NCBI GenBank assembly: GCA_021737615.1
Contig: JAIPDR010000001.1
Location: 1-59,669 of the forward strand
DNA: 59,669 nucleotides
Reading direction: 5' to 3'
Source: Desulfohalobiaceae bacterium
GTDB taxonomy: Bacteria; Desulfobacterota; Desulfovibrionia; Desulfovibrionales; Desulfothermaceae
The notes under the pieces were generated by a model, which saw nothing but the letters and a program-made list of their open reading frames with translations, ran no database searches and was not told where the DNA came from. How positions within the stretch are numbered: position 1 is the stretch's first letter; the number at the start of each line of letters is the position of its first letter. Made by a program: the position numbers and the translations under genes. Below are positions 1-59,669 of the stretch, piece after piece.

Positions 1-30
1 TCAAACCATAAGACTGCAGAAGATTGTCAT

Positions 31-192
31 TCATGCAACATCAAAGGTTATAGCAGAGCCTAAGAGTCCGGAGGGGGCAGGGATCCCGTGTTCACGAGCC
101 TTAGAAAACCGAGAGCCGGAAGCGTTTAAGCGCAAGAGAACCCTGTGACCGGTTCGAACTATTCCGCATTTTTAAATGAAGTTTCATATGAG
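31..192. repeat. Dispersed ~160-bp repeat, copy 1
   Basis: This stretch matches 25509-25671 in the same orientation over its whole length, with roughly nine of ten bases identical and a few small indels. Both copies begin TCATGCAACATC and end GAAGTTTCATATGAG. No open reading frame is shared by the copies, so it looks like a non-coding mobile or structural repeat. Directly after this copy comes a small hairpin, TTTGCC-TCT-GGCAAA (about 196-210), at the same place where copy 2 carries a longer palindrome. Its identity is unknown. Confidence 0.8.
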
Positions 193-257
193 CTTTGCCT
201 CTGGCAAATCTGACATATAACTATTTATTTTTTACACGAAAGGTTCGGGCTCCCTGC

Positions 258-491
258 TTACTCCACCAGCTCCCCCAGGACCTTGGCCGCGCTCTGGTTG
301 ACCAGAATATCCGCCAGGGAGTCCAGAGGGGTCTTGTCCTTGTTGATGATCACCAGCTTGGCGCCGTTTTCCCGGGCCATGACCGGCAGCGAGGCTGCGG
401 GCTGAACAAGAAGGGAGCTCCCCACAACCAGAAACAGATCACAGCCCAGGGATTCCTCCAGGAATAATCCGGCCTTTGGTCCGTTATTTTT
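258..491 (-). pseudogene. Sirtuin (Sir2-type NAD-dependent protein deacylase), 3' remnant
   Basis: The minus strand encodes about 77 residues that read as the C-terminal end of a bacterial Sir2 deacylase: CDLFLVVGSSLLVQPAASLP, then NGAKLVIIN and TPLDSLADILV, ending GELVE-stop at 258. These are the last part of the Rossmann NAD-binding fold. An in-frame TGA at 492-494 closes the frame upstream. The zinc-binding cysteines, the catalytic His and the N-terminal NAD loop are all missing, and no sirtuin-like sequence is seen between 492 and 824. The gene is therefore broken and the stump is presumably non-functional. Repeat copy 1 lies just beyond its 3' end. Confidence 0.75.
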
Positions 492-824
492 TCATATTGA
501 GAATACATATTCCTTGTCAAGGACCACCCTCAACCGGAAACAATTTAGATGCCCTTCTGTTTTCGAGCCGTCAGGCCTCTGGCCCTGAGCCTGGTATGTG
601 ATATGCCTCCGGTCTCCAGGTAAGGCGCTACCTGTTGCCTGCTTTAGCCCTTGCTTGCCATCAAGGCGACCTTGGACTATATTCCGGCAATCCAAAACAA
701 AAAAAACTTTGCCCTGATCCGCTTGAACCAAAATGGTCCCGGCAAGGGCTTGAACAACGGCAGACCGTTTTTTTCCGCCATAAAGACACACACTAAACGA
801 AATTAGCAAGGAGGAAAAGAGGAA
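492..824. other. Non-coding stretch upstream of the BMP gene
   Basis: About 330 bases with no gene I can support. A minus-strand open frame covers most of it, but its translation has no family resemblance and unnatural composition. The last 20 bases hold a strong Shine-Dalgarno (AAGGAGG near 808-814) for the gene at 825. No riboswitch-like fold was recognised by eye. Confidence 0.4.
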
Positions 825-1889
825 ATGAAAACAAGAAGTTTTTGCCTGCTGCTCTGCGCCATGATCCTGCTTCTGGCAGCCGGTCCGGTCTCGGCCAAGG
901 ATCTCAAGGTCGGTTTCATCTATGTCTCACCGGTTGGAGATGCCGGGTATTCCTATGCCCATGACCTGGGCCGGCAGGCCGTCGAGCAGATGGACGGGGT
1001 GGACACTTCCTACGTGGAATCTGTGCCCGAAGGACCCGATGCCGAGCGGGTCCTGCGCAATATGGCCCGAAAAGGCTTCGACCTGATCTTTGCCACCAGT
1101 TACGGCTACATGGATTCGGTCATCAAGGTGGCCAAGCAGTTCCCCGAGGTGATCTTCATGCACTGCTCGGGATTCAAGCGGGCGGAAAACGCCGGCACCT
1201 ACTTCGGCCGCATCTACCAGGCCAGGTACCTGACCGGAATCGTAGCCGGGAAGATGACCACGAGCAACGTGCTCGGCTATGTCGCCGCCTATCCGATCCC
1301 GGAACTCATCCGGGGGATCAATGCCTTCACCCTGGGAGCCCGCTCGGTCAATCCCGAGGTCCAGGTCCGGGTGGTCTGGACCAAGAGCTGGTACGATCCG
1401 GCCACTGAGAAAGAGGCCGCCAAAAGCCTGCTCGACGTGGGCGCCGACGTCATCGCCCAGCATGTCGACTCACCCGCCCCCCAGGAGGCGGCCCAGGAAA
1501 AAGGTGAATATTCCGTAGGATACAACAGCGACATGTCCGCTTTCGCCCCGGACGCCCACCTGACGTCGGCTGTCTGGAAATGGGAGAATCTGTACACCGA
1601 CGTGGTGAAACAGGTCCAGGACGGAACCTGGAAAAGCACCGACATCTGGGCCGGACTGGATGAAAACGTGGTCGGCATCGCCCCCTTCGGTCCCATGGTG
1701 GATACCGAGACCGCGGCGCTGGTCAGGTCCAAAAAAGAAGCCATTGCGGCCGGTAAATTCGAGGTCTTCTCCGGTCCGATCCACGACCAGGAAGGCCAGC
1801 TCAGGGTCGAGGAAGGAGAAGCCATGAGCGATGAAGAACTCCTGGGCATGACCTGGTTCGTCGAAAACGTGGTCGGGACCACGCAATAG
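825..1889 (+). CDS. BMP-family nucleoside/purine ABC transporter substrate-binding protein
   Basis: A 354-residue exported binding protein of the BMP (basic membrane protein/PnrA/Med) family, which captures nucleosides or related purine compounds in the periplasm for an ABC importer. Residues 1-24 form a signal peptide (hydrophobic core LLLCAMILLLAAG, cleavage after VSA). There is no lipobox cysteine, so it should be soluble. The mature part begins KDLKVGFIYVSPVGDAGYSY, the typical first strand and ligand loop, and the family's GYVAAYPIPE and VGYNSDMS segments follow. The start is fixed by AAGGAGG about ten bases upstream. Permease, phosphoribosyltransferase and ATPase genes follow on the same strand, so it is the receptor of that system. 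Purine specificity is inferred from the neighbours. Confidence 0.9.
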   Translation: MKTRSFCLLLCAMILLLAAGPVSAKDLKVGFIYVSPVGDAGYSYAHDLGRQAVEQMDGVDTSYVESVPEGPDAERVLRNMARKGFDLIFATSYGYMDSVIKVAKQFPEVIFMHCSGFKRAENAGTYFGRIYQARYLTGIVAGKMTTSNVLGYVAAYPIPELIRGINAFTLGARSVNPEVQVRVVWTKSWYDPATEKEAAKSLLDVGADVIAQHVDSPAPQEAAQEKGEYSVGYNSDMSAFAPDAHLTSAVWKWENLYTDVVKQVQDGTWKSTDIWAGLDENVVGIAPFGPMVDTETAALVRSKKEAIAAGKFEVFSGPIHDQEGQLRVEEGEAMSDEELLGMTWFVENVVGTTQ

Positions 1890-1921
1890 CGGCCCCGGAC
1901 CTCGCACAGGAAAGATCTCTG

Positions 1922-2971
1922 ATGCTGCAGCTCAGAAAACGACCGACCCCCCTTGGCTGGTCAGCCCCTCTGGTCTTTGTCACGGCCGTGGTCCTGTCCC
2001 TGGCAGTGAGTGCACTTTTGCTCCGGCTGCAGGGGCAGCCGGCCTGGGAGGGCCTGCTCGTTTTCTTCCAGAGCGGATTCGGGAATGCCTGGGCCCTGGA
2101 GGACACCCTAAACAAAGCCGTGCCCCTGTTCCTCTGCTCCCTGGGGGTGGCAGTGGCTTTCAAGCTCCAGATCTGGAACATCGGGGCCGAAGGACAGTTC
2201 GCCCTGGGCGCTGTCGGCGCCACCTGGGCCGCCCTTCATTTTTCCTTTCTGCCCTGGTTTTTTCTCCTGCCGCTCATGCTTTTGTCGGCCACAGTCGCCG
2301 GCGGGGTCTGGGGATTGATTCCGGCCCTTTTAAAGCTCTACATGCGGGCCAATGAAATCATCACCACCCTGATGCTCAACTACATCGGGATCCTCATCCT
2401 GGAGTTTCTGGTTTACGGCAGCTGGAAAGACAGAGCCAGTTTCGGGTTCCCCATGACCCCGGTCTTCGAATCCGGTGCCGTCATCGCCAGGATAGGCCGG
2501 ACCAATCTGCACTACGGCCTGTTTCTTTCCCTGGCGATCGGTCTGGCCATGGCCCTTGTTCTGGCCTATACCAGATTCGGTTACGAATTAAAGGTCAGCG
2601 GCGAGAATCCCCGGGCCGGGCGGTATGCCCATATTCCTTACAAAAAACTGGTTATCCTGGTCCTGGTCATCAGCGGGGCCCTGGCTGGCTGGGCCGGTTT
2701 TGTCGAGACCTCGGCCACCTTGAACCGTCTCCAGCCGAGTGTCATGGCCGGATATGGCTACACCGCCATTGTCGTGGCCTGGCTGGCCAGGCTGAACCCT
2801 CTGGGAATCGCCCTGTTTTCCTTTCTCCTGGCCGGAATGCTGGTCGGAGTGGAAGGCATGCAGCTCGAACTCCAGATCCCGGCAGCCTTCGGGAAGATTA
2901 TGGAGGGATTGATCCTGCTCACGGTCTTAAGCGGGCAATTTTTCAGGAACTACCGCTTTGCCCGGCGCTAG
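1922..2971 (+). CDS. Nucleoside-type ABC transporter permease (first subunit)
   Basis: A 349-residue inner-membrane permease of the BPD_transp_2 type (YufP/NupP-like), the class that works with BMP binding proteins. It has about eight to ten hydrophobic segments. The conserved cytoplasmic stretch IWNIGAEGQFALGAVGA (about residues 83-99) and the coupling segment GYELKVSGENPRAGRYA (about 220-236) are present; the latter contacts the ATPase. A Shine-Dalgarno-like AGGAAAG precedes the ATG, 32 bases after the binding-protein stop. It forms a heterodimer with the permease at 3249 and is powered by the ATPase at 5323. Confidence 0.92.
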   Translation: MLQLRKRPTPLGWSAPLVFVTAVVLSLAVSALLLRLQGQPAWEGLLVFFQSGFGNAWALEDTLNKAVPLFLCSLGVAVAFKLQIWNIGAEGQFALGAVGATWAALHFSFLPWFFLLPLMLLSATVAGGVWGLIPALLKLYMRANEIITTLMLNYIGILILEFLVYGSWKDRASFGFPMTPVFESGAVIARIGRTNLHYGLFLSLAIGLAMALVLAYTRFGYELKVSGENPRAGRYAHIPYKKLVILVLVISGALAGWAGFVETSATLNRLQPSVMAGYGYTAIVVAWLARLNPLGIALFSFLLAGMLVGVEGMQLELQIPAAFGKIMEGLILLTVLSGQFFRNYRFARR

Positions 2972-3010
2972 CCGGTTCTAATCGGGGTCCGGGTTCACGG
3001 TTCAATTTCG

Positions 3011-3164
3011 TCATTCCGGCGGAGGCCGGAATCCAGGAGAAGGGGCACAGGAAGTGGATATAAAAGTGAGTCTGGAAACTGCGAATGATTGAAAGTGGTG
3101 ACCCTGCTTGGTAGGACTTATATCATGGCATCGTCTGACTGGATTCCGGCCTCCGCCGGAATGA
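3011..3164. repeat. Paired REP-like palindromes between the two permease genes
   Basis: Two 26-base units, 3011-3036 and 3139-3164, are perfect reverse complements of each other. Each is itself a palindrome built on TCCGGCGGAGGCCGGA. They enclose about 100 bases with no gene. Related but diverged units occur at 4486-4511 and near 4530-4563. This is the arrangement of paired REP/BIME elements; on a transcript the pair would fold into a long hairpin. Confidence 0.8.
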
Positions 3165-3170
3165 CGGACA

Positions 3171-3220
3171 AGAGAATGAGGCAACTGAAGAACTGAAAGT
3201 ACGCAAAAACTGGATGAACC
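3171..3220 (-). repeat. Dispersed 50-bp repeat, copy A
   Basis: Read on the minus strand, the first 36 bases are identical to 19569-19604 (beginning GGTTCATCCAGTTTTTGCGT), and the match continues with two differences to about 50 bases. A shorter, diverged copy lies at 25329-25356. This copy ends 28 bases before the ATG of the second permease gene, which has no clear Shine-Dalgarno sequence. Confidence 0.8.
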
Positions 3221-3248
3221 CAATTTTTGAACAGGCATTTTCAACGAC

Positions 3249-4169
3249 ATGTCCAGCACAATTATCATCCCCCTGCTGGCGGCCACGGTCCAGTCGGGAA
3301 CCCCGGTCCTCTATGCCACTCTCGGGGAGATTTTCACCGAAAAAAGCGGTGTCCTGAATCTCGGGGTGGAAGGGATCATGATTGTCGGGGCCCTGTCCGG
3401 CTTCTGGGTCAGTCAGGCAACCGGCAATCCCTGGCTCGGTTTTTTGGCCGGAGGGGTGTGTGCGGCCCTGTTCAGCCTTGTTCATGCCGCCGTCTGTCTG
3501 ATTTTTCAGGGGCATCAGGTGGTTTCCGGCCTGGCTCTGACCATCCTGGGCACCGGGCTGGCCTCTTTCCTGGGGACCCCGCTCATCGGCCAAAAAGCCC
3601 CTGGGTTCACCCGGATATTCATTCCGTTCCTGCAGGACATTCCCCTGCTCGGACCGATCCTGTTCAGGCAGGATCCCCTGGTCTACATCTCCTATATCCT
3701 GCCCATCGCCCTCTGGCTCTTTTTGTATTATACGAGATGGGGGCTCGCCCTGCGGGCAAGCGGCGAAAACCCCAGAGCAGTCGATGTAGCCGGGATATCG
3801 GTTCAATTCTACCGTGCTCTGGGGATTCTGGTCGGCGGGTTTCTGGTGGGACTCGGGGGCAGCTATCTCTCCCTGGCCTACACCCACATCTGGACCAACG
3901 GGATCACCGCAGGCCGGGGCTGGATCGCCGTGGCCCTGGTCATCTTCGCCTTCTGGAAACCAGGACGGGCCGTCCTCGGAGCCTATCTCTTCGGCGGGGT
4001 CATGGCCTTCCAGCTCAGGCTTCAGGCCATGGGCACAACGATTCCTTCCTCATTGCTGCTTATGCTGCCGTATCTTTTGACCATCATCGTCATTGCCCTG
4101 GCCTCGAGAAGGTCGCGGGGCGGTGAAGCCCCGGCTTGGCTCGGGGTTAATGTCGAACCCGAAGAGTAA
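3249..4169 (+). CDS. Nucleoside-type ABC transporter permease (second subunit)
   Basis: A 306-residue BPD_transp_2 permease (YufQ/NupQ-like), partner of the permease at 1922. The family's N-terminal signature is clear: TLGEIFTEKSGVLNLGVEGI at about residues 27-46, followed by multiple membrane segments. The ATPase-coupling loop WGLALRASGENPRAVDVAGI lies at about 170-189. The start gives the normal family N-terminus (MSSTIIIPLLAATV). The 277-base gap to the previous gene is filled with repeats, and no good ribosome binding site is seen in front of the ATG. The binding protein, both permeases and the ATPase make one complete importer. Confidence 0.92.
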   Translation: MSSTIIIPLLAATVQSGTPVLYATLGEIFTEKSGVLNLGVEGIMIVGALSGFWVSQATGNPWLGFLAGGVCAALFSLVHAAVCLIFQGHQVVSGLALTILGTGLASFLGTPLIGQKAPGFTRIFIPFLQDIPLLGPILFRQDPLVYISYILPIALWLFLYYTRWGLALRASGENPRAVDVAGISVQFYRALGILVGGFLVGLGGSYLSLAYTHIWTNGITAGRGWIAVALVIFAFWKPGRAVLGAYLFGGVMAFQLRLQAMGTTIPSSLLLMLPYLLTIIVIALASRRSRGGEAPAWLGVNVEPEE

Positions 4170-4680
4170 TTAAAGCGGGCTTCGCCCGCAACCCAAAGGT
4201 TCCAGGTTCACAGTTCACGGTTCACGGTTAAGAAAATGAAAATAGCCCTCTGATTTAGGGCTTAAGCTCCTTCGGGGCAACACACTTTCTTGTTTTTTAT
4301 TGCAGAGATTCAGGGATAAGTCACTAAGCTTTTTCCGCGACCTTGCGCGGGAAAAGAAGCCCCTTCGGGGCAGTTTGCTTCGTAAAGACCAACATGTTGT
4401 TTTGAAATTTCTGCTAAGCGCCTAAATTGATTTTGGTGACTTATGACGTAAGCACTCATATAGAAACTTGATTTTTCTTTGTCCGTCACCCCGGCGGAGG
4501 CCGGGGTCCAGCTCTTGCTTTTTCAGTCTGGATTCCGGCTCCCGGATCGGGGTCCGGGATGACGTTCTTTTACCGGAATGACGGAGGAGGTGACTCAAAG
4601 TTTCTTCATTACTTCGTGGTTTAATTTTCTTTTTATTGTTTAAGCTTTCACCCTTGGGTTGCGGGCGAAGCCCGCTTTAA
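4170..4680. repeat. 511-bp element bounded by 31-bp inverted repeats (MITE-like)
   Basis: The ends 4170-4200 and 4650-4680 are reverse complements at 30 of 31 positions (TTAAAGCGGGCTTCGCCCGC...). Each contains its own mini-hairpin GCGGGC-TTC-GCCCGC. The interior carries REP-like palindromes (4486-4511, about 4530-4563) and short direct repeats (GGTTCACGG near 4210-4230), but no gene. Taken as AAGCGGG...CCCGCTT, the element is flanked by TA on both sides, as in Tc1/mariner/IS630-type MITEs. It fills the whole space between a stop codon (4169) and the next start (4685). A solitary end lies at 19540-19571. Calling it mobile is inference. Confidence 0.65.
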
Positions 4681-4684
4681 TGCT

Positions 4685-5167
4685 ATGTCCGATACCAAAC
4701 GCTATCAGAAATGCTTCCCCGTATCCTGGGAACAACTGCACCGGGACGGCCGGGCTCTGGCCCGGAGACTGCTGGAGAAAGGCAGCTGGGAGGGAATCGT
4801 GGCCATTACCAGGGGCGGACTGGTCCCGGCGGCCATCATCGCCAGGGAACTGGAAATCCGCCTGATCGAAACGGTCTGCCTCTCCAGTTACGACTGGCAG
4901 CAACAGAAAGAACCGGTCGTCCTCAAGTCCCTGGAGCATAAAGGCAGGGGCTGGCTGCTGCTGGACGACCTGGTGGATACCGGCGCCACCGCCAGGATCG
5001 TCCGGGACATGCTGCCCCAGGCCTTTTTTGCCACAGTATACGCCAAGCCTGCCGGACGCCCCCTGGTGGACATGTTCATAACCGAAGTCAGCCAGGACAC
5101 CTGGATCCTCTTTCCCTGGGACTGTGAGCATCGATTCAGCAGGCCCCTCATCAGCCTGCGGGAGTGA
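4685..5167 (+). CDS. gpt: Xanthine/guanine phosphoribosyltransferase
   Basis: A 160-residue type I phosphoribosyltransferase of the Gpt family. It converts xanthine, guanine or hypoxanthine plus PRPP to the nucleotide and so traps imported bases in the cell. The PRPP-binding motif [16 protein letters not shown] lies at about residues 89-104. [19 protein letters not shown] (about 41-59) and [10 protein letters not shown] (about 120-129) match the E. coli-type enzyme closely, as does the overall length. The gene sits inside a nucleoside-type ABC transporter operon, which suggests coupled uptake and salvage. The start codon lies only five bases after an inverted-repeat element, and no Shine-Dalgarno sequence is visible. 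Confidence 0.93.
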
Positions 5168-5322
5168 AGAGGCGCCCATCAGAGCCCTTGCCGTTTTCTA
5201 AAATTTGGAACATTATTTGGACAAGGGTCTCTTTTTGTTTAAATTCGAAGCATGAAATTCGAAGTTACCCGCATCAATCACCAAAAGACGGCAGCGATAA
5301 TGCTACGAAGTCTGCATAGAGG

Positions 5323-6822
5323 ATGGTTTTGGAACAAAGCACCCAGCCCCTGATCCGCCTGGAAGGCATCAGCAAATCCTTTGGCCTGACCCAGGCCAAT
5401 GCGGACATCTCCCTGGACATCCGGGCCGGCAGAATCAAGGCCCTGCTCGGCGAAAACGGAGCCGGAAAAAGCACCCTGATGAGCATCCTGGCCGGGCGCT
5501 TTCAGCCGGACCAGGGAGACGTTCGGGTCCGGGGGCGGACCACGGTTTTCAGCAGCCCCAAACAGGCCATCGAGGCGGGCATAGGCATGGTCTACCAGCA
5601 TTTCATGCTCGTGGAGGGCATGACCGTGGCTGAAAACGTCATCCTGGGTCAGGAAGGCCGTTTCTGGCTCAAACCAAAAGGGATCTTTCAGGAGGTGGGC
5701 CGGCTGGCCGGGCGTTATAAACTGGAAATCGACCCCAGGGCCAGGGTCTCTTCGCTGTCCATGGGCGAAAAACAACGGGTGGAAATCCTGAAGCTGCTCT
5801 TCAGGCAGAGTTCTGTCCTCATCCTGGACGAGCCGACGACCGTCTTGACCCCCACGGAGATTGAACAGCTTTTCGTGGCCATGCGCCACATGAGCGAGTC
5901 CGGGAAGGCCATTGTCTTTATCAGCCATAAGCTCGACGAAGTCATGTCAGTAGCCGACGAAGTGGCCATCCTCAGACAGGGGCGCATCGTGGACGAGATG
6001 GAAATCAGCCGGGTGACCTCCACCAGGGAACTGGCCCTGCGCATGGTGGGCCGGGAGATCTTTCTTCATCCGGACAAGAAACCGATGTCTGCCGGCAGGG
6101 ACGTCCTGAGGCTGCAAAACGTCTGGCACGGACCGCTTCAGGATATCTCCCTGCGGGTCAAGTCCGGGGAGATCAATGCTCTGGTCGGGGTGGCCGGTAA
6201 CGGTCAGAAACCCCTGGTGGAGATCATTTCCGGCCAGACCCCTCCCAAGCGGGGACTGGTCACCGTCCTGGACAAGCCCTGGAAGGAGTTCTTCCGCTCC
6301 TCTAAGTGGCTGGAGGAGTTCTGCTACATCCCTGAAGACCGCCTGGGCAGGGCCACCTGCCCCGCTCTGGATCTGGGGGACAACTTCCTTTTGACCACCA
6401 GGCAGTATTTTTCCAGTGGACCCTGGCTGGACAAGAAAAGAGCCAGGGCGGCCGCTTCCGGTCTTTTCAAGACCTTCAACGTCCGGTTCTCATCCCTCAA
6501 AGCAAGGGCCGGGGAACTCTCCGGCGGCAACCTGCAGAAACTGGTCCTGGCCAGGGAACTCTACCGCAGGCCGAAACTCATCCTGGCTGAACAGCCCTCC
6601 CAGGGACTGGATATTGCGGCTACGGAAGAAATATGGAACTATCTTCTCCAGGCAAGAGGCAAGGCCGGAATCCTGCTCATCACCAGCGACCTGAATGAAG
6701 CCCTGTCCCTGGCGGACTGGATCACGGTCATTTACCGGGGCAGGATCATGGACACCTTTCCGGCTGCGGATCAGGAAAAAGTCGCCTCAATAGGTCCGCT
6801 CATGGCCGGGCTCAAGGACTGA
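5323..6822 (+). CDS. Nucleoside-type ABC transporter ATP-binding protein (two ABC domains)
   Basis: A 499-residue protein with tandem ABC domains, as usual for the ATPase of BMP-type and sugar importers. Domain 1 (about 9-230) has Walker A GENGAGKST, signature LSMGEKQRVEI and Walker B VLILDEPTTVLTPTE. Domain 2 (about 255-490) has a degenerate Walker A (VAGNGQKPLVEI, lacking the GKS/T lysine), signature LSGGNLQKLVLAREL, and AEQPSQGLDI in place of Walker B. This asymmetry is normal for the family. It hydrolyses ATP for the two permeases upstream. The next gene starts nine bases later, so they are probably co-transcribed. Confidence 0.93.
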   Translation: MVLEQSTQPLIRLEGISKSFGLTQANADISLDIRAGRIKALLGENGAGKSTLMSILAGRFQPDQGDVRVRGRTTVFSSPKQAIEAGIGMVYQHFMLVEGMTVAENVILGQEGRFWLKPKGIFQEVGRLAGRYKLEIDPRARVSSLSMGEKQRVEILKLLFRQSSVLILDEPTTVLTPTEIEQLFVAMRHMSESGKAIVFISHKLDEVMSVADEVAILRQGRIVDEMEISRVTSTRELALRMVGREIFLHPDKKPMSAGRDVLRLQNVWHGPLQDISLRVKSGEINALVGVAGNGQKPLVEIISGQTPPKRGLVTVLDKPWKEFFRSSKWLEEFCYIPEDRLGRATCPALDLGDNFLLTTRQYFSSGPWLDKKRARAAASGLFKTFNVRFSSLKARAGELSGGNLQKLVLARELYRRPKLILAEQPSQGLDIAATEEIWNYLLQARGKAGILLITSDLNEALSLADWITVIYRGRIMDTFPAADQEKVASIGPLMAGLKD

Positions 6823-6831
6823 GAATCAAAA

Positions 6832-7497
6832 ATGCAACAGCATATTGAAGTTGGAGAGCGCACCTATTGCCTTGAAAGGCCCGCGGATCTGGAAACACTC
6901 TGGGAGCGGCTGGACGAAGACGCCTTTACGGCCGACGAACGCCTGCCCTATTGGGTGGAGATCTGGCCGGCCTCCATCTTCCTGGCCCGCTGGCTCAGAA
7001 AGAACAAGCGGCGCTACCAAAACAGGTGGTGCCTCGATCTGGGCTGCGGCCTGGGCCTGACCACCTCCGTGGCCTCGGAGTTCTCCAGCCGGGTAGTGGG
7101 AATGGACTACGAATTCCAGGCCCTGTCCTTTGCCCGCTACAGTGCGGGCCTGAACAACCTCATCTTTCCGAACTGGCTGCTCATGGACTGGAGGGATCCG
7201 GGGCTGAAAAAGCACAGCTTTTCCTGTATCTGGGGGGCGGACATCCTCTATGAGGCCCGTTTCTTCGAGCCCCTTCTCTCAATTTTTCAGCAGCTCCTGG
7301 CCCCGGGGGGGACCATCTGGCTCTCTACGCCTGAACGCCGGGTAAGCAGGCCCTTCTGGGACCGCCTGAAACGGGACAGCTGGGAGGTGTCCTGCCTGGA
7401 TCAGGAGTTCATCGCCTACAAGGAGTACCAGATGCAGGTCTTCCTCTATGAGATCAAACCAGACGGTCCGCCGGCCGGAGACCAGGCTGCGAACTGA
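6832..7497 (+). CDS. Class I SAM-dependent methyltransferase (METTL/Nnt1-like)
   Basis: A 221-residue soluble methyltransferase. The SAM-binding motif I is CLDLGCGLGLTTSVASEF (about residues 65-82), followed by the acidic VVGMDYEF loop, and the post-core segment SCIWGADILYEARFFEPLL (about 133-151) resembles protein-lysine methyltransferases of the Methyltransf_16 group. PYWVEIWPASIFLARWL near residue 38 is also typical of that group. The substrate cannot be read from the sequence. It starts nine bases after the ABC ATPase and stops three bases before the permease at 7501, so it is embedded in the operon. Confidence 0.8.
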   Translation: MQQHIEVGERTYCLERPADLETLWERLDEDAFTADERLPYWVEIWPASIFLARWLRKNKRRYQNRWCLDLGCGLGLTTSVASEFSSRVVGMDYEFQALSFARYSAGLNNLIFPNWLLMDWRDPGLKKHSFSCIWGADILYEARFFEPLLSIFQQLLAPGGTIWLSTPERRVSRPFWDRLKRDSWEVSCLDQEFIAYKEYQMQVFLYEIKPDGPPAGDQAAN

Positions 7498-7500
7498 AGC

Positions 7501-8652
7501 ATGGCTATGCCCACCGCGCCCGAGACTCAAAAACAACCGCCGCTCTATTCCCCGTTCCGGGAATTCAGAAAGCGTTTTGCCAAAAACAGGCTGGCGGTGA
7601 GCGGACTGGTGGCCTTTGCTCTTTTTTTCGTTGTGGCCGTGTCCGGAGTCTTCCTGACCACCGGGGAAGACCCGGTCTTCAACCCTTCCCGGGTCAATCT
7701 CCAGAACAAGCTCCTGCCCCCTCTGAGCAGTCCCGGACCAGGCACGGTCAGGCCGGATGAGCGCCCCTTGTTCGACCTCTACCTCCTGGGCACCGATGAA
7801 CTGGGACGGGACGTATTCTCCAGGATGCTGCAGGGAGCCTGGGTCTCGTTGACGGTGGGATTCGTGGCTGTGGGAATATCCGTCCTGGTGGGCATCTTTC
7901 TGGGCGGTCTGGCCGGCTACTTCGGCCCGAAGGTCCTGAGTTTCGCCATGATCATCCGGCTCAGTCTGCTCAGCCTGGGGGCGCTCTTTCTCGTTTTCAG
8001 GCTCTTTCTCCCGGGGCTGAGCCTGATTCTGGCCGGTCTGATCCTTACGTTTCTCTCCGGAAAAGAGCCCTCCTGGGACTCTTCCCCGGCCAGGGTCCTG
8101 AGGCCGTTTTTCAGACTCGGCCAATACGGAATCAGCGTGGATACCCTGATCATGCGTTTCGTGGACATCATGCTCTGCTTCCCCAGCTTTTTCCTGATCT
8201 TGACCGTCATCGCCCTGCTTCCGGCCAGCATCTACAACATCATGGTCGTCATCGGCCTGACCAGCTGGATGGGAACGGCCCGCTTCATCCGGGCCGAATT
8301 TCTATCGCTCAGGGAACAGGACTTCGTCCTCGCGGCCCGGGTCCTGGGCGTGGGCAGCACCCGGATCATCTTCAGGCACATGCTGCCCAATGCCGTGGCC
8401 CCGGTCCTGGTCTCGGCCACCATCGGCATCGCCACCGCCATTTTGACCGAAGCCGGGCTCAGCTTCCTGGGGTTCGGCGTTCCCCCGCCCCAGGCCACCT
8501 GGGGCAATATCCTCTCTCAGGGCAAACAGTACATCTTCGACGCTCCCTGGCTGACCCTGATCCCGGGGTTTTCCATCCTGGTCGTAGTCCTGGCCTTCAA
8601 CCTCTTCGGCGAAGGCCTCAGGGACGCCCTGAACCCGAGGCTTCAGGACTGA
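7501..8652 (+). CDS. OppC/DppC-type ABC transporter permease, orphan, with insertion
   Basis: A 383-residue permease of the peptide/nickel (OppC/DppC) family. The N-terminal OppC segment FAKNRLAVSGLVAFALFF, the periplasmic LGTDELGRDVFSRMLQGAWVS motif (split here for length: LGTDELGRDVFSR) and the ATPase-coupling EAA loop (AARVLGVGSTRIIFRHMLPN, about 278-297) are all present. It is about 80 residues longer than usual because of two extra hydrophobic stretches and a basic linker at about 140-212, between the GGLAGYFG segment and VDTLIMRFVDIML. No OppA, OppB, OppD or OppF gene is nearby, so its partners must be elsewhere. It ends the plus-strand cluster, before a strong terminator. Confidence 0.87.
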   Translation: MAMPTAPETQKQPPLYSPFREFRKRFAKNRLAVSGLVAFALFFVVAVSGVFLTTGEDPVFNPSRVNLQNKLLPPLSSPGPGTVRPDERPLFDLYLLGTDELGRDVFSRMLQGAWVSLTVGFVAVGISVLVGIFLGGLAGYFGPKVLSFAMIIRLSLLSLGALFLVFRLFLPGLSLILAGLILTFLSGKEPSWDSSPARVLRPFFRLGQYGISVDTLIMRFVDIMLCFPSFFLILTVIALLPASIYNIMVVIGLTSWMGTARFIRAEFLSLREQDFVLAARVLGVGSTRIIFRHMLPNAVAPVLVSATIGIATAILTEAGLSFLGFGVPPPQATWGNILSQGKQYIFDAPWLTLIPGFSILVVVLAFNLFGEGLRDALNPRLQD

Positions 8653-8716
8653 CCGCACCGCTTGTCTCTTCCGGGCATCAGTAACTCGGGGGCATTACAA
8701 AAGCATCGGATATCAT

Positions 8717-8748
8717 AAAAAAAAACCGCCTCAAAAGGCGGTTTTTGT
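8717..8748. terminator. Bidirectional Rho-independent terminator
   Basis: An 11-bp perfect stem, AAAAACCGCCT (8721-8731) with AGGCGGTTTTT (8736-8746), and a CAAA loop. The upstream run of A and downstream run of T let it work in both directions. It ends the transport cluster on the plus strand and the RRM gene on the minus strand. Confidence 0.92.
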
Positions 8749-8792
8749 CTACCAGATATTTCACATCACTTTGGATGTGAAAAACGGGGAAT

Positions 8793-9041
8793 CTATGTCC
8801 GGGGTCGTGCTTCGTTGACCTTCAGGTTCCGGCCGTCTAAGTCAGTGCCGTCAAGGGCCTGCATAGCCGTTTTCGCTTCTTGATCATCCATTTCGACAAA
8901 AGCAAAACCGCGAGACCTTCCAGTCTCCCTGTCTGTGATAAGATTAATGGACTTGACTTCTCCATACTGGGTGAACAGATTTTGAATGTCATCCTCGGTG
9001 GACTGAAAGGCCAGATTCCCTACGTACATCTTCTTGGTCAT
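8793..9041 (-). CDS. Small RRM-domain RNA-binding protein
   Basis: An 82-residue protein consisting of one RNA recognition motif. RNP-2 is KMYVGNLAF (about residues 3-11) and RNP-1 is RSRGFAFVEM (about 43-52), with the aromatic residues that stack on RNA intact. The length and form match the bacterial RRM proteins of cyanobacteria and sulfate reducers, which bind single-stranded RNA and are often linked to cold or stress responses. A GGAG motif lies about 13 bases before the ATG. It stands alone, and the bidirectional terminator at 8717-8748 lies just past its stop. Confidence 0.92.
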   Translation of the reverse strand: MTKKMYVGNLAFQSTEDDIQNLFTQYGEVKSINLITDRETGRSRGFAFVEMDDQEAKTAMQALDGTDLDGRNLKVNEARPRT

Positions 9042-9216
9042 AAAACTTCACTTCTCCAAAGAAAAAAATAAAAAATGGCCAACCAATTTGGCCAACAAAA
9101 TATAATATAGTAAGCTTGGAAGCATTTGTCAATGAAATATTTTTCGATTGAGGGTTTTTGATTTTAAAGAAAGAAGAAGCATTTTTTCCGGAGAGCGATA
9201 AAGCACAGCCGGTTTT

Positions 9217-10794
9217 TCACTCGCGCAGCACGCAGCCTTCCAGGGCCTGTCTGGCCAGGCCCGCCCCGGCTTGTTCATACATGTCGTAGGCCGTACAGAT
9301 GCCAAGCCCGGAGAGTTCCTCCACCTCTTCCGGGTACTTGGCAATGGCCGCCACCATGCAGTCAAACCCCAGATTGCGCAGCTGGTGTACCGCAAAGACA
9401 TTGCCCTGGTGATTGGGCATGGCCAGGACGATCAGTTCCAGGTTGATGTCTTTTCTGAGTTTCAGCCAGAATTCGGTGTCCCCGGCGTCTCCCAGGACGA
9501 TCTTCCGCCCTTGGGAGCGGTTCCAGTCCACCCGTTCCGGGGCATGCTCCACACCGCAGATTTCATTGCCGTAAAACTGCCGCAGTTTATCGTAGGCTCC
9601 GCTGCCGATGCGTCCCATGCCGAAGACCACCGCCCGGACCTGGCCCAGTTCTATGGGAGCATCCAGGGGATGGCACCAGTCCCGCTCCAGAAACGAGAGC
9701 CATTGACCGAACTTCTGATAGATGCTTTCTGCAAAAAGGCTGAGGGGCGAGGACAGGGCAAAGCTGATGCTCACGGCCATGGCCATGATCAGGAGCCAGT
9801 CCGGCGGCAGCAGGTCCTGGGTCACGGCCAGGGAGGCCACAATGAGTCCGAATTCGGAAAAATTGGTCAGGGTCAGGGAGGCGAAGAGGCTGGTTCGGGC
9901 CCGCAGGCCGAAACGGCTGACAATAAAATAATAGATGCCGGTCTTGAGAAAAAGGAGCAGGCAGAGCAGGACCGAGATTGCCAGCATGTGCAGGGTGGGC
10001 AGGCCGGTCATGCCGATGGACAGGAAAAATCCCACCAGCATGAGTTCCTTGAAGCCGAAAAGGGCTTTGGACAGCTCCGAGGCCCTGGGATGTCCGGCGA
10101 TTAGGACCCCGACCACCAGGGCGCCCAGATCTGGCTTGAGCCCGACCAGGGCGAAATACTCCGCCCCGACACCCAGGGCGAAGAACAGACCGCAAAGGAT
10201 GAAGAGTTCCCCTCGGCCGGAGAGATCCAGCAGCCGGTAGAGAAGCGGCCGGATAAAGGGCAGAACCAGAACGCTCAAGGCCCAGATGCTGGGGGTTTTG
10301 CCGGCGGATGCGCTCAAGAAGAGCACGGCGAACAAATCCTGCATGATGAGGATGCCGATGGCGATGCGGCCGTAAAAGGCAGTCATGTCCCCTTTGTCTT
10401 CCAGGACTTTCACGGCATAGACCGTGCTGGAAAAGGACAGGGCAAAGCCGAGGACCAGCAGGGCCTGCCACGAGAGGTCCAGAAGCGGGATGCCCAGGTA
10501 CTGTTTTCCCAAGAACAGGACGCCCCAGATGAGCAGGGTGGAGACACACATCTGGGCAGTGGCGCTGCCCCAGATTTCTCCTTTGAGCAGGCCTTTGACA
10601 TCCAGTTTGAGCCCGATGGAAAAAAGGAGCAGGGTGATGCCCAGGTCCGATATAACATCCAGGCCGGCGGGCGGGGCAAAGCCAACGATATTGTAGGCAA
10701 AGCCGGCCAGGAGAAAGCCCACCATGGGGGGCAGTCCGATGCGGGTGAGGGCGAAACCGAAGCCAAAGGCAAAACTGACGAGGATAACGAGCAT
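9217..10794 (-). CDS. Kef-type K+/H+ antiporter with C-terminal RCK (TrkA-N) domain
   Basis: A 525-residue CPA2-family cation/proton antiporter. Residues 1 to about 375 form 11-13 membrane segments with the family's early GLPPMVGFLLAG stretch and LLFSIGLKLD. Residues about 385-510 form a Rossmann RCK domain (VRAVVFGMGRIGSGAYDKL) that would sense NAD(H) or another nucleotide. The organisation is that of KefB/KefC/YbaL, which exchange potassium for protons in stress responses. No KefF/KefG ancillary gene is adjacent. Transported ion and regulation are inferred from the family only. Confidence 0.88.
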   Translation of the reverse strand: MLVILVSFAFGFGFALTRIGLPPMVGFLLAGFAYNIVGFAPPAGLDVISDLGITLLLFSIGLKLDVKGLLKGEIWGSATAQMCVSTLLIWGVLFLGKQYLGIPLLDLSWQALLVLGFALSFSSTVYAVKVLEDKGDMTAFYGRIAIGILIMQDLFAVLFLSASAGKTPSIWALSVLVLPFIRPLLYRLLDLSGRGELFILCGLFFALGVGAEYFALVGLKPDLGALVVGVLIAGHPRASELSKALFGFKELMLVGFFLSIGMTGLPTLHMLAISVLLCLLLFLKTGIYYFIVSRFGLRARTSLFASLTLTNFSEFGLIVASLAVTQDLLPPDWLLIMAMAVSISFALSSPLSLFAESIYQKFGQWLSFLERDWCHPLDAPIELGQVRAVVFGMGRIGSGAYDKLRQFYGNEICGVEHAPERVDWNRSQGRKIVLGDAGDTEFWLKLRKDINLELIVLAMPNHQGNVFAVHQLRNLGFDCMVAAIAKYPEEVEELSGLGICTAYDMYEQAGAGLARQALEGCVLRE

Positions 10795-10895
10795 GTCTGT
10801 CCCTTCGAAAGCTTTCTATCGGAATTCAGGATCTTGGCGCCGAAAAAGGACAGTTAGCAGGTCTGTGCAGGGACGTCAAAAACAATATTTCAACT

Positions 10896-11108
10896 TCATG
10901 CAGCTTCTATAAGAGCTGGATGACATGGATCAAAAAAATAGATTCCTCTCATACGATGCTTCGCTGACCAATGTTTTTGGACATCTTTCTGGTTGAGGCG
11001 GTAGGCTTGGTCCTCTTGCATCTCTTTTTTCTTTGCCAGCCGCGCTTTCTGGTCCTCTGGCACACTCGATCTGAGCAATATTTTTGATCGGGATTTCGGG
11101 GTGTTCAT
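10896..11108 (-). pseudogene. Frameshifted small Cys/basic-repeat protein
   Basis: One frame gives PDQKYCSDRVCQRTRKRGWQ. After a run of A, the next frame continues KKEMQEDQAYRLNQKDVQKH and then WSAKH, ending at the TGA at 10896-10898. Joined, they resemble small proteins with a C-x4-C knuckle followed by Arg/Lys-rich helices that occur in many copies in Deltaproteobacteria, often near recombinases. A one-base slip in the A-rich tract (about 11022-11034) separates the halves, and the true N-terminus is not obvious. I do not know the function of the intact family. Confidence 0.55.
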
Positions 11109-11605
11109 CCGATTATACTTTGCTTATCCTATGGGATAGGAATCAAGCATATGAAAAGAAGAATTGGGTACCACGAATGCTCACGGATGGACACGAATGA
11201 AGAAAGTGATTTTCCAGCCTGCTGATCGCAGGCCGGAAAGCTTCATCCCGCTGTCGCGGGATAAGAGCTTCACCGTCTTTATACCATGCCGCAAGGCGAT
11301 GGCATTTGCCTGCCAGCCTCTTATCGCTGGCAGGCAAAAAAACCTATTCGTGCCTGCCCCGTAGCTCAGCCTTGTGATGGTACTGGGGTCAATTCGTGAG
11401 CATTCGAGGACAACCATCTGCTTTCTTAGATTTTCAAAGTATCAACGGGAATGGACCGTTTTCGCTTCAATCAGGTTTGCAGCTTCATCGATCACCCGCC
11501 GGCCTTGACTCAAGCAGTTTCTCTGCCGCCTCAGCAAACTGAACGAATAAGCCACCGGCAGGGTGTGAAGCGTAGCGTAACACCTGTCCGGCGAACTGAT
11601 AGGTT
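11109..11605. other. Hairpin-rich non-coding stretch
   Basis: About 500 bases without a supportable gene. Three stem-loops follow one another: 11245-11262 (ATCCCGC/GCGGGAT), 11284-11302 (CCATGCC/GGCGATGG, one bulge) and 11305-11338 (12-bp perfect arms TTTGCCTGCCAG/CTGGCAGGCAAA). The left part contains short near-repeats of CACGAATG (11172-11200). The CTGCCAG core recurs in palindromes at 25672-25688 and 26056-26084. Confidence 0.55.
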
Positions 11606-11824
11606 CTATCTTTCCCTTCCTTCTCGAATAATATCCACTATTTCTTGTTTAGTTATATCCGCTTTTATGGAAGGCACATCTAACGGCGAAGAAATATTTT
11701 TTTCCGGAACCAATGCGAAGGTCCTGCCGTCCTTCCTTCGGATTATCACTTTTCCTGTGTTTTCCACTTGGTCAAGAATCATGGCAAGTTTTTGCCGTGC
11801 TTCAGAATATGTATAAACCTGCAT
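11606..11824 (-). CDS. Phd/YefM-type antitoxin
   Basis: A 72-residue protein with the Phd/YefM N-terminal DNA-binding fold (MQVYTYSEARQKLAMILDQV, then VIIRRKDGRTFALVP at about 26-40) and a short charged C-terminal tail that would mask the toxin. It starts one base after the toxin's stop codon region (toxin stop at 11826), so the two are translated together. Antitoxins of this type neutralise the partner and repress their own promoter. The gene order, toxin first, is the reverse of the usual one. Confidence 0.85.
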   Translation of the reverse strand: MQVYTYSEARQKLAMILDQVENTGKVIIRRKDGRTFALVPEKNISSPLDVPSIKADITKQEIVDIIREGRER

Positions 11825-11825
11825 T

Positions 11826-12218
11826 TTAAACCTCCAGGGTCTCGACGTCGAAATTTTGGGCAGATGCCATCAGCTTTCGATCCAGTGTCAATAGTGGCGC
11901 CTTATGTCTGATCGCACAAACCAAAAAATAAGCATCGTATGCATAGATATTGGCCTGTTTTGATAATTTTAATGCCTTAACAAAATCTGGATCGATATAC
12001 CTGATTGGAATGCCATTAAAAATTGATAATCCTTTTCCAGCTTCTGCCAGTGTCAGCCTGTTTTGTTTGAACATAGCCGAAAAGGCGTTGCCAATTTCCC
12101 ATGGGATTGAGCCGGGTCCAATAAGTGCATTTCCTTTTGTCAACTCGATGATCCTTTCACGTACTGGTTCACCGACAATAACCGAAATTAATGCAGAAGT
12201 GTCAATTACGATTTCCAT
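11826..12218 (-). CDS. PIN-domain (VapC-like) ribonuclease toxin
   Basis: A 130-residue PIN-domain protein with the acidic active site complete: Asp6 in VIDTSALI, Glu41 in PWEIGNAF, Asp95 in YAYDAYFLVCA and Asp113 in LLTLDRKLM. VapC-type toxins cleave specific tRNA or rRNA sites with a bound Mg2+. The gene lies directly before a Phd-type antitoxin gene on the minus strand, with a strong sigma-70-like promoter about 30 bases upstream. The intact catalytic residues suggest a functional pair. Confidence 0.88.
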   Translation of the reverse strand: MEIVIDTSALISVIVGEPVRERIIELTKGNALIGPGSIPWEIGNAFSAMFKQNRLTLAEAGKGLSIFNGIPIRYIDPDFVKALKLSKQANIYAYDAYFLVCAIRHKAPLLTLDRKLMASAQNFDVETLEV

Positions 12219-12245
12219 TGGCTACCCGTAGCGATCATTTTTAGA

Positions 12246-12276
12246 CAATTGTACAGCAGTAGTGCAATTTGTCAAG
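12246..12276 (-). promoter_or_regulatory. Promoter/operator of the toxin-antitoxin pair
   Basis: On the minus strand, TTGACA (12270-12275) and TACAAT (12248-12253) are separated by 16 bases, a near-consensus sigma-70 promoter ending about 30 bases before the toxin ATG. An imperfect dyad, GACAAATTG...CAATTGTC, spans both elements with one unpaired base, so a bound antitoxin-toxin complex would block the promoter. The operator role is inference. Confidence 0.7.
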
Positions 12277-12826
12277 ACCCAGGAGGTAGGCCAGGCTCAC
12301 CCAACGTGATCCGCGGTCGGTCAAAGCGCTTGGTTAGCGAGAAGTCAGTCTTCTAATTAAGTCCCTCGATTACATGTCTTTTACGTGCCTCTTTCTGTCA
12401 CTCTCAACAGAAATGAATGTCAACAGGAGCCTGTCCCTTTCTGCGACTATCCAGGCCTTGCCGCCGGCTCCGGAGCAAGGCCTGGCCCCCTTGGACCGGA
12501 CTGTTTTATTCAAGTACCGGACCGCCTGCCGCCGCTACCAGGTCCTGGCCGACATCCGGAAGTAGGCCAATCATGTGGTAAGTGACGTTGTAGGGCTACC
12601 TTTGACCTACAAATCAGGACTGTGATATTCTCTTTATACGATCCAGCCCGGCTTTTCCTGAAAAACCCTGCCGGGAGCAGCAGAAGCGGGGATCTTTGCC
12701 GGCAAAACCAAAATTGGATCTGTATAGAAAAATTTAGCAAAATACCAAAACCTTAGCGCACGAATCCCGGAGTGCAGTTTCCGATTCCGGGGTCAGGCGC
12801 GGATGAGCAAGGAGGAGGAGGACAAG
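12277..12826. other. Non-coding stretch between the TA pair and the aldo/keto reductase
   Basis: About 550 bases in which no gene can be supported; the short open frames show no family features. A small dyad, GTAGG...CCTAC, lies at about 12588-12608. The right end carries the ribosome binding site of the next gene. Confidence 0.4.
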
Positions 12827-13771
12827 ATGTCTTCGGAAATGACCTACCGCAAATTAGGCAAGACCGGGGAGCTGGTCTCAGCCATCGGCCTCGGCGGCTG
12901 GCATCTGGCCCAGAAGTACGTCAGCGAAGACCTGAGCCACCGGATAATTCGCTCGGCCATAGACCGGGGAATTACCTTCCTGGACAATTCCTGGGACTAC
13001 AATGACGGCTGGAGCGAAATCCGGATGGGCCGGGCGCTTCGTGACGGCTACCGCGACAAGGTTTTCCTGATGACCAAGATCGACGGGCGGTCCAGGGCCG
13101 AGGCCGCCCGGCAGCTGGATGAGTCCCTCAAACGCCTGCAGACCGACTGCATCGATCTGGTTCAGCACCATGAGATTATCCGCTACGAAGACCCGTACCG
13201 GGTCTTTGCGGCAGACGGCGCCAACCAGGCCCTCATCGAGGCGCGCCAGGCCGGAAAGCTTCGATATATCGGCTTCACCGGCCACAAGGACCCCGGAATC
13301 CATATGCATATGCTGGAGGTCGCCGCAGATCAGGGCTTTGACTTCGATGCGGTGCAGCTGCCCCTGAACGTAATGGACGCCCACTATCGCAGCTTTGCCC
13401 GAATCGTCGTCCCGGAGCTTCAGGCCCGGGGTATAGGCATCCTTGGAATGAAAAGCATGGGCAACGGGGTCATCCTGCAATCCCGGACGGTCAGCCCGAT
13501 CGAGTGCCTTCACTACGCCCTCAACCTCCCGACATCGACCGTGATCACCGGAATCGACAGCCTGGAGGCCCTGGATCAGGCTTGTGAGGCCGCGCGCACT
13601 TTCCGCCCCTTGAGCCAGGAAGAAGAAAAGAGCCTGCTGGCAAAAACGGCCCAGGCGGCCTCACAGGGCCGCTTCGAACTGTTCAAGACCTCGTCCATCC
13701 ACGACGCGACCGCTTTAAATCCGCACTGGCTCGGAGAGGAGCCCGACCGCGTGCGGCAGTTGATGCCCTGA
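12827..13771 (+). CDS. Aldo/keto reductase
   Basis: A 314-residue NAD(P)H-dependent oxidoreductase with the AKR (beta/alpha)8 barrel. It begins MTYRKLGKTGELVSAIGLGG (after MSSE), and the catalytic tetrad is visible: Asp in ITFLDNSWDY and the adjacent Tyr, Lys in LMTKIDGR and His in LVQHHEII. The cofactor-binding end is PTSTVITGIDSLEALDQ. I place the start at 12827 because the very strong AAGGAGGAGG (12809-12818) has ideal spacing for it. An in-frame ATG at 12803 would put that motif inside the coding region. The substrate is unknown. Unlike electron-bifurcating relatives, it has no C-terminal Cys-rich ferredoxin tail. Confidence 0.9.
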   Translation: MSSEMTYRKLGKTGELVSAIGLGGWHLAQKYVSEDLSHRIIRSAIDRGITFLDNSWDYNDGWSEIRMGRALRDGYRDKVFLMTKIDGRSRAEAARQLDESLKRLQTDCIDLVQHHEIIRYEDPYRVFAADGANQALIEARQAGKLRYIGFTGHKDPGIHMHMLEVAADQGFDFDAVQLPLNVMDAHYRSFARIVVPELQARGIGILGMKSMGNGVILQSRTVSPIECLHYALNLPTSTVITGIDSLEALDQACEAARTFRPLSQEEEKSLLAKTAQAASQGRFELFKTSSIHDATALNPHWLGEEPDRVRQLMP

Positions 13772-13808
13772 AAAGGCCCTGCAAATGCCTTGCTTTTTAT
13801 TGTCCGGA

Positions 13809-16211
13809 TTAATCGGCCGACAGTCTCGGGTAGACCACCAGGGCCAGGATATAGAGCAGCATGGCCGCCCCCATGAGCCAGGCAAAGCCCAGGTGCACGC
13901 AGATAAGGACCGCCAGGAGCGGGCTGATGACCGAGGCGCAGCCGTTCACGGCAAAGGCCCAGGGGGTCCAGGCAGGGGCGCTGTCCTGCAGGGCGCTTAG
14001 CCCGGACGGAAAGGGAATGCCCATGAAAAAGGCCGGCAGTCCGCTCACGGCCAGGCCCATGGCCAGCCGCGCCCACAGGGGCCAGGCCAGACAAGCGGCA
14101 AAAAGAGCGGGAAGAAAAAGGAGGTAGACGAGACAGAGCCCGCTGATGGCGGCAACAGCCGGAAAAAGACCGATTTTCTCGGACCGGCTGCTGCCCAGGC
14201 CGGCGAAGAACAGGATCGAGACCAGGGCCAGGGACACGGCCAGCAAGGGCTGCCCCAAAAGCAGGGTCATTTTCTGCATGAGCCCGATCTCCACGAACAA
14301 AAAGGCCAGGCCCAGGCAGGTGAAGTAGACCAGCCTGCCCGGCCCGGCGCCTCCCCCGGGCCCGCTCCCGGCCAGGCCGACCGGCAGCAGGATGAGCAGG
14401 GTTCCGGCCGCGACCGCCTGGACCAGGGTCAGGATCAGGACCAGGTAGCCCCACTGCAGAAATCCCCCGCCCCGGGTCCGCAGCTGCCAGAGTTCCGGCA
14501 GGGATCTCCAGGTGAAGAAGCGGTTGAAATAGGGGGAAGCGTCAGTGGCCGGCCGGACATGGAACTTGAAGCCCCTGCTGCCCTCTTTTTCCAGGAGGGC
14601 CTGCATCCCGGTCCGCAGTCCGGCGTCCTGGCCCGCCTTTTGATCTGATTTTTGCCCGGCCTGAAGCTCATCGAAAAACAGGACCCGAAAGCCCAGCTTC
14701 TCTCCGAAGGCCTCGAGCCCCTCCCGCTGGCCGGCCTGAAAGCGGCCCTTTTTGACCAGCAGCAGGGCCGTGCTCTGGCTCAGGATCAGGCCCATGCCCG
14801 GCCCGGGATCGCTCTGCCCCAGGGCCAGAAGAGCCTCCCTGGCCGTGGCCGCCAGCTTGAAGGTCTCGGACCACAAAGGGCTCAGCCAGTGGGAGACCAG
14901 GATCAGACCCCCGTCCCTGAGATGATCCAGATAGCTCCTAAAGGCCTGGGTTGTAAAATCGAACTCTTCCTTCAGGGGCTGGCCGCGCAGGGACATCCCC
15001 CTGCCGCCCGGGCTCCAGAGCCGGATGAGGTCGTAAGGGCCGGGCTGGGCCGCCAGGAAGGCCCGCAGGGTCCCGGAAAAGAGATCGACCTCCGGGCTGT
15101 GGTACAGGCCCGCCCCCCCGGCCCCCAGTGTCCGTTTCAAGAGGGAGACCAGGGCCGGATTGTCCTGAACACCGGCAATGGAGGCGGCCGAATGCTGAAG
15201 CCCCTCCAGGATGCAGAGCCCCTGCCCGGCCTGGTTGCAGAGCACCTTTGGGCTGTCCAGGAGACGATAGGCCGCGGCGGTCGGCAGGCAATCCGTGGCC
15301 CCTGGCGAAACCTTTCCTCTTTCCCCCAAGTTGATGACCCCGGCCATCTCCCCGTCCACAAAGAGCCCGAGCTGCTCAGGCAAGTCGGCCGAACAGCGAT
15401 GGCTGAGCCCGGGGGCGTACCTGAAAGGGACCCTGGGCGATTGAACCACACTGACCCGTCCAAAGGGAGTGTCCCTTTCCATGATCTTTTCCGCCTCCGG
15501 CAACAAGAGGGTCCGGGACAAGCCCTTATACTCGGAGGGGACCGGTTCCGGCCAAAGGCCGGGCCAGGCCGTGAGCAGGGCCGCAGCCAGCAGGATACCC
15601 CCCGGCGGCAGAAGCCTGCTGCCTGAAAACAAAACCCGTCCGGCCGAGAGGGCGGCCAGGAGGCCGCATCCCGACAGTACGGCCAGGGCCTGGACCGGGG
15701 TCAGCAGGAAGAGGCTGCCCAGCATCAGCCCGCCTCCGGCGGCGGCCCCGAAGAGGTCGGCCGCGTAGATCCGGCTGATCCTGTAGCGGCCGAAGGTCAG
15801 GGCCAGGCCGATCCCGGTCCCGCCCAGGAAAAAGGGCAGGGCGAAGAGCAGGTACAGTCCCGAGAGGGACAGCCACTGTCCCTTGTCCCAGACCACCTGC
15901 AGGGGGTTGAAGCTGATCCTGCCGGCCAGGCTCAGGCAGACGGGCAGGGAGGCGGCGAACAGGACGCAGCTAAGGAAAAAAGACCAGGAGAACCTGGGCT
16001 GAAGCCGGGTCCGGAATAGACGGAGAAAACTGCCCCCGGCCCCGAGGCCGAGCAGGGCCAGGCTGATGACCATGGAGGCGAAATGGTGCCCGTACATCAG
16101 GGTGAACAGGCGCAGGAGCAGGACCTGGAACCCGAGGAGGGAGCCCGAGACAAGGGCCACGGCCAGAAAGAGGCCCGGGGGAGGATGAGCTTCCCGGGAC
16201 ATGGCGCTCAA
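13809..16211 (-). CDS. Spermidine-synthase-like multi-pass membrane protein
   Basis: An 800-residue protein with membrane segments at the N-terminus (about 10-240) and C-terminus (about 570-800) and a soluble middle domain (about 245-560) resembling the Rossmann fold of spermidine synthases. The C-terminal segment LAFLFVEIGLMQKMTLLLG is typical of the large membrane-embedded SpeE-like proteins of Deltaproteobacteria. The glycine-rich SAM loop is weak (LCILEGLQHS in place of the usual acidic GGGxG), so polyamine synthesis is doubtful. The ATG overlaps the stop of the pcm gene (ATGA, 16208-16211), which implies translational coupling. True function unknown. Confidence 0.75.
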   Translation of the reverse strand: MSAMSREAHPPPGLFLAVALVSGSLLGFQVLLLRLFTLMYGHHFASMVISLALLGLGAGGSFLRLFRTRLQPRFSWSFFLSCVLFAASLPVCLSLAGRISFNPLQVVWDKGQWLSLSGLYLLFALPFFLGGTGIGLALTFGRYRISRIYAADLFGAAAGGGLMLGSLFLLTPVQALAVLSGCGLLAALSAGRVLFSGSRLLPPGGILLAAALLTAWPGLWPEPVPSEYKGLSRTLLLPEAEKIMERDTPFGRVSVVQSPRVPFRYAPGLSHRCSADLPEQLGLFVDGEMAGVINLGERGKVSPGATDCLPTAAAYRLLDSPKVLCNQAGQGLCILEGLQHSAASIAGVQDNPALVSLLKRTLGAGGAGLYHSPEVDLFSGTLRAFLAAQPGPYDLIRLWSPGGRGMSLRGQPLKEEFDFTTQAFRSYLDHLRDGGLILVSHWLSPLWSETFKLAATAREALLALGQSDPGPGMGLILSQSTALLLVKKGRFQAGQREGLEAFGEKLGFRVLFFDELQAGQKSDQKAGQDAGLRTGMQALLEKEGSRGFKFHVRPATDASPYFNRFFTWRSLPELWQLRTRGGGFLQWGYLVLILTLVQAVAAGTLLILLPVGLAGSGPGGGAGPGRLVYFTCLGLAFLFVEIGLMQKMTLLLGQPLLAVSLALVSILFFAGLGSSRSEKIGLFPAVAAISGLCLVYLLFLPALFAACLAWPLWARLAMGLAVSGLPAFFMGIPFPSGLSALQDSAPAWTPWAFAVNGCASVISPLLAVLICVHLGFAWLMGAAMLLYILALVVYPRLSAD

Positions 16212-16939
16212 TGGCCGCCGGTCAGGGGCACGAAGCGGACCGGAAGCAGGTGTTCGGTCCTGACCGTCCCGTCCCCGGCCTTGCTGACCAGGGTCAACTG
16301 CTGCACCGAGAACGGCCCTCCCACCGGAAGGACCATCCGTCCTCCCGGCTTGAGCTGTTCGATCAGAGGCGGCGGGATATGGTCCCCGGCCGCGGTGACC
16401 ACGATGGCCTCATAGGGAGCCGCTTCCGGAAAGCCGAAATACCCGTCCCCGGTCACGGCGCGGATGTTTTCCAGGCCGAGCCGCTTGAAACGCTCTCGAG
16501 CCTGCCGGGCCAGATCCGGGATGATCTCGATTGTGACCACCTCCTGGACCAGCCGGGCCAGGACCGCGGCCTGGTATCCGGAGCCGGTGCCCACCTCCAG
16601 GACCGTGTCTCCCGGAGCCGGGTCCAAAAGATCGGTCATCAGGGCCACGATATAGGGCTGGGAGATGGTCTGGCCGAAGCCGATGGGCAGCGGCCTGTTC
16701 TCATAGGCCTGATCCCGGTACTTCTCGGGGACGAACCGGTGTCTTTCAACCGCTGCTATGGCTTTCAACACCTCGGGATGGAAATGTTCCCGGCCGATAT
16801 GCTCGCTGGTCTGGCGGACCTCCTCTTCGATCTCGGCAGCGAGTTCGGCCCTTTGCTTTGCAAAGTCAGGGCCTGAAGCGTCCAGGGCCTGGACAGGCCA
16901 CAGCAGGACCAGGCCGAGGAGACAAACGATGATCCGCAT
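16208..16939 (-). CDS. pcm: Exported protein-L-isoaspartate O-methyltransferase
   Basis: A 243-residue PIMT, which methylates isoaspartyl residues in damaged proteins so that they can be repaired. Motif I is VLEVGTGSGYQAAVLARL, with the family's FGQTISQPYIVALM before it and LKPGGRMVLPVG after it. The start at 16939 is chosen for the GGGAGG six to seven bases upstream; an ATG at 16966 lacks this. From 16939 the protein begins MRIIVCLLGLVLLWPVQALD, a signal peptide, so it should act in the periplasm. SAM supply there is a known puzzle for such enzymes. Its stop overlaps the start of the SpeE-like membrane protein gene. Confidence 0.9.
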   Translation of the reverse strand: MRIIVCLLGLVLLWPVQALDASGPDFAKQRAELAAEIEEEVRQTSEHIGREHFHPEVLKAIAAVERHRFVPEKYRDQAYENRPLPIGFGQTISQPYIVALMTDLLDPAPGDTVLEVGTGSGYQAAVLARLVQEVVTIEIIPDLARQARERFKRLGLENIRAVTGDGYFGFPEAAPYEAIVVTAAGDHIPPPLIEQLKPGGRMVLPVGGPFSVQQLTLVSKAGDGTVRTEHLLPVRFVPLTGGH

Positions 16940-17002
16940 GGCTGACCTCCCGGGAGAGGGTTGCAACCGGATTCCGGCTCTGGGTTCAGTTTCCAGTCTA
17001 CA

Positions 17003-17031
17003 CCTGATCTGTCCTGAAAATCAAGATCAGG
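17003..17031 (-). other. Stem-loop overlapping the stop codon of the HDOD-GGDEF gene
   Basis: Arms CCTGATCT (17003-17010) and AGATCAGG (17024-17031) are perfect reverse complements with a 13-base loop, and the right arm contains the gene's stop codon (17027-17029). There is no U-tract, so it is not a classical terminator. Confidence 0.6.
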
Positions 17032-18517
17032 CCCTGGAAAAAGGACGAAAGAGCCGGGTGCGGTTGCCGCCTTCGTTTTTGGCCTGGTACATGGCTGTGT
17101 CCGCCTGTCTGAGCAGTTCGTCCTTCGAAGCTTCGTCCGAGGAGAAAGAGGTCACCCCGACGCTCATACTGACCGAGATCGTCTGGTCCAGGTATTTCAT
17201 CTGAAACTTGGACAAACGCTCCCGCAGCCTGTCCAGGATCTGCAGGCCGGCCTTGACCGAGGTCCTGGAAAGAATGAAGACAAACTCTTCCCCCCCGTAT
17301 CTGGCCACGATGTCGGATTTTCGGATATTTTCGGAAAAAAATCGGGCAATCTCCTGCAAGACATGGTCTCCGGCCATATGTCCGTAATTGTCGTTGACGG
17401 ATTTAAAGGAATCCATGTCAGCCAGGGCCAGGACACCTGAGTAAGCATAGCGCCGGCAGCCGGCAAGCTCCCTGTCCAGGGCCTCTCGAAAGCTCTGATA
17501 GTTTTTCAGGCCGGTCAGGCCGTCCTGGGTGGCCAGGGCGCTCAAGGTCGTAATCTTCTCCCGCTGCTCTTTGACCTTTCTGGTCAGGCTGGAGGACAAC
17601 TTGACCAGTTCTTTCTTGCTGTCCTCGAGGATTTGCAGGTAATCCAGCTCAGTGTTCAGCTCCAGGTCAAAAAGAGGGATCAGGGGTTCTATCTGCTCGC
17701 CGGCCTTCACCAGAAGACCTTCCAGGCTGACCTTCTCGGCCAGCTCGTACTCCTGGAGGGTGTCCTTGAGCAAAGACAGACGCAGGACCTTGTCCTCCCT
17801 GTACAAGAAGAGGCAGATCTCATAGGCCAGAAAGATGATCCTGGCCCTGAACAGACTCCGGGAATGTCCCTCCGGGACATGATCCGGGTGATGGTGATGC
17901 AGAATCGGCAGGGAAAAGCCCCCTGCCAACCCCCAGGAATTGACCAAAAAGGCCCCGGCCTCCATATGGTTGCAGCCAAGGACCTCGTTTTCAGCCACAT
18001 GAAACTCCGAGCCCTCTTTTCTGATCTTGTCCATGACCAGGGCGTATTGTTCCGGATAGCTCCGGACTAGGGCCAGCTTCCCGATGTTATGGATCAGACC
18101 CAAAAAATAGAAATCCTCCGCATCCTGCAGGCCTAAATCTCTGGCCATGAGCCGGCTGACCACGGCACAGGTCAGGGACTCCTTCCAGAAAAGGGAGTAG
18201 TCGAAAAACTTTCTGCCCTTCCCGAAAAGATTGACCAGGGAAAAACTCAGGGCGATATACTTGAGAGAGTCTTCACCCAGTAAGTTCACCGCATGGGGCA
18301 GGTTCGTGATCCTTCTGCTCAAACCGAAATACGGAGAATTGACCACCATCAGCACCTTGGCCGAAAGCGGGGGATCGGTCGCCAGGACCTCGGCCAGTTG
18401 ACACAGCGGGGCCTCCGGGTCCTTGATCCTTTCCAGTATCTTAAGAGCCACTCCGGGAAGGGCCGGAAACTCCTCCAGGTGATCTGTCTTACTCGTGAGA
18501 TTTTCTAAGACATCCAT
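17027..18517 (-). CDS. HDOD-GGDEF protein, probable diguanylate cyclase
   Basis: A 496-residue cytoplasmic signalling protein. The N-terminal HDOD domain (about 15-210) begins FPALPGVALKILERIKDP and includes DPPLSAKVLMVVNSPYFGL. A coiled linker (about 290-325) precedes a C-terminal GGDEF domain (about 325-492) that opens DGLTGLKNYQSFREALDREL. The active-site motif is intact, RYGGEEFVFIL, so c-di-GMP synthesis is likely. No RxxD inhibitory site is obvious. AAGGA five bases before the ATG supports the start. The output is unknown; such proteins often control motility or attachment. Confidence 0.92.
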   Translation of the reverse strand: MDVLENLTSKTDHLEEFPALPGVALKILERIKDPEAPLCQLAEVLATDPPLSAKVLMVVNSPYFGLSRRITNLPHAVNLLGEDSLKYIALSFSLVNLFGKGRKFFDYSLFWKESLTCAVVSRLMARDLGLQDAEDFYFLGLIHNIGKLALVRSYPEQYALVMDKIRKEGSEFHVAENEVLGCNHMEAGAFLVNSWGLAGGFSLPILHHHHPDHVPEGHSRSLFRARIIFLAYEICLFLYREDKVLRLSLLKDTLQEYELAEKVSLEGLLVKAGEQIEPLIPLFDLELNTELDYLQILEDSKKELVKLSSSLTRKVKEQREKITTLSALATQDGLTGLKNYQSFREALDRELAGCRRYAYSGVLALADMDSFKSVNDNYGHMAGDHVLQEIARFFSENIRKSDIVARYGGEEFVFILSRTSVKAGLQILDRLRERLSKFQMKYLDQTISVSMSVGVTSFSSDEASKDELLRQADTAMYQAKNEGGNRTRLFRPFSRA

Positions 18518-18731
18518 GGCAATCCTTATAAGTTGTGGAACAGGAATTCAAGAAACATCCGGGTCTGTCCTGCTATCTTGTTTGGGCTTTTCGGCCAAAC
18601 GGCCCGAAAGGCCGGGCCTGATATCGGCGAGATTGTTTTTCAGTCAAGGCCAGGGGCTCTTGCGGCAACCGAACGCAGCTGCCCTGTCTTTGTAACCTCG
18701 AACAGCCTTGAGCATAGGAAAGACACTTTCC

Positions 18732-19472
18732 TCAGGCTTCCACGGCCCTGGCCAGGACCAGGACCCGCACCTCTTGAGCCCCGGACTTCTGCAGGACCCG
18801 GGTGCAGGCTGTCATGGTCGCCCCGGTGGTGTAGATGTCGTCCACCACCAGAATCTTTCTGCCCTGAACCAGGCTCTTGTCCGCGGCAAAAACCCCCTGC
18901 ACGTTTTTCAGCCTCTCTTTCCGCGGCAGCCCGGTCTGGGCCGGGCTGTGCCGGCGGCGAACCACGCCCGGCAGGGAGATGTCCACCCCCAGGTGTTTGG
19001 CCGCCCCCCGGCCCAGCTCGAGGCTCTGGTTGAAACCCCTGGCAGCCAGCCTGGCCGGATGCATGGGCACCGGCAGGACAAGATCAGGCACAAAGGGGCT
19101 GAGATGAAGGGCATAGGCCTGGAGCAAAAGAGACTGCAGGAGATGGGCGTACCCGAATCCCCCCTGAAATTTATACTTGAGAATCAGGTCCCTGAGAACC
19201 CCCTGGTAGGGACCGAAAAAGCCGAAGCCATTCCAGGGCCTGGACTTCAACCTGCATTCCAGACAGAGGGAAACCGGATCATCCGGGGCGAACATGAGGC
19301 CGCAACCAGGGCAGTGGCCGCCCCGGTAAGGCCGCAAGTCCTGACTGCATGCAGGGCAGCACCCGTTTTCCTGCCGGCTGCCCGGCACCTCCCGCCCGCA
19401 GAGCAGGCAGCGGGCCGGAAAAAATTGGGCCAGAAATGCGGCCATGACTTTGCCAACTTCCGTTAGCACCAT
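18732..19472 (-). CDS. ComF-family phosphoribosyltransferase-like protein
   Basis: A 246-residue ComF-type protein. An N-terminal four-cysteine zinc ribbon (CLLCGREVPG and CCPACSQDL) is followed by a second Cys pair (HCPGCGLMF and CLEC) and a type I phosphoribosyltransferase fold with PRPP-binding motif ILVVDDIYTTGATMTACTRV near residue 207. VLPVPMHPARLAARGFNQSLEL is the family signature (its core, LAARGFNQSLEL, is at about 146). In naturally competent bacteria ComF takes part in DNA uptake; elsewhere the role is unclear. The next ATG at 19445 is an alternative start, and neither has a strong ribosome binding site. Confidence 0.9.
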   Translation of the reverse strand: MVLTEVGKVMAAFLAQFFPARCLLCGREVPGSRQENGCCPACSQDLRPYRGGHCPGCGLMFAPDDPVSLCLECRLKSRPWNGFGFFGPYQGVLRDLILKYKFQGGFGYAHLLQSLLLQAYALHLSPFVPDLVLPVPMHPARLAARGFNQSLELGRGAAKHLGVDISLPGVVRRRHSPAQTGLPRKERLKNVQGVFAADKSLVQGRKILVVDDIYTTGATMTACTRVLQKSGAQEVRVLVLARAVEA

Positions 19473-19539
19473 TCAGCCCCGGATAGCAGAGGTTGGTAAG
19501 ATTTACGCTTTCACTACAAAAGACTCATTTAGCTACCTT

Positions 19540-19618
19540 TTAAAGCGGGCTTCGCCCGCAACCCAAAAGGTTCATCCAGTTTTTGCGTACTTTCAGTTCT
19601 TCAGATGCCTCATTCCCT
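19540..19618. repeat. Composite repeat: inverted-repeat end plus dispersed 50-bp repeat copy B
   Basis: 19540-19571 matches the end of the 511-bp element (TTAAAGCGGGCTTCGCCCGC...). It runs directly into the 50-bp repeat also found at 3171-3220 (36 identical bases at 19569-19604). The two repeat types are therefore fused here between the start of comF and the end of the MBL gene. Confidence 0.75.
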
Positions 19619-19637
19619 TGCATATTTTCCAGTCCTT

Positions 19638-19689
19638 ATCCAGTTTGCATCCCCGGGCTGAAAAGCCCGGGGGTGCAAACTGGATATCA
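19638..19689 (-). other. Stop-codon-abutting stem-loop after the MBL hydrolase gene
   Basis: The arms 19638-19659 and 19664-19685 pair over 22 bp with one G-U and a four-base loop. On the minus strand the sequence reads stop-ATATCCAGTTTGCACCCC..., so the stem begins directly after the stop codon (19687-19689). There is no U-tract. It belongs to a group also seen after qmoB, qmoC, ftsA, ftsZ and trpD. Confidence 0.8.
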
Positions 19690-20322
19690 GAAAGGAAACC
19701 CCTGCTGAAAAAAGGGATTGAACTGCTTCTCATCCCCCACATTGGTCTCCGGCCCGTGGCCGGAAAAAACCCGCGTTTCATCGGGCAGGCTGAAGATCTT
19801 TTCTTTAATGGCCGTGAGCAGAGTCTTGGTATCCCCCCTTGGAAAATCCGTTCTCCCGATGGAGCGCTGAAAAAGGACATCCCCGGAAAAAAGCATCCCT
19901 GAATCCGGGAAGTAGAAGGAAAGGCTGCCCGGAGTATGACCGGGGGTCGCGAGCACCCTGCAGGTTTGTCCGAGAAATTCATGCTCCCCCGCAGAAATGT
20001 CTTCATAGGAAAAGGGCTCCACCCTGGGAAAGCCGAAGGTCCCTCCCCCGGCGCCGACCTGGGATTGCAGCAGGAAATCATCCTCCTTGTTGGCCAGGAT
20101 CACGGCGCCGGTGGCCTTTTGCAGAGGGGCGTTGCCCAGGATATGATCGAAATGAAAGTGGGTATTGATGATCCGCTCAAGTGTCAGGTTGTTTTTATTT
20201 ATAAAATCAACTACTTTTTCAGGATCTCCTCCGGGGTCGACAACTATTGCCCGGGTGTTGTAAGAGACGAGAAAACAATTGGTCTGTAAGGGACCCAGGG
20301 GGAAACACTGTACGTCTATCAT
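19687..20322 (-). CDS. Metallo-beta-lactamase-fold hydrolase (glyoxalase II-like)
   Basis: A 211-residue MBL-fold hydrolase of the hydroxyacylglutathione-hydrolase group. The dinuclear metal motif is HFHFDH within INTHFHFDHILGNAP, followed by ATPGHTPGSLSFYF, LFSGDVLF and a final SGHGPETNVGDEK, giving all the expected His/Asp ligands. I start it at 20322 (MIDVQCFPLGPLQTNCFLVS) because CGGAGG lies ten bases upstream; an ATG at 20361 has no such site. These enzymes hydrolyse thioesters or, with related folds, persulfides. The second beta-CASP-like glutathione-binding domain is absent, so the substrate is uncertain. It is divergent from the gene at 20354. Confidence 0.9.
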   Translation of the reverse strand: MIDVQCFPLGPLQTNCFLVSYNTRAIVVDPGGDPEKVVDFINKNNLTLERIINTHFHFDHILGNAPLQKATGAVILANKEDDFLLQSQVGAGGGTFGFPRVEPFSYEDISAGEHEFLGQTCRVLATPGHTPGSLSFYFPDSGMLFSGDVLFQRSIGRTDFPRGDTKTLLTAIKEKIFSLPDETRVFSGHGPETNVGDEKQFNPFFQQGFPF

Positions 20323-20353
20323 TTGAAGCAAACCTCCGAAATCAAATATTGTT

Positions 20354-22714
20354 ATGACCAAACGACTCGACCCTGAAGAGCTTATCCTCCTGGAAGAGAG
20401 CCTGGACCATGCCTTCGGGAAATTATTCCCCGGGTCTTCCGGGACGGTCTATTGTCCCCGGCTCCCCCCCCAGGGGATCGTGTCAGAAGAAAACGGTTAC
20501 CGGGTCTGTTTTCTGCCCGAAGAAAACAAGATCCTGATCCCCTTGACCCTTGAGGACGATCTGCTCGGGGTCTTCCTGATCAAGGGCGTCCAGGTCAATG
20601 GCTGCAAAGACCAGGGCCGGATCATGGGCCACATGGCCGGGATCTGCCTCCAGAACTTCCTTTTGACCAGGGAAAAGCAGACCGATCCCCTGACCGGGCT
20701 CTTGAACCGGCCGGCCTTCGTCAGCCGCATTGAACAATCCATCGACCTGGCTGCCCGGACCCTTGAGCCGGGCGGTTATTCTTTCGAACTGACCTCCTTT
20801 GAGACCAGACCGGATTTCAGCCTCCTGGCCGTAGCCGTCACCAACCTGGATCAGCTTAACCAGGATCACGGCTACCGTTTCGGGGATTCTATCCTGTGCT
20901 CCGTGGCCCGGGAGCTCCGAGAGCTCTGTCCCGAGCAGAGCCTCCTGTCCCGATACAGGGAGCAGGTCTTTGCAATCCTAATCCCTGGTAAGGGACCTGT
21001 ACAATCAAAAAAAACAGCCGTCAAGCTGCAGCAGGGGTTGAGCGCCCTGTCTTTCAAGACCCCGGTCACCCGGGAAAGCGTGAAAATCAAAGTCGAGATC
21101 GGCTCAACCAACTATCCTCAGGACTTACACGGCTCTCAACTCAGGGCCCACTCCTTTGAAAAGGCCAGGGTCCTGCTCAAAAACGCAGGCAGCGCCCTGA
21201 AAAGAGGACGCAAGATCGATCCCGGACAGCCTCTTCCCTTTTCAAAGATCCTGACCCACGGCGGGACAATCATCGACAGGATCTCCCTGGATCGGGTCAG
21301 GGTCGATCTCGGGTATCTGCACCAGGCCGCCGAGGGCCAGCGGTTCAGCGTCCGCCGGAAAACAGATCACGAACATGGGCGGCCGGGACTTTGGCAGGAA
21401 AAGCCTCTTCCCAAGGGCGAGATCATGCTGGTCCAGGTTGGTCCGGACGAATCCCTGGCCGAGGTCCTCTACGTCCACGAGCCGGGCAGGGCAATAGCCC
21501 CGGGTGATGCTGTGACCCTGACCAGATCCAGGATCCGGAGCCGGCCCCCTGAAGCCGGAGAAGAAGCACATTCGCCGATCCTCACTTTTCAGCACTTCCT
21601 CTGGAACTGGCAGAAGGACAAGGAGCAGAGGACGGCCTTTTCCCTGCTCCTTGTCCGACTGCATGTCCCTCAAGAAGCGGACGTTTCTGAAAATAAAGAA
21701 ATCGAGCCCCTTCTTTTGGTCCTGGATGTAGTCCGGAAAACGCATGGGGCCAAGGCAATCATCGGAGAGTACGGATCAAGCAGCCTGCTTGTCTACCTCC
21801 CTGATCTCGGTCCTGACGAGTCCCGGAAGACAGCCGAAGGGATGAGTGAAGTCCTGCAGGACAGAGGCTGCCCCTCCCTGGCCGTCGGCATCGGGTACTA
21901 CCCCTGCCTCGATTCGACCCGGGCCGAAATCCTGAGCAATTGCCGCAAGGCCCTTGTCCATGCCCAGATGCTTCCCCATCCGCGGATAGCCTCTTTCGAC
22001 TCCCAGACCCTGACCATCAGCGCTGACCGCTTCTATGCCCACAACGATCTGCCCGGAGCCTGCAAAGAATACGGCCTGGCCCTGGTCCTGGATCCGGAGA
22101 ACAACACGGCCCGCAACTCCCTCGGAATCTGCCTGGCCAGACTGGGACAGATCGACCGGGCCGCCTCCGAATTCCAGGAAGTCCTGCGCCTGGAACCGGA
22201 GAACTGTCTGGCCAGGTATAATCTGGGTTATGTCAGCCTGAAGACAGGCAACCGAAAAAAGGGCATCGAAAGCTTCCGGAAGTGCCTGGAACTGGATCCG
22301 GATCACGTCTTCAGCCTGCTCCGGCTGGGCCTTCTGTCCGAAGAGGAGCACGACCTGGAACAGGCCGAAACATACTACCGCCAGGCCATAACGCTCCCGG
22401 AAGGAAAAAAGCACGCCTACCGGCTGCTGGGAAAACTGGCCATCAAAAAAGGGGATCCGGAACAGGGGCGGACAAGCCTGCAGAAAGCCCTGACCCACAA
22501 CCCCCAGGACGCCGAGACCATGCATTTTCTGGCCTGGCTCTACTCCGAGGACGGTCAGGACCTGGAGATTGCGGAATCCCTGGCCAGGAAGAGTTCGGCC
22601 CTGCGACCCGAACGCTTTGATTTCGTGGAGCTCCTGGACTCGATTCTCCTCAGGCAGGGTAAAGCGGATCAGGCCCGTCTCCTGTGGAGCGGCCGAACCC
22701 GGCCGGCACCATGA
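20354..22714 (+). CDS. Double degenerate-GGDEF protein with TPR tail
   Basis: A 786-residue protein of unusual architecture. A first GGDEF-like domain opens with the canonical TDPLTGLLNRPAFVSRIEQ (about 108-126), but the active-site hairpin reads RYREQVFAIL instead of RYGGDEFAIL. A beta-rich middle section (about 310-395) follows. A second GGDEF-like region has GEYGSSSLLVYLPD (about 472-485), again without the catalytic motif. The C-terminal part (about 556-780) contains six TPRs, for example ARNSLGICLARLGQIDRAAS. It cannot make c-di-GMP by the usual chemistry and more likely binds a nucleotide or protein partner. It is divergent from the MBL gene, and its function is unknown. Confidence 0.85.
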   Translation: MTKRLDPEELILLEESLDHAFGKLFPGSSGTVYCPRLPPQGIVSEENGYRVCFLPEENKILIPLTLEDDLLGVFLIKGVQVNGCKDQGRIMGHMAGICLQNFLLTREKQTDPLTGLLNRPAFVSRIEQSIDLAARTLEPGGYSFELTSFETRPDFSLLAVAVTNLDQLNQDHGYRFGDSILCSVARELRELCPEQSLLSRYREQVFAILIPGKGPVQSKKTAVKLQQGLSALSFKTPVTRESVKIKVEIGSTNYPQDLHGSQLRAHSFEKARVLLKNAGSALKRGRKIDPGQPLPFSKILTHGGTIIDRISLDRVRVDLGYLHQAAEGQRFSVRRKTDHEHGRPGLWQEKPLPKGEIMLVQVGPDESLAEVLYVHEPGRAIAPGDAVTLTRSRIRSRPPEAGEEAHSPILTFQHFLWNWQKDKEQRTAFSLLLVRLHVPQEADVSENKEIEPLLLVLDVVRKTHGAKAIIGEYGSSSLLVYLPDLGPDESRKTAEGMSEVLQDRGCPSLAVGIGYYPCLDSTRAEILSNCRKALVHAQMLPHPRIASFDSQTLTISADRFYAHNDLPGACKEYGLALVLDPENNTARNSLGICLARLGQIDRAASEFQEVLRLEPENCLARYNLGYVSLKTGNRKKGIESFRKCLELDPDHVFSLLRLGLLSEEEHDLEQAETYYRQAITLPEGKKHAYRLLGKLAIKKGDPEQGRTSLQKALTHNPQDAETMHFLAWLYSEDGQDLEIAESLARKSSALRPERFDFVELLDSILLRQGKADQARLLWSGRTRPAP

Positions 22715-22738
22715 GAGCGCAGACCAACAATCATTTTC

Positions 22739-25321
22739 TTATCCCCCGGACCTGAGGATCATCGAGTACTTGTTGTCCCAGTGCAGATACTCCCGGACAA
22801 AGCCCTGGATTTCAGCAGGAGAGATGTCCGAGGTCCTGTCAATCATGTCCCGATGGTAGTTAAGAGGCAAGCCGTAGGCCAACAGATCCGAGGCCTCGCT
22901 GCAGCGGGGGAGCAGGCCTTGCCTTCCCCGGAAATACTCCGCCTTGAGCATGTTGCGTGCCCGGTTGAGTCGCTCCGGGCCGACTGTTTCCTGCCGCAGC
23001 TGATGAATGACTTTGAAAAAACCGGAAACCGCCTGTCCCACTTTGTCGGCATAGGTCCCGATATAAAACCCCAAAAGCCCGGCCACCGGATTTGTCCAGA
23101 GCATGGGGGAAACCGCGTATCCGAGCCCCTGCCGGTCCCTGAGCTCCTTGAACAGGATCCCGTCCTGCCCGGCCAGTAGTTTTTTGACCAGGGAGGTGCA
23201 GGCATTGAGGGGGTCGCCAAGCCCGGGGACAGGAAAGGCCAGAAGGATATGGGCCTGGTTTCCCGCCTCGATTTCGAGTTCGAGTTCCTTTTCCCGTGAC
23301 CAGTCGGGAACAGACAAAGCCGGACCTGTCAACCGGACCCCGCCCTGAAGTTTTTGGGCCGCTTCCTCGATCTCGTCCTGGTCGAAATCCCCGCAGACGC
23401 TGAGCACCCATGGAAAAGCAGACTGTTGTTCCCAGAAGCCCTTAAGGTCCTCCCGCAGAAAAGCCTCGAGCCCGGCCGGATCACCCAGGTGATGGTAGCC
23501 GTAGGGACTGCCCGGAAAAAGAAAGGGGAAGATCTCCCTGGATAACAGACCAAGAGGGTGGTCCGTCCTTTCAACAATTCGGCTGGCCTGCTCAAAGGCG
23601 GATCTGGCCACCTCCTCCGGATCGAACTGCGGCGCAAGGACAACGTCCTGCAGAAGACCCAGCAAATCCGAGCTGAACCTGGAAGGAGACTTGGCCACTA
23701 TGGAAACCTGATCCCGGTTGGCCATGCCTTCAAGATCGGCCGCCCTTTTCGAGAGGAAATCCCGTATCCGGCCGGCCTCCCTTTGCCCGGCCCCCTTGGT
23801 CAGAGTCCCGGCGGTCAGGGCTGCCAGGCCCTGTTCATTTTCTTTAAGGAGCTGATCTCCGCCGAGCCAGGTCAGATCCATGCCTAGATAGGGAAGCGTG
23901 GGGTCGGGCAGCAGGACGAGACGGCAACCCCGGCTCAGTTTCTTGACCCGGGCCCGTCCATCTGCCCGGGAGGCTCTCCTGGGCCTGTTCGGCCGGGTTT
24001 GTGTGCAAGGAAAAAAGAGCTCTTTCTCCAAGTCCCCGGCCTCTATCCCGGTCTCCTTCGGCAGAAAAAAATGCCCCTGCATCTGCTGCAGGCTGAACGT
24101 GTTCAGCATGGCCTGCCGGACATCCTCCGGGCTTGCCCTTCTGATCTGTTGCAGATAGTGATCCTCCGCGGCCAGGGTCTGTTCAAAGAACTGGAAATGG
24201 CCCATCTTGGAGGCCATGCCGGCCAGGGTCTCCCTGGCCTGCAGCAGACCGTGCTCCAGATTCACCTTGGCCCGCTCCAGTTCCTCCCCGGCCGGAGGCC
24301 TGGAGGCTAGTTCCGAAATATCTTGAACCCACTTTTTCCAGAAATCGATGACCCGGGGCGGATCGAGCTGGACCTGACAATAGATCATGCCCTGCCCTTC
24401 AAGCAGCACCGGACTGATGCCCAATTCGTCGACCAGTTTTTCCTCGTACTTGTACCGGCTTGGAAATCTGGAGGAGGGGTCCCCGCCGAGGATATAGGCC
24501 GCCAGCTCCAGGAAAGGAGAAGTCAGGGCTGAAAAACAAGGAGCAGGGAAGCAAAGTCCCAGGTAGCCTTTTTTCCAGGATGTCTCCATAACTGAGACGG
24601 CCTGACTCGGGCCTGCCGCGGGCTCGAAAGGGCGGTGCCTGGAGAGCAGGGTCTTCTCCGTGCGAAAGCGCCCGAAAAGCCTCCCGGCCTTATCCAGGAC
24701 CTCTGGCTGGTCCACCTGTCCGCAGACCACCAGAAGCATGGATTGGGGAAGATAGACTCTCCGGAAATAGTCCTTGACCTTTTTAAGGTCCAGGGCCTTG
24801 ATTGTCTCCCGGTAACCGATGATCGGGTGCGCGTAGGCCGTTTTTGACCAGACCGTTTTCTGGATCTGTTCAAACAGGCAATGCCTGGGGTTGTCTTCGT
24901 TTTTCTCCAGTTCGGCCAGGACAACCTCTTTTTCGACTTCCAGGTCCTTTTCTCCGGCCGGGGTTATGCAACAGAGTTCAAAAAGGCTCTCCAGCCCCGC
25001 TGCCCAGTCATCCGCCGGGAGGTCGACCATGTATACGGTCTGGTCGAAACCAGTGGCCGCATTCAGGCTTCCCCCTCTTTTTTCGATCTGCCCGGCCACC
25101 CGCTCCGGATTTTCTCCCTGTCCTTTCCTGAAGGCCATGTGTTCGAGCATATGGCTGATGCCGGCCTCTTCAGGCTGCTCATGGCTCGAACCGGCCCGGA
25201 CGTAGAGCCTCATGACGACCAGGGGAAAACGGCGGTCCTCCTGAACGAGGATCTGCATTCCATTGGGCAGCAGGCTCAAAACCGGCCGGGAACGGACTTC
25301 TTGGGGATTGTGGTCAGTCAT
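22739..25321 (-). CDS. M16-family zinc metallopeptidase (full two-domain)
   Basis: An 860-residue insulinase-type peptidase. The inverted zinc motif HxxEH is present as ISHMLEHMAF near residue 58, and the distal glutamate lies in EVEKEVVLAELEKNEDNP near 130-147. The N-terminal M16 half is followed by a second, inactive M16_C half (from about 440, DGRARVKKLSRGCRLVLLPD), as usual. No signal peptide is evident, so the location is probably cytoplasmic. The 5' untranslated region is occupied by a dispersed repeat ending eight bases before the ATG, and no Shine-Dalgarno sequence is seen. Confidence 0.92.
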   Translation of the reverse strand: MTDHNPQEVRSRPVLSLLPNGMQILVQEDRRFPLVVMRLYVRAGSSHEQPEEAGISHMLEHMAFRKGQGENPERVAGQIEKRGGSLNAATGFDQTVYMVDLPADDWAAGLESLFELCCITPAGEKDLEVEKEVVLAELEKNEDNPRHCLFEQIQKTVWSKTAYAHPIIGYRETIKALDLKKVKDYFRRVYLPQSMLLVVCGQVDQPEVLDKAGRLFGRFRTEKTLLSRHRPFEPAAGPSQAVSVMETSWKKGYLGLCFPAPCFSALTSPFLELAAYILGGDPSSRFPSRYKYEEKLVDELGISPVLLEGQGMIYCQVQLDPPRVIDFWKKWVQDISELASRPPAGEELERAKVNLEHGLLQARETLAGMASKMGHFQFFEQTLAAEDHYLQQIRRASPEDVRQAMLNTFSLQQMQGHFFLPKETGIEAGDLEKELFFPCTQTRPNRPRRASRADGRARVKKLSRGCRLVLLPDPTLPYLGMDLTWLGGDQLLKENEQGLAALTAGTLTKGAGQREAGRIRDFLSKRAADLEGMANRDQVSIVAKSPSRFSSDLLGLLQDVVLAPQFDPEEVARSAFEQASRIVERTDHPLGLLSREIFPFLFPGSPYGYHHLGDPAGLEAFLREDLKGFWEQQSAFPWVLSVCGDFDQDEIEEAAQKLQGGVRLTGPALSVPDWSREKELELEIEAGNQAHILLAFPVPGLGDPLNACTSLVKKLLAGQDGILFKELRDRQGLGYAVSPMLWTNPVAGLLGFYIGTYADKVGQAVSGFFKVIHQLRQETVGPERLNRARNMLKAEYFRGRQGLLPRCSEASDLLAYGLPLNYHRDMIDRTSDISPAEIQGFVREYLHWDNKYSMILRSGG

Positions 25322-25328
25322 TATTTTT

Positions 25329-25356
25329 GGTTCATCCGGTTTTTGCGTACTTCAGT
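25329..25356. repeat. Dispersed 50-bp repeat, partial copy C
   Basis: GGTTCATCCGGTTTTTGCGT followed by ACTTCAGT matches the first part of the repeats at 3171-3220 and 19569-19618 with one substitution and one gap. It lies directly before the start codon of the M16 peptidase gene. Confidence 0.6.
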
Positions 25357-25508
25357 TTTGAGCATTTGCACACTCTTTTCGAACCGGTCTGCAGGGTTCT
25401 CTTGAGCGTCCTCGCTGGGAGGCTTCTCAGGTTTTCTTAGGCTCGCGAAATGGGGGAAACCGGACCGCACCAAAGGCTGAAAACCAGAAGACAGCTGAAA
25501 ATACACTT

Positions 25509-25671
25509 TCATGCAACATCCAAATTCAAAGCAGAGCTTAAGAGTCCGGAGGGGGCAGGGATCCCCCGTGAGCGAGCCTAAGAAAACCGAGAGCCGGAAG
25601 CGTTTAAGCGCAAGAGAGCCCTGTCGCCCGGTTCGAACTATTCCGCATTTTTACATGAAGTTTCATATGAG
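25509..25671. repeat. Dispersed ~160-bp repeat, copy 2
   Basis: The second copy of the element at 31-192. Conserved blocks include AAGAGTCCGGAGGGGGCAGG, AAAACCGAGAGCCGGAAGCG and CGGTTCGAACTATTCCGCAT. Its last 20 bases are copied in inverted form immediately downstream (see 25652-25708). The host function, if any, is unknown. Confidence 0.8.
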
Positions 25672-25708
25672 GCCTGCCAGAGGCAGGCCTCATATGAAAC
25701 TTCATGTA
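25652..25708. repeat. Perfect 27-bp palindrome with 3-base loop
   Basis: The arms 25652-25678 and 25682-25708 are exact reverse complements around AGA. The outer part is the end of the 160-bp repeat and the centre is GGCCTGCC-AGA-GGCAGGCC. A related hairpin with the same loop and core lies at 26056-26084. The structure could extrude as a cruciform or fold in RNA. Confidence 0.9.
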
Positions 25709-26229
25709 GCACAGGCCTCTTCAGTTTCGATGGGTATGACCTCATATCCCTGTGATTTTAGATAGTTGGTGTAATAATTAACTCGGCGTTTGTTGAAACG
25801 GGCCTCATAGGCTTCTAATCTCGAAAGCCTCATCATTGATCAAGGGCCGCCCGGGATCATGCTGACAAAGGGGTATACAACGCCAGAGCTAAAAGGATCT
25901 TGACTGCTGCCGTTCCTGTTGCTTTATATGTAACCAGCAACAGGCAGTGGGCAAGGGCTAAAAGTTTCTTCTCATTGATCAAACTGGCAGCAATCGACTT
26001 CAACAACTAGAACTTAAGGTACAGCCGTTTATCATCATAAATATTAAAGAGTTGAATGTCAGGCCTGCCAGAGGCAGGGCTGACACCCGAAACCTGGTAC
26101 CTGAAACCTGTGAAATGTCCAATTTTAAAGTCAAATAAATCATTTCAAGCAGTTAACTCACATAATTGGTACAGGTGTACGAAGTCTGGATTATTGAGAT
26201 GCTGCTCAATTTCAGGCCGACTGCCGGTA
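25709..26229. other. Non-coding stretch with decayed coding traces
   Basis: No gene can be supported. On the minus strand, 25702-25836 encodes a 44-residue frame (MMRLSRLEAYEARFNKRRVN...) without a ribosome binding site, and a further short frame near 25860-25985 reads like degraded coding sequence. A hairpin with core GGCCTGCC-AGA-GGCAGG lies at 26056-26084. These may be the remains of a mobile element, but I cannot name one. Confidence 0.35.
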
Positions 26230-27879
26230 TCAGGATACCTTCTTCCTCATTTTTCTTCTTTGACCGGCCGTCTTGGGGTCGGCTGCTTCCCGGACTCTCC
26301 CCGGATCCGGCAATCCCTTGAAAAGGGACCAGAACTGAGGCCAGAGGCGGGTCAGTTCCCCGGGATTCTTGACTATCAGCCCGGGCCGCTTCAAGGCCAT
26401 GACCGCCAGAGCCATGCTCCACCAGGGGTGAAGCGTCTGCATTTTCACTTCCGGGCAGTCCTGCAGGTTGAGCCCGCCCTGGATCGAAAGCCGGTCATCG
26501 CTCAGGCTGTAGGCGGCCCCCAGACTGTCCAGAAGGACCAGGGCAAAATCCAGGTCCTCTCCGGGAAGGACCATGAGCTCCGCTTCTTTTTGCCTGCAGA
26601 GGACCTGAGCCAGAGCCAGCGGCAAAAGCCAGGCCTTTCCCCGGGTATCGATGGACAAGGGCTGCGTCTTTTCTCTTAAAAACTTCCCCCTGACCCCTGC
26701 GGAATCAACCGTGACCTCCATTCCCAGCTTTTCGAAAAGCTCCAGGACCGTCGCGCTTTCCGGCAGGTCCAGGGGGAACTCCCCCTGGATTCCGGCCCGG
26801 CCCCGGCTGACATAGGCCATGGCCAGCAGATATCCGCAAAAGACAGGATCCAGGGGCAGCCCGGGACACTCGGGCATGTCCAGGCGCCCCCCCGTGATCA
26901 CCCAACCTTGCTCCTGTTGACGGAAACGCCCTCCGGCCGCGGTCAGGACCCTGAAGACCCTGGGCAAATCCAAAAACAGGCCCCCAGCGTCTTCTTGTTT
27001 CACAAAGGCCTCTGCTTTCGGTTCCAGCCTTGCCGCCAGAGTCAGGACCAGGGCCTGGACCATGTCCGGGGAGGCATCAGGGGGCAGGTCCAGGCTCGCA
27101 TCGATCCTGCCGCTTGATTCCAGACGGACCGGCAGTCCGCGGCTACCGGGGACCAGGCTGATCATCCTGCCTCCCAGGGCCCGGACGATCCTTTCCACGG
27201 GCCTGAGGTCGATCAGCTTGAGACGGCTTCCCCCGGAAAAGCGGCAAACCCCAGGTTTCATCGCCGCCAGAAAGATCAAGAGGTAGAGATTGAAAGGATC
27301 CTGACCCACGAAAAGAGTTTTCCTGTCGAAATCCGGCCCTTGGCCTCCCCGGCAGGAAACCAGGTCCTTTTCCCAGAAAAATGTGCCCCCGGCCTGATTC
27401 AAGCCTTTGATGAGCTCAAAGAGAGGATCGTTCAGGACCGCGCCGGAGAGCTGCAGGGGGACCCCTGCAGCCGCCCCCATGAAAACCCACATCCTGGAGA
27501 GCAGAATGTCTCCCGGACCTTCCAGGTCCATCCGGGCCGGTTCCTTGCTCGGGCGCAACTCGAATTCCCAGTCCTTTTTTTTCTCGAGACGTTCATAGCC
27601 GAGCCCGTTGACCAGATGAAACAGGCTGTGCATCATCCGTTCATCGAGTCCCTGGGACTCGGCCTGGGCCCGCCAGTTCTGCCAGAGCTGCTTCTCCTGC
27701 CCGGGATCAACCAGAGACTTCTTTTTCTGTTTCCTGGATCCCGCTGCCTTGCCGAGCAGCCTGCTCCGCTTTCCCAGGAGCCGTATCAGGGCCCCGTCCA
27801 TTTCCTCGAGTTCAGAAGTCAAGGTTCTTTTCTTTTCCAAGCTGTGATTTTTTTCCGGCATCTGGTTGTTTCTCTTCAT
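26230..27879 (-). CDS. Chorismate mutase-like/EPSP synthase-like fusion protein, divergent
   Basis: About 549 residues. The N-terminal part (about 15-95) has the helical, charged form of an AroQ chorismate mutase (ELEEMDGALIRLLGKRSRLL). The rest follows the EPSP synthase (AroA) fold, with RLKLIDLRPVERIVRALGGR and SATVLELFEKLGMEVTVDSA in the expected order. The catalytic PGDKS-SHR loop reads GPGDILLSRM, and the GN-GT-MR loop reads VGQDPFNLYLL, so the key lysine and several PEP/shikimate ligands are missing. No other aromatic gene is adjacent. It may use another substrate or be regulatory. The start is uncertain (ATG 27879 or 27861, TTG 27888). Confidence 0.7.
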   Translation of the reverse strand: MKRNNQMPEKNHSLEKKRTLTSELEEMDGALIRLLGKRSRLLGKAAGSRKQKKKSLVDPGQEKQLWQNWRAQAESQGLDERMMHSLFHLVNGLGYERLEKKKDWEFELRPSKEPARMDLEGPGDILLSRMWVFMGAAAGVPLQLSGAVLNDPLFELIKGLNQAGGTFFWEKDLVSCRGGQGPDFDRKTLFVGQDPFNLYLLIFLAAMKPGVCRFSGGSRLKLIDLRPVERIVRALGGRMISLVPGSRGLPVRLESSGRIDASLDLPPDASPDMVQALVLTLAARLEPKAEAFVKQEDAGGLFLDLPRVFRVLTAAGGRFRQQEQGWVITGGRLDMPECPGLPLDPVFCGYLLAMAYVSRGRAGIQGEFPLDLPESATVLELFEKLGMEVTVDSAGVRGKFLREKTQPLSIDTRGKAWLLPLALAQVLCRQKEAELMVLPGEDLDFALVLLDSLGAAYSLSDDRLSIQGGLNLQDCPEVKMQTLHPWWSMALAVMALKRPGLIVKNPGELTRLWPQFWSLFKGLPDPGRVREAADPKTAGQRRKMRKKVS

Positions 27880-28295
27880 CTGGGTCAAGGTTTATCATTA
27901 AAAGAGGTCTTCAGGCTCATTTCGAGAGCACCTGCGGCCTCTGGGCTCGGGATCCGCTGGCCCGAATCGGATATTTACGGGAAAATAACAGTATCGTAAA
28001 GCAGGCGGACAAGGCAAGACAGAAAGAAAAAAACAGGCAGCTACAAAAAGCCTGAAATCCCCTGATGACCCGGATGCACCAAGTCTGATCTTTTTTCTTG
28101 ACAACTTGATAAAAATTTCACAAAGTGTTTTCACCTTTTTGCATCAGCCAATCACAACAGGTCTTTGGTTTTTGTTTATACATTATTTTCAAATGACTAT
28201 ATGTTTCTTAAGGCGCTGAAATCAGGACTGTGAAAATTGTATCGGCCAAAATCGTGAAAGCAGATACAAACGTATAACCCATAAGGAGACTGCAC
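27880..28295. other. Upstream region of sat
   Basis: About 400 bases without a gene, AT-richer than the surroundings, dividing the minus-strand EPSP-like gene from sat. It contains a consensus -35 hexamer TTGACA (28098-28103), a Rex-like operator (28106-28123) and, directly before sat, AAGGAG. No clear -10 was found, and the leader to sat would be long (about 150 bases or more). Confidence 0.5.
28106..28123 (+). promoter_or_regulatory. Candidate Rex (redox repressor) operator upstream of sat
   Basis: TTGATAAAAATTTCACAA fits the Rex palindrome TTGTGAA-N4-TTCACAA, with a perfect right half and five of seven in the left half. It begins two bases after a consensus TTGACA hexamer, so binding would block RNA polymerase. 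Rex is reported to repress sat in Desulfovibrio vulgaris and senses the NADH/NAD+ ratio. The site itself is a pattern match by eye. Confidence 0.65.
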
Positions 28296-29549
28296 ATGGC
28301 TGAGATAGGACATGGAGGCAAAGAGATCCGGGAAAGAATCATGAAGCCGGCCGAGGCCAGGGAAAAGATCAAGGGTTTGACCCAGATCCCGGTCCGTAAA
28401 CAGATCGCCAACGAGATCATCAACCTGGCCTATGGATGGTTCACTCCCCTGGAAGGATTCATGGGCAAGGACGACGTCGAGGCAGTGGTCAAGAACATGC
28501 GCCTGGCCAACGGCACCATCTGGCCCATCCCCATTCTCTTCGATCTTTCCGAAAAGGAGATCCAGGACTACGGAGTCAAGCCGGGAACATCGGTTGTGCT
28601 CAACTACCAGGACAACCCCATGGCCCTGTTTGAGGTCAGCGAAGTCTTCGAGTACGACAAGGCCGCCATCTGTCAGGCCGTGCTGGGCACCACCGAGGAG
28701 AAGCACCCCGGCTGCGCCCGGACCTACAGCTATAAAGACAAGTTCGTGGCCGGAAAAATCACCCTGCTCAAGGAACCCAGAATCAACGAGCCCTTTGGAC
28801 CTTACTTCCTGCCGCCCTTGAAGATGCGGGCCATCATCAAGGAAAAGGGCTGGAACCGGACAGTGGCCCATCAGACCAGAAATGTCCCCCACACCGGGCA
28901 CGAATGGCTGATGAAGGGCGCCTTTTTCCAGACCTACGGCGACCTGCCCATTGAAAAACCCGAAGTGGGAGTGGTGGTCAATGCCATCATCGGTGAAAAA
29001 CGGGTCAAGGATTACATCGACGAGGCCATCATCCTCTGCCAGGACGAGTTGGAAAAGGCCGGCTATTTCGGCCCGCACAATCACTTGACCTCTCTGACTT
29101 TCTGGGATATGCGCTACGCCGGACCCAAGGAAGCTGTTTTCCATGCCATATTACGGGCCAACCTGGGCATCACGCACCACATGTACGGTCGTGACCACGC
29201 CGGAGTCGGCGACTACTACGGCGCCTACGAGGCTCACCATCTCCTGGACACCGTGGGCAAAGAACTGGACATCACTCCGGTCTATTCCATGAACTGGCTC
29301 TACTGTCCGGTCTGCGCCGAAATCACCAGCGAGGGCCTCTGCAACCACAAGGACAAGCAGCAGAAATTCAGCGGCACCCTGATCCGGAGCATCGTCACCG
29401 ACGGGGTCAAACCGCCCAGGTTGATCATCAGGCCGGAAGTCTTCGATCAAATCATGGAATGCGCCGAAAAGTACGGTGAGGGCTCGCCCTTTGTCAGCGA
29501 AAAGTACCTGGAAAAGAGGACCCCGGTCTTCAATATCGAACCGCTCTAG
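28296..29549 (+). CDS. sat: Sulfate adenylyltransferase (ATP sulfurylase)
   Basis: A 417-residue homo-oligomeric ATP sulfurylase that activates sulfate with ATP to adenylylsulfate (APS) and pyrophosphate, the first cytoplasmic step of dissimilatory sulfate reduction. The catalytic signature TRNVPHTGHEWLMKGAF (HTGH at about 199-202) and GRDHAGVGDYYGAYEAH (from about 298) are intact, and the zinc-type cysteines YCPVCAEITSEGLC (about 342-355) are those of the dissimilatory enzyme. The length is normal. AAGGAG lies about eight bases before the ATG. It heads the sulfate locus and is probably under Rex control. Confidence 0.98.
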   Translation: MAEIGHGGKEIRERIMKPAEAREKIKGLTQIPVRKQIANEIINLAYGWFTPLEGFMGKDDVEAVVKNMRLANGTIWPIPILFDLSEKEIQDYGVKPGTSVVLNYQDNPMALFEVSEVFEYDKAAICQAVLGTTEEKHPGCARTYSYKDKFVAGKITLLKEPRINEPFGPYFLPPLKMRAIIKEKGWNRTVAHQTRNVPHTGHEWLMKGAFFQTYGDLPIEKPEVGVVVNAIIGEKRVKDYIDEAIILCQDELEKAGYFGPHNHLTSLTFWDMRYAGPKEAVFHAILRANLGITHHMYGRDHAGVGDYYGAYEAHHLLDTVGKELDITPVYSMNWLYCPVCAEITSEGLCNHKDKQQKFSGTLIRSIVTDGVKPPRLIIRPEVFDQIMECAEKYGEGSPFVSEKYLEKRTPVFNIEPL

Positions 29550-29657
29550 ATCGGAGTAAAACAGGCGACAGGCCCAAGGTTGAAAAGAGCACGCAAGGAT
29601 AACAGATTCGCGGGAATGTTTTACATTCTTTAGAGTCCCAATGAGGAGGTAGCAAGT

Positions 29658-29954
29658 ATGGCTGGGAAAAACCCGATCTATGTCTGGGTCAATGAAGAGA
29701 GATACGAGCAGTTGGAAAAGGCCGGCCTGGCTCATCACACCGAAGAACGGCTGGCCGGACTGAAAGTCCTGGTTGTCTATGCCGATGACGAGCAGGCCAA
29801 AACCTTTGTCGATAAATTCGGCGCCAAACACGACACCTCCACCACCGGAAGCATCGAACTCCTGCCCAAGGAGGTCAAGCACAGGCTCTATGACAAGGTG
29901 GTGGAAAAACAGAGTCTGGACGTAGTCTCCGATGTCTTGAAGGAATTCTCGTAA
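29658..29954 (+). CDS. Small conserved-looking protein between sat and aprB, function unknown
   Basis: A 98-residue soluble protein with no recognised domain. It begins MAGKNPIYVWVNEERYEQLE, has a central beta-strand LAGLKVLVVYADDEQA (about 32-47), and is rich in charged residues with no cysteine. A very good ribosome binding site (GAGGAGG, 29643-29649) and codon use like its neighbours support that it is expressed. It lies 108 bases after sat and 134 before aprB, with a weak terminator-like hairpin after it, so it is probably transcribed with sat. A role in APS metabolism is inferred only from position. Confidence 0.8.
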   Translation: MAGKNPIYVWVNEERYEQLEKAGLAHHTEERLAGLKVLVVYADDEQAKTFVDKFGAKHDTSTTGSIELLPKEVKHRLYDKVVEKQSLDVVSDVLKEFS

Positions 29955-30009
29955 GCACGGACAACAACTGCAGGGCCCGCTTCCGGGATGGAGCGGTCCA
30001 TTCGTTAAC

Positions 30010-30032
30010 AAGCGGTTTCCCTGCCGCTTTTT
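30010..30032 (+). terminator. Weak terminator-like hairpin before aprB
   Basis: AAGCGG (30010-30015) pairs with CCGCTT (30024-30029), followed by TTT. The stem is short, so readthrough is likely. It would partly separate sat and the 98-residue gene from aprBA. Confidence 0.45.
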
Positions 30033-30060
30033 GGATATATCACTGGCACCCCATTATTCT
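30031..30060 (+). promoter_or_regulatory. Possible sigma-70 promoter of aprBA
   Basis: TTGGAT (30031-30036) and TATTCT (30055-30060) with an 18-base spacer lie just after the hairpin at 30010 and about 30 bases before the aprB start. It is a reasonable but not strong match. Confidence 0.45.
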
Positions 30061-30088
30061 AACAAACCTGTTTGAAGGAGGATTCACA

Positions 30089-30562
30089 ATGCCTAGTTAC
30101 GTTAACCCGGAAAAATGCGACGGTTGCAAAGGCGGAGAAAAGACAGCCTGCATGTACGTCTGCCCCAACGACCTCATGATCCTGGACGAGAAAGAAATGA
30201 AGGCTTACAACCTGGAACCGGATCAGTGCTGGGAGTGCTACTCCTGCATCAAGATCTGCCCCCAGGGCGCTATTACCGCCAGGCCCTACGCAGACTTCGC
30301 CCCCATGGGCGGGACCAGCATTCCCCTGCGCAGCGCCGAAGATATCATGTGGACCATCCAGTTCCGTTCCGGTGAGGTCAAGCGGTTCAAATTCCCCATC
30401 CGGACCACTCCGGAAGGATCCATCCAGCCCTTCGAGGGCAAACCTGAGGCCGATGATCTGGAGAGCCCGCTGTTTTTCAACGAAAAGGAACTGAAATCCC
30501 CCAAGGAAGTCCTGAACAAGAAAGTGGACATCCAGGATGCGGATTATACCGAAGTCATCTAA
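30089..30562 (+). CDS. aprB: Adenylylsulfate reductase, beta (iron-sulfur) subunit
   Basis: A 157-residue electron-transfer subunit of APS reductase. Two [4Fe-4S] clusters are bound by CDGCKGGEKTACMYVCPNDL (about 11-30) and CWECYSCIKICPQGAI (about 47-62). The longer spacing in the first motif is characteristic of AprB. The C-terminal tail (about 100-157) wraps around AprA in known structures and is present. It passes electrons, probably from the Qmo complex, to the FAD of AprA. GAAGGAGG precedes the ATG, and aprA follows 69 bases later. Confidence 0.98.
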   Translation: MPSYVNPEKCDGCKGGEKTACMYVCPNDLMILDEKEMKAYNLEPDQCWECYSCIKICPQGAITARPYADFAPMGGTSIPLRSAEDIMWTIQFRSGEVKRFKFPIRTTPEGSIQPFEGKPEADDLESPLFFNEKELKSPKEVLNKKVDIQDADYTEVI

Positions 30563-30631
30563 ACCCGACCGCATTTTTTTTGTTGGTTGCAAGCACCGAA
30601 TATAGAGAACAACTTTGAAAAGGAGTGATAT

Positions 30632-32629
30632 ATGCCTCAGTTACCAACCAAGAACGTAACCACAGGTCTTGCCCTGGCTGAACCGGAAGTCGTGGAAGTG
30701 GAAACCGACGCCCTGCTTATCGGCGGCGGTATGGGCTGCACCGGCGCCGCCGTGGAAGCGGTTCGCTGGGGGGACAAATACGGCGTCAAGGTCCTGCTCG
30801 TGGACAAAGCCGCCCTGGAGCGCTCCGGCGCCGTAGCCCCGGGACTTTCGGCCATCAACACCTATCTTGGCAAGAACGATCCCGACGATTACGTGCGCAT
30901 GGTCCGCACCGACCTGATGCACGTCGTCCGGGAAGACCTGATCTTCGATCTGGGCCGGCACGTGGACGACTCCGTCCACCTCTTCGAAGAGTGGGGGCTG
31001 CCCATCTGGGTCAGCAAGGACGGCAAGAACCTGGACGGGGCCAAGGCCCAGTCCGAAGGCTTGAAGGTCAGGGAAGGCGCCGACGTGGTCCGTTCCGGCC
31101 GCTGGCAGTGCATGATCAACGGGGAATCCTACAAGGTCATCGTGGCCGAGGCCGCCAAGAACGCCCTGGGCGAAGACCGCTATCTGGAAAGGGTCTTCGT
31201 GGTCAAGCTGCTCCTGGACGCCAACCAGCCAAACCGGGTGGCCGGTGCAGTCGGTTTCTCCGTCCGGGAAAACAAGGTCTACATCTTCAAGGCCAAGGGC
31301 ATGATCGTGGCCTGCGGCGGTGCGGTCAACGTCTTCAGGCCCCGCTCCACCGGCGAAGGCATGGGCCGGGCCTGGTATCCGGTCTGGAACGCCGGTTCCA
31401 CCTACACCATGTGCGCCCAGGTCGGCGCGGAAATGACCATGATGGAAAACAGGTTCGTCCCGGCCCGGTTCAAGGACGGCTACGGCCCTGTCGGTGCCTG
31501 GTTCCTGCTCTTCAAGGCCAAGGCCACCAACTACAAGGGCGAGGACTACACCCAGACCAACAAGGCCATGCTCAAGCCTTATGAAGACCGCAATTACGTG
31601 GCCGGTCCGGTTGTTCCCACCTGCCTCAGAAACCACATGATGCTCAGGGAAATGCGCGAAGGACGCGGACCGATCTACATGGACACGGCCACTGCGCTGC
31701 AGACCTCCTTCAAGGAACTGAACAAGAACGAGCAGAAACATCTTGAAGCCGAAGCCTGGGAAGACTTCCTGGATATGGCTCCGGGCCAGGCCAACCTCTG
31801 GGCGGCCATGAACATCAAGCCCGAGGAAATCGGTTCCGAGATCATGCCCACCGAGCCCTACCTCCTCGGCTCCCACTCCGGCTGCTGCGGCATCTGGGTC
31901 TCCGGTCCGGACGAAGACTGGGTCCCGGACGACTACAAGATCAAGGCCGACAACGGCAAGATCTACAACCGCATGACCACGGTCAACGGCCTGTTCACCT
32001 GCGCCGACGGCGTCGGTGCTTCCGGGCACAAGTTCTCCTCCGGATCCCATGCCGAAGGCCGCATCGCCGCCAAGCAGCTGATCCGCTGGTGCGTGGACCA
32101 CAAGGACTACCAGCCGGCTTTGAAGGAATCCGCCGAAGAGCTGAAGAAAATGGTTTACCAGCCCTGGTACACCTTTGAAGAGAACAAGCACGAATCCACC
32201 GATCCCAACGTCAACCCGCTGTACATCACCCCGAGAAACTACATGATGCGGCTGGTCAAGCACACCGACGAGTACGGCGGCGGCTGCGCCACATTGTACA
32301 CCACCAATGCGGCCATGCTCAAGGTGGGCTTCCATCTCCTGGACATGCTGGAGGAAGACGCCGCCAAGCTCGGGGCCAGAGACCTGCACGAACTGCTCAG
32401 ATGCTGGGAACAGTTCCACAGGCTGTGGACCGTGCGCCTGCACCTGCAGCACATCAACTTCCGCAAGGAATCCAGGTATCCCGGATTCTACTATCGGGCC
32501 GACTTTATCGGTCTGGACGACGCCAAGTGGAAATGTTTCGCCAACTCCAAGCACGACCCGGAAACCGGCAAGACCACCTTCTTCAAGCGTCCCTATATCC
32601 AGATCATCCCTGATCCAATGGCCCCGTAA
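30632..32629 (+). CDS. aprA: Adenylylsulfate reductase, alpha (flavoprotein) subunit
   Basis: The 665-residue catalytic subunit, which reduces APS to sulfite and AMP at a non-covalent FAD. The dinucleotide-binding start is DALLIGGGMGCTGAAVEAV (about 32-50), followed by SGAVAPGLSAIN. YLLGSHSGCCGIWVSGPDED (about 409-428) and the later GLFTCADGVGASGHKFSSGS (about 455-474) are highly conserved in dissimilatory AprA. Length and order are those of the sulfate-reducer enzyme. It works as an AB heterodimer in the cytoplasm, docked to the Qmo complex, and a strong terminator follows 13 bases after its stop. Confidence 0.98.
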   Translation: MPQLPTKNVTTGLALAEPEVVEVETDALLIGGGMGCTGAAVEAVRWGDKYGVKVLLVDKAALERSGAVAPGLSAINTYLGKNDPDDYVRMVRTDLMHVVREDLIFDLGRHVDDSVHLFEEWGLPIWVSKDGKNLDGAKAQSEGLKVREGADVVRSGRWQCMINGESYKVIVAEAAKNALGEDRYLERVFVVKLLLDANQPNRVAGAVGFSVRENKVYIFKAKGMIVACGGAVNVFRPRSTGEGMGRAWYPVWNAGSTYTMCAQVGAEMTMMENRFVPARFKDGYGPVGAWFLLFKAKATNYKGEDYTQTNKAMLKPYEDRNYVAGPVVPTCLRNHMMLREMREGRGPIYMDTATALQTSFKELNKNEQKHLEAEAWEDFLDMAPGQANLWAAMNIKPEEIGSEIMPTEPYLLGSHSGCCGIWVSGPDEDWVPDDYKIKADNGKIYNRMTTVNGLFTCADGVGASGHKFSSGSHAEGRIAAKQLIRWCVDHKDYQPALKESAEELKKMVYQPWYTFEENKHESTDPNVNPLYITPRNYMMRLVKHTDEYGGGCATLYTTNAAMLKVGFHLLDMLEEDAAKLGARDLHELLRCWEQFHRLWTVRLHLQHINFRKESRYPGFYYRADFIGLDDAKWKCFANSKHDPETGKTTFFKRPYIQIIPDPMAP

Positions 32630-32642
32630 TCAACCGTATCGC

Positions 32643-32674
32643 AAGGCCGCGGGGCTGTCCCCGCGGCCTTTTTC
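32643..32674 (+). terminator. Rho-independent terminator after aprA
   Basis: A 12-bp perfect stem, AAGGCCGCGGGG (32643-32654) with CCCCGCGGCCTT (32659-32670), a CTGT loop and then TTTC. It separates aprBA from the qmo genes. Confidence 0.93.
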
Positions 32675-32695
32675 ATAAGATGGTCTGAGGCGGGC

Positions 32696-32719
32696 CTGAA
32701 ATAGATCAGCCTATTTCAG
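32696..32719. other. Stem-loop upstream of qmoA
   Basis: Arms CTGAAATAG (32696-32704) and CTATTTCAG (32711-32719) with a six-base loop. A second small dyad, GATAC...GTATC, lies at about 32749-32764. Either could be a regulatory site in the qmo leader or an operator; no known motif was recognised. Confidence 0.5.
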
Positions 32720-32800
32720 CCCCGGCTCAGACCGTTTTCATTGAAAAACGATACTGGTACGTATCAGAGCCTGAAGTTGACAGATTGAGGGAGGAAACAT

Positions 32801-34039
32801 ATGTCACAAAACATACTCGTTATCGGAGGGGGCTTCGGCGGAATCACGGCTGCTCTGGAAGCCGCAGAGGTGGGCCATGAAGTCTATCTCGTGGAAAAGG
32901 CCCCGTACCTGGGCGGCCGGGTGATGCAGCTCAACAAGTACTTTCCCAAGCTGTGCCCCCCGTCATGCGGATTGGAAATCCAGTTTCAGCGGATCAAAAA
33001 GAATCCCAAGATCCATTGCTTGACTCTGGCGGAGGTGGTTTCAGTCAGTGGTTCAGCCGGCAACTATGAGGTTGCGGTCCGGGTCAAACCCCGCTACACC
33101 GCCCCCTACAGCGCTGATCTGCGGGAACTGGCGGCCGGCCTTTCCAAGGACGTCGAAAATGAATTCGAATTCGGCCTCTCCACCAGGAAAGCCCTGTACA
33201 TGGATGTTCCCTTTGCTTTCCCCCAGCGCTATACCCTGGACATGGACAACCTGGAGGAAACCGACCGCAAGAAACTGTCCAAGAAGGAGTTCATCAACCT
33301 TGAGGATAAGGAAAAGACCATCACCTTGAACTGCGGCTCCATCATCCTGGCCACGGGCTGGAAACCTTACGACGCGACCAACCTGACCCTGCTCGGGGCC
33401 GGAAATCTGGTAAACTGCATCACCAACATGCAGATGGAGCGCCTGGCGGCCCCGAACGGTCCGACCAACGGCCGCATCCAACGTCCTTCCGACGGGCGGC
33501 CGCCCAAAAAATGCGCCTTTGTCCAGTGCGCCGGATCCAGGGATGAAAATCATCTCGAATACTGCTCCTATATCTGCTGCATGGCCTCTTTGAAACAGAC
33601 CCAGTACCTTCGGGAGCAATATCCGGAAACCGAGGTCACCATTTTTTACATTGACCTGCGGACGCCGGGCAGATATGAAAAATTCGCCCAACGGATCCTG
33701 GCTGATGAAAAGGTCCGGACCGTGAAGGGCAAAGTGGCTGCCGTGGAGGAAGATCTCAGCTCGAAAGGGGTCTGGGTGACCGCAGAAGACGCTGTCAGCG
33801 GGAACAAGCTCCAGGAATGCTTTGATCTCGTTGTCCTGGCCACAGGGATGCAGCCCAGTCTGTCCGGAGAGGTCCTGCCCATGGATGTGACCATGGATGA
33901 GAACGGTTTTGTGGCCTCGGATCCGGAACGGGGAATCTTTGCCGTGGGATGCGCCAAAGAGCCCCTGGATGTCATGAAATCGGCCCAGTCGGGAACGAGC
34001 GCTGCGATGCAAGCCATCCAAACGGTGAGAGGGAGGTAA
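32801..34039 (+). CDS. qmoA: Quinone-interacting oxidoreductase complex subunit QmoA
   Basis: A 412-residue FAD protein related to the HdrA subunit of heterodisulfide reductase. The FAD motif is ILVIGGGFGGITAALEAAEV (about 5-24), and a cysteine-bearing NKYFPKLCPPSCGLEIQFQR (about 45-64) follows. CAFVQCAGSRDENHLEYCSY (about 238-257) is the HdrA-type cluster-region signature, and the C-terminal NAD-like half ends VDGLFAVG-like (GIFAVGCAKEPLDVM). QmoABC links menaquinol oxidation to AprAB. A GGGAGG ribosome binding site lies eight bases upstream, and it is three bases from qmoB. Confidence 0.97.
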   Translation: MSQNILVIGGGFGGITAALEAAEVGHEVYLVEKAPYLGGRVMQLNKYFPKLCPPSCGLEIQFQRIKKNPKIHCLTLAEVVSVSGSAGNYEVAVRVKPRYTAPYSADLRELAAGLSKDVENEFEFGLSTRKALYMDVPFAFPQRYTLDMDNLEETDRKKLSKKEFINLEDKEKTITLNCGSIILATGWKPYDATNLTLLGAGNLVNCITNMQMERLAAPNGPTNGRIQRPSDGRPPKKCAFVQCAGSRDENHLEYCSYICCMASLKQTQYLREQYPETEVTIFYIDLRTPGRYEKFAQRILADEKVRTVKGKVAAVEEDLSSKGVWVTAEDAVSGNKLQECFDLVVLATGMQPSLSGEVLPMDVTMDENGFVASDPERGIFAVGCAKEPLDVMKSAQSGTSAAMQAIQTVRGR

Positions 34040-34042
34040 GAC

Positions 34043-36349
34043 ATGGCCGAAAAAATCGGTGTTTATTTTGACACACAGAATATCGGACCGCTCCTTGACT
34101 GCGAGCCCCTTGCGGAAAAGGTGCGCAGCAAATGGGGCAAGACCTGTCCGGTGGTCAAGGTTGAATCCAATCTGTCCACCGAGGCCGGGAAAAAGCTGAT
34201 TCAGGCCGACCTCGATTCAGGAGAAATCGAGGCAGTCTGTATCTGCGGCTCATCGCCCAGGGTGGACTGGGACCTCTTCGATTTCGGGTCCCATGTCCTG
34301 CTCGACCGGGTCAACCTGCGGGAGCAGTGCGTCTGGCCCTATCGCAACCCTGATGGCAGCGTCCCCAAAAAGGCCGAGGAAGTGGATAAACTCCTGGGGG
34401 AGACTGCCCTGGACTACATCAACATGTCCATCAGCAAGCTCCAGAAATCCGCGATCCCGCAGCCCGAAGATTTGGAGACGGTCAAACGGATCCTTGTTCT
34501 CGGCGGCGGCTGGACCGGCCTCAATGCCGCCCTGGGCCTGGCTCTGACCGGTTATGAGGTGGCCTTGGTGGAAAAAGAAAAGGAACTCGGCGGCTATGCC
34601 GCGAAACTGCACAAGACCTTTCCCAAGAGCCCGCCCTATGCAAAGGCCCAGGAAACCGGTGTCCCGGAACTGATCAACCAGGTCAACAGTCAGGACAAGA
34701 TCACGGTCTATACCTCCACCAGCCTCACGGAACTGGCCGGGCAGCCGGGCCAGTACAGCGCCGTTTTGAACAACGGCTCCGGCCAGGAAACCGTTCAGGT
34801 GGGGTCCATGGTCGTCGCCACCGGATGGGAGCCCCAGGACACGAAGTATCTGGAACCCCTGGGCTACGGCAGGAATAAGAACGTAATCACCTCCATGGAG
34901 CTGGAGGAAATGGCCAAGAACGGCCGCATTGTCTGTCCCGCCACCGGCCAGCCGCCGAAGAGCGTGGCCTTTATTCTCGGCTATTCCGAACTCTTGGCCG
35001 ACATCGCCCAAAAGGAGGAGGAAGAGAAGAAAAAGGCAGAAGAGGAAAAGGCGGCCGCCGAGCAGGGACAGGACGAAGAACCAGCCATCGAAGAGGTCTT
35101 TGAAAAGACGGAATCCTACCGCCACATGGGCTTCACTAACGAGATCAGCACCCTGAATGCCCTGAAACAGGCCGGCTACGTCCGGGAATTGCTTCCGGAT
35201 GCGATTGCCTCCATTCTCTACGAACACATGACCGCGACCGGTATCTTTGAACTTTACTACAAAGAGGCCCAGAACGATCCCGGAATCATGCTCAGCAAGG
35301 CCGAAGTCTATTCCGTGGATTCAGGCCCCGAGGGCAATCTCATGATCCGGGCCAAGAATACACTGCTCGGCCGGGACATCGCCCTGGAGGCCGATCTGGT
35401 GGTCACCCCCACCGGCCTGGTCCCGACCACGGCCCTTGATCCCGTGATCCAGCTGGCCTACAGGCAGGGGGCCGCCTTTCCCGATCTGGCCCTCTTCGAC
35501 GGTTTTGCCGATTCCAACTACATCTGTTTTCCCTATGAAACCAGAAGAACGGGGATCTATGCCGCGGGCACGGTCCGGCAGCCCATGACCATGGCCAAGT
35601 GCGCAGCCGATGCCCAGGGTGCTTCCTTAAAAGCGATCCAGAGTCTCGAATCCGTGGACAGAGGAGTCGCTGTGCATCCCAGATCCGGCGACCTCTCCTA
35701 CCCGCTGTTCAATTTCGTGCGCTGCACCCAGTGCAAGCGATGCACCGAAGAGTGTCCCTTCGGAGCTCTCGACGACGACGAGAAAGGGACCCCGAAGCCG
35801 AACACCGCCAGGTGCAGACGCTGCGGCACCTGCATGGGGGCCTGTCCGGAGCGGGTCATTTCCTTTGACAATTACAGCGTGGGCCAGATCGGCTCCATGA
35901 TCACCCAGATCAAGGTCCCGGACGAAATGGAGACCGAAGGTCCCCGCATCCTGATCCTGGCCTGTGAGAACGACGCCTACCCGGCCCTGGATATGGCCGC
36001 CCAGAGAGGCTGGAAATGGAGCCCCTATGTCCGGGTCATCCCGGTCCGCTGCCTGGGTTCGGTGAACACCATCTGGATAGCCGACGCCATGGGCAAGGGC
36101 AATGACGGCTGCCTCCTTTTGGGTTGCAAGTACGGTGACGACTATCAGTGTCATTTCATGAAAGGATCGGAACTCTGCGACCGGAGGATGAAAAATATCG
36201 GCGAGACCCTTGACCGTCTGGGGGTCGAACTGGAACGGGTTCAGCAGGAACAGGTGGCCATCGACGATTACGATATGATCCCCGGGATCATTGACAGCTT
36301 TGTAGAGAAGATCTTTCAACTCGGCCCGAACCCCTTCAAGGGATTCTAA
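34043..36349 (+). CDS. qmoB: Quinone-interacting oxidoreductase complex subunit QmoB
   Basis: A 768-residue HdrA-like flavoprotein with extra domains. The FAD motif ILVLGGGWTGLNAALGLALT lies at about 150-169. A Lys/Glu/Ala-rich insertion (about 326-360, KRRRK-free acidic-basic KEEEEKKKAEEEKAAAEQGQ) interrupts the fold. Two [4Fe-4S] motifs follow, CTQCKRCTEECPFGAL (about 560-575) and CRRCGTCMGACPERVI, then an MvhD-like C-terminal domain (about 630-768) with CENDAYPALDMA and LLGCKYGDDYQCHF. It is the electron-distributing subunit of Qmo. Its stop codon runs into an 18-bp perfect stem-loop. Confidence 0.97.
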   Translation: MAEKIGVYFDTQNIGPLLDCEPLAEKVRSKWGKTCPVVKVESNLSTEAGKKLIQADLDSGEIEAVCICGSSPRVDWDLFDFGSHVLLDRVNLREQCVWPYRNPDGSVPKKAEEVDKLLGETALDYINMSISKLQKSAIPQPEDLETVKRILVLGGGWTGLNAALGLALTGYEVALVEKEKELGGYAAKLHKTFPKSPPYAKAQETGVPELINQVNSQDKITVYTSTSLTELAGQPGQYSAVLNNGSGQETVQVGSMVVATGWEPQDTKYLEPLGYGRNKNVITSMELEEMAKNGRIVCPATGQPPKSVAFILGYSELLADIAQKEEEEKKKAEEEKAAAEQGQDEEPAIEEVFEKTESYRHMGFTNEISTLNALKQAGYVRELLPDAIASILYEHMTATGIFELYYKEAQNDPGIMLSKAEVYSVDSGPEGNLMIRAKNTLLGRDIALEADLVVTPTGLVPTTALDPVIQLAYRQGAAFPDLALFDGFADSNYICFPYETRRTGIYAAGTVRQPMTMAKCAADAQGASLKAIQSLESVDRGVAVHPRSGDLSYPLFNFVRCTQCKRCTEECPFGALDDDEKGTPKPNTARCRRCGTCMGACPERVISFDNYSVGQIGSMITQIKVPDEMETEGPRILILACENDAYPALDMAAQRGWKWSPYVRVIPVRCLGSVNTIWIADAMGKGNDGCLLLGCKYGDDYQCHFMKGSELCDRRMKNIGETLDRLGVELERVQQEQVAIDDYDMIPGIIDSFVEKIFQLGPNPFKGF

Positions 36350-36396
36350 TATCGGTTTGCGCCTCGGTCTGCAGCAGTCCGAGGCGCAAACCGATA
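36347..36396 (+). other. Stop-codon-abutting stem-loop after qmoB
   Basis: The perfect 18-bp arms 36350-36367 (TATCGGTTTGCGCCTCGG) and 36379-36396 enclose 11 bases. The stem begins at the base after the TAA stop. There is no U-tract after it, and the operon continues 100 bases later with qmoC, so it may protect the upstream mRNA or set qmoAB:qmoC ratios rather than terminate. Confidence 0.85.
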
Positions 36397-36495
36397 ACAA
36401 CAATTACTTTCTTAAATCCTGATGAAGCAGGACCCGAGATCCCGGATTGGCGACCAAATTTCATTAGTTATGAATAGGGCTTATTAGGAGGATAT

Positions 36496-37710
36496 ATGTC
36501 TGAACCGATACGAATTCAACCAGATCTGGAGTTTGTCAAGGAACTCCAGGCCAGCGGCGGCCAGGATCTGAACATGTGCTTCCAGTGCGCGACCTGCAGT
36601 GTGGTCTGCCCCCTGTCTCCCATGGACCGGGCCTTTCCCAGGAAGGAGATGGTTTGGGCCCAGTGGGGACTCAAAGACAGGCTGACCAATGACATCGACA
36701 TGTGGCTCTGCCACAAATGCGGCCAGTGCACCGACCAGTGCCCCAGGGGGGCCAAACCTGGCGAACTCATGGCCGCCCTGCGGAACATGGCCTATAAGAA
36801 GTTGGCCGGCCCGAAATTTCTCGGCGAATGGATGGGATCGCTCAAACACCTGCCCAAGCTCATCGCCATCCCGGCCGTCATCTATCTCCTGGTCTGGTTC
36901 ATCACCGGCAGCATACACGACACCCCTTTCCCCCTGGAACACGGGCACGTGGATTTCGCACTCATCTTCCCGCCTGTGGCCTCCATCGATACGGTCTTCG
37001 TTCTGGCCTCCCTCTTCGTGGTCTTCACCTTTTATCAGGGGATCCGGAACCTCTGGCAGTCTTTCGAAAGTCAGCCGGCAACCTTCGTCATCGGCTATCA
37101 GAAGCCGCCCAATATCCTGATCAGCCTGTGGCAGGTCATCAAGCAGGAGGTGGTGACCCATAAGAAATGGCAGGACTGCGGCCAGGAGGAGGAGACCCAC
37201 CAGGTCAGATTCAAAGGGCATCTCGTCCTTTTTTACTCTTTCGTGGCCCTGTTCGTTGTCACCTCCATCGTCTTCGTCACCTTCTGGGGCGGAATGATCA
37301 CTCCCTACCTGGACATGGCCTACCCCATGCCCCTCTGGAATCCGGTCAAGATTCTGGGCAACCTCGGGGCCATCGCCCTGGTCGTCGGACTGGTCTATCT
37401 GACCAGGCGCCGCCTGAACGACACCGGAACCGACTCCTCATCCTACCATGACTGGTACCTCCTGGGGGTCATTTGGGCTGTCGCCCTGACCGGGATCTTG
37501 AGCCAGATCTTTCGAATCGCCGAAGCGGCCGGATTGGCCTATTTTGTCTACTATCTGCACCTGATCTCGGTTTTCATGCTCATCGCCTACGCCCCCTGGT
37601 CCAAGCTCGGCCACATGGTCTACCGGGCCGCCGCCTTGACCTATGCCCGGAGACACGGGCGCCTGGCCACGGAACTGGAGAGCGATAAGAACAAGCTTTT
37701 CGTAGTCTGA
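36496..37710 (+). CDS. qmoC: Quinone-interacting oxidoreductase complex subunit QmoC
   Basis: A 404-residue membrane subunit that fuses HdrC- and HdrE-like parts. The N-terminal cytoplasmic domain binds two [4Fe-4S] clusters through CFQCATCSVVCP (about 32-43) and CHKCGQCTDQCP (about 74-85). The C-terminal half (about 125-390) is a cytochrome b-type membrane domain with about six segments and histidines for heme b, including YYLHLISVFMLIAYAPWSKL. It oxidises menaquinol and feeds QmoA/B. An AGGAGG motif precedes the ATG. The stop codon is again followed by a stem-loop. Confidence 0.97.
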   Translation: MSEPIRIQPDLEFVKELQASGGQDLNMCFQCATCSVVCPLSPMDRAFPRKEMVWAQWGLKDRLTNDIDMWLCHKCGQCTDQCPRGAKPGELMAALRNMAYKKLAGPKFLGEWMGSLKHLPKLIAIPAVIYLLVWFITGSIHDTPFPLEHGHVDFALIFPPVASIDTVFVLASLFVVFTFYQGIRNLWQSFESQPATFVIGYQKPPNILISLWQVIKQEVVTHKKWQDCGQEEETHQVRFKGHLVLFYSFVALFVVTSIVFVTFWGGMITPYLDMAYPMPLWNPVKILGNLGAIALVVGLVYLTRRRLNDTGTDSSSYHDWYLLGVIWAVALTGILSQIFRIAEAAGLAYFVYYLHLISVFMLIAYAPWSKLGHMVYRAAALTYARRHGRLATELESDKNKLFVV

Positions 37711-37746
37711 TATCCTTTTTGCCCCTTGAAGGTTGCAAGGGGCAAA
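37708..37746 (+). other. Stop-codon-abutting stem-loop after qmoC
   Basis: After TGA-TATCC come arms TTTGCCCCTTG (37718-37728) and CAAGGGGCAAA (37736-37746) with a seven-base loop. A weaker outer pairing continues towards GATGATACC at 37755-37763. No U-tract follows, and qmoD is downstream. Confidence 0.8.
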
Positions 37747-37872
37747 CGGACAAGATGATACCAACCGGGTACGATCAGAATGCCGGTTCTGCCGGCAACC
37801 CGTATCAGAACGGAAATTTTGTGTATCCTATAACAACTTTAATATGACACCAAAAACATCAAGGAGGCTGTC

Positions 37873-38529
37873 ATGGCAGAAGCACGCAAGGTATTCCCCA
37901 TGCAGACATTCGTGTCCTACATGAGGGGTCAGGCTGGAAATTACAAGCAGGATGTCATCGAGCTTTTGGGTTTTATGACCCAGAAAGAGGTGGACAAGGA
38001 GCTGGCGCCCTTTGCCTCTGGTCTGTCCAAGGCCTGGATCTACGAACAGCATCCGGAACTGGCCAGGCTGAAGAAGGAGGAAGTGAGTGAACTCGGAGAA
38101 AACGTCTCAGTCATGAGTCTTCCCCCGGATGTCCAGGAAGAGGTGGATACGGTCTTTTCAAGGCTCACCGAATCCAGAAAGGCCCTCAAGGAGCAGCAGG
38201 ACAAGATCGCCGAGTATGAGGGGATCCTGGAAGAGAACAAGAAAAAGATCGCCGCTCTGGAAGAAAAGGTTGCGGATTACGAAGCCCAAATGAAAGACGA
38301 GGGCGAGAAGAAGATCGTGGCCTCGGCAGCCAAGGTCGAGGACTACCTGGGCAAAGTGGACGAGCTACTGGCCAAGATCGAAGAAGTCAAAGAGCACGGC
38401 GTGGTCACGGTATCCGGAGCAGGCGGAGCCGCCCCGGAGGCGGCTGCAGCTGACAGCGGCGAAACCAAGGAACCTGAAGGCGATTTCGGTTTCGGAGGCG
38501 GCGCCTCTGACGGGGAGTTCGGCATGTAA
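37873..38529 (+). CDS. qmoD: QmoD, Qmo-associated accessory protein
   Basis: A 218-residue cytoplasmic protein at the position of DVU0851 (QmoD) of Desulfovibrio vulgaris, directly after qmoC. It begins MAEARKVFPMQTFVSYMRGQ; the middle (about 85-175) is a long charged coiled coil (ALKEQQDKIAEYEGILEENK), followed by an Ala/Gly/Glu-rich linker and a Gly/Asp tail ending GDFGFGGGASDGEFGM. Genetic work in D. vulgaris links the qmo genes and this promoter-distal gene to sulfate growth; the biochemical role is unknown. GGAGG lies a few bases before the ATG, and a terminator follows about 100 bases after the stop. Confidence 0.9.
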   Translation: MAEARKVFPMQTFVSYMRGQAGNYKQDVIELLGFMTQKEVDKELAPFASGLSKAWIYEQHPELARLKKEEVSELGENVSVMSLPPDVQEEVDTVFSRLTESRKALKEQQDKIAEYEGILEENKKKIAALEEKVADYEAQMKDEGEKKIVASAAKVEDYLGKVDELLAKIEEVKEHGVVTVSGAGGAAPEAAAADSGETKEPEGDFGFGGGASDGEFGM

Positions 38530-38572
38530 ACTCAAAAAATCAGAAACTCAAAAAATCAGATTTTTTTGAGTA
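38530..38572. repeat. Short direct and inverted repeat after qmoD
   Basis: ACTCAAAAAATCAG occurs twice in a row just after the qmoD stop and is followed by its partial complement, CAGATTTTTTTGAG. The arrangement can form an A/T-rich hairpin with a T-run, possibly a first, weak terminator. Confidence 0.5.
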
Positions 38573-38625
38573 TATTTTTTATGATATAAAACAATAATGC
38601 TTGATTTTCGAAAATGTTATTTATC

Positions 38626-38661
38626 AAGGCCTGGGCCATTCAGCATGGTCCAGGTCTTTTT
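38626..38661 (+). terminator. Rho-independent terminator of the qmo operon
   Basis: A 12-bp stem of AAGGCCTGGGCC (38626-38637) with GGTCCAGGTCTT (38647-38658), including two G-T pairs, a nine-base loop and a following T-run. Confidence 0.88.
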
Positions 38662-38833
38662 GTATACTGAACCAACTTACCTTTTTTACACTTTTAGCCT
38701 TGAGCCTCAGGGTCAAAAATCTTTGTCGTGAAAACCAAAATTGGATCAGTATATCATGAGAGAACTGAAAAATCCTCATTTATAGAATTCAGGAGGTCGT
38801 GCTCAAGACATTTTAAAATTTTTTATATATTAC

Positions 38834-38921
38834 ATACGAATCCAGTGCCGAGTGTCACTTCAAAGACGGCGCGCTTGTCTCATCAGACAATCCTGCAAAG
38901 GGGCACTATGGATTCGTATCA
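38834..38921 (-). other. Stop-codon-overlapping dyad after ftsZ
   Basis: The arms ATACGAATCC (38834-38843) and GGATTCGTAT (38910-38919), extended by GTGCC/GGCAC, enclose about 50 bases. The right arm reaches into the ftsZ stop codon (38919-38921), so on the minus strand the sequence reads TGATACGAATCC. It may act as the end signal of the division cluster, but no U-tract is seen. Confidence 0.7.
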
Positions 38922-40160
38922 GTCCATCTGCCTGCGGATAAACGAAGGGATCTCGAACTCATTCTCTTCAAAGACGAACTCCTCCTCGCCCTGCTCCCCT
39001 GATTCATCTCCAGGGGCATGTTCCTGCTGAAAACGTTTGACCTCGCCCTGTTCAGCCCCCCCGGCATTCTCTCTCCGGAGGTAGGTCGGGATGGTCAGGT
39101 CCTCGCTGCTGCCCTTGGCTGCTTTTTCTTTCTGGGGCCTTTTCTCTTGCTGAAATCCTTTCAAGGAAGTTATATTCGAGGCTTCCCTGTCCTCCACTTT
39201 TTCCTTGGTCTCAATGCCGGTGGCGATCACCGTTATTCTGAGTTCGTCCGAAGCTTCCTGATCAAAGACCGTTCCAAAGTAAATCTGGGCATCATCACTG
39301 GCGGCCTCGGAAATGGCGCTGGCGGCCTCACTGACCTCGTCGATGGTCAGATCCATGCCTGAAGTGATGTTCATCAGCACCCCCTGGGCCCCATCTATGG
39401 AGACATCTTCCAGGAGCGGGCTGGTCATGGCCTTTATGGCCGCTTCCTTGGCCCGGCCCTCGCCCTGGGCGATCCCGGTCCCCATCAGGGCCAGCCCCAT
39501 GCCGGACATGACCGCCTTGACATCTGCAAAATCGAGGTTGATCAAGCCGGGGACCATGATCAGGTCGGAGATCCCTTTGACGGCATAGTAAAGAACCTCG
39601 TCCGCCTTCTTCAGCATTTCTAGAAAGGAGGCCTTTTTTGAAGCCAGGGACAGAAGCCGGTCATTGGGGATGGTGATGATGCTGTCCACAACATCCTTTA
39701 AGTCTTCGATCCCCTTCTCGGCCGCCTTGAGCCTGCGCTTGCCCTCGAAGAAGAAGGGCTTGGTGACCACTCCCACGGTCAAAGCCCCCTGCTCCTTCGC
39801 CGCCTGGGCAATGACCGGGGCCGCCCCGGTCCCGGTTCCGCCTCCCATGCCGGCCGTCACGAAAACCATATCGCATTCACCGAGCATCTCCTTGATGGAC
39901 TCGACGCTCTCCGTGGCCGCCTCTTTCCCGATATTCGGGTCCGCCCCGGCTCCCAGGCCCTTGGTCAGGCGCTCTCCCAACTGCAGTTTGTGTTCGGCTA
40001 CCGAGTGTTTCAAAGCCTGCATGTCCGTGTTGGCGGCGATGAAGGAGACCCCCTTCAAAGAGGAATTGATCATGTTATTTATGGCGTTGCCGCCGCCACC
40101 GCCGACTCCGACGACCTTGATCTGGGCATTGCCTTCGGGTTCGATCTCTAAAAAATCCAT
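38919..40160 (-). CDS. ftsZ: Cell division protein FtsZ
   Basis: A 413-residue tubulin-like GTPase that assembles the division ring. The nucleotide-binding region begins IKVVGVGGGGGNAINNMI (about 14-31), and the tubulin signature GGGTGTGAAPVIAQAAKE lies at about 106-123. The T7 catalytic loop NLDFADVKAVMSGMG (about 206-220) has the conserved Asp residues. A variable linker (about 325-395) is followed by the conserved C-terminal peptide FEIPSFIRRQMD that binds FtsA. It is the last gene of the division and cell wall cluster, 64 bases after ftsA. An AGGAGG lies just upstream of the ATG. Confidence 0.99.
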   Translation of the reverse strand: MDFLEIEPEGNAQIKVVGVGGGGGNAINNMINSSLKGVSFIAANTDMQALKHSVAEHKLQLGERLTKGLGAGADPNIGKEAATESVESIKEMLGECDMVFVTAGMGGGTGTGAAPVIAQAAKEQGALTVGVVTKPFFFEGKRRLKAAEKGIEDLKDVVDSIITIPNDRLLSLASKKASFLEMLKKADEVLYYAVKGISDLIMVPGLINLDFADVKAVMSGMGLALMGTGIAQGEGRAKEAAIKAMTSPLLEDVSIDGAQGVLMNITSGMDLTIDEVSEAASAISEAASDDAQIYFGTVFDQEASDELRITVIATGIETKEKVEDREASNITSLKGFQQEKRPQKEKAAKGSSEDLTIPTYLRRENAGGAEQGEVKRFQQEHAPGDESGEQGEEEFVFEENEFEIPSFIRRQMD

Positions 40161-40194
40161 AACAACCTCCTATTGCTTATTCCAAATTCAAAAT

Positions 40195-40227
40195 TGATAT
40201 TTGCACGGTCTTCCCCTGCAAATATCA
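40195..40227 (-). other. Stop-codon-containing stem-loop between ftsA and ftsZ
   Basis: Perfect 11-bp arms TGATATTTGCA (40195-40205) and TGCAAATATCA (40217-40227) with an 11-base loop. The 5' arm on the minus strand begins with the TGA stop of ftsA. The ftsZ start is 35 bases downstream, so this structure sits in the ftsZ leader and could set FtsZ levels or mark an mRNA processing site. Confidence 0.85.
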
Positions 40228-41460
40228 GGTCACATCCGCAAACCAGCGGCGCATCCAGGACAGTATCCGTTGAAACATCCGTTTTTCGCCCGAGGCGATC
40301 CGTAGCCGCAGGCTGTTTTTTTTCGAATCCGCCCCGTGAAGCAGGAGCCCGACCGCAGTCGAAAACTTGGGGTTATCCACGACATCTTTCAACCCGCCGA
40401 TAGACTGGGGATATCCTACTCGTACCGGGAGATTGAAGACCTGCTCCCCGAGTTCGGCGATGCCTTCGATCAGTGAAGAGCCTCCGGTCAGGACCACACC
40501 GGCCCCGACCAACTCCTTGAATCCGGACTTTACCAATTCCTGGTCCACCAGGTTCAGGATCTCCTCTATCCTTGGCTCGCAGATATCGGCCAGGACACGC
40601 CTGGAGACAGTCCTGGGCACCCGGCCGCCGACACTCTGCACCTCGATGGTCTCGTTGGTCTGGACCATGTCGGCAATGGCGCAGCCCTTCTCGATCTTGA
40701 TCTTTTCCGCACTGCGCATGGGAGTCCGCAGGCCAAAGGCGATGTCATTGGTCAGGTTTGCCCCGCCAAGGGCCAGCACTGAGATGTGTTTAATGGAATC
40801 ATTTGAAAAAACGGATAAATCAGTCGTCCCGCCGCCGATATCCACCAGGGCCACACCGATTTCCCGCTCCTCCTCTGTGAGCACCGCATCGGAAGAGGCC
40901 AGGGATTCCAGGACAATGGAGGAAACGTCCAGTCCGGCCCGGTGGCAGGAACGGACGATATTCTGGGCGCTGGAGACCGCCCCGGTGACAATATGGACCT
41001 TGACCTCCAGGCGCACTCCGGCCATGCCCAGAGGGTCTTCGATGCCGCCCTGATCGTCGACGATGTACTCCTGGGGCAGAATATGGATCAGTTCCCGGTC
41101 CAAGGGGATGGCCACCGCCTTGGCCGCGTCCAGGGCCCGCTCCACATCCCTCTGGGTGACCTCTCCGCCTTTGACGGCAATCACCCCGTGACTGTTGAAG
41201 CCCATGATGTGGCTCCCGGCTATCCCGGCATAGACACTGCGGATTTCGCAACCAGCCATGAGTTCGGCCTCTTCCAGGGCTTTTTTGATAGACTGCACGG
41301 TCTGTTCGATGTTGACCACCACCCCTTTTCTGAGCCCTGTGGAAGGGTTCATTCCAATCCCGACCACATCCACGCCGTCAGGAGTCGTCTCACCGACAAC
41401 CGCACAAATCTTTGTCGTGCCGATATCCAGTCCGACCACGATCTCCGGTTTTGAACTCAT
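40225..41460 (-). CDS. ftsA: Cell division protein FtsA
   Basis: A 411-residue actin-like ATPase that tethers FtsZ to the membrane. The ATP-binding phosphate 1 motif is VVGLDIGTTKICAVVG (about 8-23), the phosphate 2 region is ALVDIGGGTTDLSVF (near 203) and the adenosine motif is GVVLTGGSSLIEGI (near 330). The C-terminal amphipathic helix is RMFQRILSWMRRWF. I start it at 41460 (MSSKPEIVVGLD), where AAGGAG has good spacing and the ATG overlaps the ftsQ stop (ATGA). An upstream start at 41484 would overlap ftsQ further. Confidence 0.98.
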   Translation of the reverse strand: MSSKPEIVVGLDIGTTKICAVVGETTPDGVDVVGIGMNPSTGLRKGVVVNIEQTVQSIKKALEEAELMAGCEIRSVYAGIAGSHIMGFNSHGVIAVKGGEVTQRDVERALDAAKAVAIPLDRELIHILPQEYIVDDQGGIEDPLGMAGVRLEVKVHIVTGAVSSAQNIVRSCHRAGLDVSSIVLESLASSDAVLTEEEREIGVALVDIGGGTTDLSVFSNDSIKHISVLALGGANLTNDIAFGLRTPMRSAEKIKIEKGCAIADMVQTNETIEVQSVGGRVPRTVSRRVLADICEPRIEEILNLVDQELVKSGFKELVGAGVVLTGGSSLIEGIAELGEQVFNLPVRVGYPQSIGGLKDVVDNPKFSTAVGLLLHGADSKKNSLRLRIASGEKRMFQRILSWMRRWFADVT

Positions 41461-42254
41461 ACCTGATTCTCCTTTTTGACCCACCCGGTATCTTTGGCAA
41501 CCAAGATCCTGACCGTCCGCTCCAGTTCACCCCGAGTGTCCAGATCGCGCCAGATCCGCCGCAGGCTTTCAATATTTTGGACCAGCCCCCTGGTGTCCAG
41601 CACAACCTTCAGCCTTCTGCCCTGCAGATAAAATTCAACGACTTCACCGGCAGCCAAAAAACGAAGCCAGCTGGATTCAGCCAGGCTGAAGGGCAGTTGC
41701 CTTTTCAGAAAACAACTGTGCAGAAGCTCCAGCTTTCTGCGTTGTCTGGGAGAGGCACCATCGAAAACGAGCAGGGGCAAAGAGATGAAATGATCGGCCT
41801 GAACCGGCCCTATTTCCTGCCCCTTGGCATCGGCGTAAAACAGTGTCTCCTTTTTCTGGATTATGAAGACCGGGGCGCGTTCCCTGACCTGCAAATGCAG
41901 TCTGCCGGGCAGCTCCCGCCTGATAAGCACTGAATCGATCCACGGGTCCCGGACCAGGCGGTCCTTGACTTCTTCGATCCGCAGCTGGAGAATGTTCTGG
42001 TGCCTCTTGATACCCGCCTTTTCCATGATCCTATCCTCATCGAAGTGGTGGTTGCCAGTGATCAGGATATCCCTGACGGCCAGCCTCGGGGTGTTGACCA
42101 GCCAGTGATAACCTTTCACCAGGCCCCAGCTGACCCAGAACAGAAGCAGGACAAAGACCGACAGCTGCAGGATACGGATCACGATCCTGGTCATCCGGGA
42201 GAAAAATCCTGTTCCTGCATCTCGCTTTTTGCTCTTGTACACGTTTTCTGGCAT
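41457..42254 (-). CDS. ftsQ: Cell division protein FtsQ
   Basis: About 265 residues. A short basic cytoplasmic N-terminus is followed by one membrane segment (about 28-48, ILQLSVFVLLLFWVSWGLVK), a POTRA domain (LAVRDILITGNHHFDEDRIM) and the periplasmic FtsQ beta domain (RDPWIDSVLIRRELPGRLHL). It is a bitopic divisome protein that connects FtsZ/FtsA with FtsL and the wall synthases. The start at 42254 lies seven bases after the murB stop and has GGAGG upstream; a longer reading to 42332 would overlap murB. Its stop overlaps ftsA. Confidence 0.92.
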   Translation of the reverse strand: MPENVYKSKKRDAGTGFFSRMTRIVIRILQLSVFVLLLFWVSWGLVKGYHWLVNTPRLAVRDILITGNHHFDEDRIMEKAGIKRHQNILQLRIEEVKDRLVRDPWIDSVLIRRELPGRLHLQVRERAPVFIIQKKETLFYADAKGQEIGPVQADHFISLPLLVFDGASPRQRRKLELLHSCFLKRQLPFSLAESSWLRFLAAGEVVEFYLQGRRLKVVLDTRGLVQNIESLRRIWRDLDTRGELERTVRILVAKDTGWVKKENQV

Positions 42255-42261
42255 AGCAGGT

Positions 42262-43146
42262 TCATCCTCCGATGACCCTGACCTCGAGCTCGAGTTCCAG
42301 GCCGAAACGGCTTTTGCATCTCTCCCGGGCAATCTCTATCAGTTCCAGGGCCTCGCCTGTCCTGCCCCTTCCGCGGTTGACCAGAAAATTGGCATGGGTC
42401 TCCGAGAAGCCCATTCCCCCGCAGCGAAAGCCTTTCAGCCCGCAGTCATCCAAGAGCCGACCGGCCGGACTCTCAGGACCGGGGTTCTTAAAGACGCAGC
42501 CGCAGGTCCGGGACAGGATTGGCTGGGTCCTCTTTTTCCGGAGATAGACCAGGCGCATTTTCTCTTTGATGGATTGGGGGTCCTCTTCTTGCGATAATCC
42601 GAATTCCGCCTTGGCTACCACCCAGAAGCGGGACCCAAGGCCCGGATCGAAGAAGCGGTACCCTGTCTTCAAGTCCGCTGCATCGCGCCAGAACAGACCG
42701 TCTTCCTGGGTCCAGAGCTGCACCCGCTCCAGATACTCATCCAAACTGCAGCCAAAGGAACCGGCATTCATGGCCACCGCCCCGCCGACGCTTCCAGGGA
42801 TCCCGGTCAGTCCCTCCAAGCCGGACAGAGACTGCCTCTGCAGAAAAGCCAGAAGCCCGGGCAATGACCGGCCGGCCTGGGCCTGGACCGAGACCCGTTC
42901 CCTGCCCCGCGACAGATAGCCCCCTTTTTGTCCCTGCAGCCTGAGCAGGACCAGGGGCAGCTCCCCGTCTCCGGCCAGGACGTTGCTGCCCCGGCCCAGG
43001 ATCAGGGGGGCGCCCCCCAATCGGCTCAAGACATGCGGCAGGTTTTCCCAGTCCCGTTCCTCTTCGAGACAGACCTCGGCCAGAGCCTCCCCCCCCAGAC
43101 GCAAGGAGGTCCTGTCGGCCAGGCTTGGCTTGGGCAGCACGCGCAT
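42262..43146 (-). CDS. murB: UDP-N-acetylenolpyruvoylglucosamine reductase
   Basis: A 294-residue FAD enzyme that reduces UDP-GlcNAc-enolpyruvate to UDP-MurNAc with NADPH. The start [20 protein letters not shown] gives the family N-terminus, and the ATG shares one base with the murC stop (TAATG at 43144-43148). FAD-binding segments are LILGRGSNVLAGDG (near 52) and GLTGIPGSVGGAVAMNAGSF (near 102). The catalytic Ser/Cys region reads SRTCGCVFKNP and the C-terminal SETHANFLVN. It is a short, type I-like MurB. Translation is coupled to murC. Confidence 0.97.
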   Translation of the reverse strand: MRVLPKPSLADRTSLRLGGEALAEVCLEEERDWENLPHVLSRLGGAPLILGRGSNVLAGDGELPLVLLRLQGQKGGYLSRGRERVSVQAQAGRSLPGLLAFLQRQSLSGLEGLTGIPGSVGGAVAMNAGSFGCSLDEYLERVQLWTQEDGLFWRDAADLKTGYRFFDPGLGSRFWVVAKAEFGLSQEEDPQSIKEKMRLVYLRKKRTQPILSRTCGCVFKNPGPESPAGRLLDDCGLKGFRCGGMGFSETHANFLVNRGRGRTGEALELIEIARERCKSRFGLELELEVRVIGG

Positions 43147-44519
43147 TACCCGGCTCCCGCCATCTGCAAAAAACGCTCTCCCAGCTGCCAGACGCTGCCC
43201 GCCCCCAGGGTCAGGACCACATCCTCTGCCCTGCCCTGTTCCATGAGCACCCGGAGGCATTCATCGAAATCCGGGCAAAAGACCGCTTCCACCCCTCCGA
43301 CCTGTCTGATTCCCTGGAGCAGACTGTTCCCGTTGATCCCTGGAATCGGATCTTCGGAAGCCGGGTAGATCTCGGTCAGAATGAGCAGGTCAGCCGCGGC
43401 AAAAGCCCGGCAGAAATCCCCGAACAGGGCCTTTGTCCTGGAGAAGCGGTGAGGCTGGAAGACGACCACCAGCCTCTTGCCGGGATAGACCTTCTTCATG
43501 GTCTGAAGAGTGACCCTTATCTCGGTGGGATGGTGGCCGTAATCGTCGACAACCTGGATGTTGCCCACCCGGCCTTTTTTCTCCATGCGGCGGCCGACCC
43601 CGGTAAACCGCTCCAGGCCCCTGATGATGTCCCGCCTGGGTATCCCGGCCTGCAGAGCCAGGCCGACGACTCCAAGGGCGTTCAAGACATTGTGCTCCCC
43701 AGGCTGGGATAAAGCGATCTCACCCCATGGCCGGCCCTGGATCAGGACCCGGAATCGACTTACGGTTCCCGATTCCGTGATCTCGGCCCGGATATCGTTT
43801 CCCTGGCCAAACCCGTATCTCAGAAGAGGTCTTTTCACCCTGGGCAATAATTTTTGCAGCCCTGGATCATCCCCGCAGACCACATTGGTTCCGTAAAACG
43901 GTATCTGATTCAAAAACCGGACAAAAGCCTCTTCAATGGCCGGCAGATCCGGGTAGAAATCCAGATGATCGCTGTCCACATTGGTGACAATGGTCATGAT
44001 CGGCAAAAGGCACAAGAAGGAGCCGTCGGATTCATCGGCCTCGGCTATCAAAAAATCCCCCCGGCCCAGCAGGGCGTTACTGCCCAGGCTGTTCAGCCGC
44101 CCACCTATGATCACCGTGGGGTCGAAACCGGCGTCGATGAAGACGCTGCCCAGCAGGGAGGTGGTCGTGGTTTTGCCATGAGTGCCGGCCACGGCAATCC
44201 CGGTCTTCAAGCGCATCAACTCGGCCAGCATCTCCGCCCTGGGGATAACCGGGATACCCCGTTGCCTGGCCTCCAGGACCTCGGGATTCTGATCGCCGAC
44301 CGCGGTGGATTTGACCAGAACATCCGCCTGATCCAGGTTGGCCGCGGTATGGCCCAGGCAGACCCTGACCCCGATATCCTTCATGCGGCTTACCGCGCCG
44401 TTTTGCTTGATATCGGACCCGCTGACCCGGTAGCCGAGATTAACCAGGACTTCCGCGATTCCGCTCATTCCGGAACCTCCGATGCCCACCATGTGAATAT
44501 TCTTGACCTTTCCTTCCAT
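43146..44519 (-). CDS. murC: UDP-N-acetylmuramate--L-alanine ligase
   Basis: A 457-residue ATP-dependent ligase that adds L-alanine to UDP-MurNAc. It begins [20 protein letters not shown], the UDP-binding Rossmann start, and has the ATP loop [19 protein letters not shown] (near 110) and the central EADESDGSF and [12 protein letters not shown] motifs of Mur ligases. A GTG at 44561 could extend it by 14 residues, but the family length favours 44519. An AT-rich gap of about 185 bases separates it from murG, possibly with an internal promoter. It overlaps murB by one base. Confidence 0.98.
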
Positions 44520-44704
44520 GATTCGAATTTCCGGCCTTGTACCGACCTTTCCACCCGGCACCTGATTTAAATTAATTATTTATTTCATGTCATACAGGAT
44601 ATTATTTCGAAATCCGAACTAAAGTTGTGACCGTATCCTGATACTGAACAATCGGCGCTGCCTGACCTTAGAATATAAAAATAAACCAAAAACACATATC
44701 CGCA

Positions 44705-45799
44705 TCAAGAAATCCCCGCGAGTCGTTCCAGCTCCCTGACGATCTCTTTGGCCGCCCCCGGTCGTGCGCCCCTGCCGGCCGCCTGTCCCATCTCCGACAA
44801 TCTTTCCGGGACCGCCAGCAGATCGGTGATCATGCGTCCGAGATCGATCTCCTGGAGATAGCTCTGTTCCAGAACCATGGCCGCTCCAGCTTTTTCCAGC
44901 TCCCTGGCGTTGTGCAGCTGGTGCCCGCCGGTGGCATAAGGAAAAGGGATCAGGATACTCGGTCTGCCCACAACCATGAGTTCGGCCACCGTGGAGGCCC
45001 CGGCCCTGGAAACGACCAGATCGGCCCAGGCGTATGCGGCCGCCATGTCCTCCACAAAGGCGCAGGCCTGGCCCGGGTCCATGCCCTGAGCCTGATACTC
45101 CTGCCTGACCCTTTCCAGGTCCTCCCGGCCCGTCTGGTGTTTGAGGCTGACTCCCTGGGACTTCAAAACCGGCAAGGCCTTGACAACGGCCTCATTGACG
45201 GCCCTGGCCCCCTGGCTGCCGCCCAGAATCAATACATTCTTCCCGTTTCGATTGTTCCCGTAATACTTCTTCTGCCGCTTCCCGCTGTCAGCCAGATCGG
45301 CCCGGACCGGGTTCCCGGTGACTATCACCCGGGCGGGATCGAAGCAGGTGCCGTCATCCGGAAAGGACAGAAAGATCCTGTCCACCCTTTTGGCCAGCAA
45401 GCGGTTGCTCATCCCCGGATTCCTGTTCTGCTCGTGGATGGCTGTGGTCCTCTGCTGCCGGGCAGCCAGGCGAAGCGGGACAAAGCTGGCGTAGCCCCCG
45501 AAGCCCATGACCAGTTCCGGGGAAAAGGATTTGTAGAACCTCCGGCATTTGATCAGACTTTTGAGCATCCAGAACAGCGTGCCCGTGTTCTTTACGATGC
45601 CCTTGCCCAGGACCCCTTTGGCCGGCAGTCCCAGAAAGGAGAAACCCGCCCTGGGGACGATTTCGGCTTCAGGGCCCGCAGCCCCGCCGATGAACACCAG
45701 TTCGATCCCGGGGTAAGCCGCTTTCAGGGCTTCGGCTACAGCCAGAGCCGGGAAAATGTGCCCTCCGGTTCCCCCGGTGGCGATGACCATTCGTTTCAA
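44705..45799 (-). CDS. murG: Undecaprenyldiphospho-muramoylpentapeptide beta-N-acetylglucosaminyltransferase
   Basis: A 364-residue GT-B glycosyltransferase that makes lipid II from lipid I on the inner face of the membrane. The glycine-rich donor/acceptor loops are MVIATGGTGGHIFPALAVAE (from about 4) and ILGGSQGARAVNEAVVKA (near 190), with VVSRAGASTVAELMVVGRPS (about 265) and HQLHNARELEKAGAA as the UDP-GlcNAc-binding part. The first codon is TTG at 45799, with AGGAG upstream; an ATG follows three codons later. It starts six bases after the ftsW stop. Confidence 0.98.
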   Translation of the reverse strand: MKRMVIATGGTGGHIFPALAVAEALKAAYPGIELVFIGGAAGPEAEIVPRAGFSFLGLPAKGVLGKGIVKNTGTLFWMLKSLIKCRRFYKSFSPELVMGFGGYASFVPLRLAARQQRTTAIHEQNRNPGMSNRLLAKRVDRIFLSFPDDGTCFDPARVIVTGNPVRADLADSGKRQKKYYGNNRNGKNVLILGGSQGARAVNEAVVKALPVLKSQGVSLKHQTGREDLERVRQEYQAQGMDPGQACAFVEDMAAAYAWADLVVSRAGASTVAELMVVGRPSILIPFPYATGGHQLHNARELEKAGAAMVLEQSYLQEIDLGRMITDLLAVPERLSEMGQAAGRGARPGAAKEIVRELERLAGIS

Positions 45800-45805
45800 T
45801 CCGGG

Positions 45806-46924
45806 TTATCTCCTCTCTGCTCCGATCTTCAGGATCATGCCCACGGACCAGGACATGGCCAGCATGTTGGATCCGCCGTAGCTTATAAACGGCAGAGGCA
45901 AGCCCTTCGGGGGCACGGAACCCATGACCACCGCCGCGTGCAGAAAAGCCCCCACCAGGATGACCAGGGCCAGACCCAGGCTGGTCAGACGGTCCTGAAG
46001 ATCCGGCTGCCTGAGGCTGATTTGAATGCTTTTGATCAGGATGATCCCCAGACAGACAATGACCAGGGAAACCCCGATGAATCCTAGTTCCTCCCCAATC
46101 ACGGCCAGGATAAAATCATTGTGGGCCTCGGGCAGGAAAAAGAGCTTCTGCTTGCCTTCCCCCAGCCCTTGCCCGAACAGGTTCCCGGCCCCGAGAGCGT
46201 ACAGGGACTGGACCAGTTGGTAGCCGCTGGTCTTGGCATTCTGAAAGGGGTGCAGAAAGGCCAGCCAGCGATCGAGCCTGTACGGGGCCTGGAGTATCAT
46301 GAATCCGGCCAGGGACGCGCTCAAAATCACAGAACCAAAGAGGTAGCTGATCCTGGTCCCGGCCACCAGGCTCATGAGCAAAAAGAGCAGGATCAAGAAG
46401 ACCGCTCCTCCGAAATCCGGCTGCAGGAGCAGCAACCCGGCCAGGAGAGCGGTGAAAAACAGGGGAGGCAGAAAACCCACGCTAAAGGTTTTCAGCTTGT
46501 CCTGTTTCTGGCTGAAAAAATAGGCCAGATAGAGGACCAGCGTGACCTTGGCCGCTTCCAGGGGCTGAAAGGTGGCCAGTCCCAGGTCTATCCAGCGGCT
46601 GGCCCCTCCGGCAGTGACTCCCAGGGGGGAAAAAGTGAGTCCCAGCAGGAGGATGCTCCCCAAAAACCAGACATAGACCGTTTTATAAAAAAACCCCCGG
46701 GGAATGGACAGCACTGCCCAGATCACCCCCAGACCCAGCAGGGTATAGACGACTTGTCTTTTGAAGAAATAGAGGGCGTCTCCTCTGACCCGCTCGGCCA
46801 TGATCCCGCTGGAACTGAAGACCATGAGCAGCCCTAAAGCCATCAGCACCAGCACCGAACCCAGCAGGGGGATGTCCGGCTCGATCCGTTGGACCTTCTT
46901 CTGGTTGTCCGGAGACTGCGCCAT
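45806..46924 (-). CDS. ftsW: Lipid II polymerase FtsW (SEDS family)
   Basis: A 372-residue SEDS glycosyltransferase with ten membrane segments, which polymerises septal peptidoglycan with its partner PBP (ftsI product). The SEDS fingerprint is clear: LGLLMVFSSSGIMAERV near the N-terminus, GGASRWIDLGLATFQPLEAA (about 106-125), LQPDFGGAVFLILLF and the ending VMGSVPPKGLPLPFISYGGS. The large periplasmic loop carries AKTSGYQLVQSLYALGAGNL. It is 12 bases after murD and immediately before murG. Confidence 0.97.
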   Translation of the reverse strand: MAQSPDNQKKVQRIEPDIPLLGSVLVLMALGLLMVFSSSGIMAERVRGDALYFFKRQVVYTLLGLGVIWAVLSIPRGFFYKTVYVWFLGSILLLGLTFSPLGVTAGGASRWIDLGLATFQPLEAAKVTLVLYLAYFFSQKQDKLKTFSVGFLPPLFFTALLAGLLLLQPDFGGAVFLILLFLLMSLVAGTRISYLFGSVILSASLAGFMILQAPYRLDRWLAFLHPFQNAKTSGYQLVQSLYALGAGNLFGQGLGEGKQKLFFLPEAHNDFILAVIGEELGFIGVSLVIVCLGIILIKSIQISLRQPDLQDRLTSLGLALVILVGAFLHAAVVMGSVPPKGLPLPFISYGGSNMLAMSWSVGMILKIGAERR

Positions 46925-46936
46925 TCTAGAGCCTTT

Positions 46937-48280
46937 TTAGCGATCCGGTTCTGGTTTTTGCGATGAATCCGCAGTGCCCGCCCTATACCCGCGGGCCAGG
47001 TCGCTGAAGACCCGGCCCCGCTGCGCATAATCTTCAAAGAGGTCGAAACTGGAGGTCCCTGGAGAGAGCAGGACCACATCTCCGTTTGTGGCCAGGGCAG
47101 TGAGCCTTTGAAAGGCCCTTTCCAGTGTCGGCTCCCAGAAGAGAGAGGTCCTGTCTTTCCAGGCCTCGGCAAAGAGTTCCCGGCTCTCCCCGAACAAACC
47201 CACCGCCTTGACCCGCTCGGCAATCAACCCGGACAGACGCTCCGGCTGCCCCCCCTTGTACCTCCCGCCGGCCAGCAAGAGGATCGGAGCCTGGAAGCTC
47301 TTCAGCGCGGCCTCCTGGGCCTCCATGGTGGTCGCCTTGGAGTCGTTGACAAAGCAGACCCCGTCCACCTCCCGGACGAGCTGTAGGCGATGGGACTGTC
47401 CCTTATAAGTCCTCATGGCCGCAGCGGCCTGATCCTTATCTATACCGTAACAGCCGCAGGCAAGAGCGGCAGCCTCCATATTCCTCCGGTTGTGGAGACC
47501 CGGAAGTTTCGGGCATGAAAATTCAGTCTCTCCGGTAACATACATCTTGCGGACCCGATCCTTGAGCTGCCCGATCCGCCTGTTTTGCCATTCAACGGGC
47601 AGGATGGCGGTGTCCCCCCGGTCCTGGTTTTGAAAGATCATGGTCTTGGCCTGCCAGTACTCCTGCATATCCCGGTGGTAATCCAGGTGATTCAAACTGA
47701 AATTCAAAAAGACCGAAACCGAAGGCCGAAACGTGGACGTATTCTGCAGCTGGAAGCTTGAGACTTCGAGTACGACGAGGTCGGCCGGCTCCTGCCTGCG
47801 GACGTATTCCGAGAGGGGGGTGCCGATATTGCCCCCCACAAAGACGTGCCATCCCCGGGACTCCAAGATATCGGCCATCAGGCTGACCGTGGTCGTCTTG
47901 CCGTTGCTTCCGGTCACGGCTATGATTGGTTCGGACACAAACCAGGAAGCCATCTCCAGTTCCGAATAGACCGCAATCTTTTCTTGGCCCGGAAGCAGCT
48001 CAAGTATATCCTGTTTGGGAATCCCCGGGCTGAGAATGACCAGTTCCGCGTCTGAAAAAAAATCTGCAACGTGCTCCCCGATCCTGAGTTCTATTCCCGA
48101 TGCCCGCAGCTGCTCTCTGTCCTCGGGACCAAGGGCCGAGGCACTTTGTTCCAGCAGGCGGACCCCGGCCCCGGCTGCCTGCGCCAGTCTGGCTGAAGCG
48201 AGCCCCGACCGGCCGGCCCCCACCACCGCAACCCGCTTTCCCTGCAGTCGGGGTCCTTTTTTCTGGGTCAAACTTTTCAT
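46937..48280 (-). CDS. murD: UDP-N-acetylmuramoylalanine--D-glutamate ligase
   Basis: A 447-residue Mur ligase that adds D-glutamate. The N-terminal Rossmann fold is RVAVVGAGRSGLASARLAQA, the ATP loop is IIAVTGSNGKTTTVSLMADI (about 115-134), and VVLEVSSFQLQ and VNDSKATTMEAQEAALKSF are the substrate-binding motifs. I choose the ATG at 48280 because it yields the normal family length. In-frame starts at 48328 and 48367 would add residues without homology, and no start has a convincing ribosome binding site. A 187-base repeat-rich gap divides it from mraY. Confidence 0.95.
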   Translation of the reverse strand: MKSLTQKKGPRLQGKRVAVVGAGRSGLASARLAQAAGAGVRLLEQSASALGPEDREQLRASGIELRIGEHVADFFSDAELVILSPGIPKQDILELLPGQEKIAVYSELEMASWFVSEPIIAVTGSNGKTTTVSLMADILESRGWHVFVGGNIGTPLSEYVRRQEPADLVVLEVSSFQLQNTSTFRPSVSVFLNFSLNHLDYHRDMQEYWQAKTMIFQNQDRGDTAILPVEWQNRRIGQLKDRVRKMYVTGETEFSCPKLPGLHNRRNMEAAALACGCYGIDKDQAAAAMRTYKGQSHRLQLVREVDGVCFVNDSKATTMEAQEAALKSFQAPILLLAGGRYKGGQPERLSGLIAERVKAVGLFGESRELFAEAWKDRTSLFWEPTLERAFQRLTALATNGDVVLLSPGTSSFDLFEDYAQRGRVFSDLARGYRAGTADSSQKPEPDR

Positions 48281-48384
48281 ATCACGTTTCGGGTTTTGTG
48301 TAGAAGCACTCCCTGGTATCCTCTTCATCACTGCCACAGTGAGCAAGCCTGGCCACCTGCCCGGCAACGAATAAGATGCTTAGA

Positions 48385-48474
48385 TTCCACATTCCGCGTT
48401 CCGAGTTCCCCGCTCCGCGTTCCGCGTTCCGCGCTCCCCACTCCCCACTCCTCACTCCTCACTCCCCTCAGCGC
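48385..48474. repeat. Low-complexity tandem repeat between mraY and murD
   Basis: On the plus strand the sequence consists of seven- to eight-base units: several TTCCGCG-type (48400-48436) followed by CCCCACT/CCTCACT-type units (48436-48468), running into the end of mraY. On the transcribed minus strand it reads as repeated GGAGTGA and GCGGAAC, which look like serial Shine-Dalgarno sequences but are too far from murD to serve it. Confidence 0.75.
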
Positions 48475-49544
48475 AGCTTCAATGTACTAAGGGCCACCAG
48501 GGCCAGAAGGATTGACAGTATCCAGAAGCGGACGCTGATCTTGGACTCCGGGGTCCCGTTCATCTCAAAATGGTGGTGCAGCGGGGCCATCCGAAAAATA
48601 CGCCTGCCCCCGCTGAATCGGAAGTAGCCGACCTGGATGATGACTGAAACCGTCTCCACGACGAACAACCCCCCGACGATAACCAGCACCAGCTCCTGCT
48701 TGCACAAGATGGCGATGAATCCCAGGGCACTGCCGATGCTCAGGCTGCCCACATCACCCATGAACAACTGGGCCGGGTAGGCGTTGAACCATAAAAATCC
48801 CAGGCCGGCACCGACCAGAGCCCCGCAGAAAACCGTGACCTCACCGACGCCGGTGACCGAAGCCACCTGGAGATACTCCGCCAGCTGGATGTGACCGGCC
48901 ACATAGACAAAAATGGTCAGGCATCCGCCGGCGATAATGGTCGGGCCTATGGCCAGTCCGTCGAGACCGTCGGTCAGATTGACTCCGTTGGACGCACCCA
49001 CGATTACCGCCAGGGCAAAAGGAAGGTACAGCCAGCCCAGATCGGGCTGCAGGGACTTGAAAAAAGGCACGTAGAGGACGCTGGAGTATCCGGGCAAAGA
49101 GATCAGCGCCGTGACCGCGGCCCCTGCCACCAGGACCTGGGCTATGAATTTGCCTTTGACGCTCAGCCCCTTGTTCTGTTTTTTGACCACCTTGAGGTAA
49201 TCGTCAATGAAGCCGATAAGCCCGAATCCGGAAAACAGAAAAATGGTCAGCCACAAATAGGTATTGGTCAAATCCCCCCAGAGCAAAACGCTTAGGACCA
49301 GACTCCCCCAGACCATGATCCCGCCCATGGTCGGAGTTCCCTGCTTGCACTTGTGATTGGTCACGTCTTCCTGGATGTGCTGTCCGTATTTGATCCTTTC
49401 CAGCCAGGCGATGAATCTGGGTCCCAGGAGAATGCTGAGAAGGAGCGCGGTCACCAGGGCATAGACAGACCTGAAGGTGATGTAGCGAAAGACGTTGAAG
49501 AAACTGACGACATCGCTCAGTGGAAACAGGAGATGGTAAAACAT
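48468..49544 (-). CDS. mraY: Phospho-N-acetylmuramoyl-pentapeptide-transferase
   Basis: A 358-residue polytopic membrane enzyme that attaches phospho-MurNAc-pentapeptide to undecaprenyl phosphate (lipid I). Catalytic motifs are complete: [20 protein letters not shown] (the DDxxK region, about 117-136), [16 protein letters not shown] (about 190-205), [15 protein letters not shown] (about 264) and [12 protein letters not shown] near the C-terminus. It begins [20 protein letters not shown]. The ATG shares its first base position with the murF stop, so the genes are coupled. Confidence 0.98.
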
Positions 49545-50929
49545 CAGCTGAGCTCCTGCACAAGGGCCGTCACGAATTTCTCCAGTCCGCAGCCCCGGGA
49601 TCCTTTGAAAAGGACGATACCTTCGTTCAAGCCGAGCCCCCTCCAGGCCGAGAGGAACTCCCTCTTGTCTGACACCCGGACAAAACCGCCCTCTCCCCGG
49701 CCCTGGGCAAAACCCGTCTCGACCTCATGACTGAAATCTCCGAAATAGATCAGCTGCGCACATCTTGATGCCGCGGCCAATTCCCCTAGATTCCGGTGGG
49801 CCTCCGGGGCCTGATCTCCGAGTTCCTTCATCTCCCCGAGGACCAGGACCAAGGGGCCGGCGGGGTTCATCTCCCGGCAATCGGAGATGACGCAGTGCAT
49901 GGCCAGCGGATTGGCGTTGTAACAGTCATCTATGATCGAAAATCCCCGCAGGGAATGGACCTGACAGCGGTGTTCAGGGAGATCCGCAGCCGGCGGCCCC
50001 GCCTGGATGGCTTCTGCTTCCAGGCCCAGAATATGGGCCGCTGTTGCCGCCGCCAGGACGTTCTCCAGCATGAATCGTCCAGGATACCGAATGTCCACGC
50101 CCACTTCCACTTTGTTGAGCCGCAGGGAAAAGACGCTTTTGCAGAGAGACGTCTCCAGGCAGCCGCCGAAGTAGTCAGCCTCTGGATCACGGGTGGAAAA
50201 CCGGACCAGCCGGATGTCGTCCCGCATCGGAACCAGGGACTGGATTTCGGGACTATCCGTTCCCAGGACCGCTGTCCCGCCCGGGGACAGATAAGAAAGC
50301 AGCCTGCCCTTTTCCCGGGCCACCCCCTTTAAGTCGCCCAGGCCCTGCAGGTGGACAGGGCCGACATTGACGATCACGACCAGGTCCGGTTTGAGTATCC
50401 GGCCCAGGACATCCATTTCTCCGTTTTCACTGATTCCGGCCTCCAGGACCCAGTACTTTTCCTGCCCGCTGAAACTCAAGATGGACAGGGACAGGCCCAG
50501 CTCGTTGTTCCAGTTCTTGTAGTTCTTGCCCACTTCTCCTCTGGCCCTGAGCATGGAACTCAAGAACTCCTTGACCGTGGTCTTGCCTGCGCTTCCGGTC
50601 ACCCCCAGGACCCGGCCCTGGAAAAGGCTCCGCCAGGACGCGGCCAGTTGGCCCAAAGCCCGCAGAGTATTCTTGACCAGCAGGATCGGGACTTCCCCGC
50701 TGAAATCGAAAAGAGGGCGTTCCACGAGCAGGGCAGAAGCCCCTCTATGGACCGCATCCCAGACGAACTGATGTCCATCGAAGCGTTGCCCGGGCAGGCA
50801 GACAAAGAGATCACCCGGGACCACCAGCCTGCTGTCCGTCTTGACCCCGGTGACCGTCAGATCGGTAAAGAGGGCATAATCTCCGACAGCCTGAGTGTTT
50901 CGGGCTATGTCCGACAAACTCATGCGCAT
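49544..50929 (-). CDS. murF: UDP-N-acetylmuramoyl-tripeptide--D-alanyl-D-alanine ligase
   Basis: A 461-residue Mur ligase that adds D-Ala-D-Ala. The N-terminal domain has [20 protein letters not shown] (about 31-50) and the ATP loop is [20 protein letters not shown] (about 108-127). [13 protein letters not shown] and [17 protein letters not shown] are the MurF substrate motifs. The start lies within the end of murE (overlap of ten bases). Two in-frame ATGs (50929, 50923) are possible. No ddl gene lies in this cluster, so D-Ala-D-Ala must be made elsewhere. Confidence 0.97.
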
Positions 50930-52365
50930 AAGGCCAGTACCTTTTCCCGGTCGCTAAAGGGTTTTTTTTCCCCGTTAATGTCCTGATACGTTTCATGGCC
51001 CTTGCCGGCAATGATGACCGCATCTCCGGGCCCGGCCTCATGCAGGGCCAGCTCGATGGCCCAGGCCCGGTCCGGTTCCTGGATGACCCTGCTTTTTCCC
51101 TCCAGTCCCGGCAGGACCTCCTGCATGATACTCAAAGGGTCTTCGCTGCGGGGATTATCCGAAGTCAGGACAGCCAGATCGGAGTTTTCAGCCACCGCTC
51201 TGCCCATGAGCGGCCGTTTTGCCCGGTCCCGGTCACCGCCGCAGCCGAAGACGACGATCACCCGCTCGAAGTCGATTTCCCGGATGGCCTTCAAGACGCT
51301 GCGCAGGCCCTCAGGGGTATGGGCATAATCGATAAAGACATGCGCTCCAAAAGGGGTCCGGACCCGCTCCAGCCGGCCCGGCACTCCCGGAAACCCGGAG
51401 AGGGAGGCCAGCTCATCCGGGGACAGGCCGAGTTTCAAGCCGGTCGCCTGGACCGCCAGCAGATTCGACGCATTGTGCCGACCCAAAAGGGGAGAGCTGA
51501 TCCGCCACTTTTGGCCGCGATAGGTCATCTCCAGGTCGATTCCCTCCCTGGAGAGTCTAATCAGACGCCCCTGAAGAAAATCATAGTCCTTGACTGCAGC
51601 CGGCTTCAGGCCGAAGCCCAGCCCCGGCCTGGCTGCTGCGGCCAGTCTTTGGCCGTACGGATCGTCCAGATTCAGGATGGGAAAAGGCCTTTTGCCCTTG
51701 TGCAAAGCGAACAGCCTGGACTTGGCCTGGAAATAGTCTTCCATGTCCGAGTGATAGTCAAGGTGATCATGACTGAGATTGCTGAACAGGGCCAGATCGA
51801 AACAAAGTCCGGCAACCCGCTGTTGTACAAGAGCGTGGGAAGAGACTTCCATGCAAACAGTTTCCACTCCAAGGCTCTGCATCTCTGCCAGGAGCCTGTG
51901 GAGTTCCAGGCAGCCCGGTGTGGTCAGGGCGGCCTCCTGTTCATGCCCGGGCCAACGATAGGCGATGGTCCCCAGAAGTCCGCAACTCTTCCCGGCTCCC
52001 TGCAGCAGGTGGTCGAGCCCGTGGGCAATCGTGGTCTTGCCGTTGGTGCCGGTTATTCCCACCAGGGTCGAGGCCATGACCTCGGTCCCGCAGGAGGCGG
52101 CAGCCAATTGCCCCAGGGCCTGATTCGGATCAGGGCTGTAGACAAAGCAGGTTTCTGTACCGGCCTGTCCGGGATCGAAGCGGCAGTTACTGACCACGTA
52201 TCCGGCCCCTTGGCTCAGAGCCAGGGGGATGTACCTCGAGCCTTCAAGCGCTCCGCCGGTCAGGGCTACAAAGACGTCTCCCGGCCGGACCCCGGAGGAA
52301 TGACTGTGGACCTTCAAGCCTGACCTGACCCTGTCCAGAAGCGTGGTCAAAGTTATTTCATTCAT
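50920..52365 (-). CDS. murE: UDP-N-acetylmuramoyl-tripeptide synthetase (meso-diaminopimelate type)
   Basis: A 481-residue Mur ligase that adds the third residue. The ATP loop is LVGITGTNGKTTIAHGLDHL (about 111-130). The amino-acid-selecting motif DNPRSEDP (about 407-414) is the form found in meso-diaminopimelate-adding enzymes rather than lysine-adding ones, so the wall should be the Gram-negative A1-gamma type. MEVSSHALVQQRV and NLSHDHLDYH are also typical. It overlaps the ftsI end by eight bases and murF by ten. Confidence 0.97.
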   Translation of the reverse strand: MNEITLTTLLDRVRSGLKVHSHSSGVRPGDVFVALTGGALEGSRYIPLALSQGAGYVVSNCRFDPGQAGTETCFVYSPDPNQALGQLAAASCGTEVMASTLVGITGTNGKTTIAHGLDHLLQGAGKSCGLLGTIAYRWPGHEQEAALTTPGCLELHRLLAEMQSLGVETVCMEVSSHALVQQRVAGLCFDLALFSNLSHDHLDYHSDMEDYFQAKSRLFALHKGKRPFPILNLDDPYGQRLAAAARPGLGFGLKPAAVKDYDFLQGRLIRLSREGIDLEMTYRGQKWRISSPLLGRHNASNLLAVQATGLKLGLSPDELASLSGFPGVPGRLERVRTPFGAHVFIDYAHTPEGLRSVLKAIREIDFERVIVVFGCGGDRDRAKRPLMGRAVAENSDLAVLTSDNPRSEDPLSIMQEVLPGLEGKSRVIQEPDRAWAIELALHEAGPGDAVIIAGKGHETYQDINGEKKPFSDREKVLALCA

Positions 52366-54346
52366 CGTCGAATTTAAGGGTTAGAACCAGTTTGTCCTTT
52401 TCGTTTTGCGGCCACGGCGTCCCCGGGGCCGGCTTCTGGCCGGAAACCAGCACCCCGCTGCCTTTCATTCTCGGAATCAGGTCCTGTCCGGCCAGGACTT
52501 CGAGGGCCTGACGAAGGGGTACCCCTCTGACATCGGGCACCTTCCCCGGGAGCAGCGAAATCTGCTTTCGGGGCTTGATCCTGGAGATTTCCCTGGTCGT
52601 GTTCAGGGCCGCCTGCTTGCTGTTTTCACCTGTTCCTGCCTGTTCCTGCCTGGCCCAGTAGCCGGGGAAATCATCCGTCCCAGCCACCAGCTCCCGGGCC
52701 ACCTCCCGGACCGCCGGGGCTGCCACCACCCCGCCGTAGTGGCTTTCCCGGGGTTCGTCGACGACCGCCAGGACCAGATACTCCGGCGCCAGGCCCGGAA
52801 ACAGGCCGACAAAGGAGGCCGTATACCTGTCGGCGTATCCTCCCTGTTTCGATGCCTTCTGGGCCGTCCCTGTCTTTCCCCCGACATACATGCCGGGAAT
52901 TCTGGCCTGGGTGCCGGTACCGTCTTCTTCCACCACCTCGACCATCATGGACAGAACCTCCCGGGCTGTCTGTTTCGAAAAGACCCTGACCCTGGAAGCC
53001 CGCTCCCTGGGCTGGGGGGCCTTCAGCAAGCGCAAGGGGACCAACTCCCCATAATTGGCCAGGCACAAATACATCTTGGCCATTTGCAGGGCCGTCATCC
53101 CGAAGCCCTGGCCAAAAGAGGCCGCGATGAGGTCGACCTGGTTCCATTTCCCTGCATCCCTGAAAATCCCTGAGGCCTCCCCCGGCAGTTGCAGTTCAGT
53201 CTTCTGTCCCAGACCGAGCCGGCTCAGGTAGCCGTGGTAGTTGCCGGCCCCGAGCTGAAGCCCGATCTTTCCGGCTCCGATGTTGCTCGAGTACCGGATG
53301 ATCCTGTTCACCGGAAGCCAGCCGTACTCATGGGTGTCCCGAATTTCCTGCCCCGAAAACGTCCAGCTCCCGTTTTCGCAGAAAAAGATGTCCTGGGTGC
53401 GGCAGGTTCCGGTATTCAGGGCAGCAGCCGCCAAAATCGGCTTTATCGTAGATCCCGGCTCAAAGACATCCAGAGCGATCCTGTTTTTCCAGATTTCCGG
53501 GTCTGACTGTGAAAAATTGTTGGGGTTGAAAAAGGGATACTGGGCCCAGGCCAGGATCTCGCCGCTGGAAACCTTGACCACGAGGCAGAGGCCGCTTTTG
53601 GCCCGGTTTTTCAGGACCGTCCCGGCCAAAGCCTCCTCCGCCGCAAATTGAATCTTCTTGTCCAGGGTCAGGACCAGGTCTTTTCCGGCCAGATCATTGC
53701 CCAGCTGCCCCGGGGCAAAGAGGAGCCTGCCCCCGGCATCCCTTTGGACAATGAACTCTTTTTTTTTGCCTGACAAGTGCTGGTTATACGAGCATTCCAG
53801 CCCCTCCAATCCCTCATTGTCCAGACCCACAAAACCCAGTAGCTGTCCTGCCAGATGTCCCTGGGGATAGAAGCGGGCCTTCTCCTGGGTCAGATAGACC
53901 CCGGGAAGACGGGCGGCTCTGATTCGGCTTGCCGTGCGGTCGCTTATCTTCCGAGCCAGCCAGGCAAAGGACCTGTCTTTTTCCAAGGAGCTTTGGATCT
54001 CCCGATTACCTTTTCTCAGTATATCCTGCAAGGTCTCTGCTGTGTGTCCCACCTTTTCGATTTCCGAGGGGCGGGCGAAAACCGAATTGATGCGAACGCT
54101 TTTGGCCAGAAGGTTCCCCCGGGCATCGAAGATTTTTCCCCGCTGTCCATAGGTTGATTTGTGGGTCCAGTATTGACCGGAGGCCTGTCGCGAGAGCCCG
54201 GGGCCCAGGACGACCTGAACATAGTAGGCCCGAGCCCATAATCCGAGCAGGGCGATCCCCAGCAGACAGCCAAGCAGGGCGATCCTGAACTTGATCCAGT
54301 CCAGCCTTGTCGCCCCATTCCCGGAAGTGGCATCCCTTAGCCGCAT
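52358..54346 (-). CDS. ftsI: Septal peptidoglycan transpeptidase FtsI (class B PBP) with PASTA domain
   Basis: A 662-residue penicillin-binding protein. One membrane anchor (about 20-42) precedes the PBP dimer domain and a transpeptidase domain with the three active-site motifs SxxK (FEPGSTIKPILAAAAL), SxN (IIRYSSNIGAGKIG) and KTG (YVGGKTGTAQKASKQGG). The C-terminal 70 residues form one PASTA domain (VPDVRGVPLRQALEVLAGQD), seen in Spo VD-like and many deltaproteobacterial homologues but absent from E. coli FtsI. It crosslinks septal wall with FtsW. It starts just after ftsL and overlaps murE. Confidence 0.97.
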   Translation of the reverse strand: MRLRDATSGNGATRLDWIKFRIALLGCLLGIALLGLWARAYYVQVVLGPGLSRQASGQYWTHKSTYGQRGKIFDARGNLLAKSVRINSVFARPSEIEKVGHTAETLQDILRKGNREIQSSLEKDRSFAWLARKISDRTASRIRAARLPGVYLTQEKARFYPQGHLAGQLLGFVGLDNEGLEGLECSYNQHLSGKKKEFIVQRDAGGRLLFAPGQLGNDLAGKDLVLTLDKKIQFAAEEALAGTVLKNRAKSGLCLVVKVSSGEILAWAQYPFFNPNNFSQSDPEIWKNRIALDVFEPGSTIKPILAAAALNTGTCRTQDIFFCENGSWTFSGQEIRDTHEYGWLPVNRIIRYSSNIGAGKIGLQLGAGNYHGYLSRLGLGQKTELQLPGEASGIFRDAGKWNQVDLIAASFGQGFGMTALQMAKMYLCLANYGELVPLRLLKAPQPRERASRVRVFSKQTAREVLSMMVEVVEEDGTGTQARIPGMYVGGKTGTAQKASKQGGYADRYTASFVGLFPGLAPEYLVLAVVDEPRESHYGGVVAAPAVREVARELVAGTDDFPGYWARQEQAGTGENSKQAALNTTREISRIKPRKQISLLPGKVPDVRGVPLRQALEVLAGQDLIPRMKGSGVLVSGQKPAPGTPWPQNEKDKLVLTLKFDDE

Positions 54347-54347
54347 G

Positions 54348-54626
54348 TCAGGGTCTCAGCCTCCTGATTCTGGATGTTTCCGGGTGATGCAGGTTCAAGT
54401 CCCTGGACAATTCCCGCAGCCTCCGGGAGGAGACCAGGTTCAATCTCTCCAGCTTGAGCTTGTCGTTCAAGTTCTCCTCATGTTCCACCGTGCCTTTCAG
54501 ATCCTCGATCCTGTAGGACAGGTCAACCAGGGCGATATTCAGCCAGACAACAAAAAGAGACAGCATGAGCAGAGTCAGCCCCAGCCCGAACCAGAGAGCG
54601 TGCCAGTTGGTTATTCTCGTCATCAT
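54348..54626 (-). CDS. ftsL: FtsL-like divisome protein
   Basis: A 92-residue bitopic protein at the ftsL position between rsmH and ftsI. A short N-terminus is followed by one membrane segment (LWFGLGLTLLMLSLFVVWLN) and a periplasmic helix with coiled-coil character (DLSYRIEDLKGTVEHEENLN, then KLKLERLNLVSSRRLRELSR). FtsL sequences diverge strongly, so the call rests on topology, length and place in the cluster. I take the ATG at 54626; 54668 would add 14 residues that look unrelated. Two bases separate its stop from ftsI. Confidence 0.82.
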   Translation of the reverse strand: MMTRITNWHALWFGLGLTLLMLSLFVVWLNIALVDLSYRIEDLKGTVEHEENLNDKLKLERLNLVSSRRLRELSRDLNLHHPETSRIRRLRP

Positions 54627-54744
54627 GCCTTTGCTGATTTTGGTTGTTTTGATACCAGCCGTTGGCATCGATCGGTTTTTGAAACTGCCGCCAACAAAAA
54701 AACTTCCAAAGGGTTTTGAGACCCGGGGTTGTATTTTAGGCCGG

Positions 54745-55695
54745 CTAGCGCGCCTCGGCCACCCTGAGTTTGGCGCTCCTGGCCCGCGGATTGTCCCGAA
54801 TTTCCTCCTGTCCCGGCGTCAGCGGCTTTTTGGTCAAAATTTTGAGCACAGCCGTATGGGCACACCGGCAATAAAGCTGTTCCGGCGGACAGATACAGTC
54901 CCTGGCATGCTGCCGGAACCAGTGCTTGACTATCCTGTCTTCCAAGGAATGGAAAGAAATGACTGCGATTCTCCCCCCCTGATGGACATAGCCGGGGATC
55001 TTTTCCAGAAAAGTGTTCAAATCTTCGAGTTCGGAGTTGACCGCTATCCTGAGGGCCTGAAATGATCTGGTTGCGGGATGGTTTCTGGCCGTATGGCGCA
55101 TCTTGGGCGGATAGGCCATTTTGATGATCTCGGCTAATTCCTGTGTGCTTTCGATGGGCTTTTTCTGCCTGCGTTCGACGATTCTCCCGGCAATGCGGCC
55201 GGCCATGGGCTCCTGGCCGTACTCCCTGATGACCCTCGTGAGCTGCTCTCTTGAACGTCTGTTTATCAGAGACCGAGCCGATTCCAGACCGCTGCCCGGG
55301 TCCAGGCGCATGTCCAGGGCCCCGTCATGTATGAAGCTGAAACCCCGATCCGGATCTTCCAGCTGCCAGGAGGAGAAGCCCAGATCCAGGATCGCGCCGT
55401 GGACCTTTTCCCAGCCTGTCTCCTGAAGGGCCTGATCAAAATGGGCAAAAGAACCGTGGGCATAGTCCACCGCCCCCTTGTACCCGCCTGCGTTGAGGAT
55501 TTCTTCAGCCCGATCCAGGGCCGCGGGATCTTTGTCGATGCCCAGTATCCGGGCCATGCCCCGGGTTTTCTGCAGCAAAGCCGCGCTGTGCCCTCCCAGC
55601 CCCAGGGTTCCGTCCAGATACCTGCCCCCCGGTTTCGGGGTGATCCAGTCCAGGACCTCTGCGGACATGACCGGGATATGTTTGCTTCCTTTCAT
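54745..55695 (-). CDS. rsmH: 16S rRNA (cytosine1402-N4)-methyltransferase RsmH (MraW)
   Basis: A 316-residue SAM-dependent methyltransferase for C1402 in the decoding centre of 16S rRNA. It begins KHIPVMSAEVLDWITPKPGG; the SAM motif is YLDGTLGLGGHSAALLQKTR (about 30-49), then GIDKDPAALDRAEEIL, and the C-terminal signature IAVISFHSLEDRIVKHWFRQ (about 237-256) is complete. It is second in the division cluster, about 100 bases after mraZ, as in most bacteria. Confidence 0.98.
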   Translation of the reverse strand: MKGSKHIPVMSAEVLDWITPKPGGRYLDGTLGLGGHSAALLQKTRGMARILGIDKDPAALDRAEEILNAGGYKGAVDYAHGSFAHFDQALQETGWEKVHGAILDLGFSSWQLEDPDRGFSFIHDGALDMRLDPGSGLESARSLINRRSREQLTRVIREYGQEPMAGRIAGRIVERRQKKPIESTQELAEIIKMAYPPKMRHTARNHPATRSFQALRIAVNSELEDLNTFLEKIPGYVHQGGRIAVISFHSLEDRIVKHWFRQHARDCICPPEQLYCRCAHTAVLKILTKKPLTPGQEEIRDNPRARSAKLRVAEAR

Positions 55696-55798
55696 GGGTT
55701 GGGCTCTTTGTAGGTCAAAGAACTTTACTTGTTTTGCCTTTTTAATTCAACGATCAGGCTTTCGGAGCCTAAGGCCGGGCGGACGACATGGCCCGGTC

Positions 55799-56257
55799 TC
55801 AGATACACAGCTCGAAACCCTGGCTCTGCAAATCGCCCATGATCTGGTCGTAGTTCTCCTCCAAATGCCTGCGCTGCTTTTCAAACAGGTCCCTGTTCAT
55901 GATCTCGAACTTGCGGCCCACACCGGCCAGGACGACCTCTTTATCCAATTTCGCATAACTCCTCAAATGCGGTGGAACCAGTACCCGGCCCTGCTTGTCG
56001 ATCAGGGCTTCCACCGCCCCGGCAATGAAAAACCGCTGAAAGGTACGGACACTCTGATGCATCTGGTTCAACTGATAGAAACTCGACTCGATCTTTCCCC
56101 ACTCGGACAGAGTGTAGCAGGCCACACAGCCGTCGAAATTGGTGAGCATCAACCTGGACCGGGGGTCGTCATTGACCACGATTTCCCGATATTCAGGGGG
56201 AAGCATCAGTCTGCCCTTGGCATCCAGGCTTCTGTGGGAATGTCCTCGAAACCACAT
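55799..56257 (-). CDS. mraZ: Transcriptional regulator MraZ
   Basis: A 152-residue protein with two AbrB/SpoVT-like MraZ domains. It opens MWFRGHSHRSLDAKGRLMLP, the highly conserved first repeat (DAKGRL), and the second repeat reads VEALIDKQGRVLVPPHLRSY (DKQGR). MraZ forms a ring-shaped oligomer and represses the division cluster by binding repeated TGGGN boxes. I start it at 56257 to give the universal N-terminus; an upstream ATG at 56314 would place the likely operator inside the coding region. Confidence 0.95.
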   Translation of the reverse strand: MWFRGHSHRSLDAKGRLMLPPEYREIVVNDDPRSRLMLTNFDGCVACYTLSEWGKIESSFYQLNQMHQSVRTFQRFFIAGAVEALIDKQGRVLVPPHLRSYAKLDKEVVLAGVGRKFEIMNRDLFEKQRRHLEENYDQIMGDLQSQGFELCI

Positions 56258-56259
56258 AG

Positions 56260-56284
56260 TACTACTTCTAACCACCTTTTCCCA
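56260..56284 (-). promoter_or_regulatory. MraZ operator boxes upstream of mraZ
   Basis: On the minus strand TGGGA (56284-56280), TGGTT (56274-56270) and TAGTA (56264-56260) are spaced exactly ten bases apart, with five-base spacers. This is the architecture of the TGGGN operator bound by MraZ in E. coli, though only the first box is a full match. A consensus TTGACA (56309-56314) lies upstream with a poor -10. Confidence 0.7.
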
Positions 56285-56476
56285 CATGCTGGCAAAGAAA
56301 TTTCCTGCTGTCAAGGTTTTTTATAGAAACCTTGTTAACCTGGAACAGGCTTGTTTGCCGAATCAACTGCCCGCCAAAGAACAAATCTTTGTGGCTCGTG
56401 CCGTGCCCTTGTCAAAAAACGGGAAATGAGGTACCAGAAAAATAAGCTGTCCCAACTTTTTGCCTGAGGAGGATTT

Positions 56477-57853
56477 ATGCAGAGGAAAAAAATCGTTTTG
56501 CCTGAATCGGAAATGCCCCGGCAATGGTACAACATCATGGCCGACATGCCCACTCCCATGGAACCGCCGCTACACCCGGGCACAGGGGAACCGGCCGGCC
56601 CTGACGACCTGTCTCCGATTTTCCCCATGAACCTCATCGAGCAGGAAGTCAGCACCAAGCGCTGGATAGATATCCCGGAAGAGGTCCTTGAAAAATACCT
56701 CATCTGGCGTCCCACCCCCCTCTACAGGGCCTACAACCTGGAAAAACACCTCAAGACCCCGGCCAGAATCTATTATAAAAACGAAGGGGTCAGCCCGGCC
56801 GGCAGCCACAAACCGAACACGGCCCTAGCCCAGGCCTACTACAACAAGGAGGCCGGGACCAGACGGATCACCACCGAAACCGGGGCCGGGCAGTGGGGGA
56901 GCGCCCTGTCCATGTGCTGTTCCTTCTTCGGCCTCGAATGCAAGGTCTTCATGGTCAAAATCAGCTACAACCAGAAACCCTACCGCAGGCTGATGATGGA
57001 GACCTGGGGGGCGACCTGCACCGCGAGTCCGAGCACCGAGACCGGGGCCGGGCGTTCCATCCTGGAAAAAAATCCCGATTCTCCAGGAAGCCTGGGTATG
57101 GCCATCAGCGAGGCGGTTGAAGCCGCGGTGGGAGATGAAAACACCAAGTACTCCCTGGGCAGCGTCTTGAACCATGTCATGCTCCACCAGACCATCAACG
57201 GCCTGGAGACCCAGAAACAGCTGGAGATGGCCGGGGACTATCCGGACGTGGTCATCGGCTGTGCCGGCGGGGGGAGCAATTTCGCCGGAAACTGCCTGCC
57301 CTTTGTCCGGGATAAGATCCACGGCAAAGAGATCGACATCATCGGGGTGGAGCCCAGTTCCTGTCCGACCATGTCCCGGGGTCCCTTTGCCTATGATTTC
57401 GGGGACACGGTCCAGATGACCCCGTTGATGCCCATGCACACCCTGGGACACGATTTCGTCCCCGCCCCCATCCACGCCGGCGGGCTCAGGTACCACGGCA
57501 TGGCCCCGATACTCAGCCAACTCCTTCTGGACAAGCTGATCAGAGCCGAAAACATCAATCAGTTGGAGACCTTCCAGGCAGGGATCACCTTTGCCCGGAC
57601 CGAAGGCTTCATCAGCGCGCCGGAGTGCAACCACGCCGTGGCCATGACCATCCGGGAAGCACTGAAGGCCAGGGAAGAAGGCAGGGAGAAAACCATCCTC
57701 TGCAACTGGAGCGGCCACGGTCTGGTGGACATGGCCGCCTATGAGGCCTATCTTTCCGGGCAGCTTTCGGATCAGCCCCTGCCGGAAGAGGAGATTACCA
57801 GGGCCCTGGAGGCCATTGCCCCCTTGCCCAAACCCAGGCAGTACACCGGATAA
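56477..57853 (+). CDS. trpB: TrpB2-type tryptophan synthase beta chain
   Basis: A 458-residue PLP enzyme of the TrpB2 subgroup, longer at the N-terminus than the E. coli type. It condenses indole and serine to tryptophan. [16 protein letters not shown] and [19 protein letters not shown] contain the PLP-binding lysine (SHKPN, about 115). [16 protein letters not shown] (about 133-148), the phosphate loop [18 protein letters not shown] (about 257-274) and [16 protein letters not shown] are conserved. TrpB2 proteins usually act without tight TrpA pairing, and none is nearby. GAGGAGG lies just before the ATG. It is divergent from mraZ and followed by a small Cys protein gene. Confidence 0.95.
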
Positions 57854-57857
57854 CGCC

Positions 57858-58151
57858 ATGCAGAACAAGCCAAAAGAGAACGCCGGCCCGCCGGCTGAAG
57901 ATTTCCGGATCCGTTGCCCGCGGCTTGGCCATCAGGTGGGGTTTTCCTATTGCAGACAGGAGAATGAGGGGCTGCCCTGCTTCAAGACCCTTGACTGCTG
58001 GCATATGCATTTTCCGGTGCAGCAGTACCTGAGCCGGGAGCTGACCGCGCGGGAATGGGAGCGGGCCTTCCCCCGGGCCGGACCGCAAAAACTGAGCTCC
58101 CTTCTGGAATTGATCCGGAAGGCTCAGAAGAGGACCCCTGCATCGAAGTAA
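57858..58151 (+). CDS. Small four-cysteine protein after trpB2, function unknown
   Basis: A 97-residue soluble protein that starts four bases after the trpB2 stop. Four cysteines sit in a compact N-terminal segment: CPRLGHQVGFSYCRQENEGL, then PCFKTLDCWHMHF (about residues 20-51), with neighbouring histidines, a plausible zinc or iron-sulfur site. The rest is helical and charged (LSRELTAREWERAFPR). I do not recognise a family name. The tight spacing suggests translation with trpB2. The stop is followed by a perfect 17-bp stem-loop facing trpD. Confidence 0.75.
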   Translation: MQNKPKENAGPPAEDFRIRCPRLGHQVGFSYCRQENEGLPCFKTLDCWHMHFPVQQYLSRELTAREWERAFPRAGPQKLSSLLELIRKAQKRTPASK

Positions 58152-58155
58152 TTTT

Positions 58156-58209
58156 TACCAGGTTTTGCCCTTCAGATCTTAAAGATTTAAAGGGCAAAAC
58201 CTGGTATCA
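58156..58209 (-). other. Stop-codon-abutting stem-loop between the Cys protein and trpD
   Basis: The arms 58156-58172 (TACCAGGTTTTGCCCTT) and 58190-58206 are a perfect 17-bp inverted repeat with a 17-base AT-rich loop. The right arm ends at the base next to the trpD stop (58207-58209). It lies between convergent genes, but neither side has a U-tract. Confidence 0.85.
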
Positions 58210-59286
58210 GAGCTCCTTCCTGACAAAGGGGGCGCAGCGCCTGGTAAAGGAAATCAGTTCCTCGAGCTTCTTCCAGGCCTTTCCGGAATCAATGACCTCG
58301 TTGGCCCGGTCGATTCCTTCCCGGAAGCTGTTGTCCAGACCGCCGATCACAAAGGCGGCCGCCGCATTGACAGCCACCAGGTCCCGTTTCGGACCGGCCC
58401 CGCCTTCAAGGACTTCCCGGATAATCCGGGCGTTTTCCCGGGCATTGCCCCCCCTTATGTCCGCCGGTTCAGCCCGGGACAGGCCGTAATCCTCGGGGAA
58501 ATAATCCCGGGTCTCGATTTCGCCGTCTTTGAGGCTGGAGATCCTGGTCGGACCGCAGAGACTGATCTCATCCAGCGTGGATTCCCCGCAGAAGACAAAG
58601 GCCCTTTTCAGGCCCAGCCTTTGGAGCACTCCGGCCATTTTTTCCGTCAGTTCCGGGCTGTAGACACCCAGGGCCTGACATTCGCTCCCGGCCGGGTTGA
58701 TCAAGGGGCTGATCAGATTGAATATGGTCCTGATCCCGATTTCCATCCGCGGACCGGAGACATGGCTCAGGCCCATATGAAACAGGGGGGCATAGAGAAA
58801 GGCGATTCCTGTTTCAGCCACACATCGCTGGGCATCGGAACGGGATATATCCAGATTCAGCCCCAGAGCCTCCAGGACATCGCCGCTGCCGCAATAGGTT
58901 GAATCGGCCCGATAGCCGTGCTTGATCACTTCCAGACCGCCCGCAGCCACGACCAGGGCCACTGCAGTGGAGACATTGAAGGTGTTCGTGGCATCCTCTC
59001 CGAGCCTGCAGGTATTCATGACCGTTTCTTCTTCTATATTGATCTCCCCCCTGTCCAGGTTGACCCCGGACTTTTCGGAGTCGATCCCCAGGGACTCCGC
59101 CCGCATCCCTTTGGCCGCGCCGACGATTTCCTCTTCAGTCTCCCCCTTCAGACGCAGGCCAGTCACCAGGGAGCCAAGCTGGGCCGGTGTGACCTGTCCG
59201 TTCAAAATCTCCTGCATCACCACCTGCATTTCCCCCTCCTGCAGGCTCTGGCCCCGAACCACTTTTACGATGGCCTCTTTGATCAT
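58207..59286 (-). CDS. trpD: Anthranilate phosphoribosyltransferase family protein (TrpD), variant loops
   Basis: A 359-residue protein with the TrpD fold throughout: RGQSLQEGEMQVVMQEILNG near the start, FNVSTAVALVVAAGGLEVIK, GSGDVLEALGL, IGIRTIFNLISPLINPAGSE (about 202-221), ESTLDEISLCGPTRISSLKD and the C-terminal VAVNAAAAFVIGG. The canonical PRPP loop GTGGD is replaced by CRLGED (about 93-98), and KHGNR by KHGYR (about 121-125). True TrpD joins anthranilate to PRPP; these changes touch both sites, so activity or specificity may differ. It converges with the trpB2 gene pair, and no other trp gene is seen. Confidence 0.87.
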   Translation of the reverse strand: MIKEAIVKVVRGQSLQEGEMQVVMQEILNGQVTPAQLGSLVTGLRLKGETEEEIVGAAKGMRAESLGIDSEKSGVNLDRGEINIEEETVMNTCRLGEDATNTFNVSTAVALVVAAGGLEVIKHGYRADSTYCGSGDVLEALGLNLDISRSDAQRCVAETGIAFLYAPLFHMGLSHVSGPRMEIGIRTIFNLISPLINPAGSECQALGVYSPELTEKMAGVLQRLGLKRAFVFCGESTLDEISLCGPTRISSLKDGEIETRDYFPEDYGLSRAEPADIRGGNARENARIIREVLEGGAGPKRDLVAVNAAAAFVIGGLDNSFREGIDRANEVIDSGKAWKKLEELISFTRRCAPFVRKEL

Positions 59287-59492
59287 CTATCCCCCTCATG
59301 CTTGGCTGAATTCCCGTTCCCATATCCTTATTCAGGGAGCGATGGTACTCTAAAAATGATCAAGAGCCAATCAAAAGGACGACTCTTTTTTCAGATTTTA
59401 TTGCAGACGGTGCCAGTTGACTTTGACTATTTTCCGGTATAGGCTGGCTTATTGAATTGACTCAGATTTCCTAGGATAACAAGGGATATTTT

Positions 59493-59669
59493 ATGGCTCA
59501 AGCTGATACCAACAAGACCCAGGAACCCGTCATTGTCTGCCGGGATCTCTGGAAGATATTCGGCGATCTGCCCAAAGATCTCGATTCGGTCCTCTCGGAG
59601 CTGGATGATTCCGCCCTGAGCAAAGAGGAGGTCCTGGAGCGCTACGGTTTGACCGTGGGGGTGCACAAA
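59493..59669 (+). CDS. proV: Glycine betaine/proline ABC transporter ATP-binding protein, N-terminal part
   Basis: The first 59 codons of a gene cut by the window end. After a short lead, VIVCRDLWKIFG is followed by a variable stretch and LSKEEVLERYGLTVGVHK. This is the N-terminal arrangement of ProV/OpuAA ATPases, just before the first core strand and Walker A, which lie outside. Such importers take up betaine for protection against osmotic stress, suiting a saline habitat. An AAGGG motif lies about eight bases before the ATG. Confidence 0.8.
   Translation, partial: MAQADTNKTQEPVIVCRDLWKIFGDLPKDLDSVLSELDDSALSKEEVLERYGLTVGVHK

Follow-up and report, generated by a model that had tools for sequence, protein, structure and literature searches.

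The window, by which we mean the whole 59,669-nucleotide stretch of Desulfohalobiaceae DNA under analysis, carries on its minus strand (26230..27879) a gene whose predicted product of 549 amino acid residues, read from an ATG at 27879 to a stop codon at 26230-26232, joins two enzyme-like parts in a single chain. A chorismate mutase (CM)-like helical domain (residues 22-89; 27613..27816, minus strand) stands ahead of a two-domain fold resembling that of EPSP synthase (EPSPS) (residues 108-525; 26305..27558, minus strand), delineated with hhalign and by the PDB matches of the family profile, and the protein ends in a basic tail (residues 540-549; 26233..26262, minus strand). An alternative start at Met7 (27861) is possible, the called start of the ortholog from locus L002 aligning at that position. 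Arg545 of the tail is found in 32 of 34 orthologues, whose tails read KRRRRIV, KRKRIRI and similar; the median pI of the whole fusion proteins is 8.3 compared to 6.5 for canonical AroA, and in the L079 and L080 proteins the final 20 residues carry a net negative charge. On the ORF map, a divergent intergenic region of 416 bp (27880..28295) separates the fusion gene from sat (ATP sulfurylase; 28296..29549, plus strand), the first gene of a divergent sat-aprBA-qmo stretch that includes aprB (30089-30562, plus strand) and aprA (30632-32629, plus strand) and serves here as context only; these three genes were named by eye from their translations. The downstream neighbor (22739-25321, minus strand) is an 860-residue frame recognized by eye as an M16-type peptidase, and a frame of this kind is kept beside the fusion elsewhere in the same genus (L002, L062). 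No Rfam family matched the window at gathering scores, and no tRNA was found in it.

The proposal, made in the initial annotation from the letters alone, that a CM-like segment is fused to an EPSPS-like fold was confirmed by profile searches. Searched against Pfam, the window protein matched CM_2 alone (PF01817; E 2.4e-9; 37.7 bits against a cut-off of 27; residues 22-89), with no match to PF00275; among 24 orthologues, CM_2 was matched by 22 and PF00275 by 18 at E ≤ 0.1, the only other Pfam hit in the set being one marginal coiled-coil match. The NCBIfam aroA model (TIGR01356) aligned weakly over nearly its full length (residues 133-523), with 44.7 bits against the 287.25 bits set as the equivalog cut-off for EPSP synthase, and none of the NCBIfam CM models listed was matched at its cut-off. 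Alignment with hhalign to 17 canonical AroA proteins of the same order covered the whole EPSPS fold (probability 99.95, E 1.3e-36). When the family profile was compared to solved structures with hmmsearch, the best match was the EPSP synthase 3nvs (E 6.1e-27), 1g6s, another EPSP synthase, scored E 5.5e-22 and the solved chorismate mutase 1ecm E 0.0018; the window protein used as a single query matched no solved structure. An AlphaFold2 model built from a two-sequence input reached a pLDDT of 35.7.

To assess whether the EPSPS-like part retains the chemistry of its namesake, we counted 13 catalytic or ligand residues (K22, S23, R27, R124, S169, S170, Q171, D313, K340, E341, R344, R386 and K411), in E. 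coli numbering, their letters having been checked against the sequence; the placement of K340, E341 and R344 is uncertain owing to an adjoining insert in the E. coli protein. The count was made in 34 fusion proteins, drawn from 33 of the 58 matching genomes, and in 18 canonical AroA proteins of the same order, that is, the 17 mentioned above and the G001 protein from L137, three wrong ORFs (L082, L097 and L098) having been left out. All 13 residues were kept in 18 of 18 canonical proteins; nine fusion proteins kept none of them, 23 kept one and two kept two. K22, R27, R124, Q171, D313, K340 and R344 were kept in none of the 34, R386 in three and K411 in one, the residue most often kept being S169 (15/34), and nothing in the fusion family corresponds to N336 and W337. 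Glutamate replaces D313 in 20 of the 34 proteins, and the conserved D344 of the fusion aligns in the profile alignment with D242 rather than with D313, which is lost. The two motif substitutions that had been read from the translation proved to be present as described: in PGDILLSRM the positions of K22, S23 and R27 are taken by I, L and M, and in GQDPFNLY those of N94, G96 and R100 by Q, P and Y, as judged by alignment. The absence of EPSPS catalytic motifs is thus borne out, with zero to two of 13 residues per orthologue.

In the N-terminal part, R38 and E62 are found in 34 of 34 fusion proteins, R49 in 33 and D58 in 32. Placed by profile alignment to the PheA of the same genome (R11 to E52) and by counting onward (Q88), in the E. 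coli chorismate mutase numbering, the CM active-site residues R28 and E52 are kept in all 34 proteins and the place of K39 is held by arginine in 33; R11 is kept in five, R51 in none and Q88 in one. As aligned, the AroQ active-site set of R11, R28, K39, R51, E52 and Q88 is incomplete throughout the fusion family.

Could the fusion nonetheless be a divergent yet working EPSP synthase or chorismate mutase? Its homology is full-length, R28 and E52 of the mutase are kept, and no canonical aroA was found in the window's own genome assembly, which is 89.87% complete and split into 280 contigs. Against this stand the loss of K22, R27, R124, D313, K340 and R344 in every one of the 34 proteins and the presence of canonical aroA and pheA in relatives. 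The search for a second, canonical aroA that the initial annotation had called for found none in the own assembly, but contig C146 of that assembly breaks off within pheA (bases 2-412), the gene after which relatives carry aroA. The gene order aldolase-DHQS II-pheA-aroA is found in G002, G006, G031 and G049, with tyrA in the same stretch, and in G001 aroA and tyrA lie on a contig that starts with the apparent end of pheA. PMC4162548 shows D. hydrothermalis with this aldolase-DHQS II-pheA-aroA order as well. With the tyrA of L137 as a query, tyrA was likewise not found in the window's genome, this query having found tyrA in L136, L139, L140 and L141. The idea that the fusion is the sole aroA of its genome was rejected in view of this assembly gap, and the claim that it is not an ordinary aroA is upheld by the canonical aroA found in both other genomes of the genus. 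Two further genomes, G626 and G628 (genus g293), have chorismate synthase and the fusion together with a single aroA match each (E 5.3e-17 and 2.6e-16), far from the cut-off; their congeners G625 and G627 match aroA more strongly (E 2.5e-59 and 9.6e-49), and the shortfall may reflect assembly gaps or a divergent aroA. On balance we regard a working enzyme of either kind as extremely improbable.

Phylogenetic reconstruction placed 27 fusion rows in one clade (support 100/100) on a long stem and the 18 canonical AroA rows of the order in a separate clade (100/100). The fusion is an old paralogue of aroA and not aroA itself. It lies on a different contig from the aromatic cluster in G001, G002, G006 and G031, and approximately 12, 17 and 18 kb from canonical aroA in G043, G051 and G041, respectively.

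The window protein found a match in 58 of 61 relatives, so that the family is beyond chance; those without a match were G008 (84% complete), G039 and G049, and some matches came in pieces, as in G010. In a survey of Desulfovibrionales genomes at least 90% complete (the window's own genome, at 89.87%, falls just below), 225 of 248 had the fusion, with E-values no worse than 4.9e-45. The weakest of these (G513, 4.9e-45) barely exceeds the strongest canonical AroA from outside the order (3.6e-43) and is possibly a fragment; the second weakest match is 1.2e-66. The 23 genomes without the fusion (G448, three of g17, six of g277, G540 and 12 of g292) all belong to one family, the gene being absent from five genera (g17, g264, g277, g279 and g292); 13 gave no match and 10 gave weak matches (E 1.5e-8 to 5.6e-17) that we took to be canonical AroA. 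Across a phylum sample of 394 genomes, all matches of at least 355 bits lay inside the order, and the best match outside it, at 146.7 bits, covered the AroA part only. Within the genomes surveyed, the fusion family was thus found only in this order. A very divergent fusion hidden in genus g17 was considered and rejected, an hmmsearch --max search of one stretch each of G039 and G049 having given a best E of 0.45. G003 has two copies (C54:6819-8366 and C76:2107-3678), each 37% identical to the query, which may reflect duplication or contamination (5%).

Comparison of the window gene to its L002 ortholog (83% identical) yielded a dN/dS of approximately 0.19 over the whole gene, with 0.066 for the CM-like part, 0.19 for the EPSPS-like part and 0.53 for the last 24 codons, the latter indicating weak constraint. 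The fusion gene is under purifying selection. With its catalytic residues lost, its gene under such selection and the protein retained across the order, the fusion qualifies as a pseudoenzyme, as far as its sequence allows this to be judged.

The loss of the old residues leaves room for an enzyme with a new substrate, in which the EPSPS-like cleft or the CM-like pocket would have been rebuilt for another reaction, one of the two roles offered in the initial annotation. Both folds are whole, R28, E52 and a basic residue in the position of K39 remain in the CM pocket, and new letters have become conserved in some columns in or near the cleft: Y199, which stands where R100 is expected, is found in 31 of the 34 proteins, and N150, D151 and K221, which are in or near the cleft, rank among the top 40 conserved columns. 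An enzyme's cleft usually stays its most conserved part even after a change of substrate. We therefore compared the cleft columns to the rest of the EPSPS-like domain in 27 non-redundant rows, seven near-duplicates having been removed from the 34. In canonical AroA the 22 cleft columns had a mean conservation of 0.840 versus 0.617, with none of 20,000 random draws as high (P<5e-5). In the fusion, the 20 of these columns that could be mapped had a mean of 0.442 versus 0.481 for the domain, the probability of being as high by chance being 0.86. The fusion cleft is conserved no better than the remainder of the domain. Its most conserved columns are W517, W487, W513, N505, P514, P250, P244, P122, F516, R238 and E254; among cleft positions, Y199, P485 and F196 stand at the 96th, 87th and 83rd percentile, and a ligand site may lie around these three residues. 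K22, R27, R124, K340 and R344 are absent from all 34 proteins, R386 and K411 nearly so, and N336 and W337 are without counterpart. The background-level conservation of the old cleft columns as a set weakens the reading as a new enzyme, although Y199, F196 and P485 are well conserved; we consider it unlikely. In three g8 genomes (G018, G026 and G042), the fusion matches in two pieces within a single open frame of 643-660 codons, a pattern suggesting that the EPSPS-like part is interrupted midway by an insertion or a divergent segment.

The surroundings of the gene were compared across 25 loci from 24 genomes, some of the flanks being short and ending at contig ends. The fusion lies head-to-head with aprB/aprA in 12 of the 25, in four families, ten of these also having sat and ten qmoA in reach; on its downstream side and the same strand, acn is found in 11 loci and ppiD in 11. 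The statement that the gene stands alone accordingly holds within the window but not elsewhere, where it has a recurring context (aprB/sat in 12 of 25 loci, acn in 11, ppiD in 11). The aconitase of D. vulgaris is DVU_1064 according to PMC10920352. Assignment of the D. vulgaris ortholog of the fusion to the adjacent DVU1063 is unsupported, the papers found for DVU1063 concerning response regulators and sigma-54. In G049, which is devoid of the fusion, the aromatic cluster directly adjoins aprB/aprA (L140, G049:C1:740000-756000).

Two genomes proved informative as to what the fusion depends on: G452 (1.7 Mb, four contigs, 99% complete) and G542 (2.8 Mb, 98% complete) match the fusion at E 5.2e-106 and 1.7e-109, and searches of both whole genomes revealed no chorismate synthase (aroC) and no CM_2 match. 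Their best matches to the aroA model (E 9.0e-26 and 3.2e-24, respectively) are not near the cut-off. Of the 20 genomes in this comparison, the remaining 18 do have chorismate synthase. Contig C1 of G452, a single-contig chromosome of 1.46 Mb (1,457,619 bases), was read in 73 stretches and contains one full-length fusion of 574 codons (G452:C1:969129-970850; L203). This protein keeps R38, E62, W69, R238, P244, P250, R252, E254, W487, N505, P514, W517 and the RRRI tail; the stretch holding R49 and D58 is absent, and W66, N91, Y95, G257, D344, G366, W513 and F516 differ. Its gene overlaps, by eye, the start of a thiD-like frame, with gyrA/gyrB-like frames nearby. At E 1e-4, AroA (17 queries plus two repeats), PheA, DHQS II, aldolase and TyrA were not found on this chromosome, and Sat, AprA, AprB, QmoA and aconitase queries gave no match; MurA, used as a control, PpiD and the fusion were found. 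Query controls were drawn from the family of G452 (L140, L141, L079, L145, L146 and L074): the same AroA, PheA, DHQS II, aldolase and TyrA queries succeed in two genomes of that family (L140, L141), as do the AprA, AprB and QmoA queries at L079 and L145, the Sat query being the one without such a control. The fusion can persist without detectable chorismate synthesis.

These observations bear on two further explanations. The first, whose sensor role was also put forward in the initial annotation, is that the fusion senses or allosterically regulates aromatic biosynthesis, binding chorismate, prephenate or shikimate 3-phosphate (S3P). Both domains derive from the aromatic pathway, DAHP synthases elsewhere are regulated by CM-like domains, the strongest constraint in the fusion falls on its CM-like domain (dN/dS 0.066), and in three genomes (G043, G051 and G041) a distance of 12-18 kb separates the gene from canonical aroA. 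But the residues for S3P and PEP are lost, the gene is on a separate contig from the aromatic cluster in four genomes (G001, G002, G006, G031), and the protein persists in G452 and G542, where no chorismate synthase, no CM_2 match and no aroA near the cut-off was found, the G452 copy keeping most of the family-specific residues. The role of pathway sensor is disfavored because a full-length copy persists in G452, where aroA, aroC, pheA, DHQS II and tyrA were not found, and we hold it to be quite improbable. G452 may import aromatic amino acids, with the fusion sensing Phe, Tyr or Trp themselves. The second explanation, a part in dissimilatory sulfate reduction or a regulator for it, draws on the head-to-head arrangement with sat-aprBA-qmo, sat and/or aprB being the divergent neighbor in 12 of 25 loci from four families. 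In the other 13 loci the flanks covered, a number of them short, show no such neighbor, the linkage is explained by shared ancestral gene order, and aprA, aprB and qmoA were not found on the G452 chromosome that keeps the fusion, using queries that succeed in L079 and L145, nor was sat, for which the query had no family control. We consider this explanation very improbable.

The computations themselves show that both domains are homologous to the known enzymes, that each has lost catalytic residues, that the gene is under purifying selection and that it survives in a genome with no detectable aromatic pathway. Both folds lack catalytic residues yet are kept, even where the pathway is missing, and thus appear to serve another purpose. 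At about even confidence, we take the fusion to be a double pseudoenzyme, a non-catalytic binding or scaffold protein that works independently of chorismate. In an old gene, a CM-like helical domain would have been fused ahead of an EPSP synthase paralogue and both catalytic sites lost, and the product would then have been kept across most of the order for a binding or scaffolding role in which chorismate is not needed. The protein probably dimerizes through its CM-like helices, as AroQ proteins do; the retained half-pocket of R38, R49 and E62 may hold a small carboxylate; the EPSPS-like clam may present new conserved surfaces to a partner, namely the R238-P244-P250-E254 loop and the NPG-LT-LWP-FW segment; and the basic tail may help docking on that partner or on nucleic acid. 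Counting against the double-pseudoenzyme reading are the 23 of 248 genomes that do without the protein, its location within some 12-18 kb of canonical aroA in G043, G051 and G041, the good conservation of Y199, F196 and P485 at cleft positions, the glutamate in place of D313 in 20 of 34 proteins, and the genomes G626 and G628 with their chorismate synthase and fusion but no aroA match near the cut-off. More tentatively, and at somewhat less than even confidence, both folds may have been recruited once, early in Desulfovibrionales, into a core non-aromatic function, for example as a scaffold or nucleic-acid-associated protein; the core importance of the fusion is suggested by its retention on a reduced 1.46-Mb chromosome devoid of detectable shikimate-pathway, aconitase and apr-qmo genes.

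Compared to known systems, the fusion shares with EPSP synthase (AroA; PF00275, TIGR01356; 1g6s, 3nvs) the whole two-domain fold along a full-length alignment; it differs in retaining at most two of 13 catalytic residues, in scoring 44.7 versus 287.25 bits, in its extra N-terminal CM-like domain and in its location on another contig than the aromatic cluster in the four genomes compared. With AroQ chorismate mutase and PheA (PF01817; 1ecm) it shares the helical CM_2 domain, R28, E52 and a basic residue at K39; unlike these proteins, it is mostly devoid of R11, R51 and Q88 and has an EPSPS-like partner domain in place of prephenate dehydratase. Fungal regulators of the QutA/QutR type are AROM-derived proteins in which shikimate-pathway domains, including that of EPSPS, have turned non-catalytic; they carry a DNA-binding region and are tied to quinate use, whereas the fusion has no DNA-binding domain in Pfam and occurs where the pathway can be absent. 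In DAHP synthases with regulatory CM-like domains, the CM fold serves for binding and the partner enzyme is active within the pathway; in the fusion, by contrast, the second domain has also lost its catalytic residues. We found no paper in the open-license literature recognizable as being about a CM-like/EPSPS-like fusion. Its unusual features are the fusion itself, the double catalytic loss and the outliving of the pathway; pseudoenzymes derived from metabolic enzymes are, as a general kind, already known. EPSP synthase is the target of glyphosate and a model of enzyme mechanism, and, if the present interpretation is correct, such an order-wide paralogue, with its fold intact, its chemistry gone and its presence outlasting that of the pathway, would clearly exemplify the repurposing of a metabolic enzyme. 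Since the fusion resembles aroA or chorismate mutase, pathway reconstructions in Desulfovibrionales could miscount it. The reduced chromosome and the genera without the protein offer natural tests of its function.

In at least 20 loci, and in more outside the measured set, the 3′ end of the fusion gene is overlapped in a shifted frame by a small ORF encoding a coiled-coil protein of 67-101 residues, mostly 80-90 (L010:3065-3313, L006:3068-3334, L012:3026-3286 and others). The ORF starts 23-56 nt before the end of the last codon of the fusion in the 20 loci measured from 35 fusion records. It matches no Pfam family at the cut-off, its sub-threshold matches looking like chance coiled-coil similarity. 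A role as an obligate partner of the fusion was considered and rejected: no match to the ORF came from the window's genus (G000-G002), G005 or the nine g13 genomes among these relatives, all of which have the fusion, and it is present in G039 and G049, from which the fusion is absent. Its profile matches 47 of the 61 relatives. In g17, the slot of the fusion is occupied by a frame resembling, by eye, an aldehyde dehydrogenase (G049:C1, approximately 3536106-3537770, L142; G039:C73, L143), beside which the coiled-coil ORF has been retained.
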